Shown here piece by piece: positions 1 through 64,000 of a stretch of DNA of 64,000 nt. Both the position numbers and the translations under genes were made by a program. The DNA comes from Gimesia sp. (GTDB taxonomy: Bacteria > Planctomycetota > Planctomycetia > Planctomycetales > Planctomycetaceae). The notes beneath the pieces were generated by a model. That model did not search any database and had not been told where the DNA came from. It saw only the letters and a list, made by a program, of their open reading frames with translations. Where the stretch lies: positions 124,001 to 188,000 of the forward strand of contig NZ_JAVJSQ010000031.1 of the NCBI RefSeq assembly GCF_040219335.1. Direction: 5' to 3'. Each line of letters starts with the position of its first letter. Within the stretch, counting starts at the first letter, position 1.

Positions 1-233
1 CTCAAGAATGCAATTGGGGAGGGAGCGGGGATTTCACTGATCTACGTATGGAATTTGGTACGAATTGGTTTTTTGGTTCCTTCGCAGATCAGGAAATAAA
101 ATGGATTCAAGAATCGTATGACGACTTTAGGATCTCCCCATGAACAGAATTGTCTTTGCCGGGAAATCTATATCAATCCCAGCCTGAGCAATCTTGAATC
201 GTCATTCCGACTTAAAATCGTTTACACAGCGCA
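1..233. other. left-edge stretch without a recognised gene
   Basis: No open reading frame with a credible start, codon pattern or recognisable protein is visible on either strand. The short frame that crosses it runs into the tRNA-Val gene and is not considered real. A gene ending just left of the window cannot be excluded. Confidence 0.4.
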
Positions 234-270
234 CAAAAAAAGCCCTAAGTCTCTAATAGACAAGGGCTTT
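234..270 (-). terminator. Rho-independent terminator of tRNA-Val
   Basis: Read on the minus strand, an AGCCCT...AGGGCT stem with a GTCT/AGAC inner part is followed by a run of seven T. It begins within a few bases of the 3' end of the tRNA, so it most simply ends the tRNA transcript. Confidence 0.7.
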
Positions 271-274
271 CAAG

Positions 275-348
275 TGGACGATACTGGATTCGAACCAGTG
301 ACCTCCACGATGTCAACGTGGCACTCTAACCAACTGAGCTAATCGTCC
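275..348 (-). tRNA. tRNA-Val (anticodon GAC)
   Basis: The minus strand folds into a full cloverleaf: 7-bp acceptor stem GGACGAT/ATCGTCC, D arm with GCTC...GAGT, anticodon stem CCACG/CGTGG around loop TTGACAT (anticodon GAC), and T arm ACTGG-TTCGAAT-CCAGT. The discriminator base is A. The 3' CCA is not encoded, so it must be added by CCA nucleotidyltransferase. A terminator follows directly. Confidence 0.95.
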
Positions 349-503
349 TGAGGTTTCAAAAGATTACGGATCAGGGTCGATATCGTCAAGTTCCAGAACA
401 CTTTCTGTGAAAAAAACTGCTGATTGGAAGAGTCGGTCGACCTGTCTGACCGATCATATCAATTTCACAGGATTCTCACGTTTTGCCTGCAAAACTGCGA
501 ACA

Positions 504-533
504 TTGACGCGGGCTGTGCCTGTCGAATATAAA
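504..533 (+). promoter_or_regulatory. sigma-70-type promoter of thrS
   Basis: TTGACG (504-509) and TATAAA (528-533) are separated by 18 bases. This predicts a transcript start near 540 and a leader of about 85 nt before thrS. I could not recognise a T-box or other riboswitch in that leader. Confidence 0.55.
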
Positions 534-623
534 GACCGTACCTCTTTCGAACTGCCTGATCAGTGAGCCCTTTGTAACGGCGACTGTGGCGGTTCCGACT
601 TTAGAAGAAGTTCAATAAATCGA

Positions 624-2804
624 ATGATTCAGATCAAGTTACCCGATGGAAGCGTAAAGGAATTTCCCGAAAACAGTTCAGCACTCGATGTCGCCCAGTC
701 AATTGGGGAGCGGCTGGCCAATGCAGTCGTCGCCGCGGAAGTGGACGGAACCATTTGTGATGCGTTCCGCCCTCTGAAGGACATCTCTGACTCCAATGAA
801 ATCTCACTCCGCCTGCTTACCGAGCGGGACGCCGAAGCACTCGGCGTGATGCGACACTCCTGTGCCCACATCATGGCACGGGCAGTAATGCGGCTCTGGC
901 CCGATATCCAGTTGGCATTCGGTCCCACTCTGCCGCACGGCTTTTACTACGATTTTGGCCTGGAACACACCATCAGCGAAGATGACTTCCCCAAAATCGA
1001 AGAAGAGATGAAGAAGATCATCAAGGAAGAAGAGCCCTTCGAACGCTTCTCGCTCGACCGGGAAGAAGCCGTCTCCTTCGTGAATGAGATGCACCAGTCA
1101 TCCAAAGCCGAGCATATCGCTACCGGTCTGGCTGACCATCCGCAGCTCAGCTTCTACCGCCAGGGCGAATTTGTCGACCTCTGTCGCGGTCCGCACATTC
1201 CCGATGCGGGGAAAGTCAAAGCCTTCAAGCTGCTCTCGATTGCCGGTTCCTACTGGAAAGGGGATGCCGGAAACAAACCGCTGCAGCGTCTGTACGGCAC
1301 TGCCTGGTTCAGCAAGAAGGACATGAAAAAATACCTGGAACAGGTGGAAGAGGCTAAACGCCGTGACCACCGTGTGCTGGGGAAAAAGCTGGGCCTGTTC
1401 CAGATTAATCCCGAAGTCGGTCAGGGACTCTGCCTCTGGCTGCCCAAAGGGGCCACCATCCGTGCGGTCCTCGAAGACTTCATCAAGGTGGAACTGACCC
1501 GCCTGGGTTATCAGCCCGTCTATTCGCCTCACATCGGTCGTGTGGAACTCTACGAAACCAGTGGGCACTTTCCTTATTACCGCGATTCCCAGTTCGCTCC
1601 GCTGTTCGGCCACGACGCCGGCCAGCTGGTCGACTTCTGGGTGCGTAAACTGGAAGAAGACGACCTCTCCGCTGAGCAGGAAGAGACCCTGTTCCAGTCC
1701 TCGCGGGTCATGAACTGCGACTTCGAATTTCCCCCTGGTGCAAGCCGGGAAGAGAAACTCAAAATTCTCAAGGACTGGGAACACAAGCATGAGCGGTTCC
1801 TGCTCAAGCCGATGAACTGTCCGCACCATGCGAAGATGTATCAGGCAATGCCGCGCAGCTATCGCGACTTGCCCGTCCGCCTGGCCGAATTCGGGACCGT
1901 GTATCGTCACGAACAGACCGGCGAATTGAACGGGATGCTTCGCGTACGGGGCCTGACCCAGGACGACGCTCACATTTTCTGTACTCCCGAGCAGGTCGAA
2001 GACGAATTCCGGGCCACACTGGACCTGGTGAAATTCGTGCTGGCCTCGGTCGGTCTGGACAACTTCCGTGTACAGCTTTCGCTGCGTGATCCGAAGAGCG
2101 ACAAGTACGTGGGCAGTGAAGAGAACTGGCAGCACGCTGAAGACAGTCTGCGGAAAGTGCTCGCAGATTCCGGTATGTCCTACACCGAATGCGAAGGGGA
2201 AGCCGCGTTCTATGGTCCCAAGGCCGACTTCATGGTCTCGGACTGCATCGGTCGCGAATGGCAGCTGGGAACCGTACAGCTGGACTACAACCTGCCTGAG
2301 CGATTCCAGCTGGAATATACCGGCTCGGATAACCATCCGCATCGTCCCGTGATGATTCACCGGGCCCCGTTCGGTTCGATGGAACGTTTCACCGGGATGC
2401 TGATTGAGCATTTCGCCGGTGCCTTCCCGCTCTGGCTGGCTCCGGAACAGATTCGAGTCCTGCCCGTCAGCGATAAGACACTGGACTACGCCAACGAAGT
2501 CGCCGCCCAGCTGCGACAGAACGGCTTCCGGATTTCGGTCGATACCCGCAGTTCCAAGGTCAACGCGAAAATCCGCGATGCCCAGCTGGAACTGATTCCC
2601 TACATGTTCATCGTTGGTCCCAAAGAGGCCGAACAGACTGCTGTCGCTGTCCGCGACCGCATCGACGGTGACCTGGGTCCGATGCCTTTAGCCGATGCGA
2701 TTGCCAAGCTGAAGGAAGAGGTCGAAGAACGCCGCGTCCGCCAGGTAGCGGAAAGCACGTTCGAAGCCCTGGAAGGTCAGACCGAACAGGCCAACGAGTA
2801 TTAA
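624..2804 (+). CDS. thrS: threonyl-tRNA synthetase with an insertion in the catalytic domain
   Basis: Charges tRNA-Thr with threonine in the cytoplasm (class II synthetase). Visible in order: N-terminal TGS domain (about 1-63), editing domain with HSCAH (HxxxH) and a later CxxxH (LCRGPH), the catalytic core, and a C-terminal anticodon-binding domain from about residue 600. The three zinc ligands are present: C399 in KPMNCPHH, H450 in DDAHIFC and H579 in VMIHRAPFG. At 726 aa it is longer than the usual ~640. The extra length is mainly a segment of about 60 residues (~326-390) between the GHFPYY motif and KPMNC, where typical enzymes have a short turn. The start ATG follows an AGAAGAAG stretch. 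It is monocistronic between its own promoter and terminator. Confidence 0.97.
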
Positions 2805-2840
2805 AAACAGCATTCCCTGAGTGTAGTGATTCAAACAGGA

Positions 2841-2874
2841 ACAGGGGTGGACTCACAAGTCCGCCCCTGTTTTT
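2841..2874 (+). terminator. Rho-independent terminator of thrS
   Basis: A 13-bp stem, ACAGGGGTGGACT with AGTCCGCCCCTGT (one G-T pair) around a CACA loop, is followed by TTTT. It lies about 40 bases after the thrS stop codon. Confidence 0.85.
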
Positions 2875-2889
2875 GTATACCCAGTCTCT

Positions 2890-2918
2890 TTGCTATTTCA
2901 CTTCATTTCCGTTATAAA
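2890..2918 (+). promoter_or_regulatory. sigma-70-type promoter upstream of the aminomutase-like gene
   Basis: TTGCTA (2890-2895) and TATAAA (2913-2918) have exactly 17 bases between them. The site lies just after the thrS terminator and about 105 bases before the next start codon, which fits a new transcription unit. Confidence 0.5.
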
Positions 2919-3024
2919 ATGCGCTATGCGGATTTGTGACTTTCTTTAAGAAATAACTTCCGCTCTTCCGGGTTCTGAGATTGCATCAGAACGTTTTCTT
3001 TCCTGATTTTGTGAGTACATCACC

Positions 3025-4392
3025 ATGAGCCAGGCCGTGGGACAGCAGATTGAAGCTGACTTTTTTGCGAAATTTCCAACCTCTGCGCAAGATTACAAGA
3101 AAGCATGTGAACTCTTCCCCAGCGGAGTCACCCACGACGGACGGTATATGAAACCGTTCCCGATCTATGTGGACCGCGCTCAGGGTGCCCACAAATACGA
3201 TGTCGACGGGAACGACATTATCGACTACTGGAGCGGCCACGGTGCATTGATCTTGGGACACAGCCACCCGGCCATGGTCGAAGCGGTTCAGGCACAGGTC
3301 GCGAAAGGAACTCACTTCGGAGCCTGTCACGAACTCGAACTCGAATGGGGCGAGCTGGTCCGCCAGCTGGTCCCTTCCTGTGAAATGCTCCGCTTTACCA
3401 GCAGTGGAACTGAAGCGACCATGATGGCCCTCCGCGTCTCACGGATCGCCACCGGTAAGACCAAAGTCATCAAGTTCGCCGGCCACTTCCACGGCTGGCA
3501 TGATCTGCTCACCCAGGCTTCTGAGCCTCCACACGATGACAAAAGCTACTCGATGCCTGGCGTCACGAATGGGGTCTCCGATGAACTGGTTATCATTCGC
3601 CCCAATGATCTGGAACTGGTTGAACGAACGATCGATGCACATGACCCGGCCTGTATTATTGTGGAAGCGACCGGCAGCCGCTGGGGTGTGGTTCCCCTGG
3701 AAGAGGGCTTCCTGCAGGGACTTCGCCAGTTGACCGCAGATAAAGGTGTGCTGCTGATCATGGATGAAGTCATCAGTGGTTTCCGTGTGGCCCCGGGGGG
3801 TATGCAGGAAGTCTGTGGCATTGTACCGGACCTGACTTCGCTGGCGAAAATCGTTGCCGGTGGTCTGCCAGGGGGCTGTCTGGCAGGACGCGCTGACCTG
3901 ATGCAGGCGATTGCCTTCGACAACCCCTTCGGCCAGAAGATGAAACACCCCGGCACCTATAATGCCAACCCGCTCTCCGCCGCCGCCGGGATCGCCGTAC
4001 TGAAAGAAGTTGCCACTGGTGAACCCTGTCGCCAGGCGAACGAAAGTGCAGCGAAGCTGCGCAGGGGCATGAATGAAGTCCTCACCCGCAAGAATGTGAA
4101 CTGGGCCGTCTACGGCCAGTTCTCGATCATCAAAGTCTTCCCCGGCTACGATGGCCCGCGGCCGGAAGACGATTCGTTCGTTCCGTATGACAATGACTTT
4201 GATAAGCTGGACCGTAAACACGATGCCCGACTGGGGCACGCGTTCCGTTGTGCTCTGCTGCTCAACGGCGTGGACTGGTTCGGCTGGGGAGCGATGACAA
4301 CCGCTTCTCATACTGACGAAGACATCGATTTCACAGTCAATGCATTTGAACGTGCTATTGACGCATTGCGGAATGACGGCCTGATCGATTGA
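3025..4392 (+). CDS. class III PLP aminotransferase, glutamate-1-semialdehyde aminomutase-like
   Basis: A fold-type I PLP enzyme of the class III family (455 aa). The Schiff-base lysine is K275 in SLAKIVAGGLPGG, the cofactor-binding Asp lies in the LLIMDEVISGFR motif, and SSGTEATMMALR binds the PLP phosphate. These match glutamate-1-semialdehyde 2,1-aminomutase (HemL), which makes 5-aminolevulinate for haem. The SLAKIVAGG context and the long C-terminal segment (about residues 370-455) differ from textbook HemL, so it may be one of the paralogous aspartate-aminotransferase-family enzymes common in planctomycetes; I therefore give no gene symbol. The mug-type gene follows 34 bases downstream and is probably co-transcribed. 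Confidence 0.85.
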   Translation: MSQAVGQQIEADFFAKFPTSAQDYKKACELFPSGVTHDGRYMKPFPIYVDRAQGAHKYDVDGNDIIDYWSGHGALILGHSHPAMVEAVQAQVAKGTHFGACHELELEWGELVRQLVPSCEMLRFTSSGTEATMMALRVSRIATGKTKVIKFAGHFHGWHDLLTQASEPPHDDKSYSMPGVTNGVSDELVIIRPNDLELVERTIDAHDPACIIVEATGSRWGVVPLEEGFLQGLRQLTADKGVLLIMDEVISGFRVAPGGMQEVCGIVPDLTSLAKIVAGGLPGGCLAGRADLMQAIAFDNPFGQKMKHPGTYNANPLSAAAGIAVLKEVATGEPCRQANESAAKLRRGMNEVLTRKNVNWAVYGQFSIIKVFPGYDGPRPEDDSFVPYDNDFDKLDRKHDARLGHAFRCALLLNGVDWFGWGAMTTASHTDEDIDFTVNAFERAIDALRNDGLID

Positions 4393-4426
4393 GGTCCCGC
4401 CTGACGCAACAGGGAGTCTGTGCAGC

Positions 4427-4972
4427 ATGGAAGAAATCTGGAAGCCAACCGCCGAGGAGGTCGAACAGGCCATCCATAAGCTGCTTCCCGATCTGATTGA
4501 AGAGGGGCTGAAAGCCCTGTTTGTCGGGACTAATCCAGGTCTGTATTCAGCCGCGGTCGGGCACCACTTTGCCCGGCCCGGCAACCGCTTCTGGCCTGCC
4601 ATGCATCGGGGGAAGATCACCGAACGACTCTACTCCCCGTTTGAAGACTATAAACTGCTCAAGCGGGGTGGCGGACTGACCAACATTGTCAGCAGAGCCT
4701 CTAAACGGGCCGACGAACTCGCGAAAGAGGAGCTTTACGAGGGAGCCCGCATTCTCACGGAAAAGGTCATCAAGTACCGACCACAGAAGGTCGTTTTTCT
4801 CGGGATCACCTCCTACCGTAAAGCGTTTCAGCAGAAAGACGCGCAGCTCGGACTGCAGAAACACCAGATCGGGAAAGCCGACGTCTGGGTGCTGCCGAAC
4901 CCCAGCGGGTTGAACGCCCACTATCAGCTCCCGGAACTGGGCAAGATCTTCGCGCGGATGTGGCGGAAATAG
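4427..4972 (+). CDS. mug: mismatch-specific uracil/thymine DNA glycosylase (Mug/TDG family)
   Basis: Removes uracil or damaged pyrimidines mispaired with G, starting base excision repair. The 181-aa protein has both family motifs: GTNPGLYSAAVGHHFARPGN (N36 is the water-positioning Asn of the GxNPG motif) and the intercalation loop LPNPSGLNAHYQ near residue 155. The length is close to E. coli Mug (168 aa), with a short N-terminal extension. It sits 34 bases behind the aminomutase-like gene on the same strand. Confidence 0.9.
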   Translation: MEEIWKPTAEEVEQAIHKLLPDLIEEGLKALFVGTNPGLYSAAVGHHFARPGNRFWPAMHRGKITERLYSPFEDYKLLKRGGGLTNIVSRASKRADELAKEELYEGARILTEKVIKYRPQKVVFLGITSYRKAFQQKDAQLGLQKHQIGKADVWVLPNPSGLNAHYQLPELGKIFARMWRK

Positions 4973-5167
4973 TCCACCCATTTTACCTGTCTTACGATAT
5001 CGAAAACCTTTTCGATACCAAGTCGTTCTCCTCTCGGGATTTGGCTGAATCCAGCCGATTTATATCGACGATGAATAACATTAAACCGGTCAGGGAAACT
5101 GCGCAGGTATTATCCGTCTGCCTCCCGCTCCGGTCCGGAACGGTTCCGTATCCCACAGGTCTCTCAC

Positions 5168-5683
5168 ATGCATCGTCAATCGAAATTTCGCTGGCATCGA
5201 ATCGTACTGCTGCTGCTCACCGCGGCTGTACTGAGTCAGCAGGGTTGCGTGCATCGCAAACGGTATAGCCTGTCCAGCTTCTGGATCGACTACAACACCT
5301 TGCGGGCTCCGGCGATCTTCTTCCAGAAGCGGGACCACTTTCCTTACAAGGCGTCCCAGGTCTCTCTGTTTCACTGGCAGTACGGCGTGACGCCGGGCCG
5401 GAACGTGAAATACGTCCGCCCGGATCTGGTACGGGAAAATATGCCAGTCTCAGACACCTATGGTGGTATCACCCAGGCGGGCATGCTCGTGGAACAGCAA
5501 CCAGTCATCGAATCCGCGCCCTCGGTGAGTGCCAATGGTCCCATGTCGATTCCCCCTGCCCCACAGCCTGCTCCGAAATCGAAGCTCCCTGCACCGCCTC
5601 AGCTCAAACTGCAGCCCAAGCCTGTTCGTAAGCCGACGGCTACACCCCCGCCGCCTCCCGCACCGGCAGCAGAGAAATCCTGA
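5168..5683 (+). CDS. small envelope protein with proline-rich tail, possible lipoprotein
   Basis: Not recognised. The 171-aa product begins with a basic then hydrophobic leader (about residues 9-25) ending in QQGC, an imperfect lipobox, so it is probably exported and perhaps lipid-anchored. The middle is aromatic and basic without known motifs. Residues after about 120 are rich in Pro, Ala and Lys, like a flexible periplasmic or wall-spanning tail. It is convergent with the next gene: its TGA stop directly abuts the neighbour's stop codon, leaving no space for a terminator. Confidence 0.6.
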   Translation: MHRQSKFRWHRIVLLLLTAAVLSQQGCVHRKRYSLSSFWIDYNTLRAPAIFFQKRDHFPYKASQVSLFHWQYGVTPGRNVKYVRPDLVRENMPVSDTYGGITQAGMLVEQQPVIESAPSVSANGPMSIPPAPQPAPKSKLPAPPQLKLQPKPVRKPTATPPPPPAPAAEKS

Positions 5684-6799
5684 TTACTGCTTCGGTGACT
5701 GCACGCGGGGCTCAAATGCGGTAATCCAGACGAAGGGTTGACCGCGTTCATCAATCACCAGTTTGCGAACCAGCCCGGTTCCGCCAATGGCATCGCGGAT
5801 CAGAATGCCCCAGGTCGTCCGCTTCTTGGAAACGTTGACTTTGATTTCATCAACGTCGATCTGTTTCTGCTGAACCTCATAATCGTCCAGCAGCATGGGA
5901 ATCTCTGAGGCCTTGGAAGCGGCTACCAGAACATCACGCAGGGGGACATTGCTGAGTTCGACCGGAATCAATTCAAAATAGCGGGGCGCAGTTTTCTGGC
6001 GGGACAGTTTCAGTTCCCAGCCAATCGGCCAGGGAGACTCTGTGGCCTCCCAGGGGGTGATCAGCAGTTCCAGCGATCCCGAGGGGGTGCGTGAGGGATG
6101 AAAGGCCAGTCCGTACTGCTTGAGGGCGATCGCCAGTGCCGTCCCTTTGGACAGTTTGCTGAGATCGGCTGAAATCGTATCACCGGCGGGTATCTGCGAA
6201 AAACGTTTTTGTGCTTCCAGATCAAAGCGGACTGGCAGCGAACCCGGGAACTCCAGCTTGCGAACCGCCTGATCCAGGGTCAGGCCCTGGAGGTTTACTG
6301 GTGTCGCTTCAGAGAGGGCTGCAAAGACTTTTTTGAACTGTTCGTTCGAAAGCCCCCACAGTGGTTTACTGTCAGGTGATCCCTGGGCACCGTAGACTCT
6401 CAGCTCATTAATCCATTCTTTGACCCGGGCGACCTCGTTACGGGCAAACTTGCGTCCAGGAAACTGAATCACACCGTTACGATCCAGAGTACCGGTGACT
6501 CTCACCTCCCGTAGAGTCCCCCTGACATTTTCCTCGACAGCTGGTTTATCATCCAGAACGGCACGTCGGGTGCGAATCGAGATCCCCAGATCCCGAAACG
6601 TCTGCCCCCATTGCTGGGCATACAGGGCCGAACCGTCAGCTTCCATTAACAGAGTCACTGTCACGTCCGTTTTTAACGGAGCGCCCTGCGGTTTCTCCTG
6701 CTTGGGAAACGTCACCTGGGCCGTCGCTGTTGAGACGCCGGTCAGCAGGATTGAAAACAGAACTAAAAGACAGGCAGATTTCTTAATTTGATATTTCAT
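5684..6799 (-). CDS. secreted protein of unknown function with signal peptide
   Basis: Not assigned to a family. The reading frame is open further upstream, but I place the start at the ATG at 6799 because a clear signal peptide begins there (MKYQIKKSACLLVLF..., cleavage near STATAQ). The mature ~345 aa has no membrane segment. It contains two stretches that resemble the short secretin/TonB-type domain found in planctomycete STN-like proteins (around LTLDQAVRKLEFPGSLPVRF and VPLRDVLVAASKASEIPMLL), each pairing a DV/DQAV helix with a predicted strand. Two small hairpins lie just upstream (6844-6879). A periplasmic or outer-membrane-associated role is inferred. Confidence 0.65.
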   Translation of the reverse strand: MKYQIKKSACLLVLFSILLTGVSTATAQVTFPKQEKPQGAPLKTDVTVTLLMEADGSALYAQQWGQTFRDLGISIRTRRAVLDDKPAVEENVRGTLREVRVTGTLDRNGVIQFPGRKFARNEVARVKEWINELRVYGAQGSPDSKPLWGLSNEQFKKVFAALSEATPVNLQGLTLDQAVRKLEFPGSLPVRFDLEAQKRFSQIPAGDTISADLSKLSKGTALAIALKQYGLAFHPSRTPSGSLELLITPWEATESPWPIGWELKLSRQKTAPRYFELIPVELSNVPLRDVLVAASKASEIPMLLDDYEVQQKQIDVDEIKVNVSKKRTTWGILIRDAIGGTGLVRKLVIDERGQPFVWITAFEPRVQSPKQ

Positions 6800-6843
6800 A
6801 TCTTTTGAGCTGCAATCGAAAGAAACAAGTTCAAAGAACTCAT

Positions 6844-6879
6844 TGTCGGATAAGCCGACAGTGCAACACGAGGCTGCAC
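6844..6879 (-). promoter_or_regulatory. pair of small hairpins in the leader of the secreted-protein gene
   Basis: TGTCGG(ATAAG)CCGACA at 6844-6860 and GTGCA...TGCAC at 6861-6879 lie back to back, 45-80 bases upstream of the ATG at 6799. They could structure the mRNA leader; there is no T run, so they are not a terminator. Role unknown. Confidence 0.25.
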
Positions 6880-7099
6880 GAGTATGTGATATTCCGATCT
6901 CTGGAGTATAGCAGATCATGTTCTGTCTGATGAGACCAAAACAGCAGGTGGCTACAATTCCGCAGCTGTCCTGATATCCTCGAACTGTTCAGACATATCT
7001 GAAAATTCGAAGCTCAGAAACAATCTTGGAATGGGTCACTTAAGTAGAATTCATTTCGTGTTTTTTGTGTCTTTCGTGGTTCAAACTCATCCCTGCCAC

Positions 7100-7134
7100 A
7101 AAAAAATCCCCCGGACCATAATTGATCCGGGGGA
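7100..7134 (-). terminator. Rho-independent terminator of the coiled-coil lipoprotein gene
   Basis: A 9-bp GC-rich stem (TCCCCCGGA at 7107-7115 with TCCGGGGGA at 7126-7134) is followed on the minus strand by seven T. It is about 120 bases beyond the stop of the gene at 7253. Confidence 0.8.
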
Positions 7135-7252
7135 CGGGAGGTCGTGTCAGTCAGGCTGCACCAGTGGTTCAGTGTTTCTGACATAGTCAGGCAGTCAGGG
7201 CCGACTAGTTAAGCCAGTCCAGTCCTAGTGCCTTAAGTCTAAAGGACCAGGA

Positions 7253-7942
7253 CTAGGCGTCGATCAGACTTTCAACTTTCTTTAATTCTTCCTGAGCTTC
7301 CTTGAGACGCTTCTCAGCAGCAGAAACATCTTCCTGCTGTGCCTTTAGCGATTCCTGAGCGTTATTCAACTCATCCTGGGCATCGGCTTTTTCTTTATCG
7401 CTGGCTGACTCCAGTTTCTGCTTCGCTTCAGCAACCTGCGTTTCCGCTTCCACAACATCTTTCTTTTCCTGGCTGATGGTTTTCTGAATCGCAGCGATGC
7501 GTTCGTTGGCGTTTTTCAGAGCATCCACTTTGGTCTGAGCGAGATTCTTACGTGCTTCGGCAACACGTTCGTCAGCGTCTTTCTTTGCTTCCTGAACGTC
7601 CTGCTTGGCTGCCATCTGAGCCGCTGCCAGGGCTTTATCCAACTCACGTTTGGCCTTTTCTACATCGTGCCGTTCTTCACTGATCTCTTCTGGTTCTTCC
7701 CCTTCGCGCTGGGCTTCTTCCAGCTCTTTCATTTCTTCCTGAATCTGTTCGGTGCCGACACGGCGGGTTTCATGAACGCGTTCTTCCGCATCCTGTTTGG
7801 CTTCTGCAACCTGCTGCTGCCCTTCCTGTTTCGCCTTATCGATTTCCTTACGGGCTTCTTCGATCGATTCGGAATTGGCCTGGCATCCGACGAGAACCAG
7901 AGCGGCCAGTGCTGTTGCAGAGCTGAGTTTCATTAAAGACAT
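7253..7942 (-). CDS. coiled-coil lipoprotein
   Basis: A 229-aa protein with a lipoprotein signal peptide (MSLMKLSSATALAALVLVGC; lipobox LVGC) followed by an almost uninterrupted, highly charged helix rich in Glu, Lys, Gln and Ala. Heptad-like repeats such as VAEAKQDAEERV, VQEAKKDADERV and VAEARKNLAQTKV run from about residue 25 to the end. It probably forms an elongated trimer or dimer anchored in a membrane, comparable in style to Lpp-like or YtxH-like spacers (inference). The ATG at 7942 is preferred over upstream codons because AGGAG lies 7-8 bases before it. Confidence 0.75.
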   Translation of the reverse strand: MSLMKLSSATALAALVLVGCQANSESIEEARKEIDKAKQEGQQQVAEAKQDAEERVHETRRVGTEQIQEEMKELEEAQREGEEPEEISEERHDVEKAKRELDKALAAAQMAAKQDVQEAKKDADERVAEARKNLAQTKVDALKNANERIAAIQKTISQEKKDVVEAETQVAEAKQKLESASDKEKADAQDELNNAQESLKAQQEDVSAAEKRLKEAQEELKKVESLIDA

Positions 7943-8394
7943 GATTTTCTCCTGTGCTTTCCTTAGTGCGGACCCTGTCCTCACTGACGTCTGAGCGGGC
8001 CACTTATGAGCAAATTGACTTCACTGTAATCTGATGTATCTTCAAGTCGCTTCCTCACTCGTCAGCGATCTGCTTGAGGAAGCCTGTAATGCCTGAACAT
8101 GAAAAGCAGTTTCCGTGCCAGTCATACAGGTTGTACGAAATGCAGGCGTTTTCTCAGCTTAATGCAAGTAGGGTAGAAGTTCGGCAGGGCAGAAACAGCC
8201 CCCGGGCTGAACGCCGGGCAGACAGTCAGATCGCTGATCGCGCAATATAATGGATGGGATCAACATTGATTGATAAGTAAGCACGAATTAAAGGGCGTTT
8301 ACCGGACTCATTTTATTCTGATCCAGTTACGATGTCGCTTTAGTTGGATTTAGCCGACATCTCATGCTGATATCCACCGAATAGCCATCACAGT
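7943..8394. other. intergenic region without recognised gene
   Basis: About 450 bases between the lipoprotein start and the AT-rich gene. Only short frames are present, with no credible ribosome site. I see no terminator with a T run and no tRNA-like fold. Confidence 0.4.
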
Positions 8395-8763
8395 CTAAAA
8401 AATAAAGAAGACCGGTTTCTGATTTTCAATGGATTTCTCCAGCAATTCTCTGAATGACTTAAAAAAGATCTTAAGCGAAGGAGAACTCACATTTTGATAC
8501 TCTTGATCTATCAGATTAACGATTAAATACAGCTTGTCTGGTTCAATCAATTCTTCTTCGTAATCATCAATCATGGAATCACAAAGTCCATTGATTTTAT
8601 GAAACACTTTCAGGTCCCAAAGCCCATTAAAGTCATCATCGTTATTCAAGGAAATGCAATTAACAAGAAGTGGATGATCAACATACCAGGATCGTAATTG
8701 ATCCTCGGCCTCTTGATTACAAGGTGATAATATTCCTCTTCGATAACATTCGGTGAGTTGCAT
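8395..8763 (-). CDS. AT-rich orphan, hypothetical protein
   Basis: Not recognised. The 122-aa acidic, soluble product is rich in Asp, Glu, Asn, Ile and Phe, with no signal peptide or membrane segment. Its DNA is clearly more AT-rich than the flanking genes and its codons end in A/T much more often, which suggests recent acquisition. Small acidic cytoplasmic proteins of this type include toxin-immunity proteins, but no partner toxin is adjacent. A ribosome site before the ATG at 8763 is weak, so it could also be a decaying fragment. Confidence 0.5.
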   Translation of the reverse strand: MQLTECYRRGILSPCNQEAEDQLRSWYVDHPLLVNCISLNNDDDFNGLWDLKVFHKINGLCDSMIDDYEEELIEPDKLYLIVNLIDQEYQNVSSPSLKIFFKSFRELLEKSIENQKPVFFIF

Positions 8764-8825
8764 TTGAATGATTCCCGAAATTGTCCCCTGAAGCTAATGT
8801 CGTCAACGGCTCTGAACTGATCCCT

Positions 8826-10001
8826 TTAATACAGATGCCGCTTCAGCAGATCCAGGGGATAGATCGTATCGCGCCAGCGTACGCCTCCGTTCTTAAGCGT
8901 GATCCAGGCAGATCGCCAGAAGGCGAAGGTGAGAGCCAGCGAGGCGTAGAGCAGAAACGGGGTGATTGCCAGTCCGGACGAAAAGATCCAGCCCAGCAGC
9001 CCGTAAGTCAGGTGCAGCAACACGAGTGTCGCCAGAAAGCCGACCGTCTCAGCCAGGGGAAACAGGAAGGGCATCACGAACGGCACCAGAAAAAAGAGAA
9101 CGTACAACGTCGTGACAAAACAGAGTCTGCGAACCGAATAGTAGAGCGAGGCAAAGGCGTTCTTTTCAATTCCGGTGATGACTGCCCAGGCTGAAGGCTG
9201 CCAGCGAACCTGGAGTTCGTCAATTCCCAGGTAGACATCCTGCTGATAACCACTCTGCTTGATCAGCTTTCCCAGCTTGATGTCATCCAGTACATCGAGC
9301 CGAATTGTTTCCAGCCCGCCGGTCGCCTGGTAGACAGATCGCTTCAGCAGATTGAAAGCACCGATGCCCACATAGGCATGTTTCCAGCGGGTCGGGATCA
9401 GCCAGAAAAATGTTCCCGAGGCGAGCAGAAAGCCGAAGTAAGTCACGAAGGCCCGCTCGAACAGACCTCCCCGTGCCAGTCGGGGGAGCAGCGCCAGATG
9501 ATCGAGCTGCTGATCCAAAAAGATTCGGGTCGCATGCGTGATGGCCTGCGGCGAAAAGATAATATCCCCATCGGTAAAAAGCAGCAGTTCTCCGGTAGCC
9601 TGTTGGGCCGCCTGGTGCATCGCATGGGATTTCCCCAGCCAGTCAGCGGGCAGTTCTTCGATATGCAGGACCTGCATCTGGACCCGGTTCTCTGCCGCAG
9701 CCCGGGCGGCGACCCGCTCCATCATCGCACCGGTCTCATCTGTGGAGCGATCGTTGACCGCGATGATTTCGAGATTGGGATAGTCAGAGGCCAGCAGGGA
9801 ATTCAGGTTCACTTCGATTGTCGCTGCTTCATCCTTCGCGGGCACAATCACTGAAATCCGTGGCCACTGGTCAGGAATCGCGGTCCGGTTCACACAGCGG
9901 GAGATCTGTTTCTGCAGCATTGTCACCAGTGATGGTCCCAGCAGAACAAGCCAGAACATAAGAGTAGCATAGCCCCAGATGGTGATCAGCGTGGCGGTCA
10001 T
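8826..10001 (-). CDS. membrane-bound family 2 glycosyltransferase
   Basis: A 391-aa processive-type GT2. It has one N-terminal membrane segment (about 5-25), then the GT-A domain starting ISVIVPAKDEAATIEVNL, the sugar-nucleotide Asp in VNDRSTDETG, the metal-binding DGD in LLLFTDGDII, and an acceptor-side ED-like region at LDVLDDIKLG. Three or four further membrane helices fill the C-terminus (about 285-375). The arrangement resembles CrtQ/HpnI-type transferases acting on lipid or carotenoid acceptors in the cytoplasmic membrane; the true acceptor cannot be read. It starts 15 bases after the stop of the L-2-hydroxyglutarate oxidase gene, so the two are probably one transcript. Confidence 0.85.
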   Translation of the reverse strand: MTATLITIWGYATLMFWLVLLGPSLVTMLQKQISRCVNRTAIPDQWPRISVIVPAKDEAATIEVNLNSLLASDYPNLEIIAVNDRSTDETGAMMERVAARAAAENRVQMQVLHIEELPADWLGKSHAMHQAAQQATGELLLFTDGDIIFSPQAITHATRIFLDQQLDHLALLPRLARGGLFERAFVTYFGFLLASGTFFWLIPTRWKHAYVGIGAFNLLKRSVYQATGGLETIRLDVLDDIKLGKLIKQSGYQQDVYLGIDELQVRWQPSAWAVITGIEKNAFASLYYSVRRLCFVTTLYVLFFLVPFVMPFLFPLAETVGFLATLVLLHLTYGLLGWIFSSGLAITPFLLYASLALTFAFWRSAWITLKNGGVRWRDTIYPLDLLKRHLY

Positions 10002-10016
10002 CGCGGGAACTTTCCG

Positions 10017-11216
10017 TTATTCAATCCGGGGGGCGAGTAGATCGACAATCGTCTGACCGATGCGGAGCGAAGACGTCGCTGCCGGCGACGGTGCGTTTAA
10101 CACATTGATCATGCGATCGGATTCGTCGATCAAAAAATCGTCGACCAGGGAGCCATCGGGGCCGAGAGCCTGCGCCCGCACACCCGCTGGGGCAGAGACC
10201 AGATGCTCGGACCGGATCTCGGGGATCAGCCGCTGCAGCGCTTCGACAAACGCAGGCTTGCTGAAGGAACGCCACATTTCGCCCAGACCGGTCTTCCAGT
10301 ATTTACAGGCCATCTTAAGAAAGCCGGGATAGGTGGCAGCCTCGAGCAGGTCACGCAGATTGATGTTTGATTTCGTATACCCCTCACGGGCGAACGCCCA
10401 GACGGCATTCGGCCCACATTCCACGCCGCCATGAATCATCCGGGTAAAGTGCACTCCCAGAAAGGGAAATTCAGGATTGGGAACCGGATAGATCAGTGAT
10501 TTGCACAGGTGCTCGGCTTCCGGCTTGAGTTCATAGTACTCCCCCCGGAACGGGACAATCTTAGAATCGGGATGGGCGCCCCCCAGTCGGGCCACGCGGT
10601 CGCTGAACAGTCCGCCACAGTTGATGACCTGTTTCGCGGTAAAGTCACCGGCCCTGGTTTGCAGGTTAATGCCATCCGCATGATGTTTGATGCCGACAAC
10701 CTCCGCACCGGTCTGGATCAGATGTCCCTTTTCCTGAATCCGCTCTCCCAGCCGGACCGCCACCTGCCTGTAATCGACAATACCTGTTTCGGGAACATGA
10801 ATCCCACGGATGCCTGCCACGTGCGGTTCGTATTCTTTAAGCCGGGCCTCGTCGATCATTTCACAGACGACACCGTTCTGCTGTCCCCGCTCAAAGATAT
10901 TGTCCAGGGCGCCGAACTCGCTTTCGTCGACAGCCACGATCACTTTACCGCACTCGTCCCAGGGAATCTCCTCGGCAGTGCAGAAGGCTTTCATCGCCTT
11001 GATGCCTTCGCGGCAGTTGACAGCGCGCAGTGAACCGGGCTTGTAATAGATTCCCGAATGCAGGACTCCGGAGTTATGCCCTGTCTGATGCAGGGCCAGT
11101 TCGTTTTCTTTTTCGAGGATCAGCACAGAGGTATGGGGAAAGCGCTGCGTGATCTGCCAGCCGGTCGCCAGCCCGACGATACCCCCACCAATTATTGCGA
11201 CATCTGCATTTTTCAT
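10017..11216 (-). CDS. lhgO: L-2-hydroxyglutarate oxidase
   Basis: An FAD-dependent DAO-fold oxidoreductase (399 aa) that oxidises L-2-hydroxyglutarate to 2-oxoglutarate. The N-terminal dinucleotide motif [13 protein letters not shown] is complete, followed by the LhgO-typical [20 protein letters not shown] segment and, near the C-terminus, the FAD-contacting segment around [15 protein letters not shown]. The length matches the family. It is divergent from the M20 peptidase gene (123 bases apart) and leads a two-gene unit with the glycosyltransferase, an association whose meaning is unclear. Confidence 0.9.
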
Positions 11217-11339
11217 GGATGACTTCTATACTCAAATGGTTGCCGGCATCTTATACTCGGGATTCGATAATTAGATCACGGAATCTCTCTCACCTTCATG
11301 TTTATCATAACTTAGCAGGATCGGGGTTACAGGAAAACA

Positions 11340-12713
11340 ATGGTTGAGCATGTTCGCGATTATTTAGAGCAACATCAGGAACGGTTTGTCGGAGAACTGG
11401 TTGAGTTTTTAAAAATTCCCAGTGTGAGTGCCGACTCGACTCTCAAAGCCGAAACCCGGCGGGGAGCTGAATTTGTCCAGCAACAGATGAAAGCCGCTGG
11501 TCTGGAAAGCCGCCTGATCGAAACCGCGGGACATCCGATTGTGTACGGCTCGTGGAAAAAAGCAGAGGGTAAACCGACTGTCCTTGTCTATGGTCATTAC
11601 GACGTGCAGCCCCCCGATCCGCTTGATCAATGGGAGACGCCCCCCTTCGAACCCGATATCCGTGACGGTCATATCTATGCCCGCGGTGCGACCGACGACA
11701 AGGGGCAGATGTATACACACATTAAATCGGTCGAAGCCTGGATGAAGACGCAGGGAGAACTTCCCGTCAACGTGGTCTTCGTGATTGAAGGCGAAGAGGA
11801 AGTCGGCAGCGACAACCTCGATCGCTTCCTGGCTGAGAACAAAGATCTGGTCGCCTGCGATATTGCAGTAATCAGCGACACCAGCCAGTATGCACCGGGC
11901 ATCCCGGCGATCACTTACGGACTGCGGGGAATCCTCGCCTGCGAAGTGATTGTCAACGGCCCGCGACAGGATCTGCACAGCGGCGTGTTTGGCGGTGCGG
12001 TCACCAATCCTGCTAACGGTCTGGCCCGCATGGTCGCTGCACTGCACGATGACCAGGGACGCGTCCAGATTCCCGGCTTCTACGACAATGTCATCGAGCT
12101 CAAGCAGGAAGAACGTGATCAGTTTGCTGCCCTGCCCTTTGATGAAGCGAAATTCATGTCGGACCTGGGCGTTAAGGCGGTTTCAGGGGAAGCGGACTTC
12201 AGCACACTGGAACGCCGCTGGGCACGACCGACGTGCGATGTGAATGGCATGGTCTCCGGATACACGGGTGAAGGTCCGAAGACAATCGTACCTGCCCAGG
12301 CGCGCGTCAAAATCAGTTGTCGACTCGTTCCCGATCAGGATCCAGCCGCCCTGACCAGAGCACTGGAGCAGTTCCTGCTAGAACAGTTGCCGGCGGGACT
12401 GACCATGCAGTTCATCGATTATCACGGCTGCAAAGGACTCGTGTTCGATTTCAACAGCCCCTACATGGCGGCTGCCCGCACTGCGATTGAACAGGCTTTC
12501 GGAACGGCTCCGGTCATGATTCGTGAAGGGGGCTCAATCCCGGTAGTCGAAACATTCCAGTCGCTGGTGGGCGTAGAAACGCTGCTTTTAGGCTGGGGAC
12601 AGAATACCGACAACCTGCACAGCCCCAACGAACGTTTCTCCCTGGAAGCCTTCCGTCAGGGAACCCTGGCAAGTGCCCTGCTCTGGCAGGAAATGGCGAA
12701 CATTCAGGTGTGA
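11340..12713 (+). CDS. M20 family dipeptidase/metallopeptidase
   Basis: A di-zinc M20 peptidase (457 aa) of the dipeptidase type (carnosinase/CNDP-like). Metal and catalytic residues are in place: H86 and D88 in YGHYDVQP, D119 in GATDDKG, the glutamates in EGEEEVGS (151-154), D180 in ISDTS, and a His in DNLHSPNE near the C-terminus. The dimerisation lid domain (about 200-380) contains [13 protein letters not shown]. There is no signal peptide, so it is cytoplasmic. The final ~30 bases of the gene and the following sequence can form a bulged hairpin (12712-12741) without a T run. Confidence 0.9.
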
Positions 12714-12796
12714 ATTCAGCGCAGATTGCTTGCTGAAATTCATCCAGGCGTGCAAGAGCCCCGAGTTCGGTTACTGAGTCTACTTACCCGAGTCAA

Positions 12797-14140
12797 TCAG
12801 ACCAGTTCCGGCATTGCCTTGTATTTATCGCGGTCGACCAGATAGCGGGGACGTCCCTGCAGGTCGTCGATCGTTGCAGATTCGACATCGATCCCCAGGT
12901 TGCGATACAGCGAAGCAAAGACTTCCTGGAAATGTACCGGACGATCTTCTGCGTATTCACCCAGCCGGTTGGTCGAACCGATGACCTGGCCGGTTTTCAT
13001 GCCGCCACCTGCGAGCAGTGCAGTTGAGACGCGGGGCCAGTGATCGCGGCCGGAATTCGCGTTGATCTTGGGAGTCCGTCCGAATTCGCCCCAGACGACA
13101 ACGGTGACGTCGTCCAGCATTCCGCGGTTTTCGAGATCTTCGACGAGTGCCGTCACACCCTGATCGAGCATCGGCATGTCTTCACGTCCGCGTTTGAAAT
13201 TCCCACCGTGCCAGTCCCAGCGACTGAAGGCCAGCGTGACACAACGGGCACCGGCTTCGATCAGACGCCGGGCGGTCAGAAAGTCATCCAGCAGTTTGGG
13301 GCCGCCGTCTGCTCTCAGTTTCGGAGTTCCTCGACCGTAGCGGTCACGCAGCGTCTGATCTTCTTTCGAAAGGTCCAGAGCTTCGGCGAGTTTGCTGGAG
13401 GTCAGAATTCCGAATGCCTGCTGGGTGAACGAGTCGAGGCCGTCCATCGTGCCGGAAGCGTCAACCTGGCTACGGAACTGGTCGAGCGAGCTGAGTACTT
13501 TTTTTCGGTCATTCAGGCGATCCAGGGTGATCCCGTTGAGGGTCATGTCGGCCATGCCTTCACCGTTGGGACGGAAAGGCGCGTGTGCCAGTCCCAGGAA
13601 GCCAGGATCTCCCGCACGTGCCCATTCCATGTGGCCCATCTTGGGAGAGAGACCGAGGAACGGCGGGATTGAGGGATCGACGGCACCATATTTTTTCGAA
13701 AGAACCGAACCCAGGCTGGGCCAGCCGCCCAGGGGCTGGTTGTTGAAACGCTGTCCGGTCAGACACTGGAAGGCATCGTGCCGACCATCAGAGCCAACCA
13801 TGGAACGGATGAAGGTGAACTTGTCTGCCATCTGCGCCATGCGGGGGAACTGATCCCCGATTTCAATGCCGGAAACATTGGTCTGGATGGCGTTGAATTC
13901 ACCGCGGATTTCACTGGGGGCATCGACTTTGATATCCCACATATCCTGATGCGGAGGACCTCCCGGCAGGAAGATCATGATGATGCCTTTGTGCTGCTTT
14001 CGTTTGGTGGTTGAAGATTCCGCCTGCAGCAGTTGGGGCAGCGACAGTCCGCCTAAAGCGAGCCCACCGATCTGAAGAAAGTTCCTGCGTGAGATCCGGT
14101 CACAGAATTGACTCTTTTGAGAACCCAGAATCTTGAGCAT
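12797..14140 (-). CDS. DUF1501 family exported protein
   Basis: A DUF1501 protein (447 aa), a family related to alkaline phosphatase/sulfatase folds and strongly expanded in planctomycetes. The N-terminus has a Tat-like leader ([20 protein letters not shown]), and the body has the family blocks [24 protein letters not shown] and [11 protein letters not shown]...GRDHWP. Such genes usually sit next to a DUF1549/DUF1553 cytochrome-like partner; none is present here. The biochemical function of the family is not established. Confidence 0.85.
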
Positions 14141-14276
14141 CGTATCAGGTCTCCAAATCGTTTCAGGTGGGAATGTATGAGGAAGGCGAGCTACACCGAA
14201 TTAGTTTATTTATCGCTAGTTCGGTCAGCCATATTAAAAATATCGGCGAGCCCTTATGTACCAGTATAGTGGTTTT

Positions 14277-15008
14277 TCAGCGGAAATCCAGTGCAGATTG
14301 CAGTAGCCAGACAATTTGTTCAGTATTTCGCCGCATCTCAGAAGCGTCTAAACGGGGAAGTAAAGGCAGGGATTCAAAGGCTGCGGTGGTATTCTCTTCC
14401 CCAAACCAGGCGATCAGGGAAGGATCCGCGTGCCGTTCATTGCTTTCCCAGCGCGAAAACTTGACTTCCGGAAAACGGGACTGCAGCTCTTGGATCAACG
14501 CCAGAGACTCAGCTTGCGGCAGGCCGGCCAGTGAGAACACGAACGGTCGCTGGAGTAATCGCTGCTGGAGTTCGCCGATCGTCGTCTGTTTCACCGGATG
14601 AATGACATCGGCTGCAATCTCTACCAGCGGATCGAGCACGAAGCGACGATACCAGCAGGCGGGATGTGGAATCGTCAGTTTGTCGTTCTGCAGAATCAGT
14701 TGATTAAATAACAGCAGGTCCAGATCCAGTGTGCGGGCGCCCCAGCGAACCTCGCGAACCCGCCCCAGTTCTGTTTCCACGGTCTGAAGTTCTGTCAATA
14801 ATGCTTCGGGAGAGAGGTTAACTGAAAGCTGTGCTGCGCCGTTCAGAAAAATCGCTTCTGTCTGACTGCCTACTGGAGTGGTTTCGATCCACTGACTAAG
14901 CTTTCCGACTACGATATCAGGGTGGGCATCAAGCCGCTGCAGGGCCCGGTCAAAGGTCTCCCGAACATTTCCCTGATTTCCACCCAGGGCGATATAGCAA
15001 TCAGGCAT
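14277..15008 (-). CDS. folK: HPPK (folate biosynthesis) with C-terminal extension
   Basis: 2-amino-4-hydroxy-6-hydroxymethyldihydropteridine pyrophosphokinase, which transfers pyrophosphate from ATP to the pterin in folate synthesis. Motifs: YIALGGNQGNVRETF at the N-terminus, the GRVREVRWGARTLDLDLLLF signature containing the magnesium-binding DLD, and IPHPACWYRRFVLDPLVEI. The canonical enzyme is about 160 aa; here about 80 extra residues follow with no motif I recognise (begins near LQQRLLQRPFVFSLAGLPQ). The first ATG at 15008 is preferred over an upstream TTG at 15026, which has no ribosome site. Confidence 0.92.
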   Translation of the reverse strand: MPDCYIALGGNQGNVRETFDRALQRLDAHPDIVVGKLSQWIETTPVGSQTEAIFLNGAAQLSVNLSPEALLTELQTVETELGRVREVRWGARTLDLDLLLFNQLILQNDKLTIPHPACWYRRFVLDPLVEIAADVIHPVKQTTIGELQQRLLQRPFVFSLAGLPQAESLALIQELQSRFPEVKFSRWESNERHADPSLIAWFGEENTTAAFESLPLLPRLDASEMRRNTEQIVWLLQSALDFR

Positions 15009-15167
15009 TGGAATTCCGGCAGTCAAAAGAAGCGTGAAATGAGAGGACGACTGCCTGCAGTTTAGTGAATTGAATCAGAAGTGCAATTCCGCGACTGCAG
15101 CTCACACCAGACGCTGAGTGTTGCGAAGATCATGCGTATTCAGGGAAAAATGCACTCTGTGAATGGT

Positions 15168-15341
15168 TTACATACCGTGGTTGTGCATTTCGGTAGTGGC
15201 ATTTTCGAACAGGGCATTCGTATTCGTCCCCACGGCTGCGATGGCAGCTACACAAGCGAGTACAATCGCGGCCAGCATCACTGCATACTCGACAGCCGTC
15301 GGTCCATCTTCTTCACAGAGTAAGTTCTTGAGAAATTGCAT
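15168..15341 (-). CDS. Flp/Fap-type pilin subunit
   Basis: A 57-aa type IVb (Flp) pilin precursor. It has a short basic leader, then EEDGPTAVEYAVMLAAI: the Gly before the hydrophobic helix marks the prepilin peptidase site, and the Glu-Tyr pair is the Flp hallmark. A single membrane helix follows (VMLAAIVLACVAAIAAV). The start is taken at ATG 15341 (a GGAAT element about 10 bases upstream); an upstream frame extension is not typical. Flp pilins build Tad adhesion pili, but no tad, rcp or prepilin peptidase genes are nearby, so this is an orphan subunit gene. Confidence 0.85.
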   Translation of the reverse strand: MQFLKNLLCEEDGPTAVEYAVMLAAIVLACVAAIAAVGTNTNALFENATTEMHNHGM

Positions 15342-15517
15342 TGTTAGATTCCGATATTCATACATGTCATATTTTTCTGGAGTCCGCTGATCAGTCAGTG
15401 AGCGAACCATCCCCTCAATTCCGTAAACTATGACGCATGTTCAAAATTAGCTCATATTCCTGATCGAAAGCTGGAAAAACTGGCGAAGGTGTCCAAAAAT
15501 CAGCTAAATCGGTAAGA

Positions 15518-15556
15518 GTTGCAGGTTTTTCCCGCAGGAATTAGCGGGAAAGCAAC
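15518..15556. promoter_or_regulatory. nested inverted repeat upstream of the infA promoter
   Basis: Outer arms GTTGC (15518-15522) and GCAAC (15552-15556) enclose an 8-bp inner stem, TTTCCCGC (15528-15535) with GCGGGAAA (15544-15551). The octamer TTGCAGGT occurs at both edges (15519-15526 and 15557-15564). It sits immediately before the putative infA promoter and could be an operator or the end of an unannotated transcript; there is no T run. Confidence 0.4.
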
Positions 15557-15583
15557 TTGCAGGTCTGTTCAGACTGGCATAAT
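15557..15583 (+). promoter_or_regulatory. putative extended -10 promoter of infA
   Basis: CATAAT at 15578-15583 is preceded by TG at 15575-15576, an extended -10. A TTGCAG lies upstream at 15557-15562 with a short 15-base spacer. It leaves a leader of about 140 nt before infA. Confidence 0.35.
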
Positions 15584-15727
15584 CGGTGCATCCCTGTCAC
15601 AATAAGAGACAGAAAACCGCTCCCGGACCTGAGTTATCATTTTTCAGGCTGTGCTGGTAGCGAGGATTGTGCGACTCAGTTCGCTGCTTCCCATTTCGTT
15701 AACTTTATTGGACAGGATACAATTGTT

Positions 15728-15946
15728 ATGGCCAAAGAAGAGGCCATCGAAGTCGAAGGTACTGTAACCGAGGCGCTGGCAAATACACAGTTTCGAGTCG
15801 AACTGGAAAACGGACACCAGGTTCTGGCGCACGTTGCCGGCAAAATGCGCAAGCACTTTATCCGAATTGTGCCCGGCGATAAGGTTGTGGTTGAGGTCTC
15901 TCCCTACGATCTGAATCGTGGACGCATTGTGTATCGGGAAAGGTAA
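15728..15946 (+). CDS. infA: translation initiation factor IF-1
   Basis: A 72-aa OB-fold protein that binds the 30S A site during initiation. [20 protein letters not shown], the [20 protein letters not shown] strand pair and the ending [18 protein letters not shown] match the family almost throughout. The frame is open upstream, but the ATG at 15728 is the canonical start, with AGGA 12 bases before it. It is followed in the same direction by rnhA and recG, a mixed housekeeping unit unlike the usual secY-infA-rpmJ context. Confidence 0.97.
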
Positions 15947-16095
15947 AGGCCCGCGGCCTGCCTGCCCTGCTTGTGGAATTCACAGCCACAGGAGTTTTCA
16001 CTGATAACGTGTAATCTCCTGTTGTTGCTTTGCCTGCCGGGCTGAATTCGATACGTTCTTATTCCCCCAGACCGACTTGCGTTCCCGGAAGACAT

Positions 16096-16590
16096 ATGCC
16101 CCAGGACTCAGCCCAGCTGGACTCTCTCCCGTTCGTGCAACTGTTTACCGACGGCGCCTGCCGTGGCAATCCGGGTCCGGGAGGCTGGGGAGTCATTCTA
16201 CGTCACCCCTCGACGGGTACCGAGAAAGAATTTTCTGGTGGAGACGCAGAGACAACAAACAACCAGATGGAGTTACAGGCAGTCATCTCCGGTCTGGAAC
16301 TGTTGAAGAAACGTTCGCGGGTCGAAATCATTACCGACAGCGTCTATGTTGCGAAGGGGTCCAAAGAGTGGATGCCCAACTGGAAAAAGAACAACTGGCG
16401 CCGTCGCGAAGGGAAAAGCTGGAAGCCCGTCAAAAACGAAGAGCTCTGGCGGCAGCTGGATGAACTGCTGCAACAGCACGAGGTGCGGTTCACTCAGATC
16501 AAAGGTCACAGCGGACATCCAGAAAATGAACGCTGTGATGAACTGGCTGTCGAATATGCGTTGAAGCTGCAGAATCAGACTGATCTCTAA
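16096..16590 (+). CDS. rnhA: ribonuclease HI
   Basis: Degrades RNA in RNA-DNA hybrids (Okazaki primers, R-loops). All four acidic active-site residues are visible: Asp in LFTDGACRGNPGPGGWG, Glu in NNQMELQAV, Asp in IITDSVYVAKG and Asp in NERCDELA. The basic-protrusion segment WKKNNWRRREGKSWK is present, as in E. coli type RNase HI. The start is the ATG at 16096, with GGAAG five bases upstream, giving 164 aa; upstream TTG starts would add a non-conserved tail. It is 20 bases ahead of recG. Confidence 0.95.
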   Translation: MPQDSAQLDSLPFVQLFTDGACRGNPGPGGWGVILRHPSTGTEKEFSGGDAETTNNQMELQAVISGLELLKKRSRVEIITDSVYVAKGSKEWMPNWKKNNWRRREGKSWKPVKNEELWRQLDELLQQHEVRFTQIKGHSGHPENERCDELAVEYALKLQNQTDL

Positions 16591-16610
16591 TTTACCGGTT
16601 CCGGAATGCG

Positions 16611-18686
16611 ATGACCGAACCTTCCCTGGACACACCGATTCAATTTCTACAAGGAGTCGGATCGGAACGCGCCGAGTTGCTGGCGAAGCTGGGAATCGAA
16701 ACGGTAGAAGACCTGCTCTGGCATCTGCCCCGGAGCGTACTCGATCTGACAGACGTCCGCCCCGTAAATGAACTCGAGGAGGACCAGCTGGCTTCGGTCT
16801 GCGGAAAAGTGGTTGACCTCGACGCCCGTACGATTTCCCGTGGACGGACCATCTCCGCCATTCTCCTCGACTGCGGAAGCGGCTTCCTCAAGGGAACCTG
16901 GTTCAACCAGCCCTGGGTCATCAAGCGATTCTTCCAGGGGCAGTTGCTGATGTTCTCCGGCAAGCCCAAACGACGTTCGGGCAAATGGGAAATGTCGCAT
17001 CCCCAATACCAGGTTCTCGAAGAAGATCTGGATGATCCTCAAGGGGTCGTGCTGCCCCGGTACAGCTTGACCGAAGGCATCAAAATGTACCAGATGCGAC
17101 GCATGGTGCGGACCGCCGTAGAGGAATATGCACAGCTGATTCCCGACTACCTCCCCGAACCGTTTCGCGAAGAACACGGCCTGCTGCCGCTGGCACAGGC
17201 GGTGATCCAGATGCATAAACCGCAGACAATGCAGGAATACGAAGCCGGCGTTCGTCGCGTTATCTTTGATGACCTGTTGGAATTTCAACTGGGCCTGGCC
17301 ATGCGTCGGCGGCAATGGACCTGCGTTGATAACGCACCGTTGATCAAAGTCACCGCCAAGGTCGATGCCCGGATCCGACGCCTGTTTCCGTTTGACTTCA
17401 CAGAAGGACAGGACCAGGCAATCCAAGAGATCAAAACGGATCTGGGTTCCGGTCGCGCCATGCATCGCATGCTGCAGGCGGACGTGGGTGCGGGAAAAAC
17501 GGCGATCGCCATCTACGCCATGCTCGCGACGATTGCTGCAGGCAAACAGGCGGTTCTGATGGCTCCCACGGAACTGCTGGCCGTCCAGCACTGGGATACG
17601 ATTAATCGCATCCTGAAGCAGAGTCGGGTTAAAAGATGTGTGCTGACGGGCAGCCTGTCCTCAGCTGAGCGGAAGGCCACGCTGGAACAGATTGCCTCCG
17701 GTGAGCAGCAATTGATTGTCGGCACCCAGGCCGTGGTTCAGAAAGATGTGCAATATCACGATCTGGGCCTGGTAATTATCGACGAACAGCATAAGTTTGG
17801 CGTGATGCAGCGGGCGCACTTCACCAGCGAAGCGAATACGCCCCATATGCTGGTGATGACGGCCACCCCCATTCCCCGCAGCCTCTGTCTGACTCAGTTC
17901 GGTGAGCTGGATATCTCCATCAATTCCGAACTCCCGCCGGGCAGACAGCCTGTCACCACCAGTCGGATCTCGACCACTCCCCAACGAAAGAAAGCCTGGG
18001 ATTTTCTGCGAGCCCAAATCGCTGCCGGGAGGCAAGCGTATATTGTCTGTCCCCGGATCGACTCCGAGCTCGAGGAAAACAGCCGATCCAGTGCGGAAGA
18101 AGTTTATCGCAAACTACAGAAAAGCGAGCTGGCCAGTGCCTCGATCGGTCTGGTACACGGTCAGATGGACCGCGAAGAGCGGGCCCAGATTATGGAACAG
18201 TTCCACCAGGGCAAGATTCAGGTGCTGGTCTCCACAACGGTGGTCGAGGTCGGAGTCGATGTGCCCAACGCCACCTTAATGGTGATCCTGCAGGCAGACC
18301 GCTTCGGACTCTCTCAGCTACATCAGCTGCGTGGCCGTGTCGGTCGTGGTATTCATTCCGGATACTGTTTTCTGTTTTCGTATACAGAAAGCGAGGAGGC
18401 ACTCAAGCGGCTGGCCGTCATGGAACAGACGACCAACGGCTTCGAGATTGCCGAAGCTGATTTCCAGGCCCGTGGTCCGGGTGACATTTTCGGAACCCGC
18501 CAGCATGGAGAGCTGCCATTGCGCGTCGCCGACCTCAGACGCGATGACGACCTGCTGCAGGAAACCCGTGAGATTGCACTCCGACTGGTCGAAAAAGGGG
18601 AGTTTGATCAGCCCCGTTTTGCACCGCTGAAAATTCGCGTCCTCGACCGGTTCGGGCAGCTGCTGGACCTGGGACAGAGCGGTTAA
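16611..18686 (+). CDS. recG: ATP-dependent DNA helicase RecG
   Basis: A superfamily 2 helicase (691 aa, standard length) that remodels stalled forks, D-loops and R-loops. The order is an N-terminal wedge/OB domain (about 1-170, with GVGSERAELLAKLGI), Walker A ADVGAGKTAIAIYAM, the DEQH box variant IIDEQHKFGV, the TATPIPRSL motif III, and motif VI QLRGRVGRG; the C-terminal LEKGEFDQP region completes it. It sits 20 bases after rnhA and converges with the LptF/G gene, only six bases separating the two stop codons. Confidence 0.97.
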   Translation: MTEPSLDTPIQFLQGVGSERAELLAKLGIETVEDLLWHLPRSVLDLTDVRPVNELEEDQLASVCGKVVDLDARTISRGRTISAILLDCGSGFLKGTWFNQPWVIKRFFQGQLLMFSGKPKRRSGKWEMSHPQYQVLEEDLDDPQGVVLPRYSLTEGIKMYQMRRMVRTAVEEYAQLIPDYLPEPFREEHGLLPLAQAVIQMHKPQTMQEYEAGVRRVIFDDLLEFQLGLAMRRRQWTCVDNAPLIKVTAKVDARIRRLFPFDFTEGQDQAIQEIKTDLGSGRAMHRMLQADVGAGKTAIAIYAMLATIAAGKQAVLMAPTELLAVQHWDTINRILKQSRVKRCVLTGSLSSAERKATLEQIASGEQQLIVGTQAVVQKDVQYHDLGLVIIDEQHKFGVMQRAHFTSEANTPHMLVMTATPIPRSLCLTQFGELDISINSELPPGRQPVTTSRISTTPQRKKAWDFLRAQIAAGRQAYIVCPRIDSELEENSRSSAEEVYRKLQKSELASASIGLVHGQMDREERAQIMEQFHQGKIQVLVSTTVVEVGVDVPNATLMVILQADRFGLSQLHQLRGRVGRGIHSGYCFLFSYTESEEALKRLAVMEQTTNGFEIAEADFQARGPGDIFGTRQHGELPLRVADLRRDDDLLQETREIALRLVEKGEFDQPRFAPLKIRVLDRFGQLLDLGQSG

Positions 18687-18692
18687 GCACAG

Positions 18693-19814
18693 TCAGGTCT
18701 GGACACGATTGGAAAACCAGGCAGCCAGCGTTCCATTGGCAATCACCGGAAACCAGGCAGCCTGATCGGGCTTGAGCAGATTGGCACTTCCCATGTAAAG
18801 AAAACATTGGGAGATGGCAAAGATCACACCCATCACACAGGAACAAATGGCGATGTTCAGAATCTGGCTGCGGCTCTCTTTCCGGAGCACGAAGGGAATC
18901 GCCATCAGCACGGCGATCAGGTTCATGAACGGCCGCGTCAATCGGGAATGCAGGTCGAGTTTCTGCTTGCGAATGGAGAGATCACTGAACGAGGGATTGT
19001 TAATCCGGGCGATCAGTTCGGGCGTCGAAATCAGCGAGCTGGAATTACGGTTACACAACTGATCGCAGCCCACGTCAGTTACGATGAAAATATCATTGGG
19101 ATTCTTGCCCGGTAGTATCATCTTACGGGCAAAGGCCGCGATATCCAGGTCTTCATACTTCGGGAGTGCATTCTGCAGCACCCAGCCACCAGGCCGCGTT
19201 TCAGTCCCGGAAATGTAGTGTGCATGGGGGGCCTTCACGGTTACAAAATCGTGCACGGTCGGCTTGGAAAGAACGAACTCCGCATTCACCATCCGCTGTT
19301 CCGTGAGATAAAGTTCCTGACCATTGATCATGATCCGGGTACTGAAATCATAGACCGGCTCAACGAACTGCGCACTGGTATCCATCTTTCCCCGTTCTGC
19401 CTGAACCTTGTCGGCAATGCTGGGAAGAACCAGTTCCTGGTTGGCGATGATAAAACCGTTGACAATGATCGTCGCGATGGTCAGTGGAATCGCCAGGCGA
19501 TACGTCGGAATGCCGGCGGAAAGCACTGGGTTAAGTTCCCCATGTCTTACCATCAGCGAGAACACAACCACAGCAGCCAGCACGGTCAGAATCGGACTGA
19601 CCATATCAAAGAAGACACTGGACTGGTACAGATAGGTCTCGGCCATCAGCCAGAGCAGCCCACCTGAGGAATCACCTTCCTTCAGACCGGCCTGGAATTC
19701 ATCGATATTTGTGAATCCGTCAAAGACGACATACAGACCATAGGTGGCTATGAATCCGATGATGAACACATGGAAATATCGTTTCAGAAGATAACGGTCA
19801 AAAGTTGTAAACAC
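18693..19814 (-). CDS. LptF/LptG family permease (YjgP/YjgQ)
   Basis: An inner-membrane component of the LPS-transport ABC complex family (373 aa). It has the family architecture: three or so N-terminal membrane helices (about 13-33, 58-85, 100-125), a periplasmic beta-jellyroll-like middle (about 130-285) and C-terminal helices (about 298-370). The N-terminal FDRYLLKRYFHVF and the LTRPFMNLIAVLMAIPFVLR helix are characteristic. LptF and LptG normally occur as adjacent genes; only one copy is seen here. The start is a GTG with GGAAA upstream. Confidence 0.85.
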   Translation of the reverse strand: MFTTFDRYLLKRYFHVFIIGFIATYGLYVVFDGFTNIDEFQAGLKEGDSSGGLLWLMAETYLYQSSVFFDMVSPILTVLAAVVVFSLMVRHGELNPVLSAGIPTYRLAIPLTIATIIVNGFIIANQELVLPSIADKVQAERGKMDTSAQFVEPVYDFSTRIMINGQELYLTEQRMVNAEFVLSKPTVHDFVTVKAPHAHYISGTETRPGGWVLQNALPKYEDLDIAAFARKMILPGKNPNDIFIVTDVGCDQLCNRNSSSLISTPELIARINNPSFSDLSIRKQKLDLHSRLTRPFMNLIAVLMAIPFVLRKESRSQILNIAICSCVMGVIFAISQCFLYMGSANLLKPDQAAWFPVIANGTLAAWFSNRVQT

Positions 19815-20267
19815 GGTTTCCGGTCGCTGTCAGAGACTGAATCGAGAATGGATACCTCAAATCTGAGATTGTGGGGCGGGTATTACATCGCAATCCCCGA
19901 AATGGGTCAATATCAGGAAACAGAACGGGAAGTATTCACAAGTCCACTATCCGATTTTAGATGACTTTTTGGCACTTCAAAATCAGTCAGAGTGGCGTTT
20001 ATTGTGAATTTCCAAAAACAGTGAGAAAAGAAACTTGCATAAGTCATTTCATTTTTGCAGTTTATGGGCTATTCGAGCTTTTAGGAACTTTCCAACTCTC
20101 GACATTTAATCCGCGTAGTGAATAATACTCACGGTGCAGAGTGATCTCAAAACTGTCAGAAACATCAAAGGTTTTTGATTACTTTAGCTAATTTAAAAGC
20201 TATCTTTTGGGAGTATTCAATTTCGCATTGAGTCGTCTGAATCTGATTTTTATGAGGGGAAGATCGA
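19815..20267. other. AT-rich divergent intergenic region
   Basis: About 450 bases between the divergent permease and DksA-like genes. It is AT-rich, as expected for two promoters, but I cannot pick a convincing -35/-10 pair. Short frames here lack ribosome sites and conserved features. Confidence 0.4.
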
Positions 20268-20720
20268 GTGGTACGTAAAGATGCAATAATTCGGTTGCAC
20301 AAGCAACTGTTGAACCGCCGCGATGAGCTCACCAAGCTTGTGAACGACAGTTCAGAAGGCTCCTCAGCCAGCCAGTCCTCCGTGGAGGACAGTGGTGACG
20401 CCGCGATTCGCCAGACACGACAGGATCTGGAATCTCACCTGGCAGAGCTGGAATACAAAGAACTGATGCAGATTCGACGCGCGATCTCCCTGATTCAGGA
20501 AGGGCGTTACGGTCACTGCGAGAGCTGTAATAAGAATATACCGATTGCACGGCTTAAAGCGGTTCCTTACACAATGTTTTGTGTCAGTTGTGCACAACAG
20601 CGCGAATCGATGGGTTTATCCACGAGTGATGTTCATGGCGATTGGGAAAACGCCTACGAGTTCGAAGGACGTCTTAACGATCAGGAGTACAGAATTCACG
20701 ATTTGGATCTCGAAAAATAA
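20268..20720 (+). CDS. TraR/DksA family zinc-finger protein
   Basis: A 150-aa DksA-like regulator. DksA binds in the RNA polymerase secondary channel and works with ppGpp. A long N-terminal coiled coil (about 8-75) carries the tip motif DxxDxA (D41, D44, A46), which is needed for DksA activity. The zinc finger is C84-x2-C87-x17-C105-x2-C108. The C-terminus (about 110-150) is an acidic extension. Start codon GTG, with a strong GAGGGG ribosome site six bases upstream. Retaining both acidic tip residues argues for a functional polymerase-binding role rather than a mere zinc-finger relative. Confidence 0.9.
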   Translation: MVRKDAIIRLHKQLLNRRDELTKLVNDSSEGSSASQSSVEDSGDAAIRQTRQDLESHLAELEYKELMQIRRAISLIQEGRYGHCESCNKNIPIARLKAVPYTMFCVSCAQQRESMGLSTSDVHGDWENAYEFEGRLNDQEYRIHDLDLEK

Positions 20721-21005
20721 TACCCCCCTCCGATAATAAACGACACAGGGTCACGCTTGACTGATTGCGTTTATTATCTGATCTCTCCACAACACGATGC
20801 CCCCTCATTCCTGTTACGATTCCCGGAGAGTGTGATTGCAGTCAATCACCAGACCCTGCTTTGTTACTGGAAGCCCGCGTGGATTCAGTTGGACTTCCGT
20901 AATCAAATCGTTCGGCACTTGGCGAAGGATTGCCTTATTTTGCCGTGGTCAGCAATAAGCTGAAATGCAAAAAAAGATCCTGGGTCACGCTGAGAGATTT
21001 GCAAC

Positions 21006-22529
21006 ATGAAGAATCGATATCCTTTGCTGGCAGTCATTGCCATCATTGTCTCCATTTCGTTGTGGAATACCTGCTTCGAGTCACCGCTCAGTTCACGTCA
21101 GCTGGAAGCGAAGATTCCTTCTCAGGGTAATGCCCGTCAACCAAATGCAGCGATGTTGTCTTCCGCATCTTCTCTGCACGATGGAAGCAGGCATCTCGCC
21201 AAGATCGCTAAACTCGCGACCCCCAGTGTGGTCCACATCCAGTGTGAACGGCAGACTCCCCGTGGCGCTGTTGAAGAAACCGGATCTGGTGTCATCGTTC
21301 GCGGTGAGGGAAAACCGGGGTTATACATCGTTACTAACCGCCATGTCGTGCGGGACTCAGACGGACCTGCGATTTCAATCCAACTGCACGATGGACGCGT
21401 CATCAACCCGACTCACAAATGGGAAGATAAAGATACCGACCTGGCGATCCTCAAGATTGACGTGACCGATGTCACTCCGGCCGACTGGGGCGACAGTGAC
21501 AAACTGGATATTGGTCACATGGTACTCGCCATGGGCAGTCCGTTTGGTCTGAGCGAATCGGTGACTCTGGGTATTATCAGCGCCAAAGGACGCCGTTCAC
21601 TGCAATTGGGAAGTGGATCTGAGGTACTAAACCAGAACTTCCTGCAGACTGACGCCGCCATCAACCCGGGAAACAGCGGCGGTCCGCTGATTGACCTCGA
21701 AGGCAAAATTATCGGGATCAATACTGCAATCGCTTCCAACAGTGGTGGTAACGACGGTATCGGATTCAGTATCCCCAGCAAGCTGGTACAACACGTCTTC
21801 ACACAGCTCCTGAAGTACGGACAGGTCTATCGGGCTTACCTGGGTGTACAGCTCGATCCGGAATTCAGTATCGGAACTGCAACTCGACTGAATATGGACC
21901 GTGTGCGTGGTGCCCGCGTGGTAAAAGTGATTTCTAATACGCCGGCTTCCCGCGCCAACCTGAAATATGATGACATCATTCTCAGTTTCGGCGGTATTGA
22001 CGTTCTGGATCAGAACCACCTGATCAACCTGGTCTCCCTGACACCAATCGAACATCGTGTGAGTGTCGTGCTGCTGAGAGATGGCCGTAAAGTCAATGTG
22101 ATGGTGGAACTGGCGAACCGCCGGATTTTGGATGAACTGGAACGCAAACAGCGCGAATCACAACAGTCTTCCCGACGCTTTGGTACCTCGGCCGAGCCGA
22201 TGAGTTTCCATAGAGTCAAACACGCATCTGCCACTGAGGATCTGGCCGGACTGAGGGTTCAGCCCATGTACGCAGATCTGGCTGCTCAGCTCGGTTTCAC
22301 TCAGGATCAGGCAGGTCTGCTGGTCTTGAGTGTCGATGAACAGAGTTCATTCACTGGAGTGGTTGATCTCTATGACGTGATCGAGGAAGTCGCTGGTTCA
22401 CCAGTCCACAGCCTGCAAGACTTTCGTCAGGCACTGGATCAGCATCAGGATCTGAAATCACTGGTCCTGAAAGTTTCTCGCGGCAAGCCGGGAGCAGTTC
22501 AGCAGCAACTCGTCATCTGGCAGAGGTAG
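21006..22529 (+). CDS. HtrA/DegP-like serine protease with PDZ domains
   Basis: A 507-aa membrane-anchored or secreted trypsin-like protease for envelope protein quality control. It has one N-terminal hydrophobic segment (about 6-22) and a protease domain (about 62-265) with the triad H113 (TNRHVV), D145 (DTDLAIL) and S224 (GNSGGP). Two PDZ domains follow: one at about 275-370 (YLGVQLDPEF... NTPASRANLKYDDIILSFGG) and a more divergent one at about 415-505. A Gln/Arg/Ser-rich linker separates them. It is convergent with the DUF11 gene across a shared terminator. Confidence 0.92.
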   Translation: MKNRYPLLAVIAIIVSISLWNTCFESPLSSRQLEAKIPSQGNARQPNAAMLSSASSLHDGSRHLAKIAKLATPSVVHIQCERQTPRGAVEETGSGVIVRGEGKPGLYIVTNRHVVRDSDGPAISIQLHDGRVINPTHKWEDKDTDLAILKIDVTDVTPADWGDSDKLDIGHMVLAMGSPFGLSESVTLGIISAKGRRSLQLGSGSEVLNQNFLQTDAAINPGNSGGPLIDLEGKIIGINTAIASNSGGNDGIGFSIPSKLVQHVFTQLLKYGQVYRAYLGVQLDPEFSIGTATRLNMDRVRGARVVKVISNTPASRANLKYDDIILSFGGIDVLDQNHLINLVSLTPIEHRVSVVLLRDGRKVNVMVELANRRILDELERKQRESQQSSRRFGTSAEPMSFHRVKHASATEDLAGLRVQPMYADLAAQLGFTQDQAGLLVLSVDEQSSFTGVVDLYDVIEEVAGSPVHSLQDFRQALDQHQDLKSLVLKVSRGKPGAVQQQLVIWQR

Positions 22530-22634
22530 TCACAGCCCGGCACGACTTTATTCCACTCTCTACTCGCCATCCCGCATCCTGACCATATTCAAACCAGACT
22601 CGTTTCGTTGTTCAACAAGGGTTCTGCTTCAACG

Positions 22635-22670
22635 AAAAAAAGCCAGGTCAGTAATGTACTGACCTGGCTT
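22635..22670. terminator. bidirectional terminator between the protease and DUF11 genes
   Basis: A perfect 13-bp stem, AGCCAGGTCAGTA with TACTGACCTGGCT (22641-22653 and 22657-22669), has a 3-base loop. An A run on the left gives a T tract for the minus-strand DUF11 gene; the right side is only TCGGTTT, so termination of the protease transcript is weaker. Confidence 0.85.
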
Positions 22671-22698
22671 CGGTTTGAATCTTAGATTCGCAGAGAAC

Positions 22699-24816
22699 TT
22701 AGTCGCGGTAGAAGCGAGTCAGTTCTTCGAACAGCAGAGGATCGCGGATCGAATCGCTGGCGAGACGAGCCCGGAACCGCTGGTTGCCTTCGACACTGCC
22801 GCGTACGATGACCTGGAACTGAACCGAATCACCAGGTGCCAGACCTGCCAGAGATTTGAAGACGACCACACCGTTCTCAGCGATGTGCTGAGTAGGACCG
22901 GTGGCAGAGATCAGCTCAACTCCAGGAGGCAGTTCACAGGAGACAGAAACGTTCTGGGCAGACTTACTACCATCGTTCTTGACTACCACGTTGTAACCTG
23001 TTTCAGCTCCGATTTCGACAGGATCGTTCAGGTCGGCAATTTCCAGGACCAGCTGGGCGACCCCTTCGATACGTGTCTGAATCTGTGCATCGGATTTCAC
23101 GTTGTGTTCAGACAGAGCACGTACGTGGTGCACGTAGTTGCCGATAGTTTTGGTCTTCAGTTCGACGTTGACATTGGCTGACTGACCGGGCTCCATACGT
23201 CCCAGGAACCAGCTGATGGTGGAATCTTCAGGATTGAACTGACCGCCACGATCGGCTTTGACGAATTCAAATCCTTCTGGAATTTTATGCAGCACGCGAA
23301 CGTTGTTGGTAGCGGCGGCACCGTCGTTGACGGTGGAAATTGTGTACTGTGCAGAACGGCCTTTGTAACGCAGTCCGGGACCTTCGATGGCGACCTGAAC
23401 CTTGGGAGCGATCACATTCACACGAGCCTGAGTTTCCTGAGCCAGGCCACCTTCAGCTTTAGCGACAACTTTCACAACCTGTTCGCCACCCAGGACAGCT
23501 GCCAGAGCCAGACGGATAGTGCGGGTTTCGCCAGGATTCAGCGAACCGACCTGCATCTGCAGATACTCGGCAGTCACATGTTCCAGACCTTTAGGAATTT
23601 CAGCTTCGAGCACAACGTTGTGCAGTGTACCTGTTCCCGGGTTGGAGATGGTGACTGACTGTGAGGCGGGCTCACCAATCATGACATTGGTTGGACCTTT
23701 GACTGCAACCTGCAACAGAGGCTCAGCAACCATGAAGGACTCAGTCAGAGTGTTGGTAAACCGAACATTCGCTGCGGCGGTGATAGCACCTCGCTGGCTG
23801 GGGATCATTGAGATCTCAATGGTTTTGGTTTCACCGGCGTTCAGTGAATCAAACTTCCATTCAAGATGATCCTGGCTGGCAATGGGCCGGGGAGTGGCAT
23901 CTGTCAGACGAACTGATACCGGGAAGAAGGCTTCCACAACGACGTCCCTGGCAGATGCTTTACCTTCATTGGTGACTTCCAGTGCGAACTCGCATTCCTG
24001 GCCAACATTGATTTCACTTTTCTTAACCCATTTGTGAGACACTTTGGCCTTCGCGACTTCAGAGGCGGTTCCGACAGGCTTCACCTGCACGGCTGCTGCA
24101 CGACGTTTCTGAGGTGTCGAACTGATGGTTACACCGGAAGGCTGAGTAGCAGTTTCTTCCTGTGCAGCTTTTCCAAAGGTCAGATGATGTTTGTTTTCTA
24201 CAGTCTGACGATCCGGGATCCGGGGAATTGTCAAACCGGGTGCCTGAGGAGCAGGCTGTTTGAATTCGGTTGGCGACCGGAATGGATTTTGACCACTGCC
24301 GGCACTGACCTGCTGAATTCTACCTTGTGTGCCCTTCTGGTGCTGAAATTCAGCATGCACGATATTCTTTTTGGACTGATCCGCATTGAACTCCTCAAAA
24401 CGGTACCGCTTCTGCTCTCCAGCCGGTTCCGCGTGGTCAACCTGCTGAAAAGCGGACTGCTTGACTTCAGCCTGCTGTTGCTTCTGCTCCAGGCGACGGT
24501 AAGGGCGTTCCTGACCGAACAGCTCCTTGTAGTAGTTCGGTACCTGGGACATGCGGGCTTTACCGGTGGGCTGGTACTCTGCACCAGGCTGAGTCGCAGT
24601 CTGCTTTGGCTGGGAAATGGTGATATTTCCCGAGGTGCCGGCAGCTTCACCCGTAGACTTCTGTCCGGAGAAGTACTGAATACTGGATTTGGAATTGGAA
24701 GGGGGAGCAGAATCAAAGGGAGACTTTGATTCCATCATGCGATCATCGGCGGTTGCGATACTCGCACTCATTACCATGGTTGAAAATATCGCGAGCATCT
24801 TTTTTCCGCGTCGCAT
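22699..24816 (-). CDS. exported DUF11-repeat protein
   Basis: A 705-aa secreted protein. A signal peptide (MRRGKKMLAIFSTMVMSASIATA) is followed by a low-complexity Gln/Pro/Ser-rich half (about 25-240) and then four Ig-like DUF11 repeats of about 115 residues. Each repeat has the pattern NxGxxxAxNVxVxxxxPxGxxxxxA...LxPGExxxxxx (for example TNEGKASARDVVV, SNPGTGTLHNVVL, NDGAAATNNVRVL, NDGSKSAQNVSVS). Such proteins are typical of planctomycete cell surfaces. The start is ATG 24816, with AAGGAG seven bases upstream; the frame is open for about 160 bases before it without a better start. Confidence 0.85.
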   Translation of the reverse strand: MRRGKKMLAIFSTMVMSASIATADDRMMESKSPFDSAPPSNSKSSIQYFSGQKSTGEAAGTSGNITISQPKQTATQPGAEYQPTGKARMSQVPNYYKELFGQERPYRRLEQKQQQAEVKQSAFQQVDHAEPAGEQKRYRFEEFNADQSKKNIVHAEFQHQKGTQGRIQQVSAGSGQNPFRSPTEFKQPAPQAPGLTIPRIPDRQTVENKHHLTFGKAAQEETATQPSGVTISSTPQKRRAAAVQVKPVGTASEVAKAKVSHKWVKKSEINVGQECEFALEVTNEGKASARDVVVEAFFPVSVRLTDATPRPIASQDHLEWKFDSLNAGETKTIEISMIPSQRGAITAAANVRFTNTLTESFMVAEPLLQVAVKGPTNVMIGEPASQSVTISNPGTGTLHNVVLEAEIPKGLEHVTAEYLQMQVGSLNPGETRTIRLALAAVLGGEQVVKVVAKAEGGLAQETQARVNVIAPKVQVAIEGPGLRYKGRSAQYTISTVNDGAAATNNVRVLHKIPEGFEFVKADRGGQFNPEDSTISWFLGRMEPGQSANVNVELKTKTIGNYVHHVRALSEHNVKSDAQIQTRIEGVAQLVLEIADLNDPVEIGAETGYNVVVKNDGSKSAQNVSVSCELPPGVELISATGPTQHIAENGVVVFKSLAGLAPGDSVQFQVIVRGSVEGNQRFRARLASDSIRDPLLFEELTRFYRD

Positions 24817-25328
24817 TGTGTTTCTCCTTACCGATAGGAACTTACTGCTGGATAGGGATGTTTGAGTTAATGGATTTGACATGATGAGAATTGTGAGAGC
24901 TGTAGTATCTGGATCATGCACAGGAAGGTTTTCTACTTTTATCCATCTCTCTCTATCGGGTGTAACGATTCCCAAAATTGAACGAGTTGTAATGATTTTT
25001 TAAAATAAATCGGAATTATAAGCTTTTCCGGTTATTTCGATTATACCGCTCCCGGTATTTCAAACAGCACAACAATACACATAAACCACTACCAACATAC
25101 AACTTAAGCACAACCCCCTCTTCCAAAAGCGATTCCTGGATCATCCACAGTCCCCTAACCTCCCCATTCTGGCAAACAGGTCCCTGCAGGTGAAACCGGG
25201 CCTTCAAATCCTGCAAAACACGATTTTCATTTTCTGGCGATTGACTCATGGGTACTTAGACTCACAATGACTGTTAGCTTACGGTCCGGCAACGGATCCC
25301 TTATTTTCGAGTTATAAAGCAGGCAAAT
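24817..25328. other. intergenic region with one doubtful small frame
   Basis: About 510 bases between the divergent DUF11 and lipB-like genes. A TATAAT on the minus strand (25015-25020) could serve the DUF11 gene, but no matching -35 is seen. One 77-codon minus-strand frame lies within it (listed separately). Confidence 0.4.
25016..25249 (-). CDS. doubtful small protein with one hydrophobic segment
   Basis: A 77-codon frame with an ATG start. The product has a hydrophobic stretch (VVLKLYVGSGLCVLLCCL) and a basic tail. There is no convincing ribosome site, and no homologue I recognise. It lies in an AT-rich divergent promoter region where chance frames are expected, so it is more likely not a gene. 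Confidence 0.2.
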   Translation of the reverse strand: MSQSPENENRVLQDLKARFHLQGPVCQNGEVRGLWMIQESLLEEGVVLKLYVGSGLCVLLCCLKYRERYNRNNRKSL

Positions 25329-26075
25329 ATGAGTTTATCCGCTTCAGAGACAGGCCATTCCATGCGTCAGCATAAGACGCTGAAGGTCTACCTGCTGGGT
25401 GGTGTGGACTTTGATTCCCTGCTGACACTGCAGGAACGGGCTCTGCAGGAGATCCATTTCCAGCAGGACGAGTCCGCTATTCTGTTTGTCTGTGAACACC
25501 CGCCCATCGTTACTGTGGGGCGTGAAGGCAGCCATTACCAGCTGTCCGGGGCCTATCACGACCTGAAAGCGAAACAGATTGAAGTTCGCTGGACGAATCG
25601 GGGAGGCGGAGCTCTGCTACATGCCCCGGGGCAACTGGCCGTTTATCCCCTGTTCCCTCTCAAACAGCTGGGCATTGGCATCAGCGGATTCCGGGATCGT
25701 CTGCAGCGGGCGACAATCAGTGCAGCCGGCGAGCAGGGCGTTGACTGTGAAACCTGTCCGGATGACTCAGGAATTTTGGGCCGTTGTGGACAGTTTGCCT
25801 TTCTGGGGGCTGCGATCAAATCCTGGATTTCTTACTATGGTTTGTATATTAATGTGTCTCCCGATATGAAACTGCAACGTCTGATCGACGCCAATCGATA
25901 TGACCACCGCGTGACTTCCCTGTCGGCAACGCTCACGCGGGAAGCCAGTATGGGTTCGGTTCGCGAAAGCATGATTCGCAACCTGGCTCAGCAGTTCGGC
26001 TATCCGGATCCCCACATTTTTACACGACACCCCTTACTGCATCGAGTAAAGAAGAAAGTTTATGTCGACACTTAA
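25329..26075 (+). CDS. LipB-like octanoyltransferase family protein lacking catalytic residues
   Basis: A 248-aa protein of the LipB (lipoyl/octanoyl transferase) family, which normally moves octanoate from acyl-carrier protein to lipoyl domains through a Cys thioester. The fold motifs are clear: CEHPPIVTVGREG, NRGGGALLHAPGQLAVYPL (H98 conserved) and YYGLYINVSPD. Residue-by-residue comparison with E. coli LipB shows that the catalytic Lys (K135, in KICSLG) is Q155 here and the nucleophile Cys (C169, in NPCGY) is N189. The canonical mechanism is therefore not possible. It overlaps lipA by 14 bases. It may be a non-catalytic partner, or act as a ligase-like enzyme by another route (inference). 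Confidence 0.85.
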   Translation: MSLSASETGHSMRQHKTLKVYLLGGVDFDSLLTLQERALQEIHFQQDESAILFVCEHPPIVTVGREGSHYQLSGAYHDLKAKQIEVRWTNRGGGALLHAPGQLAVYPLFPLKQLGIGISGFRDRLQRATISAAGEQGVDCETCPDDSGILGRCGQFAFLGAAIKSWISYYGLYINVSPDMKLQRLIDANRYDHRVTSLSATLTREASMGSVRESMIRNLAQQFGYPDPHIFTRHPLLHRVKKKVYVDT

Positions 26076-26961
26076 TATCATCACCGATCCCGCCCCCGCC
26101 CCACGGCAGCGTCTTCCCAAGTGGCTCAAACGGCCTATGCCGAAACCCGGCATGGCTTTCACCAGCAACGTGATCGAAGACCTCAACCTGGTCACCGTCT
26201 GCGAAAGTGCCAAATGCCCGAATCGCACCGAATGCTGGTCGCATAAAACTGCGACCCTGATGATCCTGGGAAATGTCTGCACGCGACCTTGCGGTTTCTG
26301 CTCGATCGCCAAGGGGAAAACTGAAACCGTTCAGTTGGACGAACCCGAACGCGTAGCGGAAGCAGCCGCCCGTCTGGGCCTCGAACATGTGGTGATTACC
26401 TCTGTCACGCGTGACGACCTGCCCGACGGTGGGGCAGAGCACTTCTATAACTGCATCCTGGCAGTCCGCGAACGAACCGGGGCAGACATTGAAGTCTTGA
26501 CTCCCGACTTCCGTGGCAATCGTGATGCCATTCAGCGGGTGATTGAAGCTCATCCTGATGTGTTTAACCACAACACCGAAACGGTGCCCCGTCTGTATCA
26601 CCGCGTTCGTCGGAACGCCGTCTATCAACGGACCCTGGATCTGCTGAAGCAGGTGAAAGATACTGATCCGAGCATCGTCACTAAAAGTGGTTTGATGCTG
26701 GGGCTCGGCGAGACACGCGAGGAAATACTCGAAGTCTGTGCCGATCTGCGGGCCGTTGGTTGCGATATTGTCACCATCGGCCAGTACCTGCAGCCGACGC
26801 CTGAGAACCTGCCGGTTGAGCGTTTCCTGCCGCCGGAAGAATTCGACGAAGTGGGTGATCAGGTGCGGGCACTGGGATTCAAACTGGTAGCCAGTGGTCC
26901 TTTCGTCCGTTCCAGTTATCATGCAGGCGAAATGGCATCGGTACTGGGGAAAGAGTCCTGA
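26062..26961 (+). CDS. lipA: lipoyl synthase
   Basis: A radical SAM enzyme that inserts two sulfur atoms into octanoyl groups on lipoyl domains. The auxiliary cluster is bound by C47-x4-C52-x5-C58 (CESAKCPNRTEC) and the SAM cluster by C73-x3-C77-x2-C80 (CTRPCGFC). The C-terminal RSSY serine motif, which ligates the auxiliary cluster, is present (VRSSYHAGE). At 299 aa it is standard. Everything needed for activity is intact, in contrast to the two odd neighbours. The start overlaps the lipB-like gene by 14 bases, and the stop abuts the next ATG. Confidence 0.97.
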   Translation: MSTLNIITDPAPAPRQRLPKWLKRPMPKPGMAFTSNVIEDLNLVTVCESAKCPNRTECWSHKTATLMILGNVCTRPCGFCSIAKGKTETVQLDEPERVAEAAARLGLEHVVITSVTRDDLPDGGAEHFYNCILAVRERTGADIEVLTPDFRGNRDAIQRVIEAHPDVFNHNTETVPRLYHRVRRNAVYQRTLDLLKQVKDTDPSIVTKSGLMLGLGETREEILEVCADLRAVGCDIVTIGQYLQPTPENLPVERFLPPEEFDEVGDQVRALGFKLVASGPFVRSSYHAGEMASVLGKES

Positions 26962-27243
26962 ATGTCGACTCCGATCACGGTTCCTTCCCTGGAAAACCAG
27001 GACCAGAAGCTGACAGTCAGCCTCTGGCTGACACGAACGGGAGAGCCTGTTAACCGGGGAGACCGGGTTGTCGAACTTCTGATTCCCGGTGTGACGTTTG
27101 ATGTGGCTGCCCCCTGCACCGGAACACTTGCCCGTTGTGAATGTCGATCCGGAGACGAAGTTCACGAGGGAACCGTGCTGGGCTGGATCAAATCTTCCGA
27201 AGCCAGCCCGCCAGACGATTCAGTCGCCTCTGGACCTGAGTGA
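26962..27243 (+). CDS. lipoyl/biotinyl-domain-like protein without the acceptor lysine
   Basis: A 93-aa protein that aligns over residues 5-76 with the lipoyl domains of 2-oxoacid dehydrogenase E2 subunits: LTRTGEPVNRGDRVVEL, then PGVTFDVAAPCTGTL, then CRSGDEVHEGTVLGWI. In true lipoyl domains the beta-hairpin tip reads DKA; here it is P42-G43-V44, so the lysine that carries lipoate is absent. The only lysines (K16, K77) are far from the tip. The ATG directly follows the lipA stop codon, so the gene is translationally linked to lipA. The C-terminal 17 residues are a disordered acidic tail. Possible roles: a decoy or scaffold for LipA, or a structural relict. Confidence 0.75.
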   Translation: MSTPITVPSLENQDQKLTVSLWLTRTGEPVNRGDRVVELLIPGVTFDVAAPCTGTLARCECRSGDEVHEGTVLGWIKSSEASPPDDSVASGPE

Positions 27244-27260
27244 TCAGAAACGGAACTGCC

Positions 27261-28322
27261 ATGACAACCGACCAGATCCGAGGTCATCAAACCATTCTGG
27301 AAATGCTCGACCGGGCCCTGTCCCGCGGACGCCTGCCGCACGCGCTGCTGTTCTCCGGTCCGGTGGGCGTGGGCAAGAACCGGGTCGCCCGTTATCTTGC
27401 CCAGTGCCTGTTCTGCGAACAGACTCCTTCCGACCAGCTCAGCTGCTGTCACGAATGTAACTCCTGCAAACAGATGGCCGCCGGTACGCATCCCGATTTG
27501 ATCAGCGTAGAATGTCCTCACGACAAAGCCATCCTGCCATTAAGTCTGATCATCGGCAGCGAGGAGCGACGGGGCCGCGAAGGGGTCTGCTATGAGATGT
27601 CACTTCGCCCCATGACCGGAAACCGACGGATTGCGGTCATCGACGACGCTGACAAAATGAATGCCGAGAGCGCCAACGCACTTTTGAAAACCCTGGAAGA
27701 GCCCTCAGCGAATTACCTGATGATTCTGATCGCCAGTGAGTTGGATGCAATCCTGCCCACCATTCGCTCCCGCTGCCAGCTGATCCGGTTTGCTGAACTC
27801 TCTGCAGACGATGTATCCGAACTGCTGCTGGAACATCAACTGGCGGAGTCTCCCGAACAGGCGCAACAGGTTGCCCGACTGTCGGGTGGCTCGCTGGATG
27901 TCGCCAGCCAGCTGCTGGATGAGAACCTGCAGGAACTCAGGACGAGTATCACACGACTGTTGTGCCAGCATCCCTTCCGTCCGCAGGCGTTTTCACAGGC
28001 GGTCATCAAAGCCGTGGATGATATCGGCGGCAATACTGCTGCTCAGCGAAAAACTGCTCACTGGATCCTGCATTTCTGTGCCGACTTCTATCACCAGGCA
28101 TTGCAGACTGCTGCCGGACAAGAGTTGACGGTGAACAATGCGCAGATCGACAAATTCGTGAACGGATTCCCCGGCTCGACCGAAGACCGGATTGAAAAAC
28201 TGGGTTCGCTGCTGGATCGGCTGCTGGAAACCGAAGAACAGATCGATAGGAACGCCACGATCAGCCTCTGTATCGAAAACCTGAGCGAAGACCTCCGGGC
28301 GCTGCAGAAAAGCACTCCCTGA
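27261..28322 (+). CDS. holB: DNA polymerase III subunit delta prime
   Basis: A clamp-loader AAA+ subunit (353 aa). N-terminal GHQTILEMLDRAL and RLPHALLFSGPVGVGKNRVA (Walker A), a zinc-binding Cys cluster (CLFCEQ...CCHECNSCKQ), the DDADKMNAESANALLKTLEE block and the sensor-1/arginine-finger-type IRSRCQ are all present. The ATG at 27261 has a CGGAA element seven bases upstream; a GTG at 27240 that overlaps the preceding stop codon is an alternative start adding seven residues. The gene follows the lipoyl-like gene in the same transcript and precedes ricT, as in Firmicutes (holB-yaaT). Confidence 0.92.
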   Translation: MTTDQIRGHQTILEMLDRALSRGRLPHALLFSGPVGVGKNRVARYLAQCLFCEQTPSDQLSCCHECNSCKQMAAGTHPDLISVECPHDKAILPLSLIIGSEERRGREGVCYEMSLRPMTGNRRIAVIDDADKMNAESANALLKTLEEPSANYLMILIASELDAILPTIRSRCQLIRFAELSADDVSELLLEHQLAESPEQAQQVARLSGGSLDVASQLLDENLQELRTSITRLLCQHPFRPQAFSQAVIKAVDDIGGNTAAQRKTAHWILHFCADFYHQALQTAAGQELTVNNAQIDKFVNGFPGSTEDRIEKLGSLLDRLLETEEQIDRNATISLCIENLSEDLRALQKSTP

Positions 28323-28409
28323 ACGCAAGTGCCAGTTACGAGACACAGTCTGCTTTTTAAAAAAAAGGATTTCGCCCGAATCGATAGAGATTGATCCCTG
28401 CTGTTTGGC

Positions 28410-28452
28410 TATAATAGAATCTTATCAGCAGAATCCACACTTCTCCTGCTGA
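28410..28452 (+). promoter_or_regulatory. -10 element and leader hairpin upstream of ricT
   Basis: A perfect TATAAT lies at 28410-28415, with no good -35 at 17 bases (TTGATC is 13 bases upstream). A 7-bp hairpin, TCAGCAG (28425-28431) with CTGCTGA (28446-28452), would form at the very 5' end of the transcript. It suggests ricT has its own promoter in addition to read-through from holB. Confidence 0.4.
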
Positions 28453-28523
28453 GGATTCTTCCCGAGGGATCCGCGGGCCGTTCTGCTGCTGTTTCTGATC
28501 TCCATTCGATGAAATTATCATAG

Positions 28524-29408
28524 ATGAATAACGAAGTCTCAGGTTATATTGTCCGCTACGGGTCAACCCGCATGATTGGCGAGTTCTCCGCCAAGGGCTC
28601 TGATGAGCTGCCACGAAATGCCTCTGTCATTGTTAAAAGTGATCGCGGTCATGAATGGGGTGAAATACTCTCTCCCGCTACGGACCGCGTGCGTTCCTTC
28701 ATGAAAGATACCAAAACCGTCGGCCGCATCATTCGCCCCGTCACCGACGATGACTATCGCCTGCGCGACAAGAATCGACACGAGGAACGCACAGAGTTTC
28801 TAGGCTGCCAGGATCTGGTGAAAGAACATAAGTTGCAGATGCAGCTGGTCGATGTGGAACATATTTTTGGTGGGGAAAGGATCATCTTTTATTACCTGGC
28901 CGAAAAACGCGTCGACTTCCGCGAACTGGTCAAAGCGCTGGCCCGCAAATATCGATCACGGATTGAAATGCGACAGATTGGCGTCCGGGATGAAGCCAAA
29001 CTGCTGGCTGATTACGGCGACTGTGGCAAAACAGTGTGTTGCGGAACACATCTGACCGAAATGCCACCGGTATCCATGAAGATGGCCAAACTGCAGAAAA
29101 CCTCACTCGACCCCAATAAGCTATCCGGTCGCTGTGGCAGACTCAAATGTTGCCTGCGATACGAGTACGACACTTACCGCAGTTATAAAAAAGAACTGCC
29201 CCCGGTCGGTTCATTCGTCGTCACGGAACAGGGGGAGGGAAAAGTCACCAATCAGGATATCCTTTCGGAATGCGTTCAGGTGATCTATCCTGATTCGCGA
29301 AAATCAATTGTCCATAGAAAAGATATTCAGGAAGTCATCAAGAAGAAAAAAGGGGAAGGCCAGCCCCCCGGGAACGGGAAATCACTCAATCAAAAACCGG
29401 CTCGCTGA
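28524..29408 (+). CDS. ricT: PSP1-domain protein, RicT/YaaT-like
   Basis: A 294-aa PSP1-domain protein. In Bacillus, RicT (YaaT) forms a complex with RicA and RicF that holds [4Fe-4S] clusters and supports RNase Y-dependent RNA maturation. The conserved cysteines are C167, C172 and C173 (GDCGKTVCCGTH) and C204, C209 and C210 (GRCGRLKCCLRYE). The N-terminal region (about 5-70) is beta-rich and the C-terminal 25 residues are a basic low-complexity tail. It lies 200 bases after holB, keeping the synteny seen in Firmicutes. Whether RicA and RicF partners exist here cannot be seen. Confidence 0.88.
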   Translation: MNNEVSGYIVRYGSTRMIGEFSAKGSDELPRNASVIVKSDRGHEWGEILSPATDRVRSFMKDTKTVGRIIRPVTDDDYRLRDKNRHEERTEFLGCQDLVKEHKLQMQLVDVEHIFGGERIIFYYLAEKRVDFRELVKALARKYRSRIEMRQIGVRDEAKLLADYGDCGKTVCCGTHLTEMPPVSMKMAKLQKTSLDPNKLSGRCGRLKCCLRYEYDTYRSYKKELPPVGSFVVTEQGEGKVTNQDILSECVQVIYPDSRKSIVHRKDIQEVIKKKKGEGQPPGNGKSLNQKPAR

Positions 29409-29576
29409 AATTGGCCAGATCGGGATTGATTTTCCTGAAATTCCCAATGATAATTTCTCGCTATCTGAAGCGCAATCTCCTAAGATAGTATTGACGAAGG
29501 TCTCTGTGACAGAAACACTGGACTGTAACAACATCAGAGACTGCAACCGCTCGAGTAAGAAGGTATGGGTGAAAAC

Positions 29577-29984
29577 ATGACATTTGCAACCAATCTAACC
29601 CGCCCCAAACTGCAATATCACCCGAATGCCTACGACTTTATCTTTGAAGCGTTGCAGCAGGCTCAAGAGCTTTACGCCCATTCCATCTCTGAACTTTCCG
29701 AACAGGAAGAAGCTCACGTCTCGGGACAGGAACTCCTGGAGGGAGTGCGCGTTCTAGCCCTCAAACAGTTTGGACTGATGACCCAGACTGTGTTCAAACA
29801 ATGGGGCGTGCACTCAACCAAAGACTTCGGCAAGATGGTCTTCGAAATGATCGAGCATGGCAGAATGCGAAAGACCGACAATGATCGCCTGGAAGATTTC
29901 GTCGACATCTATGACTTCCAGCAGGTCTTCGATGCGAACTACATCATCGACACCAGCGAAGTCTTTACACGCAACCCGGCATAA
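29577..29984 (+). CDS. Minf_1886-type protein restricted to Planctomycetes/Verrucomicrobia
   Basis: A 135-aa soluble protein of a family known only from the PVC group and of unknown function. Diagnostic features: HPNAYDFIFEALQQAQ near the N-terminus, HVSGQELLEGVRVLALKQFG in the middle, WGVHSTKDFGKMVFEMIEHG, and a C-terminal DFVDIYDFQQVFD. The ATG at 29577 has GGGTGA four bases upstream; an ATG at 29565 is also possible, with AAGG too close. It is a taxonomic marker for the window. Confidence 0.8.
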   Translation: MTFATNLTRPKLQYHPNAYDFIFEALQQAQELYAHSISELSEQEEAHVSGQELLEGVRVLALKQFGLMTQTVFKQWGVHSTKDFGKMVFEMIEHGRMRKTDNDRLEDFVDIYDFQQVFDANYIIDTSEVFTRNPA

Positions 29985-30269
29985 AGACCGATTCGCCGCG
30001 ACTCTGGCACCTGCCCGTCAGATTCCATTTTCACCTCTTATCAACCTCGTCTGCGTGCGTTGCTGCGCTCCGTAAGTTTTTGCGTTTAACCAACTTTGTT
30101 AAGTTATCGTTATTGCAAAAAAAACCTTACGTGATACACTCCCCGGATAGAGTTTTTGCTGGAGTTTTACTTGTAGGTTTTTTGGTCCTTTGAAAAACCT
30201 GTGCTGACTGTTGCCCGGAATCATATGAGGTTTTGAGGTTTTACAACAAGATTTACAACGGCTTATTAA

Positions 30270-32900
30270 ATGGGGTTAACTCTAAGGATGAGGTTTTCTA
30301 CCGTCGCTCGCTACTCGCCCGTTCGTCCTGTTCCCAAACTCATCACTCTAACCATCAGCACGCTCTTCTGCTCCGCTCCCTTGCTGGCAGCAGAAACATC
30401 AGATGCCTCGCCACCCGTGGCCGCATCTGAATCCGTCGTCATCAGCTGGCTACTTGCGATTGCAGGTGCGATCTTCGCCCTGTTTACCGCTTATCGCTTT
30501 TTCTCCTGGATGGTCGCGCAGTCCGAAGGTGACGCCCGCATGAAGACCATCGCCGAGCACGTCCGTGAAGGAGCCCGTGCTTACCTGGACCAGCAGTTCA
30601 AGGTCGTGACCCTGTTCTTTGCCGTGGTCTGTGCATTGCTGGCCTTCATGGCCTTTGGCCTCAACACTCAATCACACTGGGTCCCCTTCGCCTTTTTGAC
30701 CGGGGGTTTTTTCTCTGCACTGGCAGGCTGGTTCGGTATGCGAACCGCTACACTCGCCAGTGCACGTACCGCCCATGCGGCGAAAGAATCACTCAACAAC
30801 GGCCTGCAGGTCGCGTTCCGCAGTGGTGCAGTGATGGGACTCGTCGTTGTGGGACTCGGACTGTTGGACATCAGTCTCTGGTTCGGTGTTCTGCACTGGA
30901 TCGTCAAGATGCCTCTGGCGGAGATCACCGTCACCATGCTCTGCTTTGGTATGGGAGCCAGCAGCCAGGCACTGTTTGCCCGCGTGGGTGGTGGTATCTT
31001 TACCAAAGCCGCGGACGTCGGAGCCGACCTCGTCGGTAAAGTGGAGGCAGGCATCCCCGAAGACGACCCGCGTAACCCGGCAACGATTGCAGACAACGTG
31101 GGCGACAACGTAGGTGATGTCGCCGGCATGGGGGCAGACCTCTATGAATCGTACTGTGGTTCCATCCTAGCCAGTGGTGCCCTGGGTGTCGCCGCATATC
31201 ATGGTTATCCCAAAATGCAGATGATGTGCCTGCTGCTGCCGATGTGTCTGGCCGCAGTCGGTATCTTCCTTTCGGTCACCGGAATCTTCATGGTGAAAAC
31301 AGAAGAAGGTGCCTCTCAGAAAAACCTGTTGAAAGCACTGGCTAAGGGAATCGACACCGCCGCCTTCTGTGTGATTGTCGCCTCCCTGGGCCTGGTCTGG
31401 ATCATGCTGGTAATTCCTTCGCAGTCCGCGGGAATCCCGGAAGATTCTCCACTGCTGACGGGGAACAAACTGTTTGGTGTCTTCGGTGCGATCGTCTCCG
31501 GTCTGGTTGCAGGCTGGTTGATCGGGAAATGGACCGAGTATTCCACCAGTGATGAATTCAAACCGACCCGCTTCATCGCGGATCAGTCTTCAACCGGTCC
31601 AGCGACAGTGATCATCGCCGGGATCGCCGAAGGCTTTTACAGCGTCTGGGTGCCGATTCTGGTGATTGGTGTCGCTATCATCGTCGCCTTTGGCTTGTGT
31701 ACCGGCTTCGACTTCCAGAACTCACAGGTTTTCGCGATGGGCCTGTATGGCGTTGCGATTGCCGCTGTGGGGATGTTAAGCACACTCGGGGTAACACTCG
31801 CCACCGATGCCTATGGTCCGATTGCTGACAATGCCGGCGGTAACGCGGAAATGAGCGGTCAGGAACCGTTCGTACGCCAGCGAACCGACGCCCTGGACAG
31901 CCTGGGGAATACGACAGCTGCTACCGGAAAAGGCTTCGCGATCGGCTCAGCCGCTTTGACAGCGCTGGCTCTGTTGGCTGCCTACGTGGAAGAAGTCCGC
32001 ATCGGGTTTGAACGCTGGGTCGAGAACTCAGCCATCGTGCAAACGGTGACCGATGACCCTTCAAATGCGTCTGCACTGAAGCTGAGTAAAAACTGTATTG
32101 CGATCCGTATTCCTGACAAAGACGGCAACGCTCCCAAACACAACAACATGGGTTACCTGCTGTTCCCCGCTCTGCACCAGACTCAAATTACGCCCGGGCG
32201 AACCAAAATCGAAGAAGCCGAGGTGGGATCGATCATCAACGGCCTGAACATCACAGAGCTCCTGTTGCGCAGCGACTGTGTTGAAGTCAAAAAAGCGACC
32301 GTGCCTGATTTCTCCCGCTTCTATAATTTCTCGCTGCTGAACCCCAAGGTACTGGTTGGGATCTTTTTCGGCGTGATGATTGCCTTCGTCTTCTGTGCGA
32401 TGACCATGAAGGCTGTGGGCCGCGCCGCGGGTGCGATGGTGGACGAAGTCCGGCGGCAATTCCGTGAAATCGCAGGGATTATGGAGAACGAAGCCGAACC
32501 GGATTACGCCGCCTGTGTCGAAATCAGTACAGCTGCGGCACAGCGTGAAATGATTCTGCCCGCGATGCTGGGCCTGCTCTCCCCGGTTGTCGTGGGTGTC
32601 CTGCTGGGAGTCCCCGGCGTAGTAGGCCTGCTGGTGGGAGCCTTGACGAGTGGGTTCGCAGTTGCCATTATGATGGCTAATGCCGGTGGTGCCTGGGATA
32701 ATGCTAAGAAGTACATCGAAGCAGGCGCACATGGCGGCAAGGGAACTGATGCGCACAAAGCCACAGTAGTAGGTGATACCGTAGGTGACCCGTTCAAGGA
32801 CACCAGCGGTCCCAGCCTGAATATTCTGATCAAGTTGATGAGTATGGTTTCTGTTGTCATAGCCGGTTTTATCATCCAATACGCATTAGAGCTATTTTAA
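30270..32900 (+). CDS. hppA: membrane-bound ion-translocating pyrophosphatase
   Basis: Couples PPi hydrolysis to H+ or Na+ export across the membrane. An N-terminal signal-like helix (about 20-40) precedes some 16 membrane segments. Catalytic motifs: D249-V-G-A-D-L-V-G-K257-V-E, the following [20 protein letters not shown] segment, and a second Asp-rich cluster near the C-terminus ([13 protein letters not shown]). The [10 protein letters not shown] motif has Ala (A550, A551) rather than Lys, the K+-dependent type. At 876 aa it is longer than most: about 100 extra residues, rich in charged and polar amino acids, sit between AAYVEEV and FSLLNPKVL in a loop. The start ATG has no good ribosome site; ATG 30288 is an alternative. 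Confidence 0.95.
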
Positions 32901-32971
32901 GTATTTGAAACAGGCTAAAGGTCACCAAAATCAATACCGAACCTTCTCAACAATCTGATTCCGTCGAAAGC

Positions 32972-33334
32972 ATGTCGAGTCTGGAACGTGCCTGCCTGTG
33001 CGCCCGTGTCTGCGAGCAGTTTAAAGGTCAGGACATCGTGGTCCTCGACGTCACGAAAATCACCCCGCTGTTCGACTACTTCATCATCACCACCGCGACC
33101 AACCAGCGGCAGGCCCATGCCATTGCCGAGGAAATCCGGGTCCTGATGAAGCAGGATCATGCGAATCGCCGCAACATCGAAGGCAAGGACAGCAATTGGA
33201 TCCTGGGTGACTATGGCGACGTAGTGCTGCACATCTTCACCGATGATGCCCGCGGGCTGTACGACCTCGAGCGTCTCTGGGGGGATGCCCCCCAGCTGGA
33301 CTGGCAGTCGCACAAACCCGCCGATTCGCAGTAA
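32972..33334 (+). CDS. rsfS: ribosomal silencing factor RsfS
   Basis: A 120-aa RsfS/YbeB/Iojap protein that binds ribosomal protein uL14 and blocks subunit joining in starvation. The family core is complete: GQDIVVLDVTKITPLFDYFI, TATNQRQAHAIAEEI, and WILGDYGDVVLHIF near the C-terminus. The ATG at 32972 has no clear ribosome site. The frame is open for 20 more codons upstream (V-T-K-I-N-T-E-P-S...), preceded by an AAAGG sequence, so initiation at a non-AUG codon near 32921-32930 is possible. It is followed by argS 120 bases later. Confidence 0.93.
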   Translation: MSSLERACLCARVCEQFKGQDIVVLDVTKITPLFDYFIITTATNQRQAHAIAEEIRVLMKQDHANRRNIEGKDSNWILGDYGDVVLHIFTDDARGLYDLERLWGDAPQLDWQSHKPADSQ

Positions 33335-33420
33335 GCCTCTCGCGGTTTCTACCAATCTGACGCTGCAGCGTGTATTCTGGGTACCAGGAGCGTACCCCCT
33401 TTGTATCGATGTTATTAATT

Positions 33421-33437
33421 CGGAGCGCCCCCGCTCC
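33421..33437 (+). promoter_or_regulatory. GC-rich hairpin in the argS leader
   Basis: CGGAGCG and CGCTCCG form a perfect 7-bp stem with a 3-base CCC loop, ending 16 bases before the argS start codon and abutting its ribosome site. There is no T run, so it is not a terminator. It could limit translation initiation of argS (inference). Confidence 0.4.
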
Positions 33438-33453
33438 GAGCGGAACGAGAAAC

Positions 33454-35418
33454 ATGAATATCCTCGCCGAACTGAGAAGCCGGTTTGAACCTGTATTAAC
33501 TGAATGGACCGACAATCCCTCCTCGGTCATCGACATGCTCAAAGCCTCACAGGACCCCAAATTCGGGGACTACCAGGCGAACTTCGCGATGCCGCTGGCA
33601 GCCAGAATTCCCGACCTGAAACCACGGGACCTGGCGGCGCAAATCGTCGAGAAGGTGGACCTGTCTGATTTCTGTGAACCACTGGAAATTGCCGGCCCGG
33701 GTTTTATCAACATCAAGCTCAAGCAGGACTGGCTTCAGGAACAGACAATGCAGCTGGTTCAGGACGAACGATTAGGTGTCGTGGCTGTAGAAGCCCCCCA
33801 GAAGGTCGTAGTCGACTTCTCCGCGCCGAATGTTGCCAAACCGATGCACGTCGGTCACCTGCGAAGTACCGTGATCGGCGATGCCAACTATCGGGTCCTG
33901 AAATTTCTGGGGCACGATGTCGTAGGCGATAACCACATCGGGGACTGGGGTACCCAGTTCGGGATGATCATTTTTGGCTACAAGCATTTTCTGAACGAAG
34001 CCGCTTTCCAGGAAGAGCCAGTATTCGAATTAGCTCGACTTTATCGGCTGGTCAACCAGTTGTCGGATTACCACGCTTCCAAAAACTCCCTTCCCCAGAA
34101 GGAACTGGAAATCGAGCAGCTGACGGAAAAACTGCAGACGCTCGAAGGAACTGCAGACCAGACCGACAAAAAGGTACAGAAACAGCTTAAAAAACTCAAA
34201 ACCGAATTAGAAACCAATCAAAAGACCCTCAGTTCACTGCAGGAAAGCCTCAGCCAGCTGGAAGCCAATGAAGACCTGAAAAGCAAGGCGACCGCCTTTC
34301 CGGATATCGCTCGACTGGCACGAGAAGAAACCGCGAAACTCCATGCCGGTGATGCTGAGAACAACGACCTGTGGAAACAGTTTCTCCCGCAGTGCCTCGA
34401 TTTAATTCAGGGAGTCTATGACCGGCTCGACATTCACTTCGATATGACGCTGGGGGAAAGTTTTTACCAGCCCATGCTGGCGGATGTCGTCGCAGACTTG
34501 AAACAAAAAGGACTCGCCACCGAGAGCCAGGGAGCAATCTGTGTCTTCATGAAAGGTAAAGAGGCACCCTTCATCGTGCAGAAACAGGATGGCGCCTTTA
34601 CCTACGCCACTACTGATCTGGCTACCATCAAGTATCGAGCCGAAGAGCTCAATGCTGATCGAATCCTGTATGTTGTTGATTCCCGACAGAGTGAACACTT
34701 TGAACTACTGTTTTCCACCGTCAAAGACTGGGGCTACACTGATCTGGAACTGCAGCATGTCAGCTTCGGTTCAGTCTTAGGTGAAGATGGACGTCCAATT
34801 AAAACCAGAGCGGGAGACAGTGTTGGTCTGGACAGCCTGCTTAATGAAGCGATTCAGCGAGCCTATAACATTGTTTCGGAAATTGACGATGACAAACATG
34901 ACGGACCAGAGCTGAGCAAAGAAGAACGCAAACAAATCGCTGAGGTGGTAGGACTTGGTGGTATTAAATACGCTGACCTGAAGCACAACAGAGAGAGCGA
35001 TTACAGATTCGATTGGGACAAAATGCTGGCCAAGCAGGGTGATACGGCCACCTACATGCAGTACGCTTATGCCCGGGTGAATGGCATCTTCCGCAAGGGG
35101 GGCATCGACAGAGACGAACTGCGGACACATCAGCAGTCTCTCAACCTGATCGAACCTACCGAAATCGCCCTGGCGATGAAAATCAACCGTTACTCTGAGA
35201 TCCTGGAAAGTGTTGCCGCTGAAGCACGGCCCAACTACCTGACCAATTACCTCTACGAACTGGCTGACCTCTTCAGTACCTTCTATGACGTCTGCCCCGT
35301 GTTAAAGGCTGACGATGAGACTGTCAGAACGAGCCGACTGCTGCTCTCCGATCTGACCGCCCGGGTCGTTCAGAATGGCCTGTCACTCCTGGGGATCAGA
35401 ACCTGCGAGCGAATGTGA
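33454..35418 (+). CDS. argS: arginyl-tRNA synthetase with coiled-coil insertion
   Basis: A class I synthetase for Arg (654 aa from ATG 33454, which has a GGAACGAG element upstream; the frame runs 28 codons further but that part is not conserved). The HIGH motif is HVGH (132-135) in SAPNVAKPMHVGHLRST; the KMSKS-equivalent lies in VLGEDGRPIKTRAGD; the DALR anticodon-binding domain fills the C-terminus. E. coli ArgRS is 577 aa. The extra length is an inserted, highly charged helical segment (about 208-282, with EIEQLTEKLQTLEG and KKVQKQLKKLKTELE) predicted to form an antiparallel coiled coil inside the catalytic fold. Confidence 0.96.
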   Translation: MNILAELRSRFEPVLTEWTDNPSSVIDMLKASQDPKFGDYQANFAMPLAARIPDLKPRDLAAQIVEKVDLSDFCEPLEIAGPGFINIKLKQDWLQEQTMQLVQDERLGVVAVEAPQKVVVDFSAPNVAKPMHVGHLRSTVIGDANYRVLKFLGHDVVGDNHIGDWGTQFGMIIFGYKHFLNEAAFQEEPVFELARLYRLVNQLSDYHASKNSLPQKELEIEQLTEKLQTLEGTADQTDKKVQKQLKKLKTELETNQKTLSSLQESLSQLEANEDLKSKATAFPDIARLAREETAKLHAGDAENNDLWKQFLPQCLDLIQGVYDRLDIHFDMTLGESFYQPMLADVVADLKQKGLATESQGAICVFMKGKEAPFIVQKQDGAFTYATTDLATIKYRAEELNADRILYVVDSRQSEHFELLFSTVKDWGYTDLELQHVSFGSVLGEDGRPIKTRAGDSVGLDSLLNEAIQRAYNIVSEIDDDKHDGPELSKEERKQIAEVVGLGGIKYADLKHNRESDYRFDWDKMLAKQGDTATYMQYAYARVNGIFRKGGIDRDELRTHQQSLNLIEPTEIALAMKINRYSEILESVAAEARPNYLTNYLYELADLFSTFYDVCPVLKADDETVRTSRLLLSDLTARVVQNGLSLLGIRTCERM

Positions 35419-35442
35419 TCTTTCGCTCTCGCATCAAGAAAC

Positions 35443-35482
35443 AAAAAAAAAACGCATTCCACAAAATGGAATGCGTTTTTTT
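35443..35482. terminator. bidirectional terminator between argS and tRNA-Gln
   Basis: An 11-bp stem, AACGCATTCCA with TGGAATGCGTT (35451-35461 and 35467-35477), has a CAAAA loop and is flanked by an A run on the left and a T run on the right. It can end argS on the plus strand and tRNA-Gln on the minus strand. Confidence 0.9.
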
Positions 35483-35489
35483 ATGAATA

Positions 35490-35560
35490 TTACCCGGCAA
35501 GGGCTCGAACCTTGACTAACAGAATCAAAATCTGTTGTGCTACCATTACACTACCGGGTA
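35490..35560 (-). tRNA. tRNA-Gln (anticodon TTG)
   Basis: The minus strand gives acceptor TACCCGG/CCGGGTA, D arm GTGT...GCAC, anticodon stem ACAGA/TCTGT with loop TTTTGAT (anticodon TTG), and T arm with GGTTCGAGCCC. The U1-A72 pair is typical of tRNA-Gln. The 3' CCA is not encoded. A terminator follows. Confidence 0.95.
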
Positions 35561-35703
35561 ATGAGTTTCTGTCAATTCAGACACAGTAGCCCAACTCAGG
35601 TTCACCGCTGGGGACCAGTAATGAACCTAGCGAACGGAGTTTATTGGATCTCCGCAAATCTGACAAGAGTTCTCTTTCAGAAAAACGGGATCTTTTTATT
35701 TCA

Positions 35704-37029
35704 CTAGTCGTTACGCAGCTTGAGGTTCATCTCGGTCAGCTTCTCGCGAATTTCGTTCAGCGAGGTCACACCGAAGTTCCGGCTGGCCAGCAGCTCGTCC
35801 GGGCTGCGACGCAGCAGCTCACCAATGGTGCCGATACCGAGACGCGACATACATTTTCGCGAACGCACGGAAAGCCCCAGATCGGAGATCGGCTTTTCGG
35901 TAACCGGGTTGTCTGCCAGTTCCGGAGGCAGAGCGGCGTAGCCACCTTCCTGCCCCAGAGCCTCGTGCAGGTTCTGACCGATGTGCAGACCGAAGGAAGA
36001 CAGCATCTCGCGAATTTCGTCCAGTGAGGTCTGTCCGAAGTTCTTACCGGCCAGCAGATCGTTTTCGCTGACGCGTGTGAGATCACCCAGCGTGTGAATG
36101 TCCATCGCGTGCAGACAGTTGCGGCTGCGGACAGACAGTTCGAAGTCGGTGACGGGACGATCCAGCAGCTGCTTCATGCGGGCTTCGTTGCGGGCAGTCT
36201 CTTCGTCGTAGTACATGTTGTCGGCTGCTTCGATGTCCTTGAGGTACATCGCTGCCATTTCGTTGGTTGGATCCGCTTCCAGAATCCGACGGAAACAAAA
36301 GGCGGCAGCCGGGTAGTTTTCCATGTCTTCGTAAAGCAGACCCAGGTTCAGGATCGCGCCCAGGTAGAACGGCGGGCTGGAAAGAGACTGCTCATACAGG
36401 CGAATCGCATCTTCGTCATTTCCACGTGATGCGTTTTCTCCAGCCAGACGGAAGATAGCCCGTGAATGGCGGGGATCCATGTCGACGGCACGTTCGAAGT
36501 ATTCGATTGCGCCATACAGGTCGCCACGATCGGACCGAATGCAACCCATCTGGAATGAGTACTCAGCACGACCAGCGGCATCTTTGGCGATGGAAGAGAG
36601 CAGCGATTCTGCTTCATCCAGCTTGCTGACCAGACGACGGGTTTCAGCACGCCGCAGCGAGCATTCGATCGAGTCGTACCCCAGCTTGGCAGCAGCTTCC
36701 AGCTGTTGATCTGCATCGTCATAACGTTTGAGAGCGATCAGCGAGACGGCATGGAAAAAAGCAGCGGTTGCGTTATCCGTGACTTTTTCCAGTTCGATAA
36801 CAGCCTGTCGATGCTTACCCAGTAGATGCAGGGCGATGCCGACCCGGGCACACAGTGCCGAAGAACTTTCTCCGTCTGCAATGCGTTTGACGAGCGACTG
36901 TACTTCACTGTTGAGCTCTGAAACCTGATCAGAGCAAACAATTCTTTTCAATTGCTCGACATCCGAGTAGCCTACACTCTCAGTGCTGTTAAATACACCT
37001 TTTACGTCAATTAATTCGTCGACACTCAC
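35704..37029 (-). CDS. TPR protein with two C-terminal RNA polymerase alpha-CTD-like domains
   Basis: A 441-aa soluble protein. Residues ~60-280 are tetratricopeptide-like helical repeats (for example GDLYGAIEYFERAVDMDPRH and LGAILNLGLLYEDMENYPAA). Two copies of the RNA polymerase alpha C-terminal domain follow (about 291-351 and 379-441). Against E. coli alpha-CTD, copy 1 keeps R265, N268 and C269 (VRSRNC), G296 and S299 (FGQTSLDEIR); copy 2 keeps R265, G296 and S299, but has Lys for N268. Both lack K298. These residues contact UP-element DNA, so DNA binding or mimicry of alpha is plausible. I chose the GTG at 37029 because AAAGGA lies eight bases upstream; an upstream TTG has no such site. 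Confidence 0.85.
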   Translation of the reverse strand: MSVDELIDVKGVFNSTESVGYSDVEQLKRIVCSDQVSELNSEVQSLVKRIADGESSSALCARVGIALHLLGKHRQAVIELEKVTDNATAAFFHAVSLIALKRYDDADQQLEAAAKLGYDSIECSLRRAETRRLVSKLDEAESLLSSIAKDAAGRAEYSFQMGCIRSDRGDLYGAIEYFERAVDMDPRHSRAIFRLAGENASRGNDEDAIRLYEQSLSSPPFYLGAILNLGLLYEDMENYPAAAFCFRRILEADPTNEMAAMYLKDIEAADNMYYDEETARNEARMKQLLDRPVTDFELSVRSRNCLHAMDIHTLGDLTRVSENDLLAGKNFGQTSLDEIREMLSSFGLHIGQNLHEALGQEGGYAALPPELADNPVTEKPISDLGLSVRSRKCMSRLGIGTIGELLRRSPDELLASRNFGVTSLNEIREKLTEMNLKLRND

Positions 37030-37246
37030 ACTAAGTTCCTTTATTGCAGCTGGCGCGCAGATGGAAGCGTACAACGGGCTTTTTCACAGAACCTGTTGCC
37101 AAATTTCACAAATTCGAATCTTACAGTCTGACCTGGCAAACGGCAACCATCAAGGCCTGTTTAGCCCCTTATCCGGCTGTAGTTATGTACCTCAGGCCTC
37201 TTCCCTGCACCGCAAATGATACATATGTTCACCAATTCTGGCAAAA

Positions 37247-38680
37247 TCAGCGTACGAGAGCCTGATATCCCCCATCGCTGGGTGCTCCCGGCAGGTGCAG
37301 GTTCTCCTGGACGATCTGTCGTTCCGGGAATCGGGTTAACACTGTCTTCAACAACTCACCATTCTCTCGCGGGTCAAAAGAGCAGGTGGAATACACGAGC
37401 CTGCCCCCTGGCTTGAGCTGCCTGAGTGCTGTTTGCAGCAAGTCCTGCTGAATCTTCTGGAGTTCCCGGAGAGAGTGCTCATCCAGCCGCCAACGGGCCT
37501 CAGGGCGTTTCCCCAGCACGCCAGAATTCGAACAGGGAGCATCAACCAGAATGGCATCGAACTGTTCTTCAGGCAGTGTAGCCCCCCGGGTGTTGATCAG
37601 CTGTGTGCGAATGCAGGTCAGCCCCAGTCGGGATGCATTCTGTTCGATTTTTTCCAGCCGATCCGGAGAGACATCGGTGGCGACAATCGTACCCCGATTG
37701 AACATCAGCTCTGCCAGATGTGTGGTTTTCGTTCCGGGTGCTGCACACAGATCCCAGACCGTTTCCTCCGGTTGCGGACTGAGCAGGTTGCCGGCCGCCA
37801 TCGCCGATTCATCCTGAATGGTAAACTTACCGTCATCGAAGCCGACCAGTGACTCAAGCGGAACTGCATTTTCGAGACGGATTGATTGCGGCTCTGCGCC
37901 CGGGCTGACTGCGATTCCTGCAGCCTGCAGTTCGTTCAAGAGTTCATCCCGACTGTTCTGCAGCAGATTCGTACGCAGGTAGAGGGTATTTCGCTGGTTG
38001 AACCATTGCGCGATGGATTGAACCTGCTGGCTGTCATATCGCGACAACCAGTCTGTCATCACCGACTGCGGATAGCTGAATGCCCGCGAAAAATATCCTG
38101 CCTGATCGACTTTCGGATCCGGAAACAGATCCGTTGTCAGACAGCGAAACCGCTGTGTGCTGAGTGGGACTGCATTCGCCTGAGGCTCTGTGACTTCGTC
38201 TGTGGTCAGCAGTCTGCCCACTGACCTCAGGATGGCATTCACCAGTTTCTTCCAGCGTTCCCTACCGACCTTGCCGGCCAGTTCGACGGTTTCTGAAACA
38301 GCAGCATGATCGGGAATCTGATCGAGCATCACCAACTGATAGACGCCGGTTCTGAGCAGTGTCCAGAGTGCCGGCTCAACCTTCTCGCGGGGGCGTGTGA
38401 GCTGGCTTTCAATCAGTGTGTCCAGTGTCAACTGGCGGCGGATCACGCCAATACTGATTTCCATTGCCAGGCGACGGTCCTGCTGCGACAGATCAATCCG
38501 ACGACTCCACTGTTGCAGGGAATCAGCGACAAACTGGTCCTCCGTGCGATACGCTTCCAGCAGAAAAAAGGCGAGTTGCCTGGCGGAACGAAAATATTGC
38601 GGCAGCGCAAGCTCATCCGCCGGACGGGACTTTGATTGATCTTCCCAGACGTTTTTTCTCTTCACGACGTCTGACCACAC
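37247..38680 (-). CDS. rsmB: 16S rRNA m5C967 methyltransferase
   Basis: A Sun/RsmB enzyme that methylates C967 of 16S rRNA. An N-terminal NusB-like helical domain (about 25-170, with LFLLEAYR-type start and [19 protein letters not shown]) precedes the SAM-dependent domain with [18 protein letters not shown]. The two family cysteines are C383 in VDAPCSNSG and C433 in YSTCSFDP (the nucleophile). The GTG at 38680 gives 477 aa, with GGAACGG upstream; a second GTG at 38665 forms a GTGA overlap with the aroA stop codon and may be the true start. It is translationally coupled to aroA. Confidence 0.94.
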
Positions 38681-39948
38681 AACCGTTCCAGGTCGTCAAA
38701 AAACCGGGGATATGTTTTGGCAGTACAGCCGGGATCTGCAATCTGAATACCGGGCACTTTCAACCCCACCAGGGCAAAGCTCATCGCCATCCGATGGTCG
38801 TCGTAGGTCTCAATCACCGCCGGTTGAATTTCACCGGGATGAATGGTCACGGAGTCATCCGTTTCTTCGACACGAATCCCCATGCGCTTCAGCTCTGTCG
38901 CGATGGCAGACAGACGGTCTGTTTCCTTATGTCGGATATGAGCAACGTTGCGGATACACGTTGGTCCCTCAGCGAACAGAGCTACTGCTGCCAGCGTCTG
39001 GGCGGTATCGCTGATTTCATTCATATCGACATCAATGCCCTTCAAGGGTTTTCCATGTACCGTAACACTGTTGCGGTCCCGCTTGATGTCACAGCCCATG
39101 TCTTCCAGTACGCGGATGAAGTTAATATCTCCCTGCAGAGCATCCTGGTTGAGTCCGTCCACGGTTACCGAACCGCCTGTGATCGCAGCTGCTGCAAAAA
39201 AGTAGCTCGCGGCGGAAGCATCAGGCTCGATATCATAGGCGCCAGGTCGCTGATAAGTTTGCGGCAGGATTCTCCAGACATCATTCTGCACTCGATCGAT
39301 GGTCACACCGAATTGCGCCATGACACCGAGGGTGATATCCAGATAGGGTCTCGAAACCATCTCGCCCTGAATGGTAATTGTTGTGGGGCCCAGTGCAGCT
39401 GGCGCCACCATCAGCAGGGCACTCAGATACTGACTGGAGACATTACCGGCAATCGCCGTTTCTCCGCCCAACAATCCTCGAGCTTTTACCCGGACTGGCG
39501 GACACCCGGTGTCGGATTCACAGGAAACATCGACCCCCAGCTCTGCCAGGGCGTCAATCAGATCCTGAATCGGTCGCTGCCGCATGCGTGCGTTTCCGTC
39601 CAGCTGAAATTCCCCCTGCCCTACCGAGCAGAGTGCGGTCAGAAAACGGATACTGGTACCACTGTTTTCCAGCCAGAGTGACGCTTCGCTGGCGGGAATC
39701 TGTCCTCCGCAGCCCTGTACGACGGTCGTGCAATTTTCCGGATCATGATCGACTTTAATTCCCAGTCGGTTCAAGCTTTCGATCATCACCTGGGTATCAC
39801 GACTGTCCAGGACGCCGGTCAGTTCAGTCTGCCCCTCTGCCAGGGCAGCGACAATTAGCGCGCGATTTGTGATGCTCTTGGAACCGGGTGGTCTGACAGT
39901 CCCGTTGAGCGGACCGGAAACTGGTTGAACCTGGTAAGTGTCGGACAT
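38662..39948 (-). CDS. aroA: 3-phosphoshikimate 1-carboxyvinyltransferase (EPSP synthase)
   Basis: Shikimate pathway enzyme joining shikimate-3-phosphate and PEP (428 aa). Motifs: [19 protein letters not shown] near the N-terminus, [14 protein letters not shown] at the PEP/glyphosate site, [13 protein letters not shown], and the C-terminal [15 protein letters not shown] and [12 protein letters not shown]. All are intact. The glyphosate-site motif reads NSGTS, where class I enzymes have NAGTA. Its stop overlaps the start of rsmB on the same strand. Confidence 0.96.
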
Positions 39949-40079
39949 GCGATAAACTATGAACTAGGAAAGGCTTCTGATACGGACGGATCAGGATCTG
40001 TGACAGACCGTCTACACCCACACAGCATACACTTTCGCTCGCCAAAGCTAAAGTGAGGGACCCGTGATCCTGATCGGTC

Positions 40080-40994
40080 TCAGGTATTTTTAATCGCCTG
40101 AGACAGCCCTTCCCAGATACTGGGATACTGCAACTGCACTCCCAGTTCTTCGCGTAACCTTTTGTTATTACAACGTTTATTGACACCCGCAGCACGTTCA
40201 GTGCTGTTAGGGCGGGTCGATTTTGACTTCACATCCGCCGCTTCTCCCGTCGCAAACCGGGGCTGAGGTGCATCGAGCAGTTGAGCCAGGGTTTCGTAAT
40301 ATTCCTGACGCGTTACAGGACGACTGTCACTCACCAGATAATGTGAAGCAAGCTGCAAGTCTCCATCACAGCGGAGAATAGTCTGGACGATGTCATCCAG
40401 ATGAATCAGATTCAGCCAGGCATCAGGTCTGCCCGCCAGTGGTTCTCCCGCTTTGATCTGTTCCATCCGGGCCAGCAGTCTTCCGGGGCCATAAATCCCT
40501 GCCAGTCTGAGAATTACAGCCCGCGCGTTTCCCTCGACAGCTACTTCTCCGAGCAGTTTCTGCTGGGCGAACAACTGTTCTGCCTCCAGACAGATCTGCC
40601 CGTTCTCCCGCTCCGGTTCGCATGCCGAGGTCTCGTCGACCCACTCCCCCGCCGTCTGACCATAGACACTGGTACTGGAGAGATAAATGATCTGCTGTGT
40701 ACGCTCTTTAATTACTGACAGGGCATGCGCGAGACCTTCGACGTAGACTTCGCGTCGAGACTGGCTCGCGGATCGATCAAAGCCCACCGCATACAACACG
40801 GTTTCCGACTCGGGGAGGCCCTGCAGCGTTTCCGGATTTGTGATCTCTCCCAGGACCGGCTGAATTCCCAGTTCGGAAAACAGCTGTGCATTTGCCTCCG
40901 AGCGCGTGAGTGCAGCCACATCGTGCCCCGCTGCCAGCCATCGACGAGCCACTTCCCGTCCTACATATCCGCAACCAATGATCAGTTTTTGCAT
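40080..40994 (-). CDS. NAD-dependent epimerase/dehydratase family protein
   Basis: A 304-aa extended-SDR protein (YeeZ-like). The glycine-rich motif IIGCGYVGREVARR is at the very N-terminus, the catalytic SST...Y-x3 region reads YLSSTSVYGQTAGEWVDE, and RLAGIYGPGR follows. The Tyr is present but the Lys four residues on is not, so classical SDR chemistry is doubtful; many such proteins are atypical. It lies in the minus-strand series with the following hypothetical gene (41033) 38 bases away. Confidence 0.8.
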   Translation of the reverse strand: MQKLIIGCGYVGREVARRWLAAGHDVAALTRSEANAQLFSELGIQPVLGEITNPETLQGLPESETVLYAVGFDRSASQSRREVYVEGLAHALSVIKERTQQIIYLSSTSVYGQTAGEWVDETSACEPERENGQICLEAEQLFAQQKLLGEVAVEGNARAVILRLAGIYGPGRLLARMEQIKAGEPLAGRPDAWLNLIHLDDIVQTILRCDGDLQLASHYLVSDSRPVTRQEYYETLAQLLDAPQPRFATGEAADVKSKSTRPNSTERAAGVNKRCNNKRLREELGVQLQYPSIWEGLSQAIKNT

Positions 40995-41032
40995 CGGAAC
41001 CTGTTTCTCTGAAAATTCGAGTGTGCCCTGCT

Positions 41033-41533
41033 TTAACGTTTACCGCGAATGCGGGGGGCCAGTTGAGTCGCCCCCTGCAACACGAGGGCAATCTGTGCCT
41101 GAATCTGCTTACCAAGATCCTGTTCTGTTGAATCCGCCAGGTACTCGGTTAACGGAAACTGATCTGGATCTTCAATCGCTGTCTGCAGCCTGGTAAAACG
41201 GTCTGCCATTCTATTCAGTGCTTCCTCGAGTTCCGCCTGCGTCAGATCATAACGCTCGAGTGAGGAAGAGTCAGCCGTTCTGACCTTAGTCAGGCGGGCC
41301 AGTGTGTTCCCCTGAGTCCGATAGAGATGGCCGTCGAGATAAGCGCGCCTCAGATGTCCCTGGTCATCGAACTGGTAAACCGGATCGCCGCCGAAGTAAA
41401 ACGAAAACTGCCCACTCCGTTTCTGTCCCCAGAAAACGGGTTCTGATTCCTGAGGCACCCTGAATTCCGCCCGGGGATAGAGGGCGATCGCTTCCCGCAT
41501 CAGATCTTCGCGGTCCTGTTCGTGAAGCGCCAT
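41033..41533 (-). CDS. conserved-looking hypothetical protein
   Basis: Not recognised. A 166-aa soluble protein with no signal peptide. The N-terminal half has a beta-rich core (YFGGDPVYQFDDQGHLRRAYLDGHLYRTQ) and the C-terminal half is helical and charged (about 90-150), ending in a basic tail. It lies between prs and the epimerase gene on the same strand with short gaps, so it is probably expressed with them. Confidence 0.65.
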   Translation of the reverse strand: MALHEQDREDLMREAIALYPRAEFRVPQESEPVFWGQKRSGQFSFYFGGDPVYQFDDQGHLRRAYLDGHLYRTQGNTLARLTKVRTADSSSLERYDLTQAELEEALNRMADRFTRLQTAIEDPDQFPLTEYLADSTEQDLGKQIQAQIALVLQGATQLAPRIRGKR

Positions 41534-41578
41534 CAGAACCTCTTATTCCGCTCAGACACTGTGACTCCCAGACGTCTC

Positions 41579-42526
41579 TCAGTCGAACAGGTGGCTGACC
41601 GATTCATTGCGGTGAATTCGGCGAATGGCTTCTCCCAGCAGGGGCGCAATCGAAATCGTACGTAAATTCGAAAGCTTATCCTGATCGGGAATCGGCAGAC
41701 TGTTGGTCACTACAATCTCTTTGATCGGCGCTTCGCTGAGAGACTTGATTGCCGGTCCACAGAAGACAGCATGCGAAGCACCAACGTAAATTTCTTTGGC
41801 ACCATGCTCTTTAACCACATTCACGGCTCCCACAATCGAACCGGCCGTGGAGATCATATCGTCAAACAGCAGGGCGATTTTGCCTTCGATCGGACCACCG
41901 ATAATATTGGCCTGCTGTGTTTCCAGGGCGTTCTTGCGGCGCTTATCCACAATCGCCAGCGTGCCCCCGATATTATTATTGTGCTGCAGCGTCCGCTTGA
42001 TACTGCCTTCATCGGGGCTGACGACCACCAGATCTTTATCGGGGATATTCAGGCTGCGGAAATAGCGATCGAGAATCGGAGCTGCATACAGGTGATCCAC
42101 GGGGGTATCAAAGAAACCCTGGATCTGGGCCGCATGCAGGTCCATCGCCAGGACGCGATCCGCGCCTGCTTCGTTGATCAGGTTGGCGACCAGTTTGGAG
42201 GTAATCGGAACGCGTCCCGAGTCTTTCCGGTCCTGGCGGGCATAGCCAAAGTAAGGAATGACCGCGGTGATACGCTCTGCACTCGCACGTCGACAGGCAT
42301 CCATCAGGATCAACAGTTCCATCAGGTTATCATTGACCGGCGGAGAAGTGGGCTGCACGATAAAAACATCGCGTCCCCGCACGTTCTGATTGAGTTTCAG
42401 GCTGATTTCCCCATCCGGGAAATTCGATAATTCGACTGAGGCCAGTCGAATGCCGAGATATTCTGCAATTTCTCCGGCCAGTTTGGGATGAGCTCGTCCA
42501 CTGAGAAGTGTGAGATGGTCATACAT
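41579..42526 (-). CDS. prs: ribose-phosphate pyrophosphokinase
   Basis: Makes PRPP from ribose-5-phosphate and ATP for nucleotide, His and Trp synthesis (315 aa). NFPDGEISLKLNQNVRGRDVF, the flexible-loop PYFGYARQDRK, the MDLHAAQIQGFFD region and the PRPP loop LLFDDMISTAGSI are all present. The frame is open 40 codons upstream, but the ATG at 42526 matches the family start (MYDHLTLLSG). A promoter lies at 42613-42642. Confidence 0.96.
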   Translation of the reverse strand: MYDHLTLLSGRAHPKLAGEIAEYLGIRLASVELSNFPDGEISLKLNQNVRGRDVFIVQPTSPPVNDNLMELLILMDACRRASAERITAVIPYFGYARQDRKDSGRVPITSKLVANLINEAGADRVLAMDLHAAQIQGFFDTPVDHLYAAPILDRYFRSLNIPDKDLVVVSPDEGSIKRTLQHNNNIGGTLAIVDKRRKNALETQQANIIGGPIEGKIALLFDDMISTAGSIVGAVNVVKEHGAKEIYVGASHAVFCGPAIKSLSEAPIKEIVVTNSLPIPDQDKLSNLRTISIAPLLGEAIRRIHRNESVSHLFD

Positions 42527-42612
42527 TGAAAAAAAGCCTGCAGTAGTGCAATACCTGGGGTAGCGGGATTCAGATCTGCGAGAGCCAGACAGTCCTGTCC
42601 GGTCCGTTTCTC

Positions 42613-42642
42613 TATTCACGCTTATCCAGAGAAAGAAGTCAA
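42613..42642 (-). promoter_or_regulatory. putative sigma-70 promoter of prs
   Basis: On the minus strand, TTGACT (42642-42637) is followed after 18 bases by TGAATA (42618-42613). The -35 is good and the -10 weak. It predicts a leader of about 80 nt before prs. Confidence 0.4.
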
Positions 42643-42743
42643 GCATGAGCTTTCGATTTCATGCGAAACTGCCCAAATGCCTTGCTTTGCACATTTTTTA
42701 CTGGCATTAACGGCTGAGGATTCCATGGAAACCGGAGCGATTA

Positions 42744-43487
42744 TTACGCCGTTTCCTGTTGCAGAATGTCTGCGACCTCGGCCAGCTGTTCCTGGGTATT
42801 GACGCCCAGTGCTTCCTGGATAGTGAATGCGGTTTCCGCCAGGACCGTTTCCCCGTCCTTGAGCAGAATTTCTGCACAGTCGGTCAGATAGTATTCGGCC
42901 TGATTATTATTCGGTCTGACCTGATTCAGAGCTTTGAATAACTGTCTGCCATCGAATGCAAAACAGCCCGTGTTGATTTCAAGAATCGCGACTTCTTCCG
43001 GGGTCGCGTCTTTCTGTTCTACGATCCGCAGGAAACTGCCGTTCGTGTCGCGGACGATCCGCCCAAGACCTTCGTTGGCTTCGGTGATTGCAGTGCCTAC
43101 TACGCAGGCGGCATTCTGCTGTTGCTGAACTTCCAGCAGACGCGAGAGCGAACTTCCCTTCAATAGAGGTGTATCTCCCGCGAGTACGAGCACCGGTCCG
43201 TCATGTTCGGCCAGATTATCGGCGCTCATCATCACGGCATGTCCCGTCCCCTTCTGGTCGGCCTGCAGAGCAAACTCCACATCCGGATGGTGGGACAGCG
43301 CTGCTTTGACCTCATCTGCTTTGTGTCCCACGATGACCACAATTTTTTCACAGCCGGCTGAGCGGGCGGCGTCCAGCACATAATCAATCATGGTACGTCC
43401 CAGAATCGGGTGCAGGACTTTGGGAAGTTCAGATTTCATCCGGGTACTTTTACCGGCGGCCAGGATCACAGCAGCAGGAGCGCTCAC
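42744..43487 (-). CDS. UDP-N-acetylglucosamine pyrophosphorylase domain protein (GlmU N-terminal half only)
   Basis: A 247-aa nucleotidyltransferase that matches the N-terminal uridyltransferase half of GlmU: LAAGKSTRMKSELPKVLHPI (signature), QADQKGTGHAVM, VLAGDTPLLKGSS, and EINTGCFAFDG. E. coli GlmU is 456 aa, with a C-terminal left-handed beta-helix that acetylates glucosamine-1-phosphate; here the protein ends just where the linker helix would begin (LGVNTQEQLAEVADILQQETA). It can supply only the UDP-GlcNAc-forming step. Start codon GTG with AAAGGA eight bases upstream. It lies 217 bases upstream of prs on the same strand. Confidence 0.9.
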   Translation of the reverse strand: MSAPAAVILAAGKSTRMKSELPKVLHPILGRTMIDYVLDAARSAGCEKIVVIVGHKADEVKAALSHHPDVEFALQADQKGTGHAVMMSADNLAEHDGPVLVLAGDTPLLKGSSLSRLLEVQQQQNAACVVGTAITEANEGLGRIVRDTNGSFLRIVEQKDATPEEVAILEINTGCFAFDGRQLFKALNQVRPNNNQAEYYLTDCAEILLKDGETVLAETAFTIQEALGVNTQEQLAEVADILQQETA

Positions 43488-43506
43488 TTCAAATTCCTTT
43501 ATCTAT

Positions 43507-43541
43507 AAAAAAAGAGCGGAAAGACATCAGCCAAACCGCTC
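43507..43541 (-). terminator. Rho-independent terminator of the outer-membrane barrel gene
   Basis: On the minus strand a GAGCGG...CCGCTC stem (6 bp, large loop) is followed by seven T. It lies about 55 bases beyond the stop of the gene at 43597 and just before glmU-type gene sequence. Confidence 0.7.
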
Positions 43542-43596
43542 CGTATTTCATTTATATTCCATCACAGCCTGTTGGTTGCTGAGGCACAGATCTGAT

Positions 43597-44775
43597 TTAG
43601 AACTGGAAGCCGAAGCGGGCCATGAAGCCATCTTTGGTATCAAATCCACCACCGGACCCGAAGTAAGCACGACGACGGAATACACCACCAGCCTCGAGGA
43701 ACATGGACATACAGGCGCCTTCACCTCGTAAACCGAGCATCAGAGCGTAATCCTGGAATTCCACCTGGTCACGGTTGGCGATACCGGTTCGTTCGACTTC
43801 GAAGGACTCGATATCGTATTCGAAGGTACCATACAGCCAGACGCTCTTATCGCCGACGTTACCCAGGAAGCGACTGACGCGTGATTTGGGGAACATTGCC
43901 CGGATTTCCCAGAGATCATTCGGGGTCCAGACAATACCAGCATAAGGAATAATGTAATCACCCAACCGGTCCCAGTAAGCGGCACCGACGGCAAACATCC
44001 AGGTTTGAGAAGGACGATAGAACAGCACGACACGGGCATCAAACTGCCAGGCATGCGAGCTCAGGCTTTTGCCAAAGTCAGAAGCCAGGGCAGGCGTGAA
44101 TCCAAGTTGGACACTCCAGAGGCCGTTGGCCGGTGTCGATAATGCCAGGTCACTCCCAAATCGATAGCCGGCACCCGGCAGTGAGATAAACTGAGGACCA
44201 TCCCAACCCCGATAATCAAATTCGGGAGCTGCAGAAAAGATCCAGCCACTCCGCAGGGGAGTTGAATATTTCAGGTCGACATCAGTTTCGAAGACGCCAA
44301 AATTACCACCATCTGCCCCGCCGGGTTGCGCGTAAGTGCGAACCTTGGGAATCAGACCAAAGGTCAAACTGGAACTCCAGCCAAAACGAAATGGCTGAGG
44401 GCCATTCAATCCGGTTGTATAACCGGGCATGGGCGAACCTGCATAAGGATCGACAATACCTCCCGCGCCAGGTGTCAGGAACGGGTCGTATCCCGGTCCG
44501 GGAGACGGTGCGCCGTAGAGGTTTCCGGCTCCCATATTCGGATCGAAGGGTTGTCCGTCCGGCACGGTATAGCCTCCACCTGCTGGCGGATAACCTCCCC
44601 CTGGTGGCGGAGTTGTTCCGTAGGGAATCGATTCCTCGTAGGTGGGAGTCGGACTTTGCGCACGAATCACATCATCGAAATCCGACGCTGGCCTATAAAT
44701 TGTGGTCATTTCAGTGGCCTGAGCATTCAGACCCGCTGTGAAAACAATGGCTAGACAAAGAAGAGTAGTTTTCAA
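43597..44775 (-). CDS. predicted outer-membrane beta-barrel protein
   Basis: A 392-aa exported protein resembling the DUF6268 type. A signal peptide (MKTTLLCLAIVFTAGLNAQA) is followed by a Gly/Pro-rich linker (about 45-125) and then alternating amphipathic strands with many aromatic residues, ending in a C-terminal Phe (FMARFGFQF), as expected for a barrel targeted to the outer membrane. The start codon is TTG at 44775, with AGGT eight bases upstream; it is favoured because the signal peptide begins there. The gene has its own terminator. Confidence 0.75.
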   Translation of the reverse strand: MKTTLLCLAIVFTAGLNAQATEMTTIYRPASDFDDVIRAQSPTPTYEESIPYGTTPPPGGGYPPAGGGYTVPDGQPFDPNMGAGNLYGAPSPGPGYDPFLTPGAGGIVDPYAGSPMPGYTTGLNGPQPFRFGWSSSLTFGLIPKVRTYAQPGGADGGNFGVFETDVDLKYSTPLRSGWIFSAAPEFDYRGWDGPQFISLPGAGYRFGSDLALSTPANGLWSVQLGFTPALASDFGKSLSSHAWQFDARVVLFYRPSQTWMFAVGAAYWDRLGDYIIPYAGIVWTPNDLWEIRAMFPKSRVSRFLGNVGDKSVWLYGTFEYDIESFEVERTGIANRDQVEFQDYALMLGLRGEGACMSMFLEAGGVFRRRAYFGSGGGFDTKDGFMARFGFQF

Positions 44776-45224
44776 TGTTCGACCTGTGAATATGAAGGTA
44801 AATCAGGTTTCGAGCAGAAACGCTCTTTTTCTGAAGGGAGAGCCGGCCACACTGTGTTGCACAGCTCTAATGACTCGGGGGTGGTACAGTGGGCGGAGTT
44901 TTCCAGAATCGTCGAATCAGGTCAACATCAATCTGCAGACTGGCAGCAGCATACTTGAGGAAAAAAATAAAATTTCCTCAATTTTAGCGACTTTTTTTGA
45001 ATGGAAGAATGGGCAGTTTTCAGCGGAAACTGCTGGTGCTCATAGAATTAAGCAGCTTCGACGCAGTTTCAGGCACTCGGGACATGCGTGAGGACAGGGA
45101 GCCGGGAGGCAGGGCATCGCATACCGGCCAGCCAGATATCGCGTGGATACTGACTGGCGGTTCGAATGACAGGGACGACTAAGCAGATCCAGTCGAATCC
45201 CCGGAGCAACGGCGTTATCCGGAT
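44776..45224. other. intergenic region without recognised gene
   Basis: About 450 bases between the barrel gene and the small hypothetical gene, both on the minus strand. Plus-strand frames here have no ribosome site and no conserved features. No terminator-like hairpin with a T run is obvious. Confidence 0.4.
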
Positions 45225-45464
45225 TTACTTGTGGTAACCCAGGCCGGTCACGACAGAATGCAGTTCTTCGAAGGTGATAAACCGACGGCGGTGACGCAGT
45301 TTATACTGGTCGATAGCCTGAGCCAGTTCGTTTACGTCTTCATTTTCAGAGTTGTAGGAATTGCTGAACTGCCGACGTTCGACGCCACCATCGGGACGCT
45401 GTTCCCCACGATTCTGACGACGATCCTGGAAAGTGACAGCCTGTTGCTCGGTAACCTGGTTCAT
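45225..45464 (-). CDS. small hypothetical protein with basic C-terminal motif
   Basis: Not recognised by name. A 79-aa soluble protein: the N-terminal half is Gln/Arg-rich and probably disordered, and the C-terminal half (LAQAIDQYKLRHRRRFITFEELHSVV...GLGYHK) looks like a compact helical motif conserved among planctomycete small proteins. The ATG at 45464 is chosen because AGGAG lies seven bases upstream of it, within the sequence that follows an earlier in-frame ATG at 45479. Confidence 0.6.
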   Translation of the reverse strand: MNQVTEQQAVTFQDRRQNRGEQRPDGGVERRQFSNSYNSENEDVNELAQAIDQYKLRHRRRFITFEELHSVVTGLGYHK

Positions 45465-45849
45465 AAGATTGCTCCTCATTTTAATACTTACCAGGTAAAA
45501 CCTAGTCTGGATTTTCCGGTAAGCTGCGAAATACTGTGATCTGCAACGGTTAATTCTGTGAATTGCTGCGCAAGATGCCTGCTGTTCCGATCAGAGGGAT
45601 CGTGGGAGAAATGCAGCACAATCGATTTATGCAGGATGCTGGGGAGTCAATCTCGGCCCGAAATATTCCTGTCATAAACTGGATCGGCGGTTTCTGCCGC
45701 CTTCTTTGGCTTATGCAGCATTTCTCGTTATATTACAGGTATCCGGGTCGTAAGTATTCTGCCTGTCATGCAGCAGACAACAGGAGGCGTTGCCTGCAGA
45801 AGAACCGATTCCCGATTTTTCACACTCACTAATGAAAGACAACCAAGTT
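45465..45849. other. divergent intergenic region before gpsA
   Basis: About 385 bases between the divergent small hypothetical gene and gpsA. A plus-strand frame (45563-45832) overlaps the gpsA start region in another phase and is judged non-coding. No clear promoter pair was found. Confidence 0.35.
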
Positions 45850-46845
45850 ATGACAACCAAAGTGGCAATTCTGGGTGGGGGCGGGATGGCGACCGCCTGT
45901 GCATCATTGCTCACAGAAAGCCCGGAGACAGCCGTCTCCATGTGGGTCCGTAAGCCGGAAGTTGCTGAAGATATTCACGTCCACCGGGAAAACCGCAGAC
46001 TGCTGCCGGGAGTCAAGCTGCCTGAAGCAGTGCATGTGACCTCAGACGTTGATGCAGCGGTGAAAGATGCCGATTTCCTGGTCATCGCAATACCCACCGA
46101 ATTTGTCAGGCAGGCACTGACCACACTGAAGCCACACCTCAAAGGGGAAACGCCGGTCGTCAGTGTGATCAAGGGGATTGAGAGAGAGACTTTTTATCGT
46201 CCCAGCGAGATCATTACCGATGTACTGGGACCGCGGCCCGTTGTGGCACTGGGAGGACCCAGCCATGCGGAAGAAATCGCCCGTCGGCTGCCGGCCAGTG
46301 TGGTGGCTGCCAGCGGGGAGCTCGATCTCGCTCGCGAGACGCAACAGCTCTTCAGTACAGATCGCTTCCGGGTGTATACGAATCTGGACATCATTGGGGT
46401 CGAACTGGCGGGGGCTCTTAAAAATGTAATCGCGATTGCAGCCGGGATCTGTGATGGGGGCAAATATGGCGACAACGCCAAATCGGCCATTATGACACGC
46501 GGACTGGTAGAAATGACCCTGTTCGGAGCCTCCTTTGGTGCTGAACCGTCCACGTTTTCAGGCCTGGCTGGTGTTGGCGACCTGATCACCACCTGTATGA
46601 GTCCCTTCGGTCGCAACCGGAGTCTGGGAGAACGGCTCGGCCGCGGCGAGACGCTGCAAGAGATTCTCAGCAGCATGGAAGCGGTCGCGGAGGGTGTCAA
46701 CACAACTCGCAGCGTTTATAATCTGGCAGAACAGAGAGGGCTGGAAATGCCCATCACAACCGAGATCTATCGGGTGCTGTTTGAAGGCAAGTCACCCGAA
46801 GATGCCACCCAGACCCTGATGACACGCCCCCCACGTGAGGAATAA
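45850..46845 (+). CDS. gpsA: glycerol-3-phosphate dehydrogenase [NAD(P)+]
   Basis: Reduces dihydroxyacetone phosphate to sn-glycerol-3-phosphate, the backbone of phospholipids (331 aa). The Rossmann motif is ILGGGGMATACA near the N-terminus, GGPSHAEEIARR follows, and the catalytic Lys is in VELAGALKNVIAIAAG. C-terminal SGLAGVGDLITTC and the Arg in GRNRSLGERLG match the substrate site. The ATG at 45850 (MTTKVAILG) is the family-like start; in-frame ATG 45832 is possible. It may supply the phospholipid operon at 60.8-63.5 kb (inference). Confidence 0.95.
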   Translation: MTTKVAILGGGGMATACASLLTESPETAVSMWVRKPEVAEDIHVHRENRRLLPGVKLPEAVHVTSDVDAAVKDADFLVIAIPTEFVRQALTTLKPHLKGETPVVSVIKGIERETFYRPSEIITDVLGPRPVVALGGPSHAEEIARRLPASVVAASGELDLARETQQLFSTDRFRVYTNLDIIGVELAGALKNVIAIAAGICDGGKYGDNAKSAIMTRGLVEMTLFGASFGAEPSTFSGLAGVGDLITTCMSPFGRNRSLGERLGRGETLQEILSSMEAVAEGVNTTRSVYNLAEQRGLEMPITTEIYRVLFEGKSPEDATQTLMTRPPREE

Positions 46846-46906
46846 TTAACCAACTGACATTCCAGGTAGCGCGCTAATACCTTCACCCCCTTTTGGAGTT
46901 TGTTTG

Positions 46907-48199
46907 ATGCGATTCACACCCTTGTTGTTACTTACCGTCTGCTGCGGTTTGTTTTTATCGACCGCAGAGACTCAAGCGGAGACCTGGCCTCAGTTTCGTG
47001 GTGCTGATGGCAGCGGAGTCTCTTCCGAAACGAATCTTCCCACAAAGTGGTCGGCTCAGGAGGGTATGCTCTGGTCTGTCGATCTCCCCGGTCGTGCGAA
47101 CTCTTCTCCGGCGATCACAGTGAAACGGGTCGACCTGACGACCAAAACTCCCGATAACGGTCTCTGGATTCTCTCCTTCGACCGAAAGACAGGTCAGCAG
47201 CTGCTGAAAGTCAAAGTCGGCACCGGGGAACTCGCCGCACCGGGTCCCCGCAATCTCTGGGAACATCGTCACAATGCAGCGACACCCACCCCGATGTCCG
47301 ATGAAGAAAACATCTGGGCATTCTTTGGTTCCGGGTTGCTGGTCTGCGTCGATGCCGCCTCCGGGGGAATCGTCTGGCAGAAGGACATGGTCAAGGACTA
47401 CGGTGCGTATGACATCACCTTCGGCATGGGTTCTACTCCCCGCCTGTGGAACAACCTGCTGATCGTCACCTGCATGACCAAAGGCCCCTCGTATGTCGTT
47501 GCTTTCGATAAAGAAACCGGTAAAGAGGTCTGGAAAGCCAACCGCAAACTTCCTGCAGAGAAAGACGGTGCAGACGCTTACTCGACACCGACCATTTTTC
47601 AGCGTGGCGATCAGACGGAACTGCTGGTTTCCGGTTCCGATCATGTGAATGCCTATGATCCCGCGACGGGCAAACAACTATGGATTGCTGGCGGCCTGGA
47701 TATTCCGAGCCCCTTCGGCCGAATCATCGCGGCACCGGTTGCGAACAAAGAGATGATCATCGCGACTTCCGGGAACCCCGGTGGAGGCGGTCTAGGTTAC
47801 ATCAAAGCTTTCAAGCAGGGTGGCACCGGCGACATCACGAAGTCTGGCCTGATCTGGAAGTTTGATACAGCTACCCCCGATGCATCCACGCCCCTGATCA
47901 TGAATGACAAACTGTATATGGTCAGCCAGAATGGTGTGGCGACCTGCCTGAACCTCAGCGATGGGAAACCCGTCTGGAAAAAGCGGGTGAACGGTCAGTA
48001 CTTCTCGGCTCTGGTTGGTGGAGACAACAAGGTCTACTTCCTGAGCATTGAAGGGTTGTGCACGGTCATCGATGCTAAGACGGGAGAGGTGATTGCCGAG
48101 AACCAGTTGCCCGGCACTTTCTATTCAACTCCCGCCATCAGTGACGGAATCATTTACCTGCGTTCGTTTGATAAGCTGTACGCCATCAAAGGTAAATAA
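46907..48199 (+). CDS. secreted PQQ-like beta-propeller repeat protein
   Basis: A 430-aa exported protein with a signal peptide (about 1-24) and a beta-propeller made of repeated blades with the Trp-containing pattern AxDxxTGxxxWxxxx (for example VDAASGGIVWQKDM, FDKETGKEVWKAN, YDPATGKQLWIAGG, LNLSDGKPVWKKR). It resembles PQQ-binding dehydrogenases and BamB, but no cofactor-site residues could be confirmed, so it is probably a non-enzymatic or redox-independent propeller. The ATG at 46907 has GGAG eight bases upstream. A strong terminator follows. Confidence 0.88.
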   Translation: MRFTPLLLLTVCCGLFLSTAETQAETWPQFRGADGSGVSSETNLPTKWSAQEGMLWSVDLPGRANSSPAITVKRVDLTTKTPDNGLWILSFDRKTGQQLLKVKVGTGELAAPGPRNLWEHRHNAATPTPMSDEENIWAFFGSGLLVCVDAASGGIVWQKDMVKDYGAYDITFGMGSTPRLWNNLLIVTCMTKGPSYVVAFDKETGKEVWKANRKLPAEKDGADAYSTPTIFQRGDQTELLVSGSDHVNAYDPATGKQLWIAGGLDIPSPFGRIIAAPVANKEMIIATSGNPGGGGLGYIKAFKQGGTGDITKSGLIWKFDTATPDASTPLIMNDKLYMVSQNGVATCLNLSDGKPVWKKRVNGQYFSALVGGDNKVYFLSIEGLCTVIDAKTGEVIAENQLPGTFYSTPAISDGIIYLRSFDKLYAIKGK

Positions 48200-48220
48200 A
48201 TCTTTTCAGCAGTACGCAAA

Positions 48221-48264
48221 ACAGCCCTCCCGGCGTGATCCGCCTGGAGGGCTGTTTTCTTTTG
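48221..48264 (+). terminator. Rho-independent terminator of the propeller gene
   Basis: A perfect 10-bp stem, ACAGCCCTCC with GGAGGGCTGT (48221-48230 and 48246-48255), has a GGCG/CGCC inner stem and is followed by TTTTCTTTT. The left side (GCAAAACAG) would also give a weak minus-strand terminator for the convergent DUF1501 gene. Confidence 0.85.
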
Positions 48265-48307
48265 GTCTGCGCATTACCGCTGCCGCGTCACCGCGAGTTA
48301 CCTGAGA

Positions 48308-49735
48308 TCAGGCACGCCCCGCCAGTTCCGGAATCGCCTGGCCATGCATGACGATCGGCGTAGGACGACCGGAGAAATCGGGCAGGAAGGTATTCGCATA
48401 ATCGATACCGAGGTGTGAATAGATGGTCGCCAGGAAATCGTGAGGTCTGACGGCGCGGGCAATTGGTCCTTCCCCTTTGGCATCAGTGGCACCAATGATC
48501 TGGCCAGTCTGAATATTTCCGCCGGCAAAGAGCATTGAATTCGCGTTGGGCCAGTGATCGCGACCGGGTTGTGTCGTACCCGCACTGCCACTGCCGATGC
48601 CGCCCCCGGTACTTTTCGAGTAGGAGATGCGGGGGGTTCGTCCGAATTCTCCCCCGACAATCACGAGCACCCGTTTATCGAGTCCACGAGCATAGATGTC
48701 TTCAATCAGAGCGGTCACCGCCTGGTCGAAGAATGGTGCGCGATACTTGATCGCATCGAACACGTGGTGATTGACCGCATGGTCGTCCCAGTTGGAAACG
48801 CGTCCACACAGAGGCCCGGAAAGCTCGGTTGTAATAATTTCCACGCCCGCTTCTACCAGGCGACGCGCCATCAGACACTGTTGTCCCCATTGATGCATTC
48901 CGTACCGGTCACGAATGTGCTGAGGTTCCTGTGTCAGATCGAATGCCTCAGCCGCCTGTTTGCTGGTCAGCAGATTCGTTGCCTGGGCTTCGAACTGATC
49001 CATGGCCTGCATGGCCCCTTCCAGGTCGAGGTCTCGACGCAGCTGGTCAAACTGCTGCCGCAGACTGATTCGCTTCGCCAGTCGTTCCGACTGCCGGGCA
49101 TCTGACAGACCAATGTTGGGGACCTTGAAATCAGGTTTGCTGGGATCCCCCTGAATCTGGAATGGTCCGGCTCCAGGTCCCAGGTAGGTGGGGCCGGCAA
49201 TCTGGAAGCTGTCGTAGTTTGTTATCGCATTCACGCCCACATAGTTGGGCAGTACTTTATTCGGATCCCGGCGGAGAAAGTTGGCGACCGACATCCAGTC
49301 GGGCAGCTTGGGTTTGCGTTTATCGACGCGATCGGGATCGCCTCCCAGAACCTGTAACGATCCAGCAGGATGACCGCCGCCGGTATGGGTGATGGACCGC
49401 AGGACGGTGAATTTGTCGGAGATTTGTGCGCAACGGGGGAGTAGTTCGCTCAGATACAAGCCTTCGGTTTTTGTCGCGATCGGAGAATAAGGACCACGAT
49501 AATCGGAGGGGGCTTCCGGCTTGGGATCGAATGTATCCAGATGACTCACACCACCGCGGCACCAGACCAGAATGATGGCAGTTCGTTCTTTATTACCGGC
49601 CGGTGCTTCAGCATTGGCTGCCTGAGCCGCCTGTAACTGGTAGAGTGCCGGCAGCGACAGGCCTCCCAGCCCCAGCTTGAGAAACTCACGTCGTGAACCT
49701 GTTTCGGCCTGCTTTAGCGAGGATTTCTGCTTCAT
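48308..49735 (-). CDS. DUF1501 family exported protein (second copy)
   Basis: A 475-aa DUF1501 protein with a Tat-like leader (SRREFLKLGLGGLSLPALYQ). Family blocks: VWCRGGVSHLDTFDPKPEAP, GGHPAGSLQVLGGDPDRV, and GEFGRTPRISYSKS...GRDHWPN. It is only moderately similar to the copy at 12797-14140 and carries an extra inserted loop (about residues 225-280). There is no DUF1549/1553 partner nearby. The start at 49735 is the last ATG before the Tat motif; ATG 49747 is possible. It converges with the propeller gene. Confidence 0.85.
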   Translation of the reverse strand: MKQKSSLKQAETGSRREFLKLGLGGLSLPALYQLQAAQAANAEAPAGNKERTAIILVWCRGGVSHLDTFDPKPEAPSDYRGPYSPIATKTEGLYLSELLPRCAQISDKFTVLRSITHTGGGHPAGSLQVLGGDPDRVDKRKPKLPDWMSVANFLRRDPNKVLPNYVGVNAITNYDSFQIAGPTYLGPGAGPFQIQGDPSKPDFKVPNIGLSDARQSERLAKRISLRQQFDQLRRDLDLEGAMQAMDQFEAQATNLLTSKQAAEAFDLTQEPQHIRDRYGMHQWGQQCLMARRLVEAGVEIITTELSGPLCGRVSNWDDHAVNHHVFDAIKYRAPFFDQAVTALIEDIYARGLDKRVLVIVGGEFGRTPRISYSKSTGGGIGSGSAGTTQPGRDHWPNANSMLFAGGNIQTGQIIGATDAKGEGPIARAVRPHDFLATIYSHLGIDYANTFLPDFSGRPTPIVMHGQAIPELAGRA

Positions 49736-49920
49736 TCCCGATACCATTAAAATGGAGTCTGATCTACTTGTGAGAGGGAGCACGCACTTCAAATCAGAGA
49801 TCTGTTATGAGTAGTATACCACGCATCCTCCCGAAATGTCTAACTATTCAGGTATCGGCTGTTGAAACCTGGTTTCTAAAACAGGACAAAGTCCCCCGAT
49901 TCAGAAGTTGTTATGGGGAA

Positions 49921-49956
49921 ACAAAAAAATAAGCCGCGTCAGCATACCAACGCGGC
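49921..49956 (-). terminator. Rho-independent terminator of the metal-efflux operon
   Basis: On the minus strand the stem GCCGCGT...ACGCGGC (49933-49939 and 49950-49956) is followed by TTATTTTTTT. It ends the four-gene operon about 30 bases beyond the last stop codon. Confidence 0.85.
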
Positions 49957-49984
49957 GTCACTTGTTCAGTTTTCATGATTCCGA

Positions 49985-50548
49985 TCAATGAGCGTGTTTT
50001 TCGCCATGCTCATGTTCGTGATCGTGGTCATGATCGTGAGCGGTGATTTCTCCCGTGTACGATTTGCCGTCGATCTCAAGAACCAGACGGGCCTTGGTAT
50101 CTTTCTCATGCAGCAGATCACCAAGGGCCTTCTCTTTCAGAACGAACCGTGACGATTCCCCCTGGGGATCGGATTCTTCAGGTGCAGCGGTCAGTGTGAA
50201 CTGTGACCCTTTGCCGTCATGCTTGACGTTCACGAGAATGCTTTCCGCTTTAATCGGAACATTCTTTTTCGCGGCACCATCCAGAATATAGACCGTGATC
50301 GCACCGCTTTTTTCGTCGTGAACCAGTTCGCCATGATAGGCTTCCTTTCCGAGTTCGATCAACGAGCCATGGTGGGGGCCTTCGGAAGGATGTTCGTGCC
50401 CATGATCGTGATCATCCATTTCTTTATCTTCATGCGCTGTTTCGTCGAATGTCTTGGTGTTCTGATCACTCTGATTCTGGCATCCCAACAGAGCCAGTCC
50501 GAGTCCACAGCACAATACAGTCAGCCAGTTCGCTTTGCGAAATTTCAT
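49985..50548 (-). CDS. histidine-rich metal-binding lipoprotein, end of efflux operon
   Basis: A 187-aa protein with a lipoprotein signal peptide (LALLGC lipobox) and two His/Asp-rich clusters: DDHDHGHEHPSEGPHH near residues 45-60 and a C-terminal HDHDHDHEHEHGEKHAH. The middle is a small beta domain. It is likely to bind Zn2+, Co2+ or Ni2+ in the periplasm and hand them to, or buffer them from, the RND pump encoded immediately upstream (68-base gap). The position where an outer-membrane channel gene would be expected is taken by this protein instead. Confidence 0.75.
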   Translation of the reverse strand: MKFRKANWLTVLCCGLGLALLGCQNQSDQNTKTFDETAHEDKEMDDHDHGHEHPSEGPHHGSLIELGKEAYHGELVHDEKSGAITVYILDGAAKKNVPIKAESILVNVKHDGKGSQFTLTAAPEESDPQGESSRFVLKEKALGDLLHEKDTKARLVLEIDGKSYTGEITAHDHDHDHEHEHGEKHAH

Positions 50549-50616
50549 TTTACAATCCTTTTCAGTTAATTGATTAAGTTACATTTGTCAGTTTTGTCTC
50601 TCGTTTTATATCGTTT

Positions 50617-53600
50617 TTAATGCGCGGTGGAAGCCGCCTGTTCTTCGCTTTCTTCCAGCAGGGGGATTTCTTCCGTCCCCCGTTCGACAATCCGTGCGCC
50701 TGCCTCGCGTCCAAAACTCCAGAACAGAGCAGGACGGATGAAGAACTCCAGAATCGTACTGCTGAGCAGTCCACCGATGATCACCGTCGCGACCGGGTAC
50801 AGAATTTCTTTACCTGCTTCTCCCTGTGCCATCGCCAGGGGAACCAGACCGATGCCCGAGGTTAACGCCGTCATCAGCACGGGTGCCAGGCGTTCCTGAC
50901 CTGCCCGAATAATCATTTCGCGTGTCCAGCTTTCGCCTTCGTATTTCACCAGGTGCAGATAATGGTTGAGCAGCAGAATTCCGTTACGAGAGGCAATCCC
51001 GCCCAATGAAATAAAGCCGACCATGGCTGCGATGGTCAGAGTCTGTCCCGTAATGACCAGCGCGATCACCGAACCGATGAAGGCCATCGGCAGTGCCGCC
51101 ATTACCTGCAACGAGAAATTAACGGAATGGAACATCGTAAACAGCACCAGGAAGACACCCAGCATCGAAACCACAAACAGAATCGCAATCAATCGAGAGG
51201 CTGTCTGCTGATTCTCAAACTGCCCGCTGTATTCCACAAAGTAGCCTGCGGGCAGTTTCTCAATAATCGGCTTCTGTTTCGCCTGGATGTCCTGCACCAC
51301 GTCGACCAGGCCACGACCGGACACGTTACATTGCACGATGATCCGCTTCTGAACCTTTTCCCTGTTGATCGTATTGGGCCCGGACGATTCCGTAATCTCA
51401 GCGACCGAGGACAGAGGCGTTGTACCGCCGTCAGGCAAATTGATCGAAAGTCGTTTCAACGTCTCCCGGTCTTCGCGGTACTGTTCGTCCATGCGGATCA
51501 ACAGATCAAAGGTCCGTTGCCCCTGCAATACCTGGGAAACCACCATCCCGTTCATGGCGGTCTGCACATATTCATTCACATACGCGGGCGTCAGTCCATA
51601 CAGTTTCAACTTATCCCGGTTGAGTTTGATCTGCAGTTGCGGAATCTCCACCTGAGGCTCAACCAGTACGTCAGTCACACCAGGTACCGAACGCATCGCA
51701 GTTCCCAATTTTTGAGCAGTCGTCCGCAGAATGGTCAGATCCTCGCCATAAATTTTAATCCCAACCTGGGCTTTGACGCCGGAGATCATATGGGAGATCA
51801 GGTGCGCCAGTGGTTGTTCCACGGAGATCACAATACCGGGAATCGACTCCATCGAATGCCGGATCTCTTCCAGCACTGCTTCACGTCCTCTGCCTGATTC
51901 CGGATCAAACGAGATAATGTATTCCGAGACATTCACCCCTTCGGCATGTTCGTCGAGTTCCGCCCGGCCGGTGCGACGGGAAAACGCAGCCACACCTTTG
52001 ATCTTCTTTAACTGATCCATCACCGTTCTGGCGATTTCATTCGATTTCTTCAGAGAGGTTCCAGGAGGTAGAACCACATTCAATTGCGCGACCCCTTCGT
52101 TAAAGGGGGGCAGGAAATCCTGTTCGAGCTGTATCAGGAACAGCCCTGCGATCAGCACACTGATAATCCCCAGCATCAGCAGAGGTTTCGCAAAACGGAT
52201 ACTGAAACCGATGACCATTCCCGCGCCCCATTTCAGGAGGCGAAGCAGTGGTCCATCTTTGTGAGTGTGCTCACTTTCAGTTTCTTTTTCTGATTTCTGA
52301 ACGGGCGAACCAAATTTCTTACCCAGCAGCCAGTAAGACAGCACGGGAGTCAGCGTCAGAGAAACCAGCAGTGACGACAGGATCGACACGATATATGCCA
52401 CACCCAGGGGTGTAAACAGGCGACCTTCCATCCCGGACAACGCGAATAGCGGCAAGAATACCAGCACAACAATCACGGTTCCAAAGACAATGGAATTCCG
52501 GATTTCACAGCTGGCCTGAAAGACGACCAGCAATGTCGGCTTGGGGTTCTCGCGATAGCGGTTCTCCTGTAAGCGGCGGAAAATATTTTCTACATCCACA
52601 ATCGCGTCATCCACGAGTTCACCGATGGCCACCGCCAGGCCTCCCAGCGTCATCGTATTGATTGATAATCCGAAGACAGCGAAAATAATCGCCGTGATCG
52701 CAATCGATAAGGGAATCGCTGTGAGGGTAATAAACGTCGTGCGGAAGTTCATCAGGAACAGGAACAGAATAATCACCACCAGAATGCCCCCGTCCCGCAG
52801 GGCTTCGATCACATTCTCAATGGAACGGTCGATGAATGATTTCTGCGAGTAGAGTTCAGGCTGAATTCGAATGTCTTTGGGAAGCGAAGGTTTGAGCTCT
52901 TCCAGCGCCTGGAGCACATCGTTGGTCACCCGTCGTGTGTCGGCATTGGGTTGTTTATTGACGGTCAGTACCACCGCCGGACCGCCGGCAAAGGTGCCGT
53001 CTGCCTGCTTGATGAATGCGGAACTGTCTCCCCGCTTCACCTGGGCACCTTCGGTTACCCGGGCCACCTGGGACAGAACAATCGGGCGTCCTTCCTGGCG
53101 GGTCACGACGACTTTCTTCAGATCGTCCAGCGTCTGGATCCGCCCCAGTGCCCGTACCAGAAATTCGTTGGGCCCCTGTTCATCCAGGTAGCCCCCGGTC
53201 GTATTCAGATTACTCTGCTGGCAGGCCTCCCGCACCTCGTGCAGTGTAATCCCATATTTGATCAATGCCTCCGGATTGACGAGGACCTGGAACTGTTTGC
53301 GTCCGCCCCCCATCGTAAACACCTGGGAGACACCGGGAATGGTCAACAATCGCTGACGAACCACCCAGTCCGCCAGGGTCCGGACTTCCAGGGGCGAAGT
53401 TTCATCGTCTTCACTCCACATCCCGAGCATCATGATCTGCCCCATGATGGATGAGATCGGCGCCAACTGTGGTTTGATGCCTTCAGGTAGACGATCGGTG
53501 ACCAGTTGCAGACGTTCGTTGACGACCTGCCGGTCGTTGTAGATATCGGTGCCCCATTCGAATTCGACATAGATCACGGAGATACCGACGCCGGAGGAAC

Positions 53601-53850
53601 TCCTCACGGCCTGCACACCGGTAGCACCGTTGAGGGTGGTTTCCAGGGGAAAGGTTATCAGTGATTCAACTTCTTCGGGCGCCATGCCGGGTGCTTCCGT
53701 CATCACCACCACCCGCGGGCGGTTGAGATTGGGAAACACATCGATGGCCATATTCAGTGCCTGCCATGTTCCGAATCCGATCAGGAACAGGGAGAAGGCC
53801 AGCGTCAGGTGCCGCTGTTTCAGTGAAAAACGTATAATTGCATTGAGCAT
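50617..53850 (-). CDS. heavy-metal efflux RND pump (CzcA/CusA family)
   Basis: A 1077-aa inner-membrane RND proton-antiport pump of the HME class, with 12 membrane helices in the 1+5+1+5 pattern and large periplasmic loops. TM4 (about residues 405-425) carries AIGELVDDAIVDVEN; the double Asp differs from the DGA and DAA motifs of the Zn/Co (CzcA) and Cu/Ag (CusA) subclasses and is closer to the group that includes nickel exporters, so the metal is uncertain. It follows the adaptor gene by 68 bases, and the His-rich lipoprotein gene follows it by 68 bases. No CzcC/TolC-type gene is present in the window. Confidence 0.92.
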   Translation of the reverse strand: MLNAIIRFSLKQRHLTLAFSLFLIGFGTWQALNMAIDVFPNLNRPRVVVMTEAPGMAPEEVESLITFPLETTLNGATGVQAVRSSSGVGISVIYVEFEWGTDIYNDRQVVNERLQLVTDRLPEGIKPQLAPISSIMGQIMMLGMWSEDDETSPLEVRTLADWVVRQRLLTIPGVSQVFTMGGGRKQFQVLVNPEALIKYGITLHEVREACQQSNLNTTGGYLDEQGPNEFLVRALGRIQTLDDLKKVVVTRQEGRPIVLSQVARVTEGAQVKRGDSSAFIKQADGTFAGGPAVVLTVNKQPNADTRRVTNDVLQALEELKPSLPKDIRIQPELYSQKSFIDRSIENVIEALRDGGILVVIILFLFLMNFRTTFITLTAIPLSIAITAIIFAVFGLSINTMTLGGLAVAIGELVDDAIVDVENIFRRLQENRYRENPKPTLLVVFQASCEIRNSIVFGTVIVVLVFLPLFALSGMEGRLFTPLGVAYIVSILSSLLVSLTLTPVLSYWLLGKKFGSPVQKSEKETESEHTHKDGPLLRLLKWGAGMVIGFSIRFAKPLLMLGIISVLIAGLFLIQLEQDFLPPFNEGVAQLNVVLPPGTSLKKSNEIARTVMDQLKKIKGVAAFSRRTGRAELDEHAEGVNVSEYIISFDPESGRGREAVLEEIRHSMESIPGIVISVEQPLAHLISHMISGVKAQVGIKIYGEDLTILRTTAQKLGTAMRSVPGVTDVLVEPQVEIPQLQIKLNRDKLKLYGLTPAYVNEYVQTAMNGMVVSQVLQGQRTFDLLIRMDEQYREDRETLKRLSINLPDGGTTPLSSVAEITESSGPNTINREKVQKRIIVQCNVSGRGLVDVVQDIQAKQKPIIEKLPAGYFVEYSGQFENQQTASRLIAILFVVSMLGVFLVLFTMFHSVNFSLQVMAALPMAFIGSVIALVITGQTLTIAAMVGFISLGGIASRNGILLLNHYLHLVKYEGESWTREMIIRAGQERLAPVLMTALTSGIGLVPLAMAQGEAGKEILYPVATVIIGGLLSSTILEFFIRPALFWSFGREAGARIVERGTEEIPLLEESEEQAASTAH

Positions 53851-53918
53851 TGGATTCTTCCGTACCGGGAGTCACGTTCAAGGGATGCACTAGAGCTTCA
53901 GACTGGTCTGAAAGACGA

Positions 53919-55394
53919 TCAGTGGTTATGTCCCGCGTGGGGATCGACCGCACCACCGGCTTTGTTTTTCAAAGCCATCTGCATCTGATGTGCTCCCGTG
54001 AGTGCAATTTTGTCTCCGGGGAAAATCGCACCGTCGTTCTGAATGACTGCCCAGAGCTGATCCTTATACAGGACGTGCACCGGACGCCGATCAAAGTGAT
54101 CGCCGTTCTCCTGGAAAACAAAACTCTCTGCCCCCTCGGTCGCGATTGCTTCCACGGGCACGACAATCTGCTTCTTCCAGGTCTCCACTGGAATCCGCAA
54201 CTGCATCCTCTGTCCCGGCTTGAAACGCCACGTTATAAAGCGTTCTCCGTCCGAGCGTACGTTTTCATGCTCGATCTTGTTCGGCAGATCGACAAAGACC
54301 GAAAAGATGCGTGCATCGGTTTCGATCTGGTTGTCCAGGTAATCGATCTGCAGGTTTTTAATCAGCTCTTTATTTTTGTTATTGATTTCCTGAATCGCTT
54401 GGACGGACCAGCCATTTTCCAGGCAACGGGTTAATTCATCGGCTTCCTGTTCAAACGCCTGCCCTTTGAGATACAGGTCACTATAGTCGGCCAGCACGCA
54501 CAGCGTATCGCCTGCCTGGACGAAGTCACCTTTGCTGATATTCAGCGACTGCACAATGAAGATGGATTTGTGACGCGCGTTGACAGGTCCCTGTGAATCG
54601 GGTGCGGGTGCTGAGATCCGTTGAATTGCCATGTTCGGCAGTTGGACTTCTCCCGACTGATCGTGCAGCTGAGGGGCATACACCTGATGTTCTTTAATCA
54701 GCCGACGGTTATCACGGATCTGGTCGACCTGACCTTCGGAGAAACCGTGCAGCAGTAGTGCCTCTCGTTGGGCTTTCAGAATTGCTTCCAGTTTTTCTTT
54801 GGCATACTCGCGTTCCAGCAGGACCTTACCGGCGATAACACCTTTATCCGTAATTTCCTTGATCCGGGCGATTTCCTTGTCTTCGACATCGAGTTCACCC
54901 AGGGTCTTCAGGAAGTCAGCCTGGGCCTGCACCAGGTCTTCATGGGTCAGGCGGATCTTGAAGAGTTCCCGACCGGGCTGCACCGCTTCACCTGCAATCA
55001 CATTCACGTTGGTGATAATTCCGGTCATCGGTGCCACGACTTTCACTCGGGTCTTTCCGGGCACCTCTACGACAATCGCAGGAATGGTCAGTGTGCGAGT
55101 GAACGCCTGCAGCTTCACGGGAACGACCTTCTCCCCTGTCAGGCCGATATTCTTGCGTGCCTGGGGAGTCAGTTCCAGAGAGGTCGATTCCTCATGCCCG
55201 GCGTGATCGTGGTCATGATGGTCCTCTTCCGCTCCATGTTCGTCTGTTGCATTTTTTGATTTTCCGTTTTCCGCCATGTCATTCACAGCAGGTAGCCATT
55301 GTTGCTGAGTCTTCCAGGCCAGCAGGCCAACGGGGATCAGGATCAGTAAAAATAAAATCCAGATCCAGTTCTGTTTGAGTTTTGATTGATTCAT
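53919..55394 (-). CDS. efflux RND periplasmic adaptor subunit with His-rich N-terminus
   Basis: A membrane-fusion protein (491 aa) linking the RND pump to the outer membrane. An N-terminal membrane anchor (about 11-27) precedes a His-rich stretch (EEDHHDHDHAGHEE, about 55-70) that probably senses or captures metal. It is followed by the barrel and lipoyl-like parts (VKVVAPMTGIITNVNVIAGE and ISKGDFVQAGDTLCVLADYS), a long coiled-coil hairpin (about 165-230), and a C-terminal VDPHAGHNH. The start is the ATG at 55394, with GAGGA six bases upstream. Confidence 0.9.
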   Translation of the reverse strand: MNQSKLKQNWIWILFLLILIPVGLLAWKTQQQWLPAVNDMAENGKSKNATDEHGAEEDHHDHDHAGHEESTSLELTPQARKNIGLTGEKVVPVKLQAFTRTLTIPAIVVEVPGKTRVKVVAPMTGIITNVNVIAGEAVQPGRELFKIRLTHEDLVQAQADFLKTLGELDVEDKEIARIKEITDKGVIAGKVLLEREYAKEKLEAILKAQREALLLHGFSEGQVDQIRDNRRLIKEHQVYAPQLHDQSGEVQLPNMAIQRISAPAPDSQGPVNARHKSIFIVQSLNISKGDFVQAGDTLCVLADYSDLYLKGQAFEQEADELTRCLENGWSVQAIQEINNKNKELIKNLQIDYLDNQIETDARIFSVFVDLPNKIEHENVRSDGERFITWRFKPGQRMQLRIPVETWKKQIVVPVEAIATEGAESFVFQENGDHFDRRPVHVLYKDQLWAVIQNDGAIFPGDKIALTGAHQMQMALKNKAGGAVDPHAGHNH

Positions 55395-55540
55395 CACAGT
55401 CCTCGACGATGACAGCGCACAGGCTGTCGTGATAAGCGCAAGGGAAGTCGAATAGAACCGGTCTCATGTGAAGGTCCGCTGACAGTTTGAACAATCAGTG
55501 TCAGCGTGAGGCCGGAGCGACAAGAGGTACTGCGGAGTGG

Positions 55541-56056
55541 TTAAATCAACCAGACAGTGGTCTGGGCCTGGGCGCGCACGCCCGGCGCTGCAAAAAGAAA
55601 GGCCGGGGGCAACTCACGCATCTGATTTACATACTGGCGTTCCTGTGTGGAACAGAGCAGGTCCCAGATGGGAAGCAGGCTGACCAGTTGCGACGATTCA
55701 TCATGAACTTTGGCAGTCGCTGCCGTCAGATAAGAACAACGCCCTTCATGGCAAGGGTCGGAATGCTGATGCATCGGATGTTCGTCCTGATGTCCCGCAG
55801 CTGCTGTGTGATCATGTCCCGCAGCTGCTGTGTGATCTACATGTGCATCATGCTGAGCACACCCGCTTTCGTGATCATGATGAGCGTGTTCAGCTGCTTC
55901 GTGTTCCTGTTCAGCATCGTGTCCACACAAGCCCAGGGGCTGGCAGGAGTTAGTATGCCCCGCGTGAGCGTCATGCGCATGATGCCAGCCACAACCCAGC
56001 AATGTGTGGGTCAGCATGGAAAACAGCATCAAGATGACAGTCATACGTAAAATCAT
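55541..56056 (-). CDS. histidine-rich lipoprotein, first gene of the efflux operon
   Basis: A 171-aa protein with a lipoprotein leader (LTHTLLGCGW) and a central region of His, Asp, Ala and Gly (about 35-105), including an exact tandem repeat HTAAAGHD / HTAAAGHQ encoded by a 24-base direct repeat (55789-55836). It has several Cys residues as well, so it probably binds a soft or transition metal. The C-terminal ~60 residues are non-metal-binding. It lies at the front of the operon; ATG 56056 has AGGAACG upstream. A role as metal-responsive sensor or sink is inferred. Confidence 0.7.
   Translation of the reverse strand: MILRMTVILMLFSMLTHTLLGCGWHHAHDAHAGHTNSCQPLGLCGHDAEQEHEAAEHAHHDHESGCAQHDAHVDHTAAAGHDHTAAAGHQDEHPMHQHSDPCHEGRCSYLTAATAKVHDESSQLVSLLPIWDLLCSTQERQYVNQMRELPPAFLFAAPGVRAQAQTTVWLI
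55789..55836. repeat. 24-bp tandem direct repeat inside the His-rich lipoprotein gene
   Basis: Two exact adjacent copies of a 24-base unit beginning ATGTCCCGCAGCTGC (55789-55812 and 55813-55836) encode the HTAAAGHD/HTAAAGHQ duplication. Copy number may vary between strains by slipped-strand mispairing (inference). Confidence 0.9.
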
Positions 56057-56089
56057 AATCGTTCCTGAGAGGAGTATCACTCTGCTGGA

Positions 56090-56118
56090 ATCATGTCACT
56101 AAAACGGGAATGTGTCAA
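56090..56118 (-). promoter_or_regulatory. sigma-70 promoter of the metal-efflux operon
   Basis: On the minus strand, a perfect TTGACA (56118-56113) and CATGAT (56095-56090) are separated by exactly 17 bases. A transcript would start near 56083, giving a leader of about 30 nt before the first gene. Confidence 0.6.
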
Positions 56119-56157
56119 GCTCTCTCCCTTAGAATGCAAATTTGACTCCGAGAGAGC
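56119..56157 (-). promoter_or_regulatory. inverted-repeat operator candidate immediately upstream of the efflux promoter
   Basis: GCTCTCTC (56119-56126) and GAGAGAGC (56150-56157) are a perfect 8-base inverted repeat around a CAAATTTG palindrome (56137-56144). It abuts the -35 box, a common place for an activator or repressor site. No regulator gene is adjacent, so the regulator would be encoded elsewhere. Confidence 0.45.
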
Positions 56158-56250
56158 CCCTTCTGCAATGAATTTCTCTAAGTGGTTTATGAGTGGTGCT
56201 TTATCAGAATGTTGAAAAAACACCTCGCTGACAAAATCTGTTGCAGAATG

Positions 56251-56265
56251 GATCACACTGTGATC
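56251..56265. promoter_or_regulatory. 15-bp perfect palindrome in the divergent region
   Basis: GATCACA-C-TGTGATC is a perfect inverted repeat with a single central base. It could be a site for an ArsR-, GntR- or CRP-like regulator controlling the efflux operon, the dehydrogenase gene, or both. Confidence 0.45.
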
Positions 56266-56282
56266 AAACCGACTCTCTCTGA

Positions 56283-56294
56283 AATGATAATCAT
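56283..56294. promoter_or_regulatory. Fur/Zur-like box
   Basis: AATGATAATCAT matches twelve consecutive bases of the centre of the 19-bp Fur consensus, but the outer bases do not match. Its position between the efflux operon and the dehydrogenase gene supports metal-linked control of one or both. Binding by Fur, Zur or Nur cannot be told apart from sequence. Confidence 0.4.
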
Positions 56295-56401
56295 CAGTTC
56301 CCTTATTGGTCCCTGCCAGCTAGACTGGAAAGTGCGCCAGTCAGATGAATCTTTCAAATGATAAGTCGAGTTCAAGCAGGAACTCACTAAAGGAGTGAAT
56401 T

Positions 56402-57370
56402 GTGTCTGCGAAATATCGCGTATTAATCACGGACCGTGCCTGGCCCGATTGTGAGGTCGAGAAACAGGAATTAGCCCGCGTGGATGCCGAAGTCATTGAG
56501 GCCCCTCCCGGCGCGGATGAACAGACCCTGATCGAACATGCGACCGGCGTCGATGCGATCGCCACGTGCTGGGCCCAGGTCACCCGGCCCGTGATTGAAG
56601 CGGCTCCCAACTGTAAAACCATCGCCCGCCTGGGTATCGGTCTCGATAATATCGACGTGGAATATGCGACGTCACAGAAGATTCCGGTCACCAATGTTCC
56701 CGATTACTGCATCCCGGAAGTCGCCGACCATGCGATTGCCCTGATGCTGGCCAGTCTGCGAAACGTGGCCTATTTCCATCAGCAGACCAAACAGGGTGTC
56801 TATGATCTCTCCGCCGCCCCAATGCCCCGCCGGGTAAGTACCCTTACCATGGGACTGTTTGGTTTTGGATTGACCGGACAGGCGGTTGCAGAACGGGCCC
56901 GTGCGTTTGGCATGCAGGTGATCGCGACGAATTCTTCCGGTAACGATTATGGCACTGGTACGAAAATGGTCGATTTTGAGGAGCTGCTGGCAGAGAGCGA
57001 TGTGATTTCGATTCACGCCCCGCTGACGGAAGCCACCGAGCACCAGTTTGATGCAGCGGCATTCGAGAAAATGAAGTCCACTTCACTGATTATTAATACC
57101 TCGCGCGGTGCGTTGATTGAATTCGACGCGCTCAAGTCGGCGATTCAGAATCAGAGCATTGCTGGTGCCGCTCTGGACGTGTTTGATCCGGAACCACCCG
57201 ACTTGACCGATCCATTCTTTCAGCATGAACGGGTGATCGCAACTCCCCACGCGGCTTTCATTTCCAGCGAATCACTGGACGAACTTCGAGCACAGGCGGC
57301 CCGTCAGATAGCAGATGTTCTCGTCGGTAAAGAGACGACGAATGTCGTAAACCCGGAAGCACTTGCATAA
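56402..57370 (+). CDS. D-isomer-specific 2-hydroxyacid dehydrogenase (CtBP-like)
   Basis: A 322-aa NAD-dependent dehydrogenase. NAD-binding GFGLTGQAVAERA, the substrate Arg in INTSRGALIEFDAL and the catalytic His in TPHAAFISSES are present. The N-terminal RLGIGLDNIDVEYATSQKI and the AALDVFDPEPP block place it with C-terminal-binding-protein-like or SerA-related enzymes; the exact substrate is unknown. The start codon is GTG, with AAGGAG six bases upstream. It is divergent from the metal-efflux operon. Confidence 0.85.
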   Translation: MSAKYRVLITDRAWPDCEVEKQELARVDAEVIEAPPGADEQTLIEHATGVDAIATCWAQVTRPVIEAAPNCKTIARLGIGLDNIDVEYATSQKIPVTNVPDYCIPEVADHAIALMLASLRNVAYFHQQTKQGVYDLSAAPMPRRVSTLTMGLFGFGLTGQAVAERARAFGMQVIATNSSGNDYGTGTKMVDFEELLAESDVISIHAPLTEATEHQFDAAAFEKMKSTSLIINTSRGALIEFDALKSAIQNQSIAGAALDVFDPEPPDLTDPFFQHERVIATPHAAFISSESLDELRAQAARQIADVLVGKETTNVVNPEALA

Positions 57371-57523
57371 CCGGTACCATCCGCAAATAGATGTCGAAAA
57401 TCTGCATCATTGATTCCCTGAATGTCATCTTGTCGGACTTTCAATAAGCTAGGTTAAATATAGCTGTATTTAACTTTAGACCAAAAGCTTTACGAAAGGC
57501 TTCACAGATTCAGGCAGGTATGG

Positions 57524-59170
57524 ATGGCCCCCGATAACAATTCTCCCCAATCCGATCACGCAGATCAGCGAATCGAATCGCCCGCATTCCGCGATGCGGC
57601 TTCGGTTCCCGAGGGAGATGTTGCGCCTCAACCCGCCAGGCCAGAACGCCCTCAAAGCTCAGGGGAAGCGAAAGTCAGTTTCTCCGAACGTGAGCAGATC
57701 CGCGCCCTGGAAGCAGAACTGCTGGGAAAAGAGCAGCTCGTCGAAACGTTGACCGAACGACTCACCGAAGTCGCCGAGGAACTGGAAAAGAGCCAGCACA
57801 GCAGACAGGATCTGGCCAAGGTCGACAACAGAAGAATCAAAGAGCTGGAAGCCTGCCTGCGGGAAGAAGCGGAACTGGTGGAAACGCTCAAGGAACGCTT
57901 GACCGAGGTTGCCACTGAACTGGAGCGGTGCCAGAACAACCAGCAACACCCTGCGGATACAGAGAGCCACCGTCTGGCAGAACTGGAAGCGGAGCTCGCA
58001 GAAAAATCACAACTCGTCACCGATCTGAGCGGACGACTCTCCGAGGTCGAGGCTGAACTCGAACAGAGCCGCCGCGAGTACCAGGAATTCTCGGCGTCAG
58101 AAAAACAAAAGGTCCAGTCACTCGAAACCGAGCTGCAGGAAAAAGATCAGCTCGTCGTCATGCTCACCGAGCGACTGGAACAGGTCGCCGAACAGCTCGA
58201 TCGTCGACACCGTAGCGGTGCAGACCGCGGGATGACGGTCTCCGGGGGCATTCCCCGTGAAGTGATCGAGGAACAACAGAAAATTGCACAAGATCTGCAG
58301 GCCTTCATGGAACAGATGCAGGGCGCGGAGACCGAGTCTTCCCTGGCCCGCATTGAAATGCAGATCGCCGAACTTAAAAAGATGGTCGAAGACGGGTTCG
58401 AGAAAGGTCCCGTCGCCGCGAAGCCGTCTACCCTGGTGGATTACCTCTCCGCACCCAGTGCTCCTGCGGTAGAAGAAAGCCCGCTGGAAAGCGAAGTGGA
58501 ACAACAGGAACCTGAGCCAGAGGAAACTCCCGAGTCTTTCAGCGAACCTGCCAGCGATCCGAATGTGAGTGGCTGGGAAGCCATGAAGCAGAAGCTGCTC
58601 TCGGGTCAGGGAGTTGATGTCTCCAGTGATCTGCCGGAGAAAAAAGCGCCTGCTCCTGCACCTCCAGTGCCTCAACCAGAGCCCGTCGCACAAAACAGTG
58701 CCCTGCTCTCTGGTGGAACCGGACGTACCCTGGCCAGCTACAAGCCTCCCTTGCCGGATGCTCCCGCTGAAATTGACTATGACCAGTCCTCGCATGAAGA
58801 ACTGACCGCGGCCATTCGGGAACGGGATCAATACATCGGGCTGTTGATCAAACGTCTGAGAGAAGCAGAAACCGCTGTGATCCCGGTCAACTGGGAAGCC
58901 ATCAACAATGCTCCTGAAGAGCTAGTGAAACATCTGCAGACACTGCAGCACGATCTGGAACACAACCTGGGACTGGCCGAAGTCGAGATTTCAATCGAGC
59001 GGGCACGTCTCTCCCGTACCGAACTGATGCTGCAAAACCGCGAAGAACAGATTCGCAAAAAGGAAAAACAGCTTGGTCTGAACCTGGAACGCGGCGAAGA
59101 CGAAGCGGTTCCCGAGGAAAAGCAGCTCAACGACGATCAGAAGAAACGCTGGCTCGGCTTTCTGAACTAA
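57524..59170 (+). CDS. coiled-coil protein with four 46-residue repeats
   Basis: A 548-aa soluble protein, not recognised. After a disordered N-terminus (about 1-50), residues 59-~235 form four tandem 46-residue repeats, each starting (I/L/V)xxLExxL and containing ELVETLxERLTEVAxELE, which is a regular coiled coil. A Pro/Glu-rich linker (about 320-415) is followed by a second helical region (about 435-540) that begins DYDQSSHEELTAAIRERDQY and ends KKRWLGFLN. Nothing suggests a membrane segment. It may be a cytoskeletal or scaffold-type protein (inference); planctomycetes have many unstudied ones. It is convergent with the sulfatase gene. Confidence 0.75.
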   Translation: MAPDNNSPQSDHADQRIESPAFRDAASVPEGDVAPQPARPERPQSSGEAKVSFSEREQIRALEAELLGKEQLVETLTERLTEVAEELEKSQHSRQDLAKVDNRRIKELEACLREEAELVETLKERLTEVATELERCQNNQQHPADTESHRLAELEAELAEKSQLVTDLSGRLSEVEAELEQSRREYQEFSASEKQKVQSLETELQEKDQLVVMLTERLEQVAEQLDRRHRSGADRGMTVSGGIPREVIEEQQKIAQDLQAFMEQMQGAETESSLARIEMQIAELKKMVEDGFEKGPVAAKPSTLVDYLSAPSAPAVEESPLESEVEQQEPEPEETPESFSEPASDPNVSGWEAMKQKLLSGQGVDVSSDLPEKKAPAPAPPVPQPEPVAQNSALLSGGTGRTLASYKPPLPDAPAEIDYDQSSHEELTAAIRERDQYIGLLIKRLREAETAVIPVNWEAINNAPEELVKHLQTLQHDLEHNLGLAEVEISIERARLSRTELMLQNREEQIRKKEKQLGLNLERGEDEAVPEEKQLNDDQKKRWLGFLN

Positions 59171-59183
59171 ACAATCCGCCCTG

Positions 59184-60749
59184 TTACGGGATCTGCTTGC
59201 CGCGTTGATGCTTCTGGTTCGCCACGCCGGTCATCTCTGCCCACTCCTGCCAGGCGGCTTTCATCTGTGCGACCCGTTCCGGATAGTGGGACGCTAGATT
59301 GTTGGTCTCGGTGCGATCCTGTTCCAGATCGTACAGCTCCCAGCGATTGATGGTTCGATCCGCCACCAGTTTCCATTTCCCCTGTCGGACCGCCTGGTTG
59401 TTTCGCAGTTCCCAGAACAGGGACTCGTGCGGCTGGCGCGTCTCTCCCTGGAAAATCGGCAGCATGCTCTTCCCTTCCACCGGGATGATCTTATGACCTG
59501 CATAGGCTTCCGGGTACTTTGTCTCCGCGAGTTCGATGCAGGTTGGCATCACGTCGATGATATGTGCCGGCTGGCGGGTCAGACTGGCGGGAGCTACATG
59601 GCCGGGCCAGCGGACAATCAGCGGAGTCGAAATGCCCCCTTCATGCATCCAGGTTTTAAAACGACGGAACGGTGTGTTCTGCGGGAACGCCCAACTGGGT
59701 CCACAGGTCGTGTAGTACTCTTTGGGGCCGGGTTCCTGTTGGGGATTCGCACCGCCCGGCTCGCTGGCATCAGGACCATTGTCCGACAGGAACATCACAA
59801 TCGTATTCTCATCCACGCCGGTCTCTTTGAGTGTCTGCATCAGACGGCCGATATTCTGATCCATACAGTCAATCATCGCCGCATAGACTTCCATGCGTCG
59901 CTGCTGCCAGTCGCGGGGGTACTTGTCGTTTTCCCAGTCGGCGGACTCCGGATCCCGTTTGGGCAGCTTCCACTGGGGATCGACGAGCCCCATTTTCAAC
60001 TGCCGCTGATAGCGTTCTTCCCGCAGCGCTTCCCAGCCTGCGGCATAGCGGCCTTTGTATTTCGCGATGTCTTTGGGCTTGGCGTGCAATGGATAATGAG
60101 GCGCGGTGTAACAAAGATGCAGAAAGAAAGGCTGGTCTGTTTTCGCGTAGCCTTTGATCTGTTCAATCGCGTGATCGGTAAAGGCATCGGTCGTGTAAAA
60201 GTCGTCGGGGAACTCGGTGATCCGCGTGGTGTTTTGCGCAAAGAAGCGATATCCGCCCCCGGAACTGCCCCACTTGTATTTGGGATCCCGATAGTAAGGA
60301 TCAAAGAAATTGCAGCAGCCATCCAGCAGGCCGTAATAGTCTTCGAACCCACGATAAACGGGGTGCGTGGTCTCGGTGCGTCCCAGGTGCCACTTGCCGC
60401 TGAGGGCCGTCTGATAACCGGCCTGCTTGAGCACTTCACCGAGTGTCACCATGTTCGTCGTCAGATGAGGCCGGGGATAACGGGGATAAAGCCCGGTCAC
60501 CAGCGAAGCCCGCGTGGTCCAGCAGACCGCGTTATTGTAGAACTGGGTAAACCGCAGACCTTCCCGGGCCATCTGATCCAGGTTGGGTGTCTGCACTTCG
60601 CCGCCGTAACAACCGAGGTCCGACCAGCCCATGTCGTCACACATGATCAGAATGATGTTGGGCCGCGTTGTCTTTTCTGCTGCCGCAGACGCTTTCATCA
60701 CTGGGAAAAGACAGACAACACACAGCAGTAGCAGCACGCGGAACGACAT
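59184..60749 (-). CDS. exported sulfatase
   Basis: A type I sulfatase (521 aa) with a signal peptide (about 1-23). The metal-binding DD is D38-D39 (IMCDDMGWSD); the formylglycine Cys is C76 in AVCWTTRASLVTG. The classical signature is C-x-P/A-S-R; here it is C-x-T-T-R, a variant I associate with planctomycete sulfatases, so activation by the formylglycine-generating enzyme is likely but not certain. GKWHLG, FLSDNGPDASEPGG and the C-terminal ELYDLEQDRTETNNLA (sulfatase C-terminal motif) are present. The start ATG at 60749 has GAGGAG about ten bases upstream. Likely acts on sulfated polysaccharides. Confidence 0.9.
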   Translation of the reverse strand: MSFRVLLLLCVVCLFPVMKASAAAEKTTRPNIILIMCDDMGWSDLGCYGGEVQTPNLDQMAREGLRFTQFYNNAVCWTTRASLVTGLYPRYPRPHLTTNMVTLGEVLKQAGYQTALSGKWHLGRTETTHPVYRGFEDYYGLLDGCCNFFDPYYRDPKYKWGSSGGGYRFFAQNTTRITEFPDDFYTTDAFTDHAIEQIKGYAKTDQPFFLHLCYTAPHYPLHAKPKDIAKYKGRYAAGWEALREERYQRQLKMGLVDPQWKLPKRDPESADWENDKYPRDWQQRRMEVYAAMIDCMDQNIGRLMQTLKETGVDENTIVMFLSDNGPDASEPGGANPQQEPGPKEYYTTCGPSWAFPQNTPFRRFKTWMHEGGISTPLIVRWPGHVAPASLTRQPAHIIDVMPTCIELAETKYPEAYAGHKIIPVEGKSMLPIFQGETRQPHESLFWELRNNQAVRQGKWKLVADRTINRWELYDLEQDRTETNNLASHYPERVAQMKAAWQEWAEMTGVANQKHQRGKQIP

Positions 60750-60804
60750 TAACAGAACTCCTCGGGACGAATGGAAACTTAAACTTCTTTCGTAACTAGT
60801 TTCA

Positions 60805-61449
60805 TCATCCTGTCTGTCGGCAGGTAATGCAATACTGCTGCAGGTCCAGGAAAGAAGCTTTGATCGACTCGACCAATTGTTCGCCGGTCTCTGCATCGGG
60901 AATGGTTTCTCCAATAATCACATCGCAGTTAAAGGGGACCAGCAGCGCTTCGCCCCGCGGCAGTGCCCGGCCCAGTCCGTGCATCATTACTGGTGTCAGT
61001 CTCGTATCGGAGCGATCGTGCACGATGTGATAGACGCCGCGTTTGATTTCGCTCAACTCTTCGGGGTTACCGCGACTGCCTTCCGGGAACAGGATCAGAA
61101 TCTCGCCCCGATCCAGGGCCTCGTGACAGCCCGCGAACAGTTCGCTCTTGCGCATGCGTCCGGTCCGCTGGATGGGAATGATGTCCAGACAGTTCCTGGA
61201 AAACCAGGAGAGGTAGCGATTCTTCAGGAAATAATCGGCAGCCGCTACAGGACGCACCTTATGCAGGCGCGACAGGGGATACAGGCTCATCAGCACCAGG
61301 GCATCGAGATGACTGTTATGATTGGCGACGACGATCGATGGCCCTTCGACAGGCAGGTTCTGCTTACCTCGCAAGTTCAGTCCGAGAACGATAATCACGA
61401 TCGGTCTGACGATGAGCGCAAAAAACAGGATTTTGAGTACCCGCTCCAT
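60805..61449 (-). CDS. 1-acylglycerol-3-phosphate acyltransferase-like (PlsC family)
   Basis: A 214-aa membrane acyltransferase. The catalytic H-x4-D motif is NHNSHLDAL (H44, D49), and the acceptor-binding motif is FPEGSRGNP near residue 120. An N-terminal membrane segment (about 5-24) is present. It would add the second acyl chain to lysophosphatidate, or remodel another lysophospholipid. It is the last gene of the four-gene phospholipid operon, 20 bases after the CdsA-like gene. Confidence 0.88.
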   Translation of the reverse strand: MERVLKILFFALIVRPIVIIVLGLNLRGKQNLPVEGPSIVVANHNSHLDALVLMSLYPLSRLHKVRPVAAADYFLKNRYLSWFSRNCLDIIPIQRTGRMRKSELFAGCHEALDRGEILILFPEGSRGNPEELSEIKRGVYHIVHDRSDTRLTPVMMHGLGRALPRGEALLVPFNCDVIIGETIPDAETGEQLVESIKASFLDLQQYCITCRQTG

Positions 61450-61468
61450 AGTTCTGTCACTCCACAGC

Positions 61469-62401
61469 TCAGAAACTCATGTAATAGAGGTAATGAAAAA
61501 ACAGTGGCGATGTAAAAATCAGGCTGTCGCAGCGGTCCAGAATACCGCCGTGCCCGGGAATCAGAGAACCGCTGTCTTTGATCTCCAGGTCACGTTTGAT
61601 TGATGAGATCACGACGTCGCCGATAAATCCCGAGACGCTGATCAGCAGGCCTGCCAGCAGACTGAAGCGGAAATTCAACGGTGTCAGAAACGGTCCCAGA
61701 AAACCGGAGACCAGTGCAATGGTCAGCAATCCTCCGATGAAACCTTCCCAGGTCTTATTCGGACTGACTTTGGGAATGATCTTGTGGCGTCCCAGCAGTT
61801 TGCCCCATATAAACTGGCACACGTCATTAAACTGGGTCATGAATAACAGGAAGATTACCAGCCCCATGCCACCGGCGTCAGCGTTCTTTACCGGCAGCAT
61901 CAGCAGGTAAGCAATGTGACTCAGACAGAAGACAGTCAGCATGACAGCCCAGTGAATGATGCCTGCAGAATGAATGAAGCCGCGTGTCTCTCCAATCAGC
62001 ACCATCCGCATCGGAAGAAACAGGAACAGGTAGACCGGAATAAAGATGATAAACAGACCGTACCAGCCGATGCTGACCAGATAGTATTGCACGGGAATCG
62101 ACAGGTAGGCCCAGAACAGCACACGCCTGTCCGCCTGCCTTGTAGGGACAATCGAAAAGAACTCCTTGAGCGCCAGGAAGCTGATAAAGGCAAACAGGAT
62201 GATGGCCGTCGTGCGACTTACAATCAGGCAGAGAAACAGAATGCCGATCATCCACCACCAGGACTGAATTCGCTGACGCAGTTCGGTATAGTCCTTTTCC
62301 GGCTTGAGTTGCTTCAGGATCAATCGACAGGTCGTAGCCGTGACCAGCAGACCGAAGACGACCAGCATCGCATACAGAGAATGCGGAGGGATCTCCCACA
62401 T
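61469..62401 (-). CDS. phosphatidate cytidylyltransferase-like (CdsA family)
   Basis: A 310-aa multi-spanning membrane protein. The family signature is complete in the C-terminal part: SPNKTWEGFIGGLL and, later, SSIKRDLEIKDSGSLIPGHG followed by GILDRCDS. It makes CDP-diacylglycerol from phosphatidate and CTP, feeding the phosphatidyltransferase-like gene next door. The ATG at 62401 is two bases after the stop of the upstream gene, indicating translational coupling; open frame further upstream belongs to that gene's antisense phase. The pair resembles E. coli ynbA-ynbB. Confidence 0.92.
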   Translation of the reverse strand: MWEIPPHSLYAMLVVFGLLVTATTCRLILKQLKPEKDYTELRQRIQSWWWMIGILFLCLIVSRTTAIILFAFISFLALKEFFSIVPTRQADRRVLFWAYLSIPVQYYLVSIGWYGLFIIFIPVYLFLFLPMRMVLIGETRGFIHSAGIIHWAVMLTVFCLSHIAYLLMLPVKNADAGGMGLVIFLLFMTQFNDVCQFIWGKLLGRHKIIPKVSPNKTWEGFIGGLLTIALVSGFLGPFLTPLNFRFSLLAGLLISVSGFIGDVVISSIKRDLEIKDSGSLIPGHGGILDRCDSLIFTSPLFFHYLYYMSF

Positions 62402-62403
62402 GA

Positions 62404-63045
62404 TCAGGCCTCCAGAAATCGATAGGCAGAAACGGCACGGCGGATGCACGTCACAACCGCTCCCAGGATGATCACGATCAAAGCGATCAACAAGCAGTAA
62501 TCCGTGTGCCAGACCAGCGTTTCGATCGCGGTCAACACACAGGCAATCGTCAGTACGGCCATGCGATGCTGCTTGGCCATGGGGCCTTTGAAGTCGACGG
62601 GCGCCCCGATGCTGGCACTCAACGTGCGGATGTAGGCCGTCATCACAGCCAGCAAACCTGCACACCAACCCAGTTCGGCACCATAGGCGACCATATGCAT
62701 GGCATAACCGGCTGAAACCAGAATCAGCGGGTCGGCGATCCGGTCCGGAATATCGTTGAACAGTTCGCCCGAATTCGTTTTCTTGCCCCCCTCAACGGCG
62801 ACCATCCCATCGAAGAGGTTACACAGCAGTCGGCACTGGATCATCAATCCCGCCAGAATCAACAGCCACCAGTGTGCATACAATGCAAAGCAGATAAAAC
62901 CGGCTGCCGCCAGAGCCGCGAACAGAATGCTGATTACGGAAATCTGGTTGGGGGTGATCTGCTTACCGCTCAGGTAACGTGCGAACGCAACAACGAATTT
63001 CACTTCGCGGACCTTGAGCGGTCGTCTGGTGCCGGTGTCATTCAT
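62404..63045 (-). CDS. CDP-alcohol phosphatidyltransferase-like protein with altered active-site motif
   Basis: A 213-aa membrane protein of the CDP-alcohol phosphatidyltransferase fold with about six helices. The family motif D-x2-D-G-x2-A-R-x8-G-x3-D-x3-D reads N76-L-F-D79-G-M-V-A83-V84-x8-G93-x3-N97-x3-D101 here. Thus the first and third metal-binding Asp are Asn, and the Arg is Val; only D79 and D101 remain. Activity is therefore uncertain: it may use a different metal arrangement, or be non-catalytic. It lies between a small membrane protein and the CdsA-like gene, all overlapping or nearly so. Confidence 0.8.
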   Translation of the reverse strand: MNDTGTRRPLKVREVKFVVAFARYLSGKQITPNQISVISILFAALAAAGFICFALYAHWWLLILAGLMIQCRLLCNLFDGMVAVEGGKKTNSGELFNDIPDRIADPLILVSAGYAMHMVAYGAELGWCAGLLAVMTAYIRTLSASIGAPVDFKGPMAKQHRMAVLTIACVLTAIETLVWHTDYCLLIALIVIILGAVVTCIRRAVSAYRFLEA

Positions 63046-63451
63046 ATTGGGTCGTCCCCTGCTGCTGATGAATGCGGAGTAATCTCCAGGATGTAAACAT
63101 ACAGAACGAAAACGCGACCATCAGGGCCGGTAAGATCGTGGCGATGATCCGCGGGGTTCCCATCAGGGTGTGTACATTGACCAGGCAGAAGCCGGTGAAG
63201 CAGATCACAATCAAGGCCGGCACCACAACTTTGACCAGCGGTCGATCAAAGCGATGAAACAGGTGAGTCACCGCCTGCACCATGAACAGTGTGATCATAA
63301 AACTGGCGGTCCCCTGGGTGAGGGCCGCAACCACTCCCTGCTGCGCGGACTCCCCGGAGTTCATCACATAGGCCCAGCTTCCCCAGAGCAGAAATGCCAG
63401 ACCAGCTGAGATCAGGTTAAACAGTTTTGATGTGCGAATATTCTGTGTCAT
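63038..63451 (-). CDS. small four-helix membrane protein, start of the phospholipid operon
   Basis: Not recognised. A 137-aa protein with four predicted membrane segments (about 11-31, 45-65, 72-93, 100-122) and a short basic C-terminal tail. Its stop codon overlaps the start of the phosphatidyltransferase-like gene by eight bases, so translation is coupled. It could be a subunit or chaperone for the lipid enzymes that follow (inference). Confidence 0.6.
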   Translation of the reverse strand: MTQNIRTSKLFNLISAGLAFLLWGSWAYVMNSGESAQQGVVAALTQGTASFMITLFMVQAVTHLFHRFDRPLVKVVVPALIVICFTGFCLVNVHTLMGTPRIIATILPALMVAFSFCMFTSWRLLRIHQQQGTTQYE

Positions 63452-63783
63452 GAAAGCAGACCGTAATTATCAATGAAGCGTGATTTCTCTGCCGGACAGC
63501 CCTACTTCGGTGACCGGATGAAACCATAGTGTCGGCTGGTAAGCAGTTAGGCAAGCTTCGCTGCAGACGAATTCCCGCAGTTTTACTGCCTCTGTCTAAG
63601 TACAGGGCGAAATTCTCTCCCCTTTACCACGTCCTTTTTGAAAGATTTTTTCAATTCAGCGGAAATCCATTGTCTGACGACCTGAAACCGCGAGGAAGTA
63701 CGCCAACCACATGAACATAAGTCACATAAGAGAATGCCAGCCGGGGATCATGCTGATTCAAAGATACTTTGGTGACTTAAAGT
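63452..63783. other. intergenic region before the right-edge gene
   Basis: About 330 bases between the phospholipid operon and the gene that runs off the right edge. It presumably holds the operon promoter, but I could not identify a confident -35/-10 pair. Short frames here lack ribosome sites. Confidence 0.35.
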
Positions 63784-64000
63784 TTATTGGGCCGATTGAA
63801 TCCGGTTGAGCAAACGTTCGAGTTCTTCCCGCGGTGTTTTTGAATGCAGGCCGGGTCCGCGCAGAAAGAACTGGATCGACTTGCCTATACCAATCGGCTC
63901 CTGGAATCGGAGCCTGATGCGATAGGGCTTCTGGCTGAAGGGATACAAGAGAGGGAAATACGCACAGCTTCGTAATTCTTCGATGTTACTTAGAGGCATT
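63784..64000 (-). CDS. C-terminal end of a gene cut by the window edge
   Basis: Only the last ~71 codons are present. The segment contains YRIRLRFQEPIGIG followed by a charged helix (REELERLLNRIQSAQ). A similar (V/L)RF-x-EPI strand closes many lysophospholipid acyltransferases, which would fit the lipid operon nearby, but the evidence is too short for an assignment. The true start lies beyond position 64000. Confidence 0.5.
   Translation of the reverse strand, partial: MPLSNIEELRSCAYFPLLYPFSQKPYRIRLRFQEPIGIGKSIQFFLRGPGLHSKTPREELERLLNRIQSAQ

What the first reader, a model, noticed from the sequence alone, without database searches (positions are those of the whole stretch)
25329..27243. Lipoate cluster with an active-site-less LipB and a lipoyl-domain protein lacking its lysine
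Seen: in the LipB-like protein the catalytic Cys is N189 and the catalytic Lys is Q155, whereas the GHxPGQ-type His is kept. Downstream, lipA has all six cluster cysteines and the RSSY serine. The third gene aligns along the whole lipoyl domain, but the DKA tip is PGV. The three genes overlap or abut (14-base overlap; stop-to-ATG contact) and run into holB. Known: LipB needs the Cys/Lys dyad, and lipoyl domains need the Lys. Inferred: this may be a regulatory or scaffold module for LipA, or part of an unreported route of lipoate assembly. It is the strongest candidate for an undescribed system in the window.
Basis: partly seen in the sequence, partly recalled or inferred. Interest (0 to 1): 0.72.

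Follow-up and report, generated by a model that had tools for sequence, protein, structure and literature searches.

The report
Conserved dead LipB with lysine-less carrier
A class of planctomycete bacteria widely keeps, next to its lipoic-acid synthase gene, a relative of the enzyme LipB that has lost its catalytic residues and often a small lipoyl-domain protein that has lost its attachment lysine, which suggests that an old enzyme-substrate pair was turned into a non-catalytic helper.

Summary
The cluster is real and is not local decay. The window (a Gimesia-type planctomycete) encodes a LipB-fold protein (here LipBx), LipA, a 93-aa lipoyl-domain protein (LD) and HolB. LipBx was found in 147 of 170 genomes of the order and 14 of 19 class genomes outside it. 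Of 161 loci read, 142 have lipA directly downstream. The catalytic Lys stands in 2 of 144 readable order rows and 0 of 14 class rows; Cys at the catalytic column in 0 order rows and 3 class rows. The 30 best-scoring canonical LipBs from other classes of the phylum have both. The LD tip lysine is Gly in 38 of 41 homologues, never Lys. One outgroup has lipB-lipA-LD with these residues intact. A LipM-type gene is in 161 of 170 genomes and probably does the chemistry. Best explanation (inferred): LipBx is a pseudoenzyme that still binds the octanoyl/lipoyl arm or lipoyl domains and assists LipA; LD is its locked partner. One reader detail is wrong: the Cys aligns with A188, not N189.

The parts
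25329..26075 (+). LipBx: LipB-fold protein, 248 aa, catalytic Lys->Gln155, catalytic Cys->Ala188; R91-G92-G93, H98 and P100-G101-Q102 kept; extra C-terminal HP motif at 234-235
26062..26961 (+). lipA, lipoyl synthase, intact (both cysteine motifs and RSSY); the only match over the lipA cut-off in the genome
26962..27243 (+). LD: stand-alone lipoyl-domain protein, 93 aa, tip Lys replaced by Gly43
27240..28322 (+). holB, DNA polymerase III delta prime; overlaps the LD stop; beside LD also in some genomes where LD is away from LipBx

Best explanation
Shown: LipBx is one clade of LipB-like proteins spread over the class. It has lost the catalytic Lys in nearly all rows read and Cys at the catalytic column in all rows but those of one lineage, while several residues of the acyl-binding motifs (Arg91, Gly93, His98, Gly101, Gln102, Gly171, Asn175) are conserved. 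It usually lies directly upstream of an intact lipA. LD is a lipoyl domain whose lysine has become Gly in nearly all homologues. One outgroup has the same gene order with the key residues of LipB and LD intact. Inferred: an ancestral octanoyltransferase and its free lipoyl carrier, encoded with lipA, were relieved of chemistry once a LipM-type enzyme supplied octanoyl groups. LipBx now works as a non-covalent binder of the C8/lipoyl arm or of lipoyl domains, and positions or protects octanoylated GcvH/E2 for sulfur insertion by LipA. LD, which cannot be acylated, occupies the acceptor-docking face of LipBx (or of LipA) as a permanent partner or competitor that sets its availability.
For: LipBx in 147 of 170 order genomes and 14 of 19 class genomes outside the order. 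The 38 LipBx tips of a 70-tip tree form one clade, ultrafast bootstrap 88. Lys 2 of 144 readable order rows (L081, L279), 0 of 14 class rows; Cys at its column 0 of the order rows, 3 of 14 class rows; the 30 best-scoring canonical LipBs of the phylum have Lys and Cys in 30 of 30. Readable order rows: R91 145/145, G93 144/145, H98 136/145, G101 145/145, Q102 144/145, G171 144/144. lipA downstream on the same strand in 142 of 161 loci. LD tip Gly 38 of 41, never Lys. Outgroup L124: LipB with Lys and PCG, lipA, 80-aa LD with VDKM. LipM-type gene in 161 of 170 genomes, C and K motif in the 30 best-matching loci. Six of seven LipBx-less order genomes with a single LplA/B-family protein have LipA. 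Purifying selection. Folds: LipBx best match LipB 2qhs, LD matches lipoyl domains. Published precedent (PMC9307952, passages): an E. coli LipB K135A/C169A double mutant is called catalytically inactive, was used to follow C8-ACP interaction, and still gives CoA contact signals.
Against: No partner, ligand or complex was tested. The middle Gly of the RGG loop is not conserved (G92 in 105 of 145 order rows, Asp in 23), and the same paper reports that a G72A/G73A mutant of E. coli LipB is 39% and R71A 21% active, so binding may differ between lineages. That paper also lists K135A alone at kcat 0.04 against 0.22 per min, so loss of Lys alone need not abolish activity; the lineage L141, L142, L144 keeps Cys. 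Eight order rows have a Cys one or two columns before the old site and L340 has one in an inserted stretch. Lys is present in L081 and L279. LipBx is absent from some genomes with LipA. LD was found in 54 of 147 order stretches held, many of them short, and is unlinked in others. The LipBx model is weak (mean pLDDT 60, much of the active-site region under 50). In G086 no other LplA/B-family protein passed the cut-off. The active outgroup operon rests on one genome.
Confidence: 0.4

Rival explanations
1. LipBx is still an acyltransferase that uses other residues: for instance the conserved Cys55, the conserved Arg152 near the old Lys site, or, in one lineage, the old Cys without its Lys.
For: C55 is Cys in 138 of 145 readable order and 13 of 14 class rows; R152 132 of 144 in the order. 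L141, L142, L144 keep a Cys at the old site, with Leu (L141) or Arg (L142, L144) at the Lys column. Eight order rows have Cys at columns 186-187. E. coli LipB K135A keeps some activity (PMC9307952, passages). LipM and LipL are recalled to have their Cys at other positions. G086 (listed 100% complete, 220 contigs) has LipA and a lipoyl domain with ETDK but no other LplA/B-family protein over the cut-off.
Against: Cys at column 55 also occurs in 7 of 30 canonical LipBs that keep the dyad, so it need not be catalytic. Columns 187-189 are unconserved in the order. LipM-type genes are in 161 of 170 order genomes. G086 may miss a small stretch.
Confidence: 0.17
2. LD has nothing to do with lipoate any more: it is a small barrel-sandwich protein that hitch-hikes beside lipA or holB.
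For: LD is unlinked from LipBx in a number of genomes: beside holB in L172-L174, in lipA-LD-holB without LipBx beside it in L166-L168, beside a MoCF and a TPR gene in L164, with the same gene pair in L159, L165 and L176. It is not seen next to lipA in many LipBx loci.
Against: It follows lipA directly in the own genus and in the distant L141, L142, L144 and, with its lysine, in the outgroup L124. Typing the tables into a script, 97 of 100 order genomes with a small LD at about 2e-16 or better also have LipBx (exceptions G103, G159, G165; G077 and G094 hold weaker LD matches without LipBx); the base rate of LipBx is 147 of 170, so this is a modest excess.
Confidence: 0.22
3. Both genes are relics in slow decay, kept by promoter sharing and translational coupling with lipA.
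For: 23 of 170 order genomes show no LipBx match, some of them incomplete; the catalytic columns are free to vary.
Against: Spread over the class, dN/dS 0.10-0.17 for LipBx, conserved pocket motifs and a C-terminal His-Pro motif not seen in the canonical set; no stop codon inside any listed match.
Confidence: 0.1

Closest known systems
LipB octanoyltransferase (TIGR00214; 2qhs, 1w66)
   Same: Fold, Arg/Gly of the RGG loop, H-x-PGQ motif, Asn175 region, lipA as neighbour
   Different: No Lys in 142 of 144 readable order rows, no Cys at the catalytic column outside one lineage, window protein 58.5 bits against a cut-off of 83.55, extra C-terminal HP motif
E. coli LipB K135A/C169A double mutant (PMC9307952, passages)
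   Same: Both dyad residues absent; used there as a dead enzyme in binding experiments
   Different: Laboratory construct, not a natural conserved family
LipM octanoyltransferase / LipL amidotransferase
   Same: Same superfamily; a LipM-type gene co-occurs in the genome (L003)
   Different: LipM-type proteins read here keep Cys and Lys; LipBx of the window has neither
Lipoyl domain of E2 (1ghj, 3crk, 1qjo) and free lipoate-binding proteins such as LbpA (recalled; PMC6067878 seen as listing)
   Same: Fold and length of a single lipoyl domain
   Different: Tip lysine replaced by Gly; cannot carry lipoate there
LplA-LplB bipartite ligases, mainly archaeal (PMC10332631, passages)
   Same: An LplA/B-fold protein working with a second small protein in lipoate assembly
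   Different: LD is a lipoyl domain, not LplB; LipBx lacks the Lys

Membership tests
LipB octanoyltransferase | LplA/B catalytic-domain fold | tested here: met
   Pfam E 2e-25; Foldseek 2qhs E 4.6e-12
LipB octanoyltransferase | Catalytic Lys | tested here: not met
   Q155 in the window; Lys in 2 of 144 order and 0 of 14 class rows
LipB octanoyltransferase | Catalytic Cys in the PCG motif | tested here: not met
   A188 in the window; Cys at this column only in L141, L142, L144
LipB octanoyltransferase | Score above the curated lipB cut-off | tested here: not met
   58.5 bits against 83.55 for the window protein; at least two class genomes do pass (206 passing, 204 matching genomes outside the class)
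LipB octanoyltransferase | Octanoyl transfer from ACP to lipoyl domains | not testable with these tools
   needs assay
LipM octanoyltransferase | Cys in the FLCF motif plus Lys before GSAQ (motif as read here) | tested here: not met
   absent in LipBx; present in the separate gene L003 and in the 30 best-matching loci
Lipoylated carrier (E2 domain, GcvH, LbpA) | Barrel-sandwich lipoyl fold | tested here: met
Lipoylated carrier (E2 domain, GcvH, LbpA) | Lysine at the hairpin tip | tested here: not met
   G43; Gly 38, Ser 2, Asp 1 of 41 homologues
LipA lipoyl synthase (26062-26961) | Both cysteine motifs and RSSY; equivalog score | tested here: met
   365.2 bits against 310.25; motifs

The most novel reading that the evidence does not exclude
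LipBx and LD form a natural non-covalent relay, a dead enzyme locked to a dead substrate, that lets octanoyl or lipoyl groups made on GcvH by LipM and LipA reach E2 proteins without a LipL-type amidotransferase. This would fill the gap that PMC10332631 points to, where some LipM/LipA organisms lack LipL and an unknown replacement is considered.
Probability: 0.12. Interest if true: 0.85.

Novelty: new variant of a known kind. Interest (0 to 1): 0.58.

Why it matters
My searches (open-licence PMC only, and one search listed 15 of 617 papers) showed no description of a LipB-family pseudoenzyme conserved across a bacterial class beside an intact lipoyl synthase, often with a lipoyl domain that has lost its lysine. 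It offers a natural dead mutant for separating the binding and catalytic roles of LipB. It also gives a lead on how LipA finds its substrates, and warns that a LipB called by fold alone may lack the activity.

Tried and rejected
Local decay in this strain: rejected, since the losses are shared across the order and most of the class rows read.

Relocated nucleophile at C55: kept only as a rival, because 7 of 30 canonical LipBs with an intact dyad have Cys there too.

Strict three-gene module: rejected, because LD is unlinked in a number of genomes and holB is a frequent neighbour of LD.

LipBx as the only octanoyltransferase candidate of the genome: rejected for the window's genome, since L003 has the LipM-type motif; not excluded for G086.

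A first motif pattern for LipM was too narrow and found 6 of 30; a pattern rewritten after seeing those hits found 30 of 30. The 30 loci are the best matches to the own LipM and include 17 of the own genus, so this is a reading of the motif, not an independent test.

Selections and dropped rows: the 30 canonical LipBs (L101-L130) are the best-scoring matches, a biased set. In one search the own copy L031 was left out, leaving 70 rows, one of them L027. In one search the own copy L031 and the outgroup or E2 rows L107, L115, L124, L129 were left out, leaving 41; 19 unlinked LDs are not in that count (by eye none has Lys at the aligned place, but L167 has a Lys one residue earlier). In one search L031 was left out of the columns, leaving 146 order rows, of which one to three are gaps at a given column. 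The tree used 70 tips (38 LipBx), not all 161 loci.

On re-checking I lowered the best explanation from 0.42 to 0.40 and raised the still-catalytic rival from 0.15 to 0.17, because the middle Gly of the RGG loop is not conserved and K135A of E. coli LipB keeps some activity.

Full report
What is there. The window lies in a 7.93 Mb genome (G000:C31:124001-188000) whose nearest named relatives in the collection are mostly Gimesia or Planctomycetaceae MAGs. On the + strand lie LipBx (25329-26075), lipA (26062-26961), LD (26962-27243) and holB (27240-28322). LipBx matches the LplA/B catalytic domain (2e-25) and LD the Biotin_lipoyl family (1.2e-5); the best NCBIfam match of LD is the N-terminus of a SucB-type E2 model (3.2e-10). 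LipBx aligns with T. thermophilus LipB (E 2.7e-19).

Other lipoate genes of the genome. There is one lipA over the lipA cut-off. Besides LipBx there are two further LplA/B-family proteins over the cut-off. L001 lies beside a gene that reads like dihydrolipoamide dehydrogenase (by its sequence; not tested against a library) and about 2.5 kb from an E2-type lipoyl domain with ETDKA. L003 has FLCF and K-x-x-GSAQ motifs of LipM type and lies beside a gene that reads like glycine decarboxylase (recalled resemblance). So the genome has candidates for the chemistry without LipBx.

Spread and residues. LipBx has a match in 147 of 170 genomes of the order and in 14 of the 19 class genomes outside the order that one search listed (a 15th weak hit in G315, E 0.0019, is not counted). 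In the phylum search 206 of 294 genomes had a lipB match over the curated cut-off. The 46 listed matching genomes of the class, own genome included, have best E-values from 1.2e-25 to 2e-6, while most others reach 1e-33 or better. As 204 matching genomes lie outside the class, at least two class genomes pass the cut-off. I then read all 147 order loci and 14 class loci. Leaving out the own copy, Lys stands at the catalytic column in 2 of 144 readable order rows (L081, L279) and 0 of 14 class rows; Gln is commonest in the order (104). No order row has Cys at the catalytic column; seven have one two columns earlier, one has it one column earlier, and L340 has one in an inserted stretch. Among class rows Cys is kept in 3 of 14 (L141, L142, L144), where the Lys column reads Leu, Arg and Arg. 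In the 30 best-scoring canonical LipBs of other classes both residues are present in 30 of 30. In contrast R91, G93, G101, Q102 and G171 are present in all or all but one of the readable order rows and H98 in 136 of 145; the middle Gly of the RGG loop varies (G92 in 105 of 145). A C-terminal His-Pro motif (H234 135 of 144, P235 139 of 144) is not seen in the canonical set. In a 70-tip tree the 38 LipBx tips form one clade with ultrafast bootstrap 88; its position among LipBs is poorly resolved (61 or less).

Neighbourhood. lipA follows LipBx on the same strand in 142 of 161 loci; 14 are separate and 5 lie at a contig edge. LD follows lipA in the own genus and in distant lineages. It also occurs elsewhere: with lipA and holB but without LipBx beside it (L166-L168), with holB (L172-L174), or beside a MoCF and a TPR gene (L164; the same gene pair in L159, L165 and L176). 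In one search, 143 of 170 order genomes match the LD profile at 1e-9, but this includes true E2 domains. By reading that table, 100 genomes have a small LD at about 2e-16 or better, and 97 of these have LipBx; with LipBx in 147 of 170 this is only a modest excess. The tip lysine of LD is Gly in 38, Ser in 2 and Asp in 1 of 41 homologues; among 19 further unlinked LDs none has Lys at the aligned place by eye, though L167 has one a residue earlier.

Origin. Genome G401, of the same phylum but another class, has an lpd-like gene (by its sequence), a LipB with Lys and PCG, lipA and an 80-aa LD with VDKM in a row (L124). This single case suggests that the operon began with an active transferase and a lipoylatable free carrier, and that both later lost the residues for the reaction. 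In L141, L142 and L144 LD has already lost its Lys and LipB its Lys, while the Cys remains, which hints at the order of loss.

Is it functional? Within the genus dN/dS is 0.10-0.17 for LipBx and 0.10-0.29 for LD, against at most 0.03 for LipA. LipM-type genes are in 161 of 170 order genomes. Of 14 order or class genomes without a clear LipBx, 12 have lipA. So LipBx is maintained but not essential for having LipA. G086 is the exception that needs care: listed as 100% complete, it has LipA (L086) and a lipoyl domain with ETDK but no other LplA/B-family protein over the cut-off.

How it most likely works. In PMC9307952 (passages read) an E. coli LipB without Lys135 and Cys169 is called catalytically inactive and was used to follow the interaction with octanoyl-ACP; it still gave CoA contact signals. 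RGG-loop mutants were reduced to 39% and 21% activity, and K135A alone kept a kcat of 0.04 against 0.22 per min. The window's LipBx is a natural counterpart of the double mutant: dyad lost, pocket motifs kept. I infer that it binds the octanoyl/lipoyl arm or lipoyl domains and assists LipA, with LD as a partner that can dock but not be acylated. The binding and the partners are inference. The Cys-keeping lineage may still have activity. By my recollection of the E. coli LplA sequence, C55 corresponds to the pocket residue Trp37; this was not tested.

Literature. PMC10332631 (passages read) surveys LipB, LipM, Lpl, LipA and LipS1/S2 across GTDB; its main text has no word beginning 'planctomyc'. 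It says that LipB and LipM rarely co-occur and that some LipM/LipA organisms raise the question of an unknown replacement of LipL. My searches showed no paper describing a dead LipB or a lysine-less free lipoyl domain in Planctomycetes; only open-licence PMC papers are held, one search listed 15 of 617, and papers other than these two were seen as listings with abstract starts only.

Verdict. A real, widespread, unusual pair, best called a pseudoenzyme variant of LipB with a lysine-less lipoyl domain as an optional companion. The mechanism is open.

Noticed in passing
G086 (loci L086, L242, L257): Genome listed as 100% complete with LipA and a lipoyl domain with ETDK but no LplA/B-family protein over the cut-off other than LipBx; either an assembly gap or a case where LipBx or an unknown enzyme supplies octanoyl groups.
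   Followed up: partly
G094: Genome listed as 99% complete without a LipBx or LipA match but with a small LD (2.8e-14) and two LplA/B-family proteins; perhaps a gap at the lipBx-lipA locus.
   Followed up: no
L164:4029-5925, and L159, L165, L176: In one genus the lysine-less LD follows a MoCF-domain gene and a TPR gene instead of lipA.
   Followed up: partly
L141, L142, L144: A class lineage whose LipBx keeps a Cys at the catalytic column but has Leu or Arg for the Lys, with an LD whose Lys is already Gly: a possible intermediate stage of loss.
   Followed up: partly
window 28524-29408: Gene after holB (294 aa) looks like a PSP1/YaaT-type protein by its cysteine-rich stretch; recalled resemblance, not tested.
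   Followed up: no
window 30270-32900: 876-aa protein that looks like a membrane pyrophosphatase (HppA type); recalled resemblance, not tested.
   Followed up: no
window 22699-24975: 758-aa minus-strand protein with repeated DUF11-like segments; recalled resemblance, not tested.
   Followed up: no
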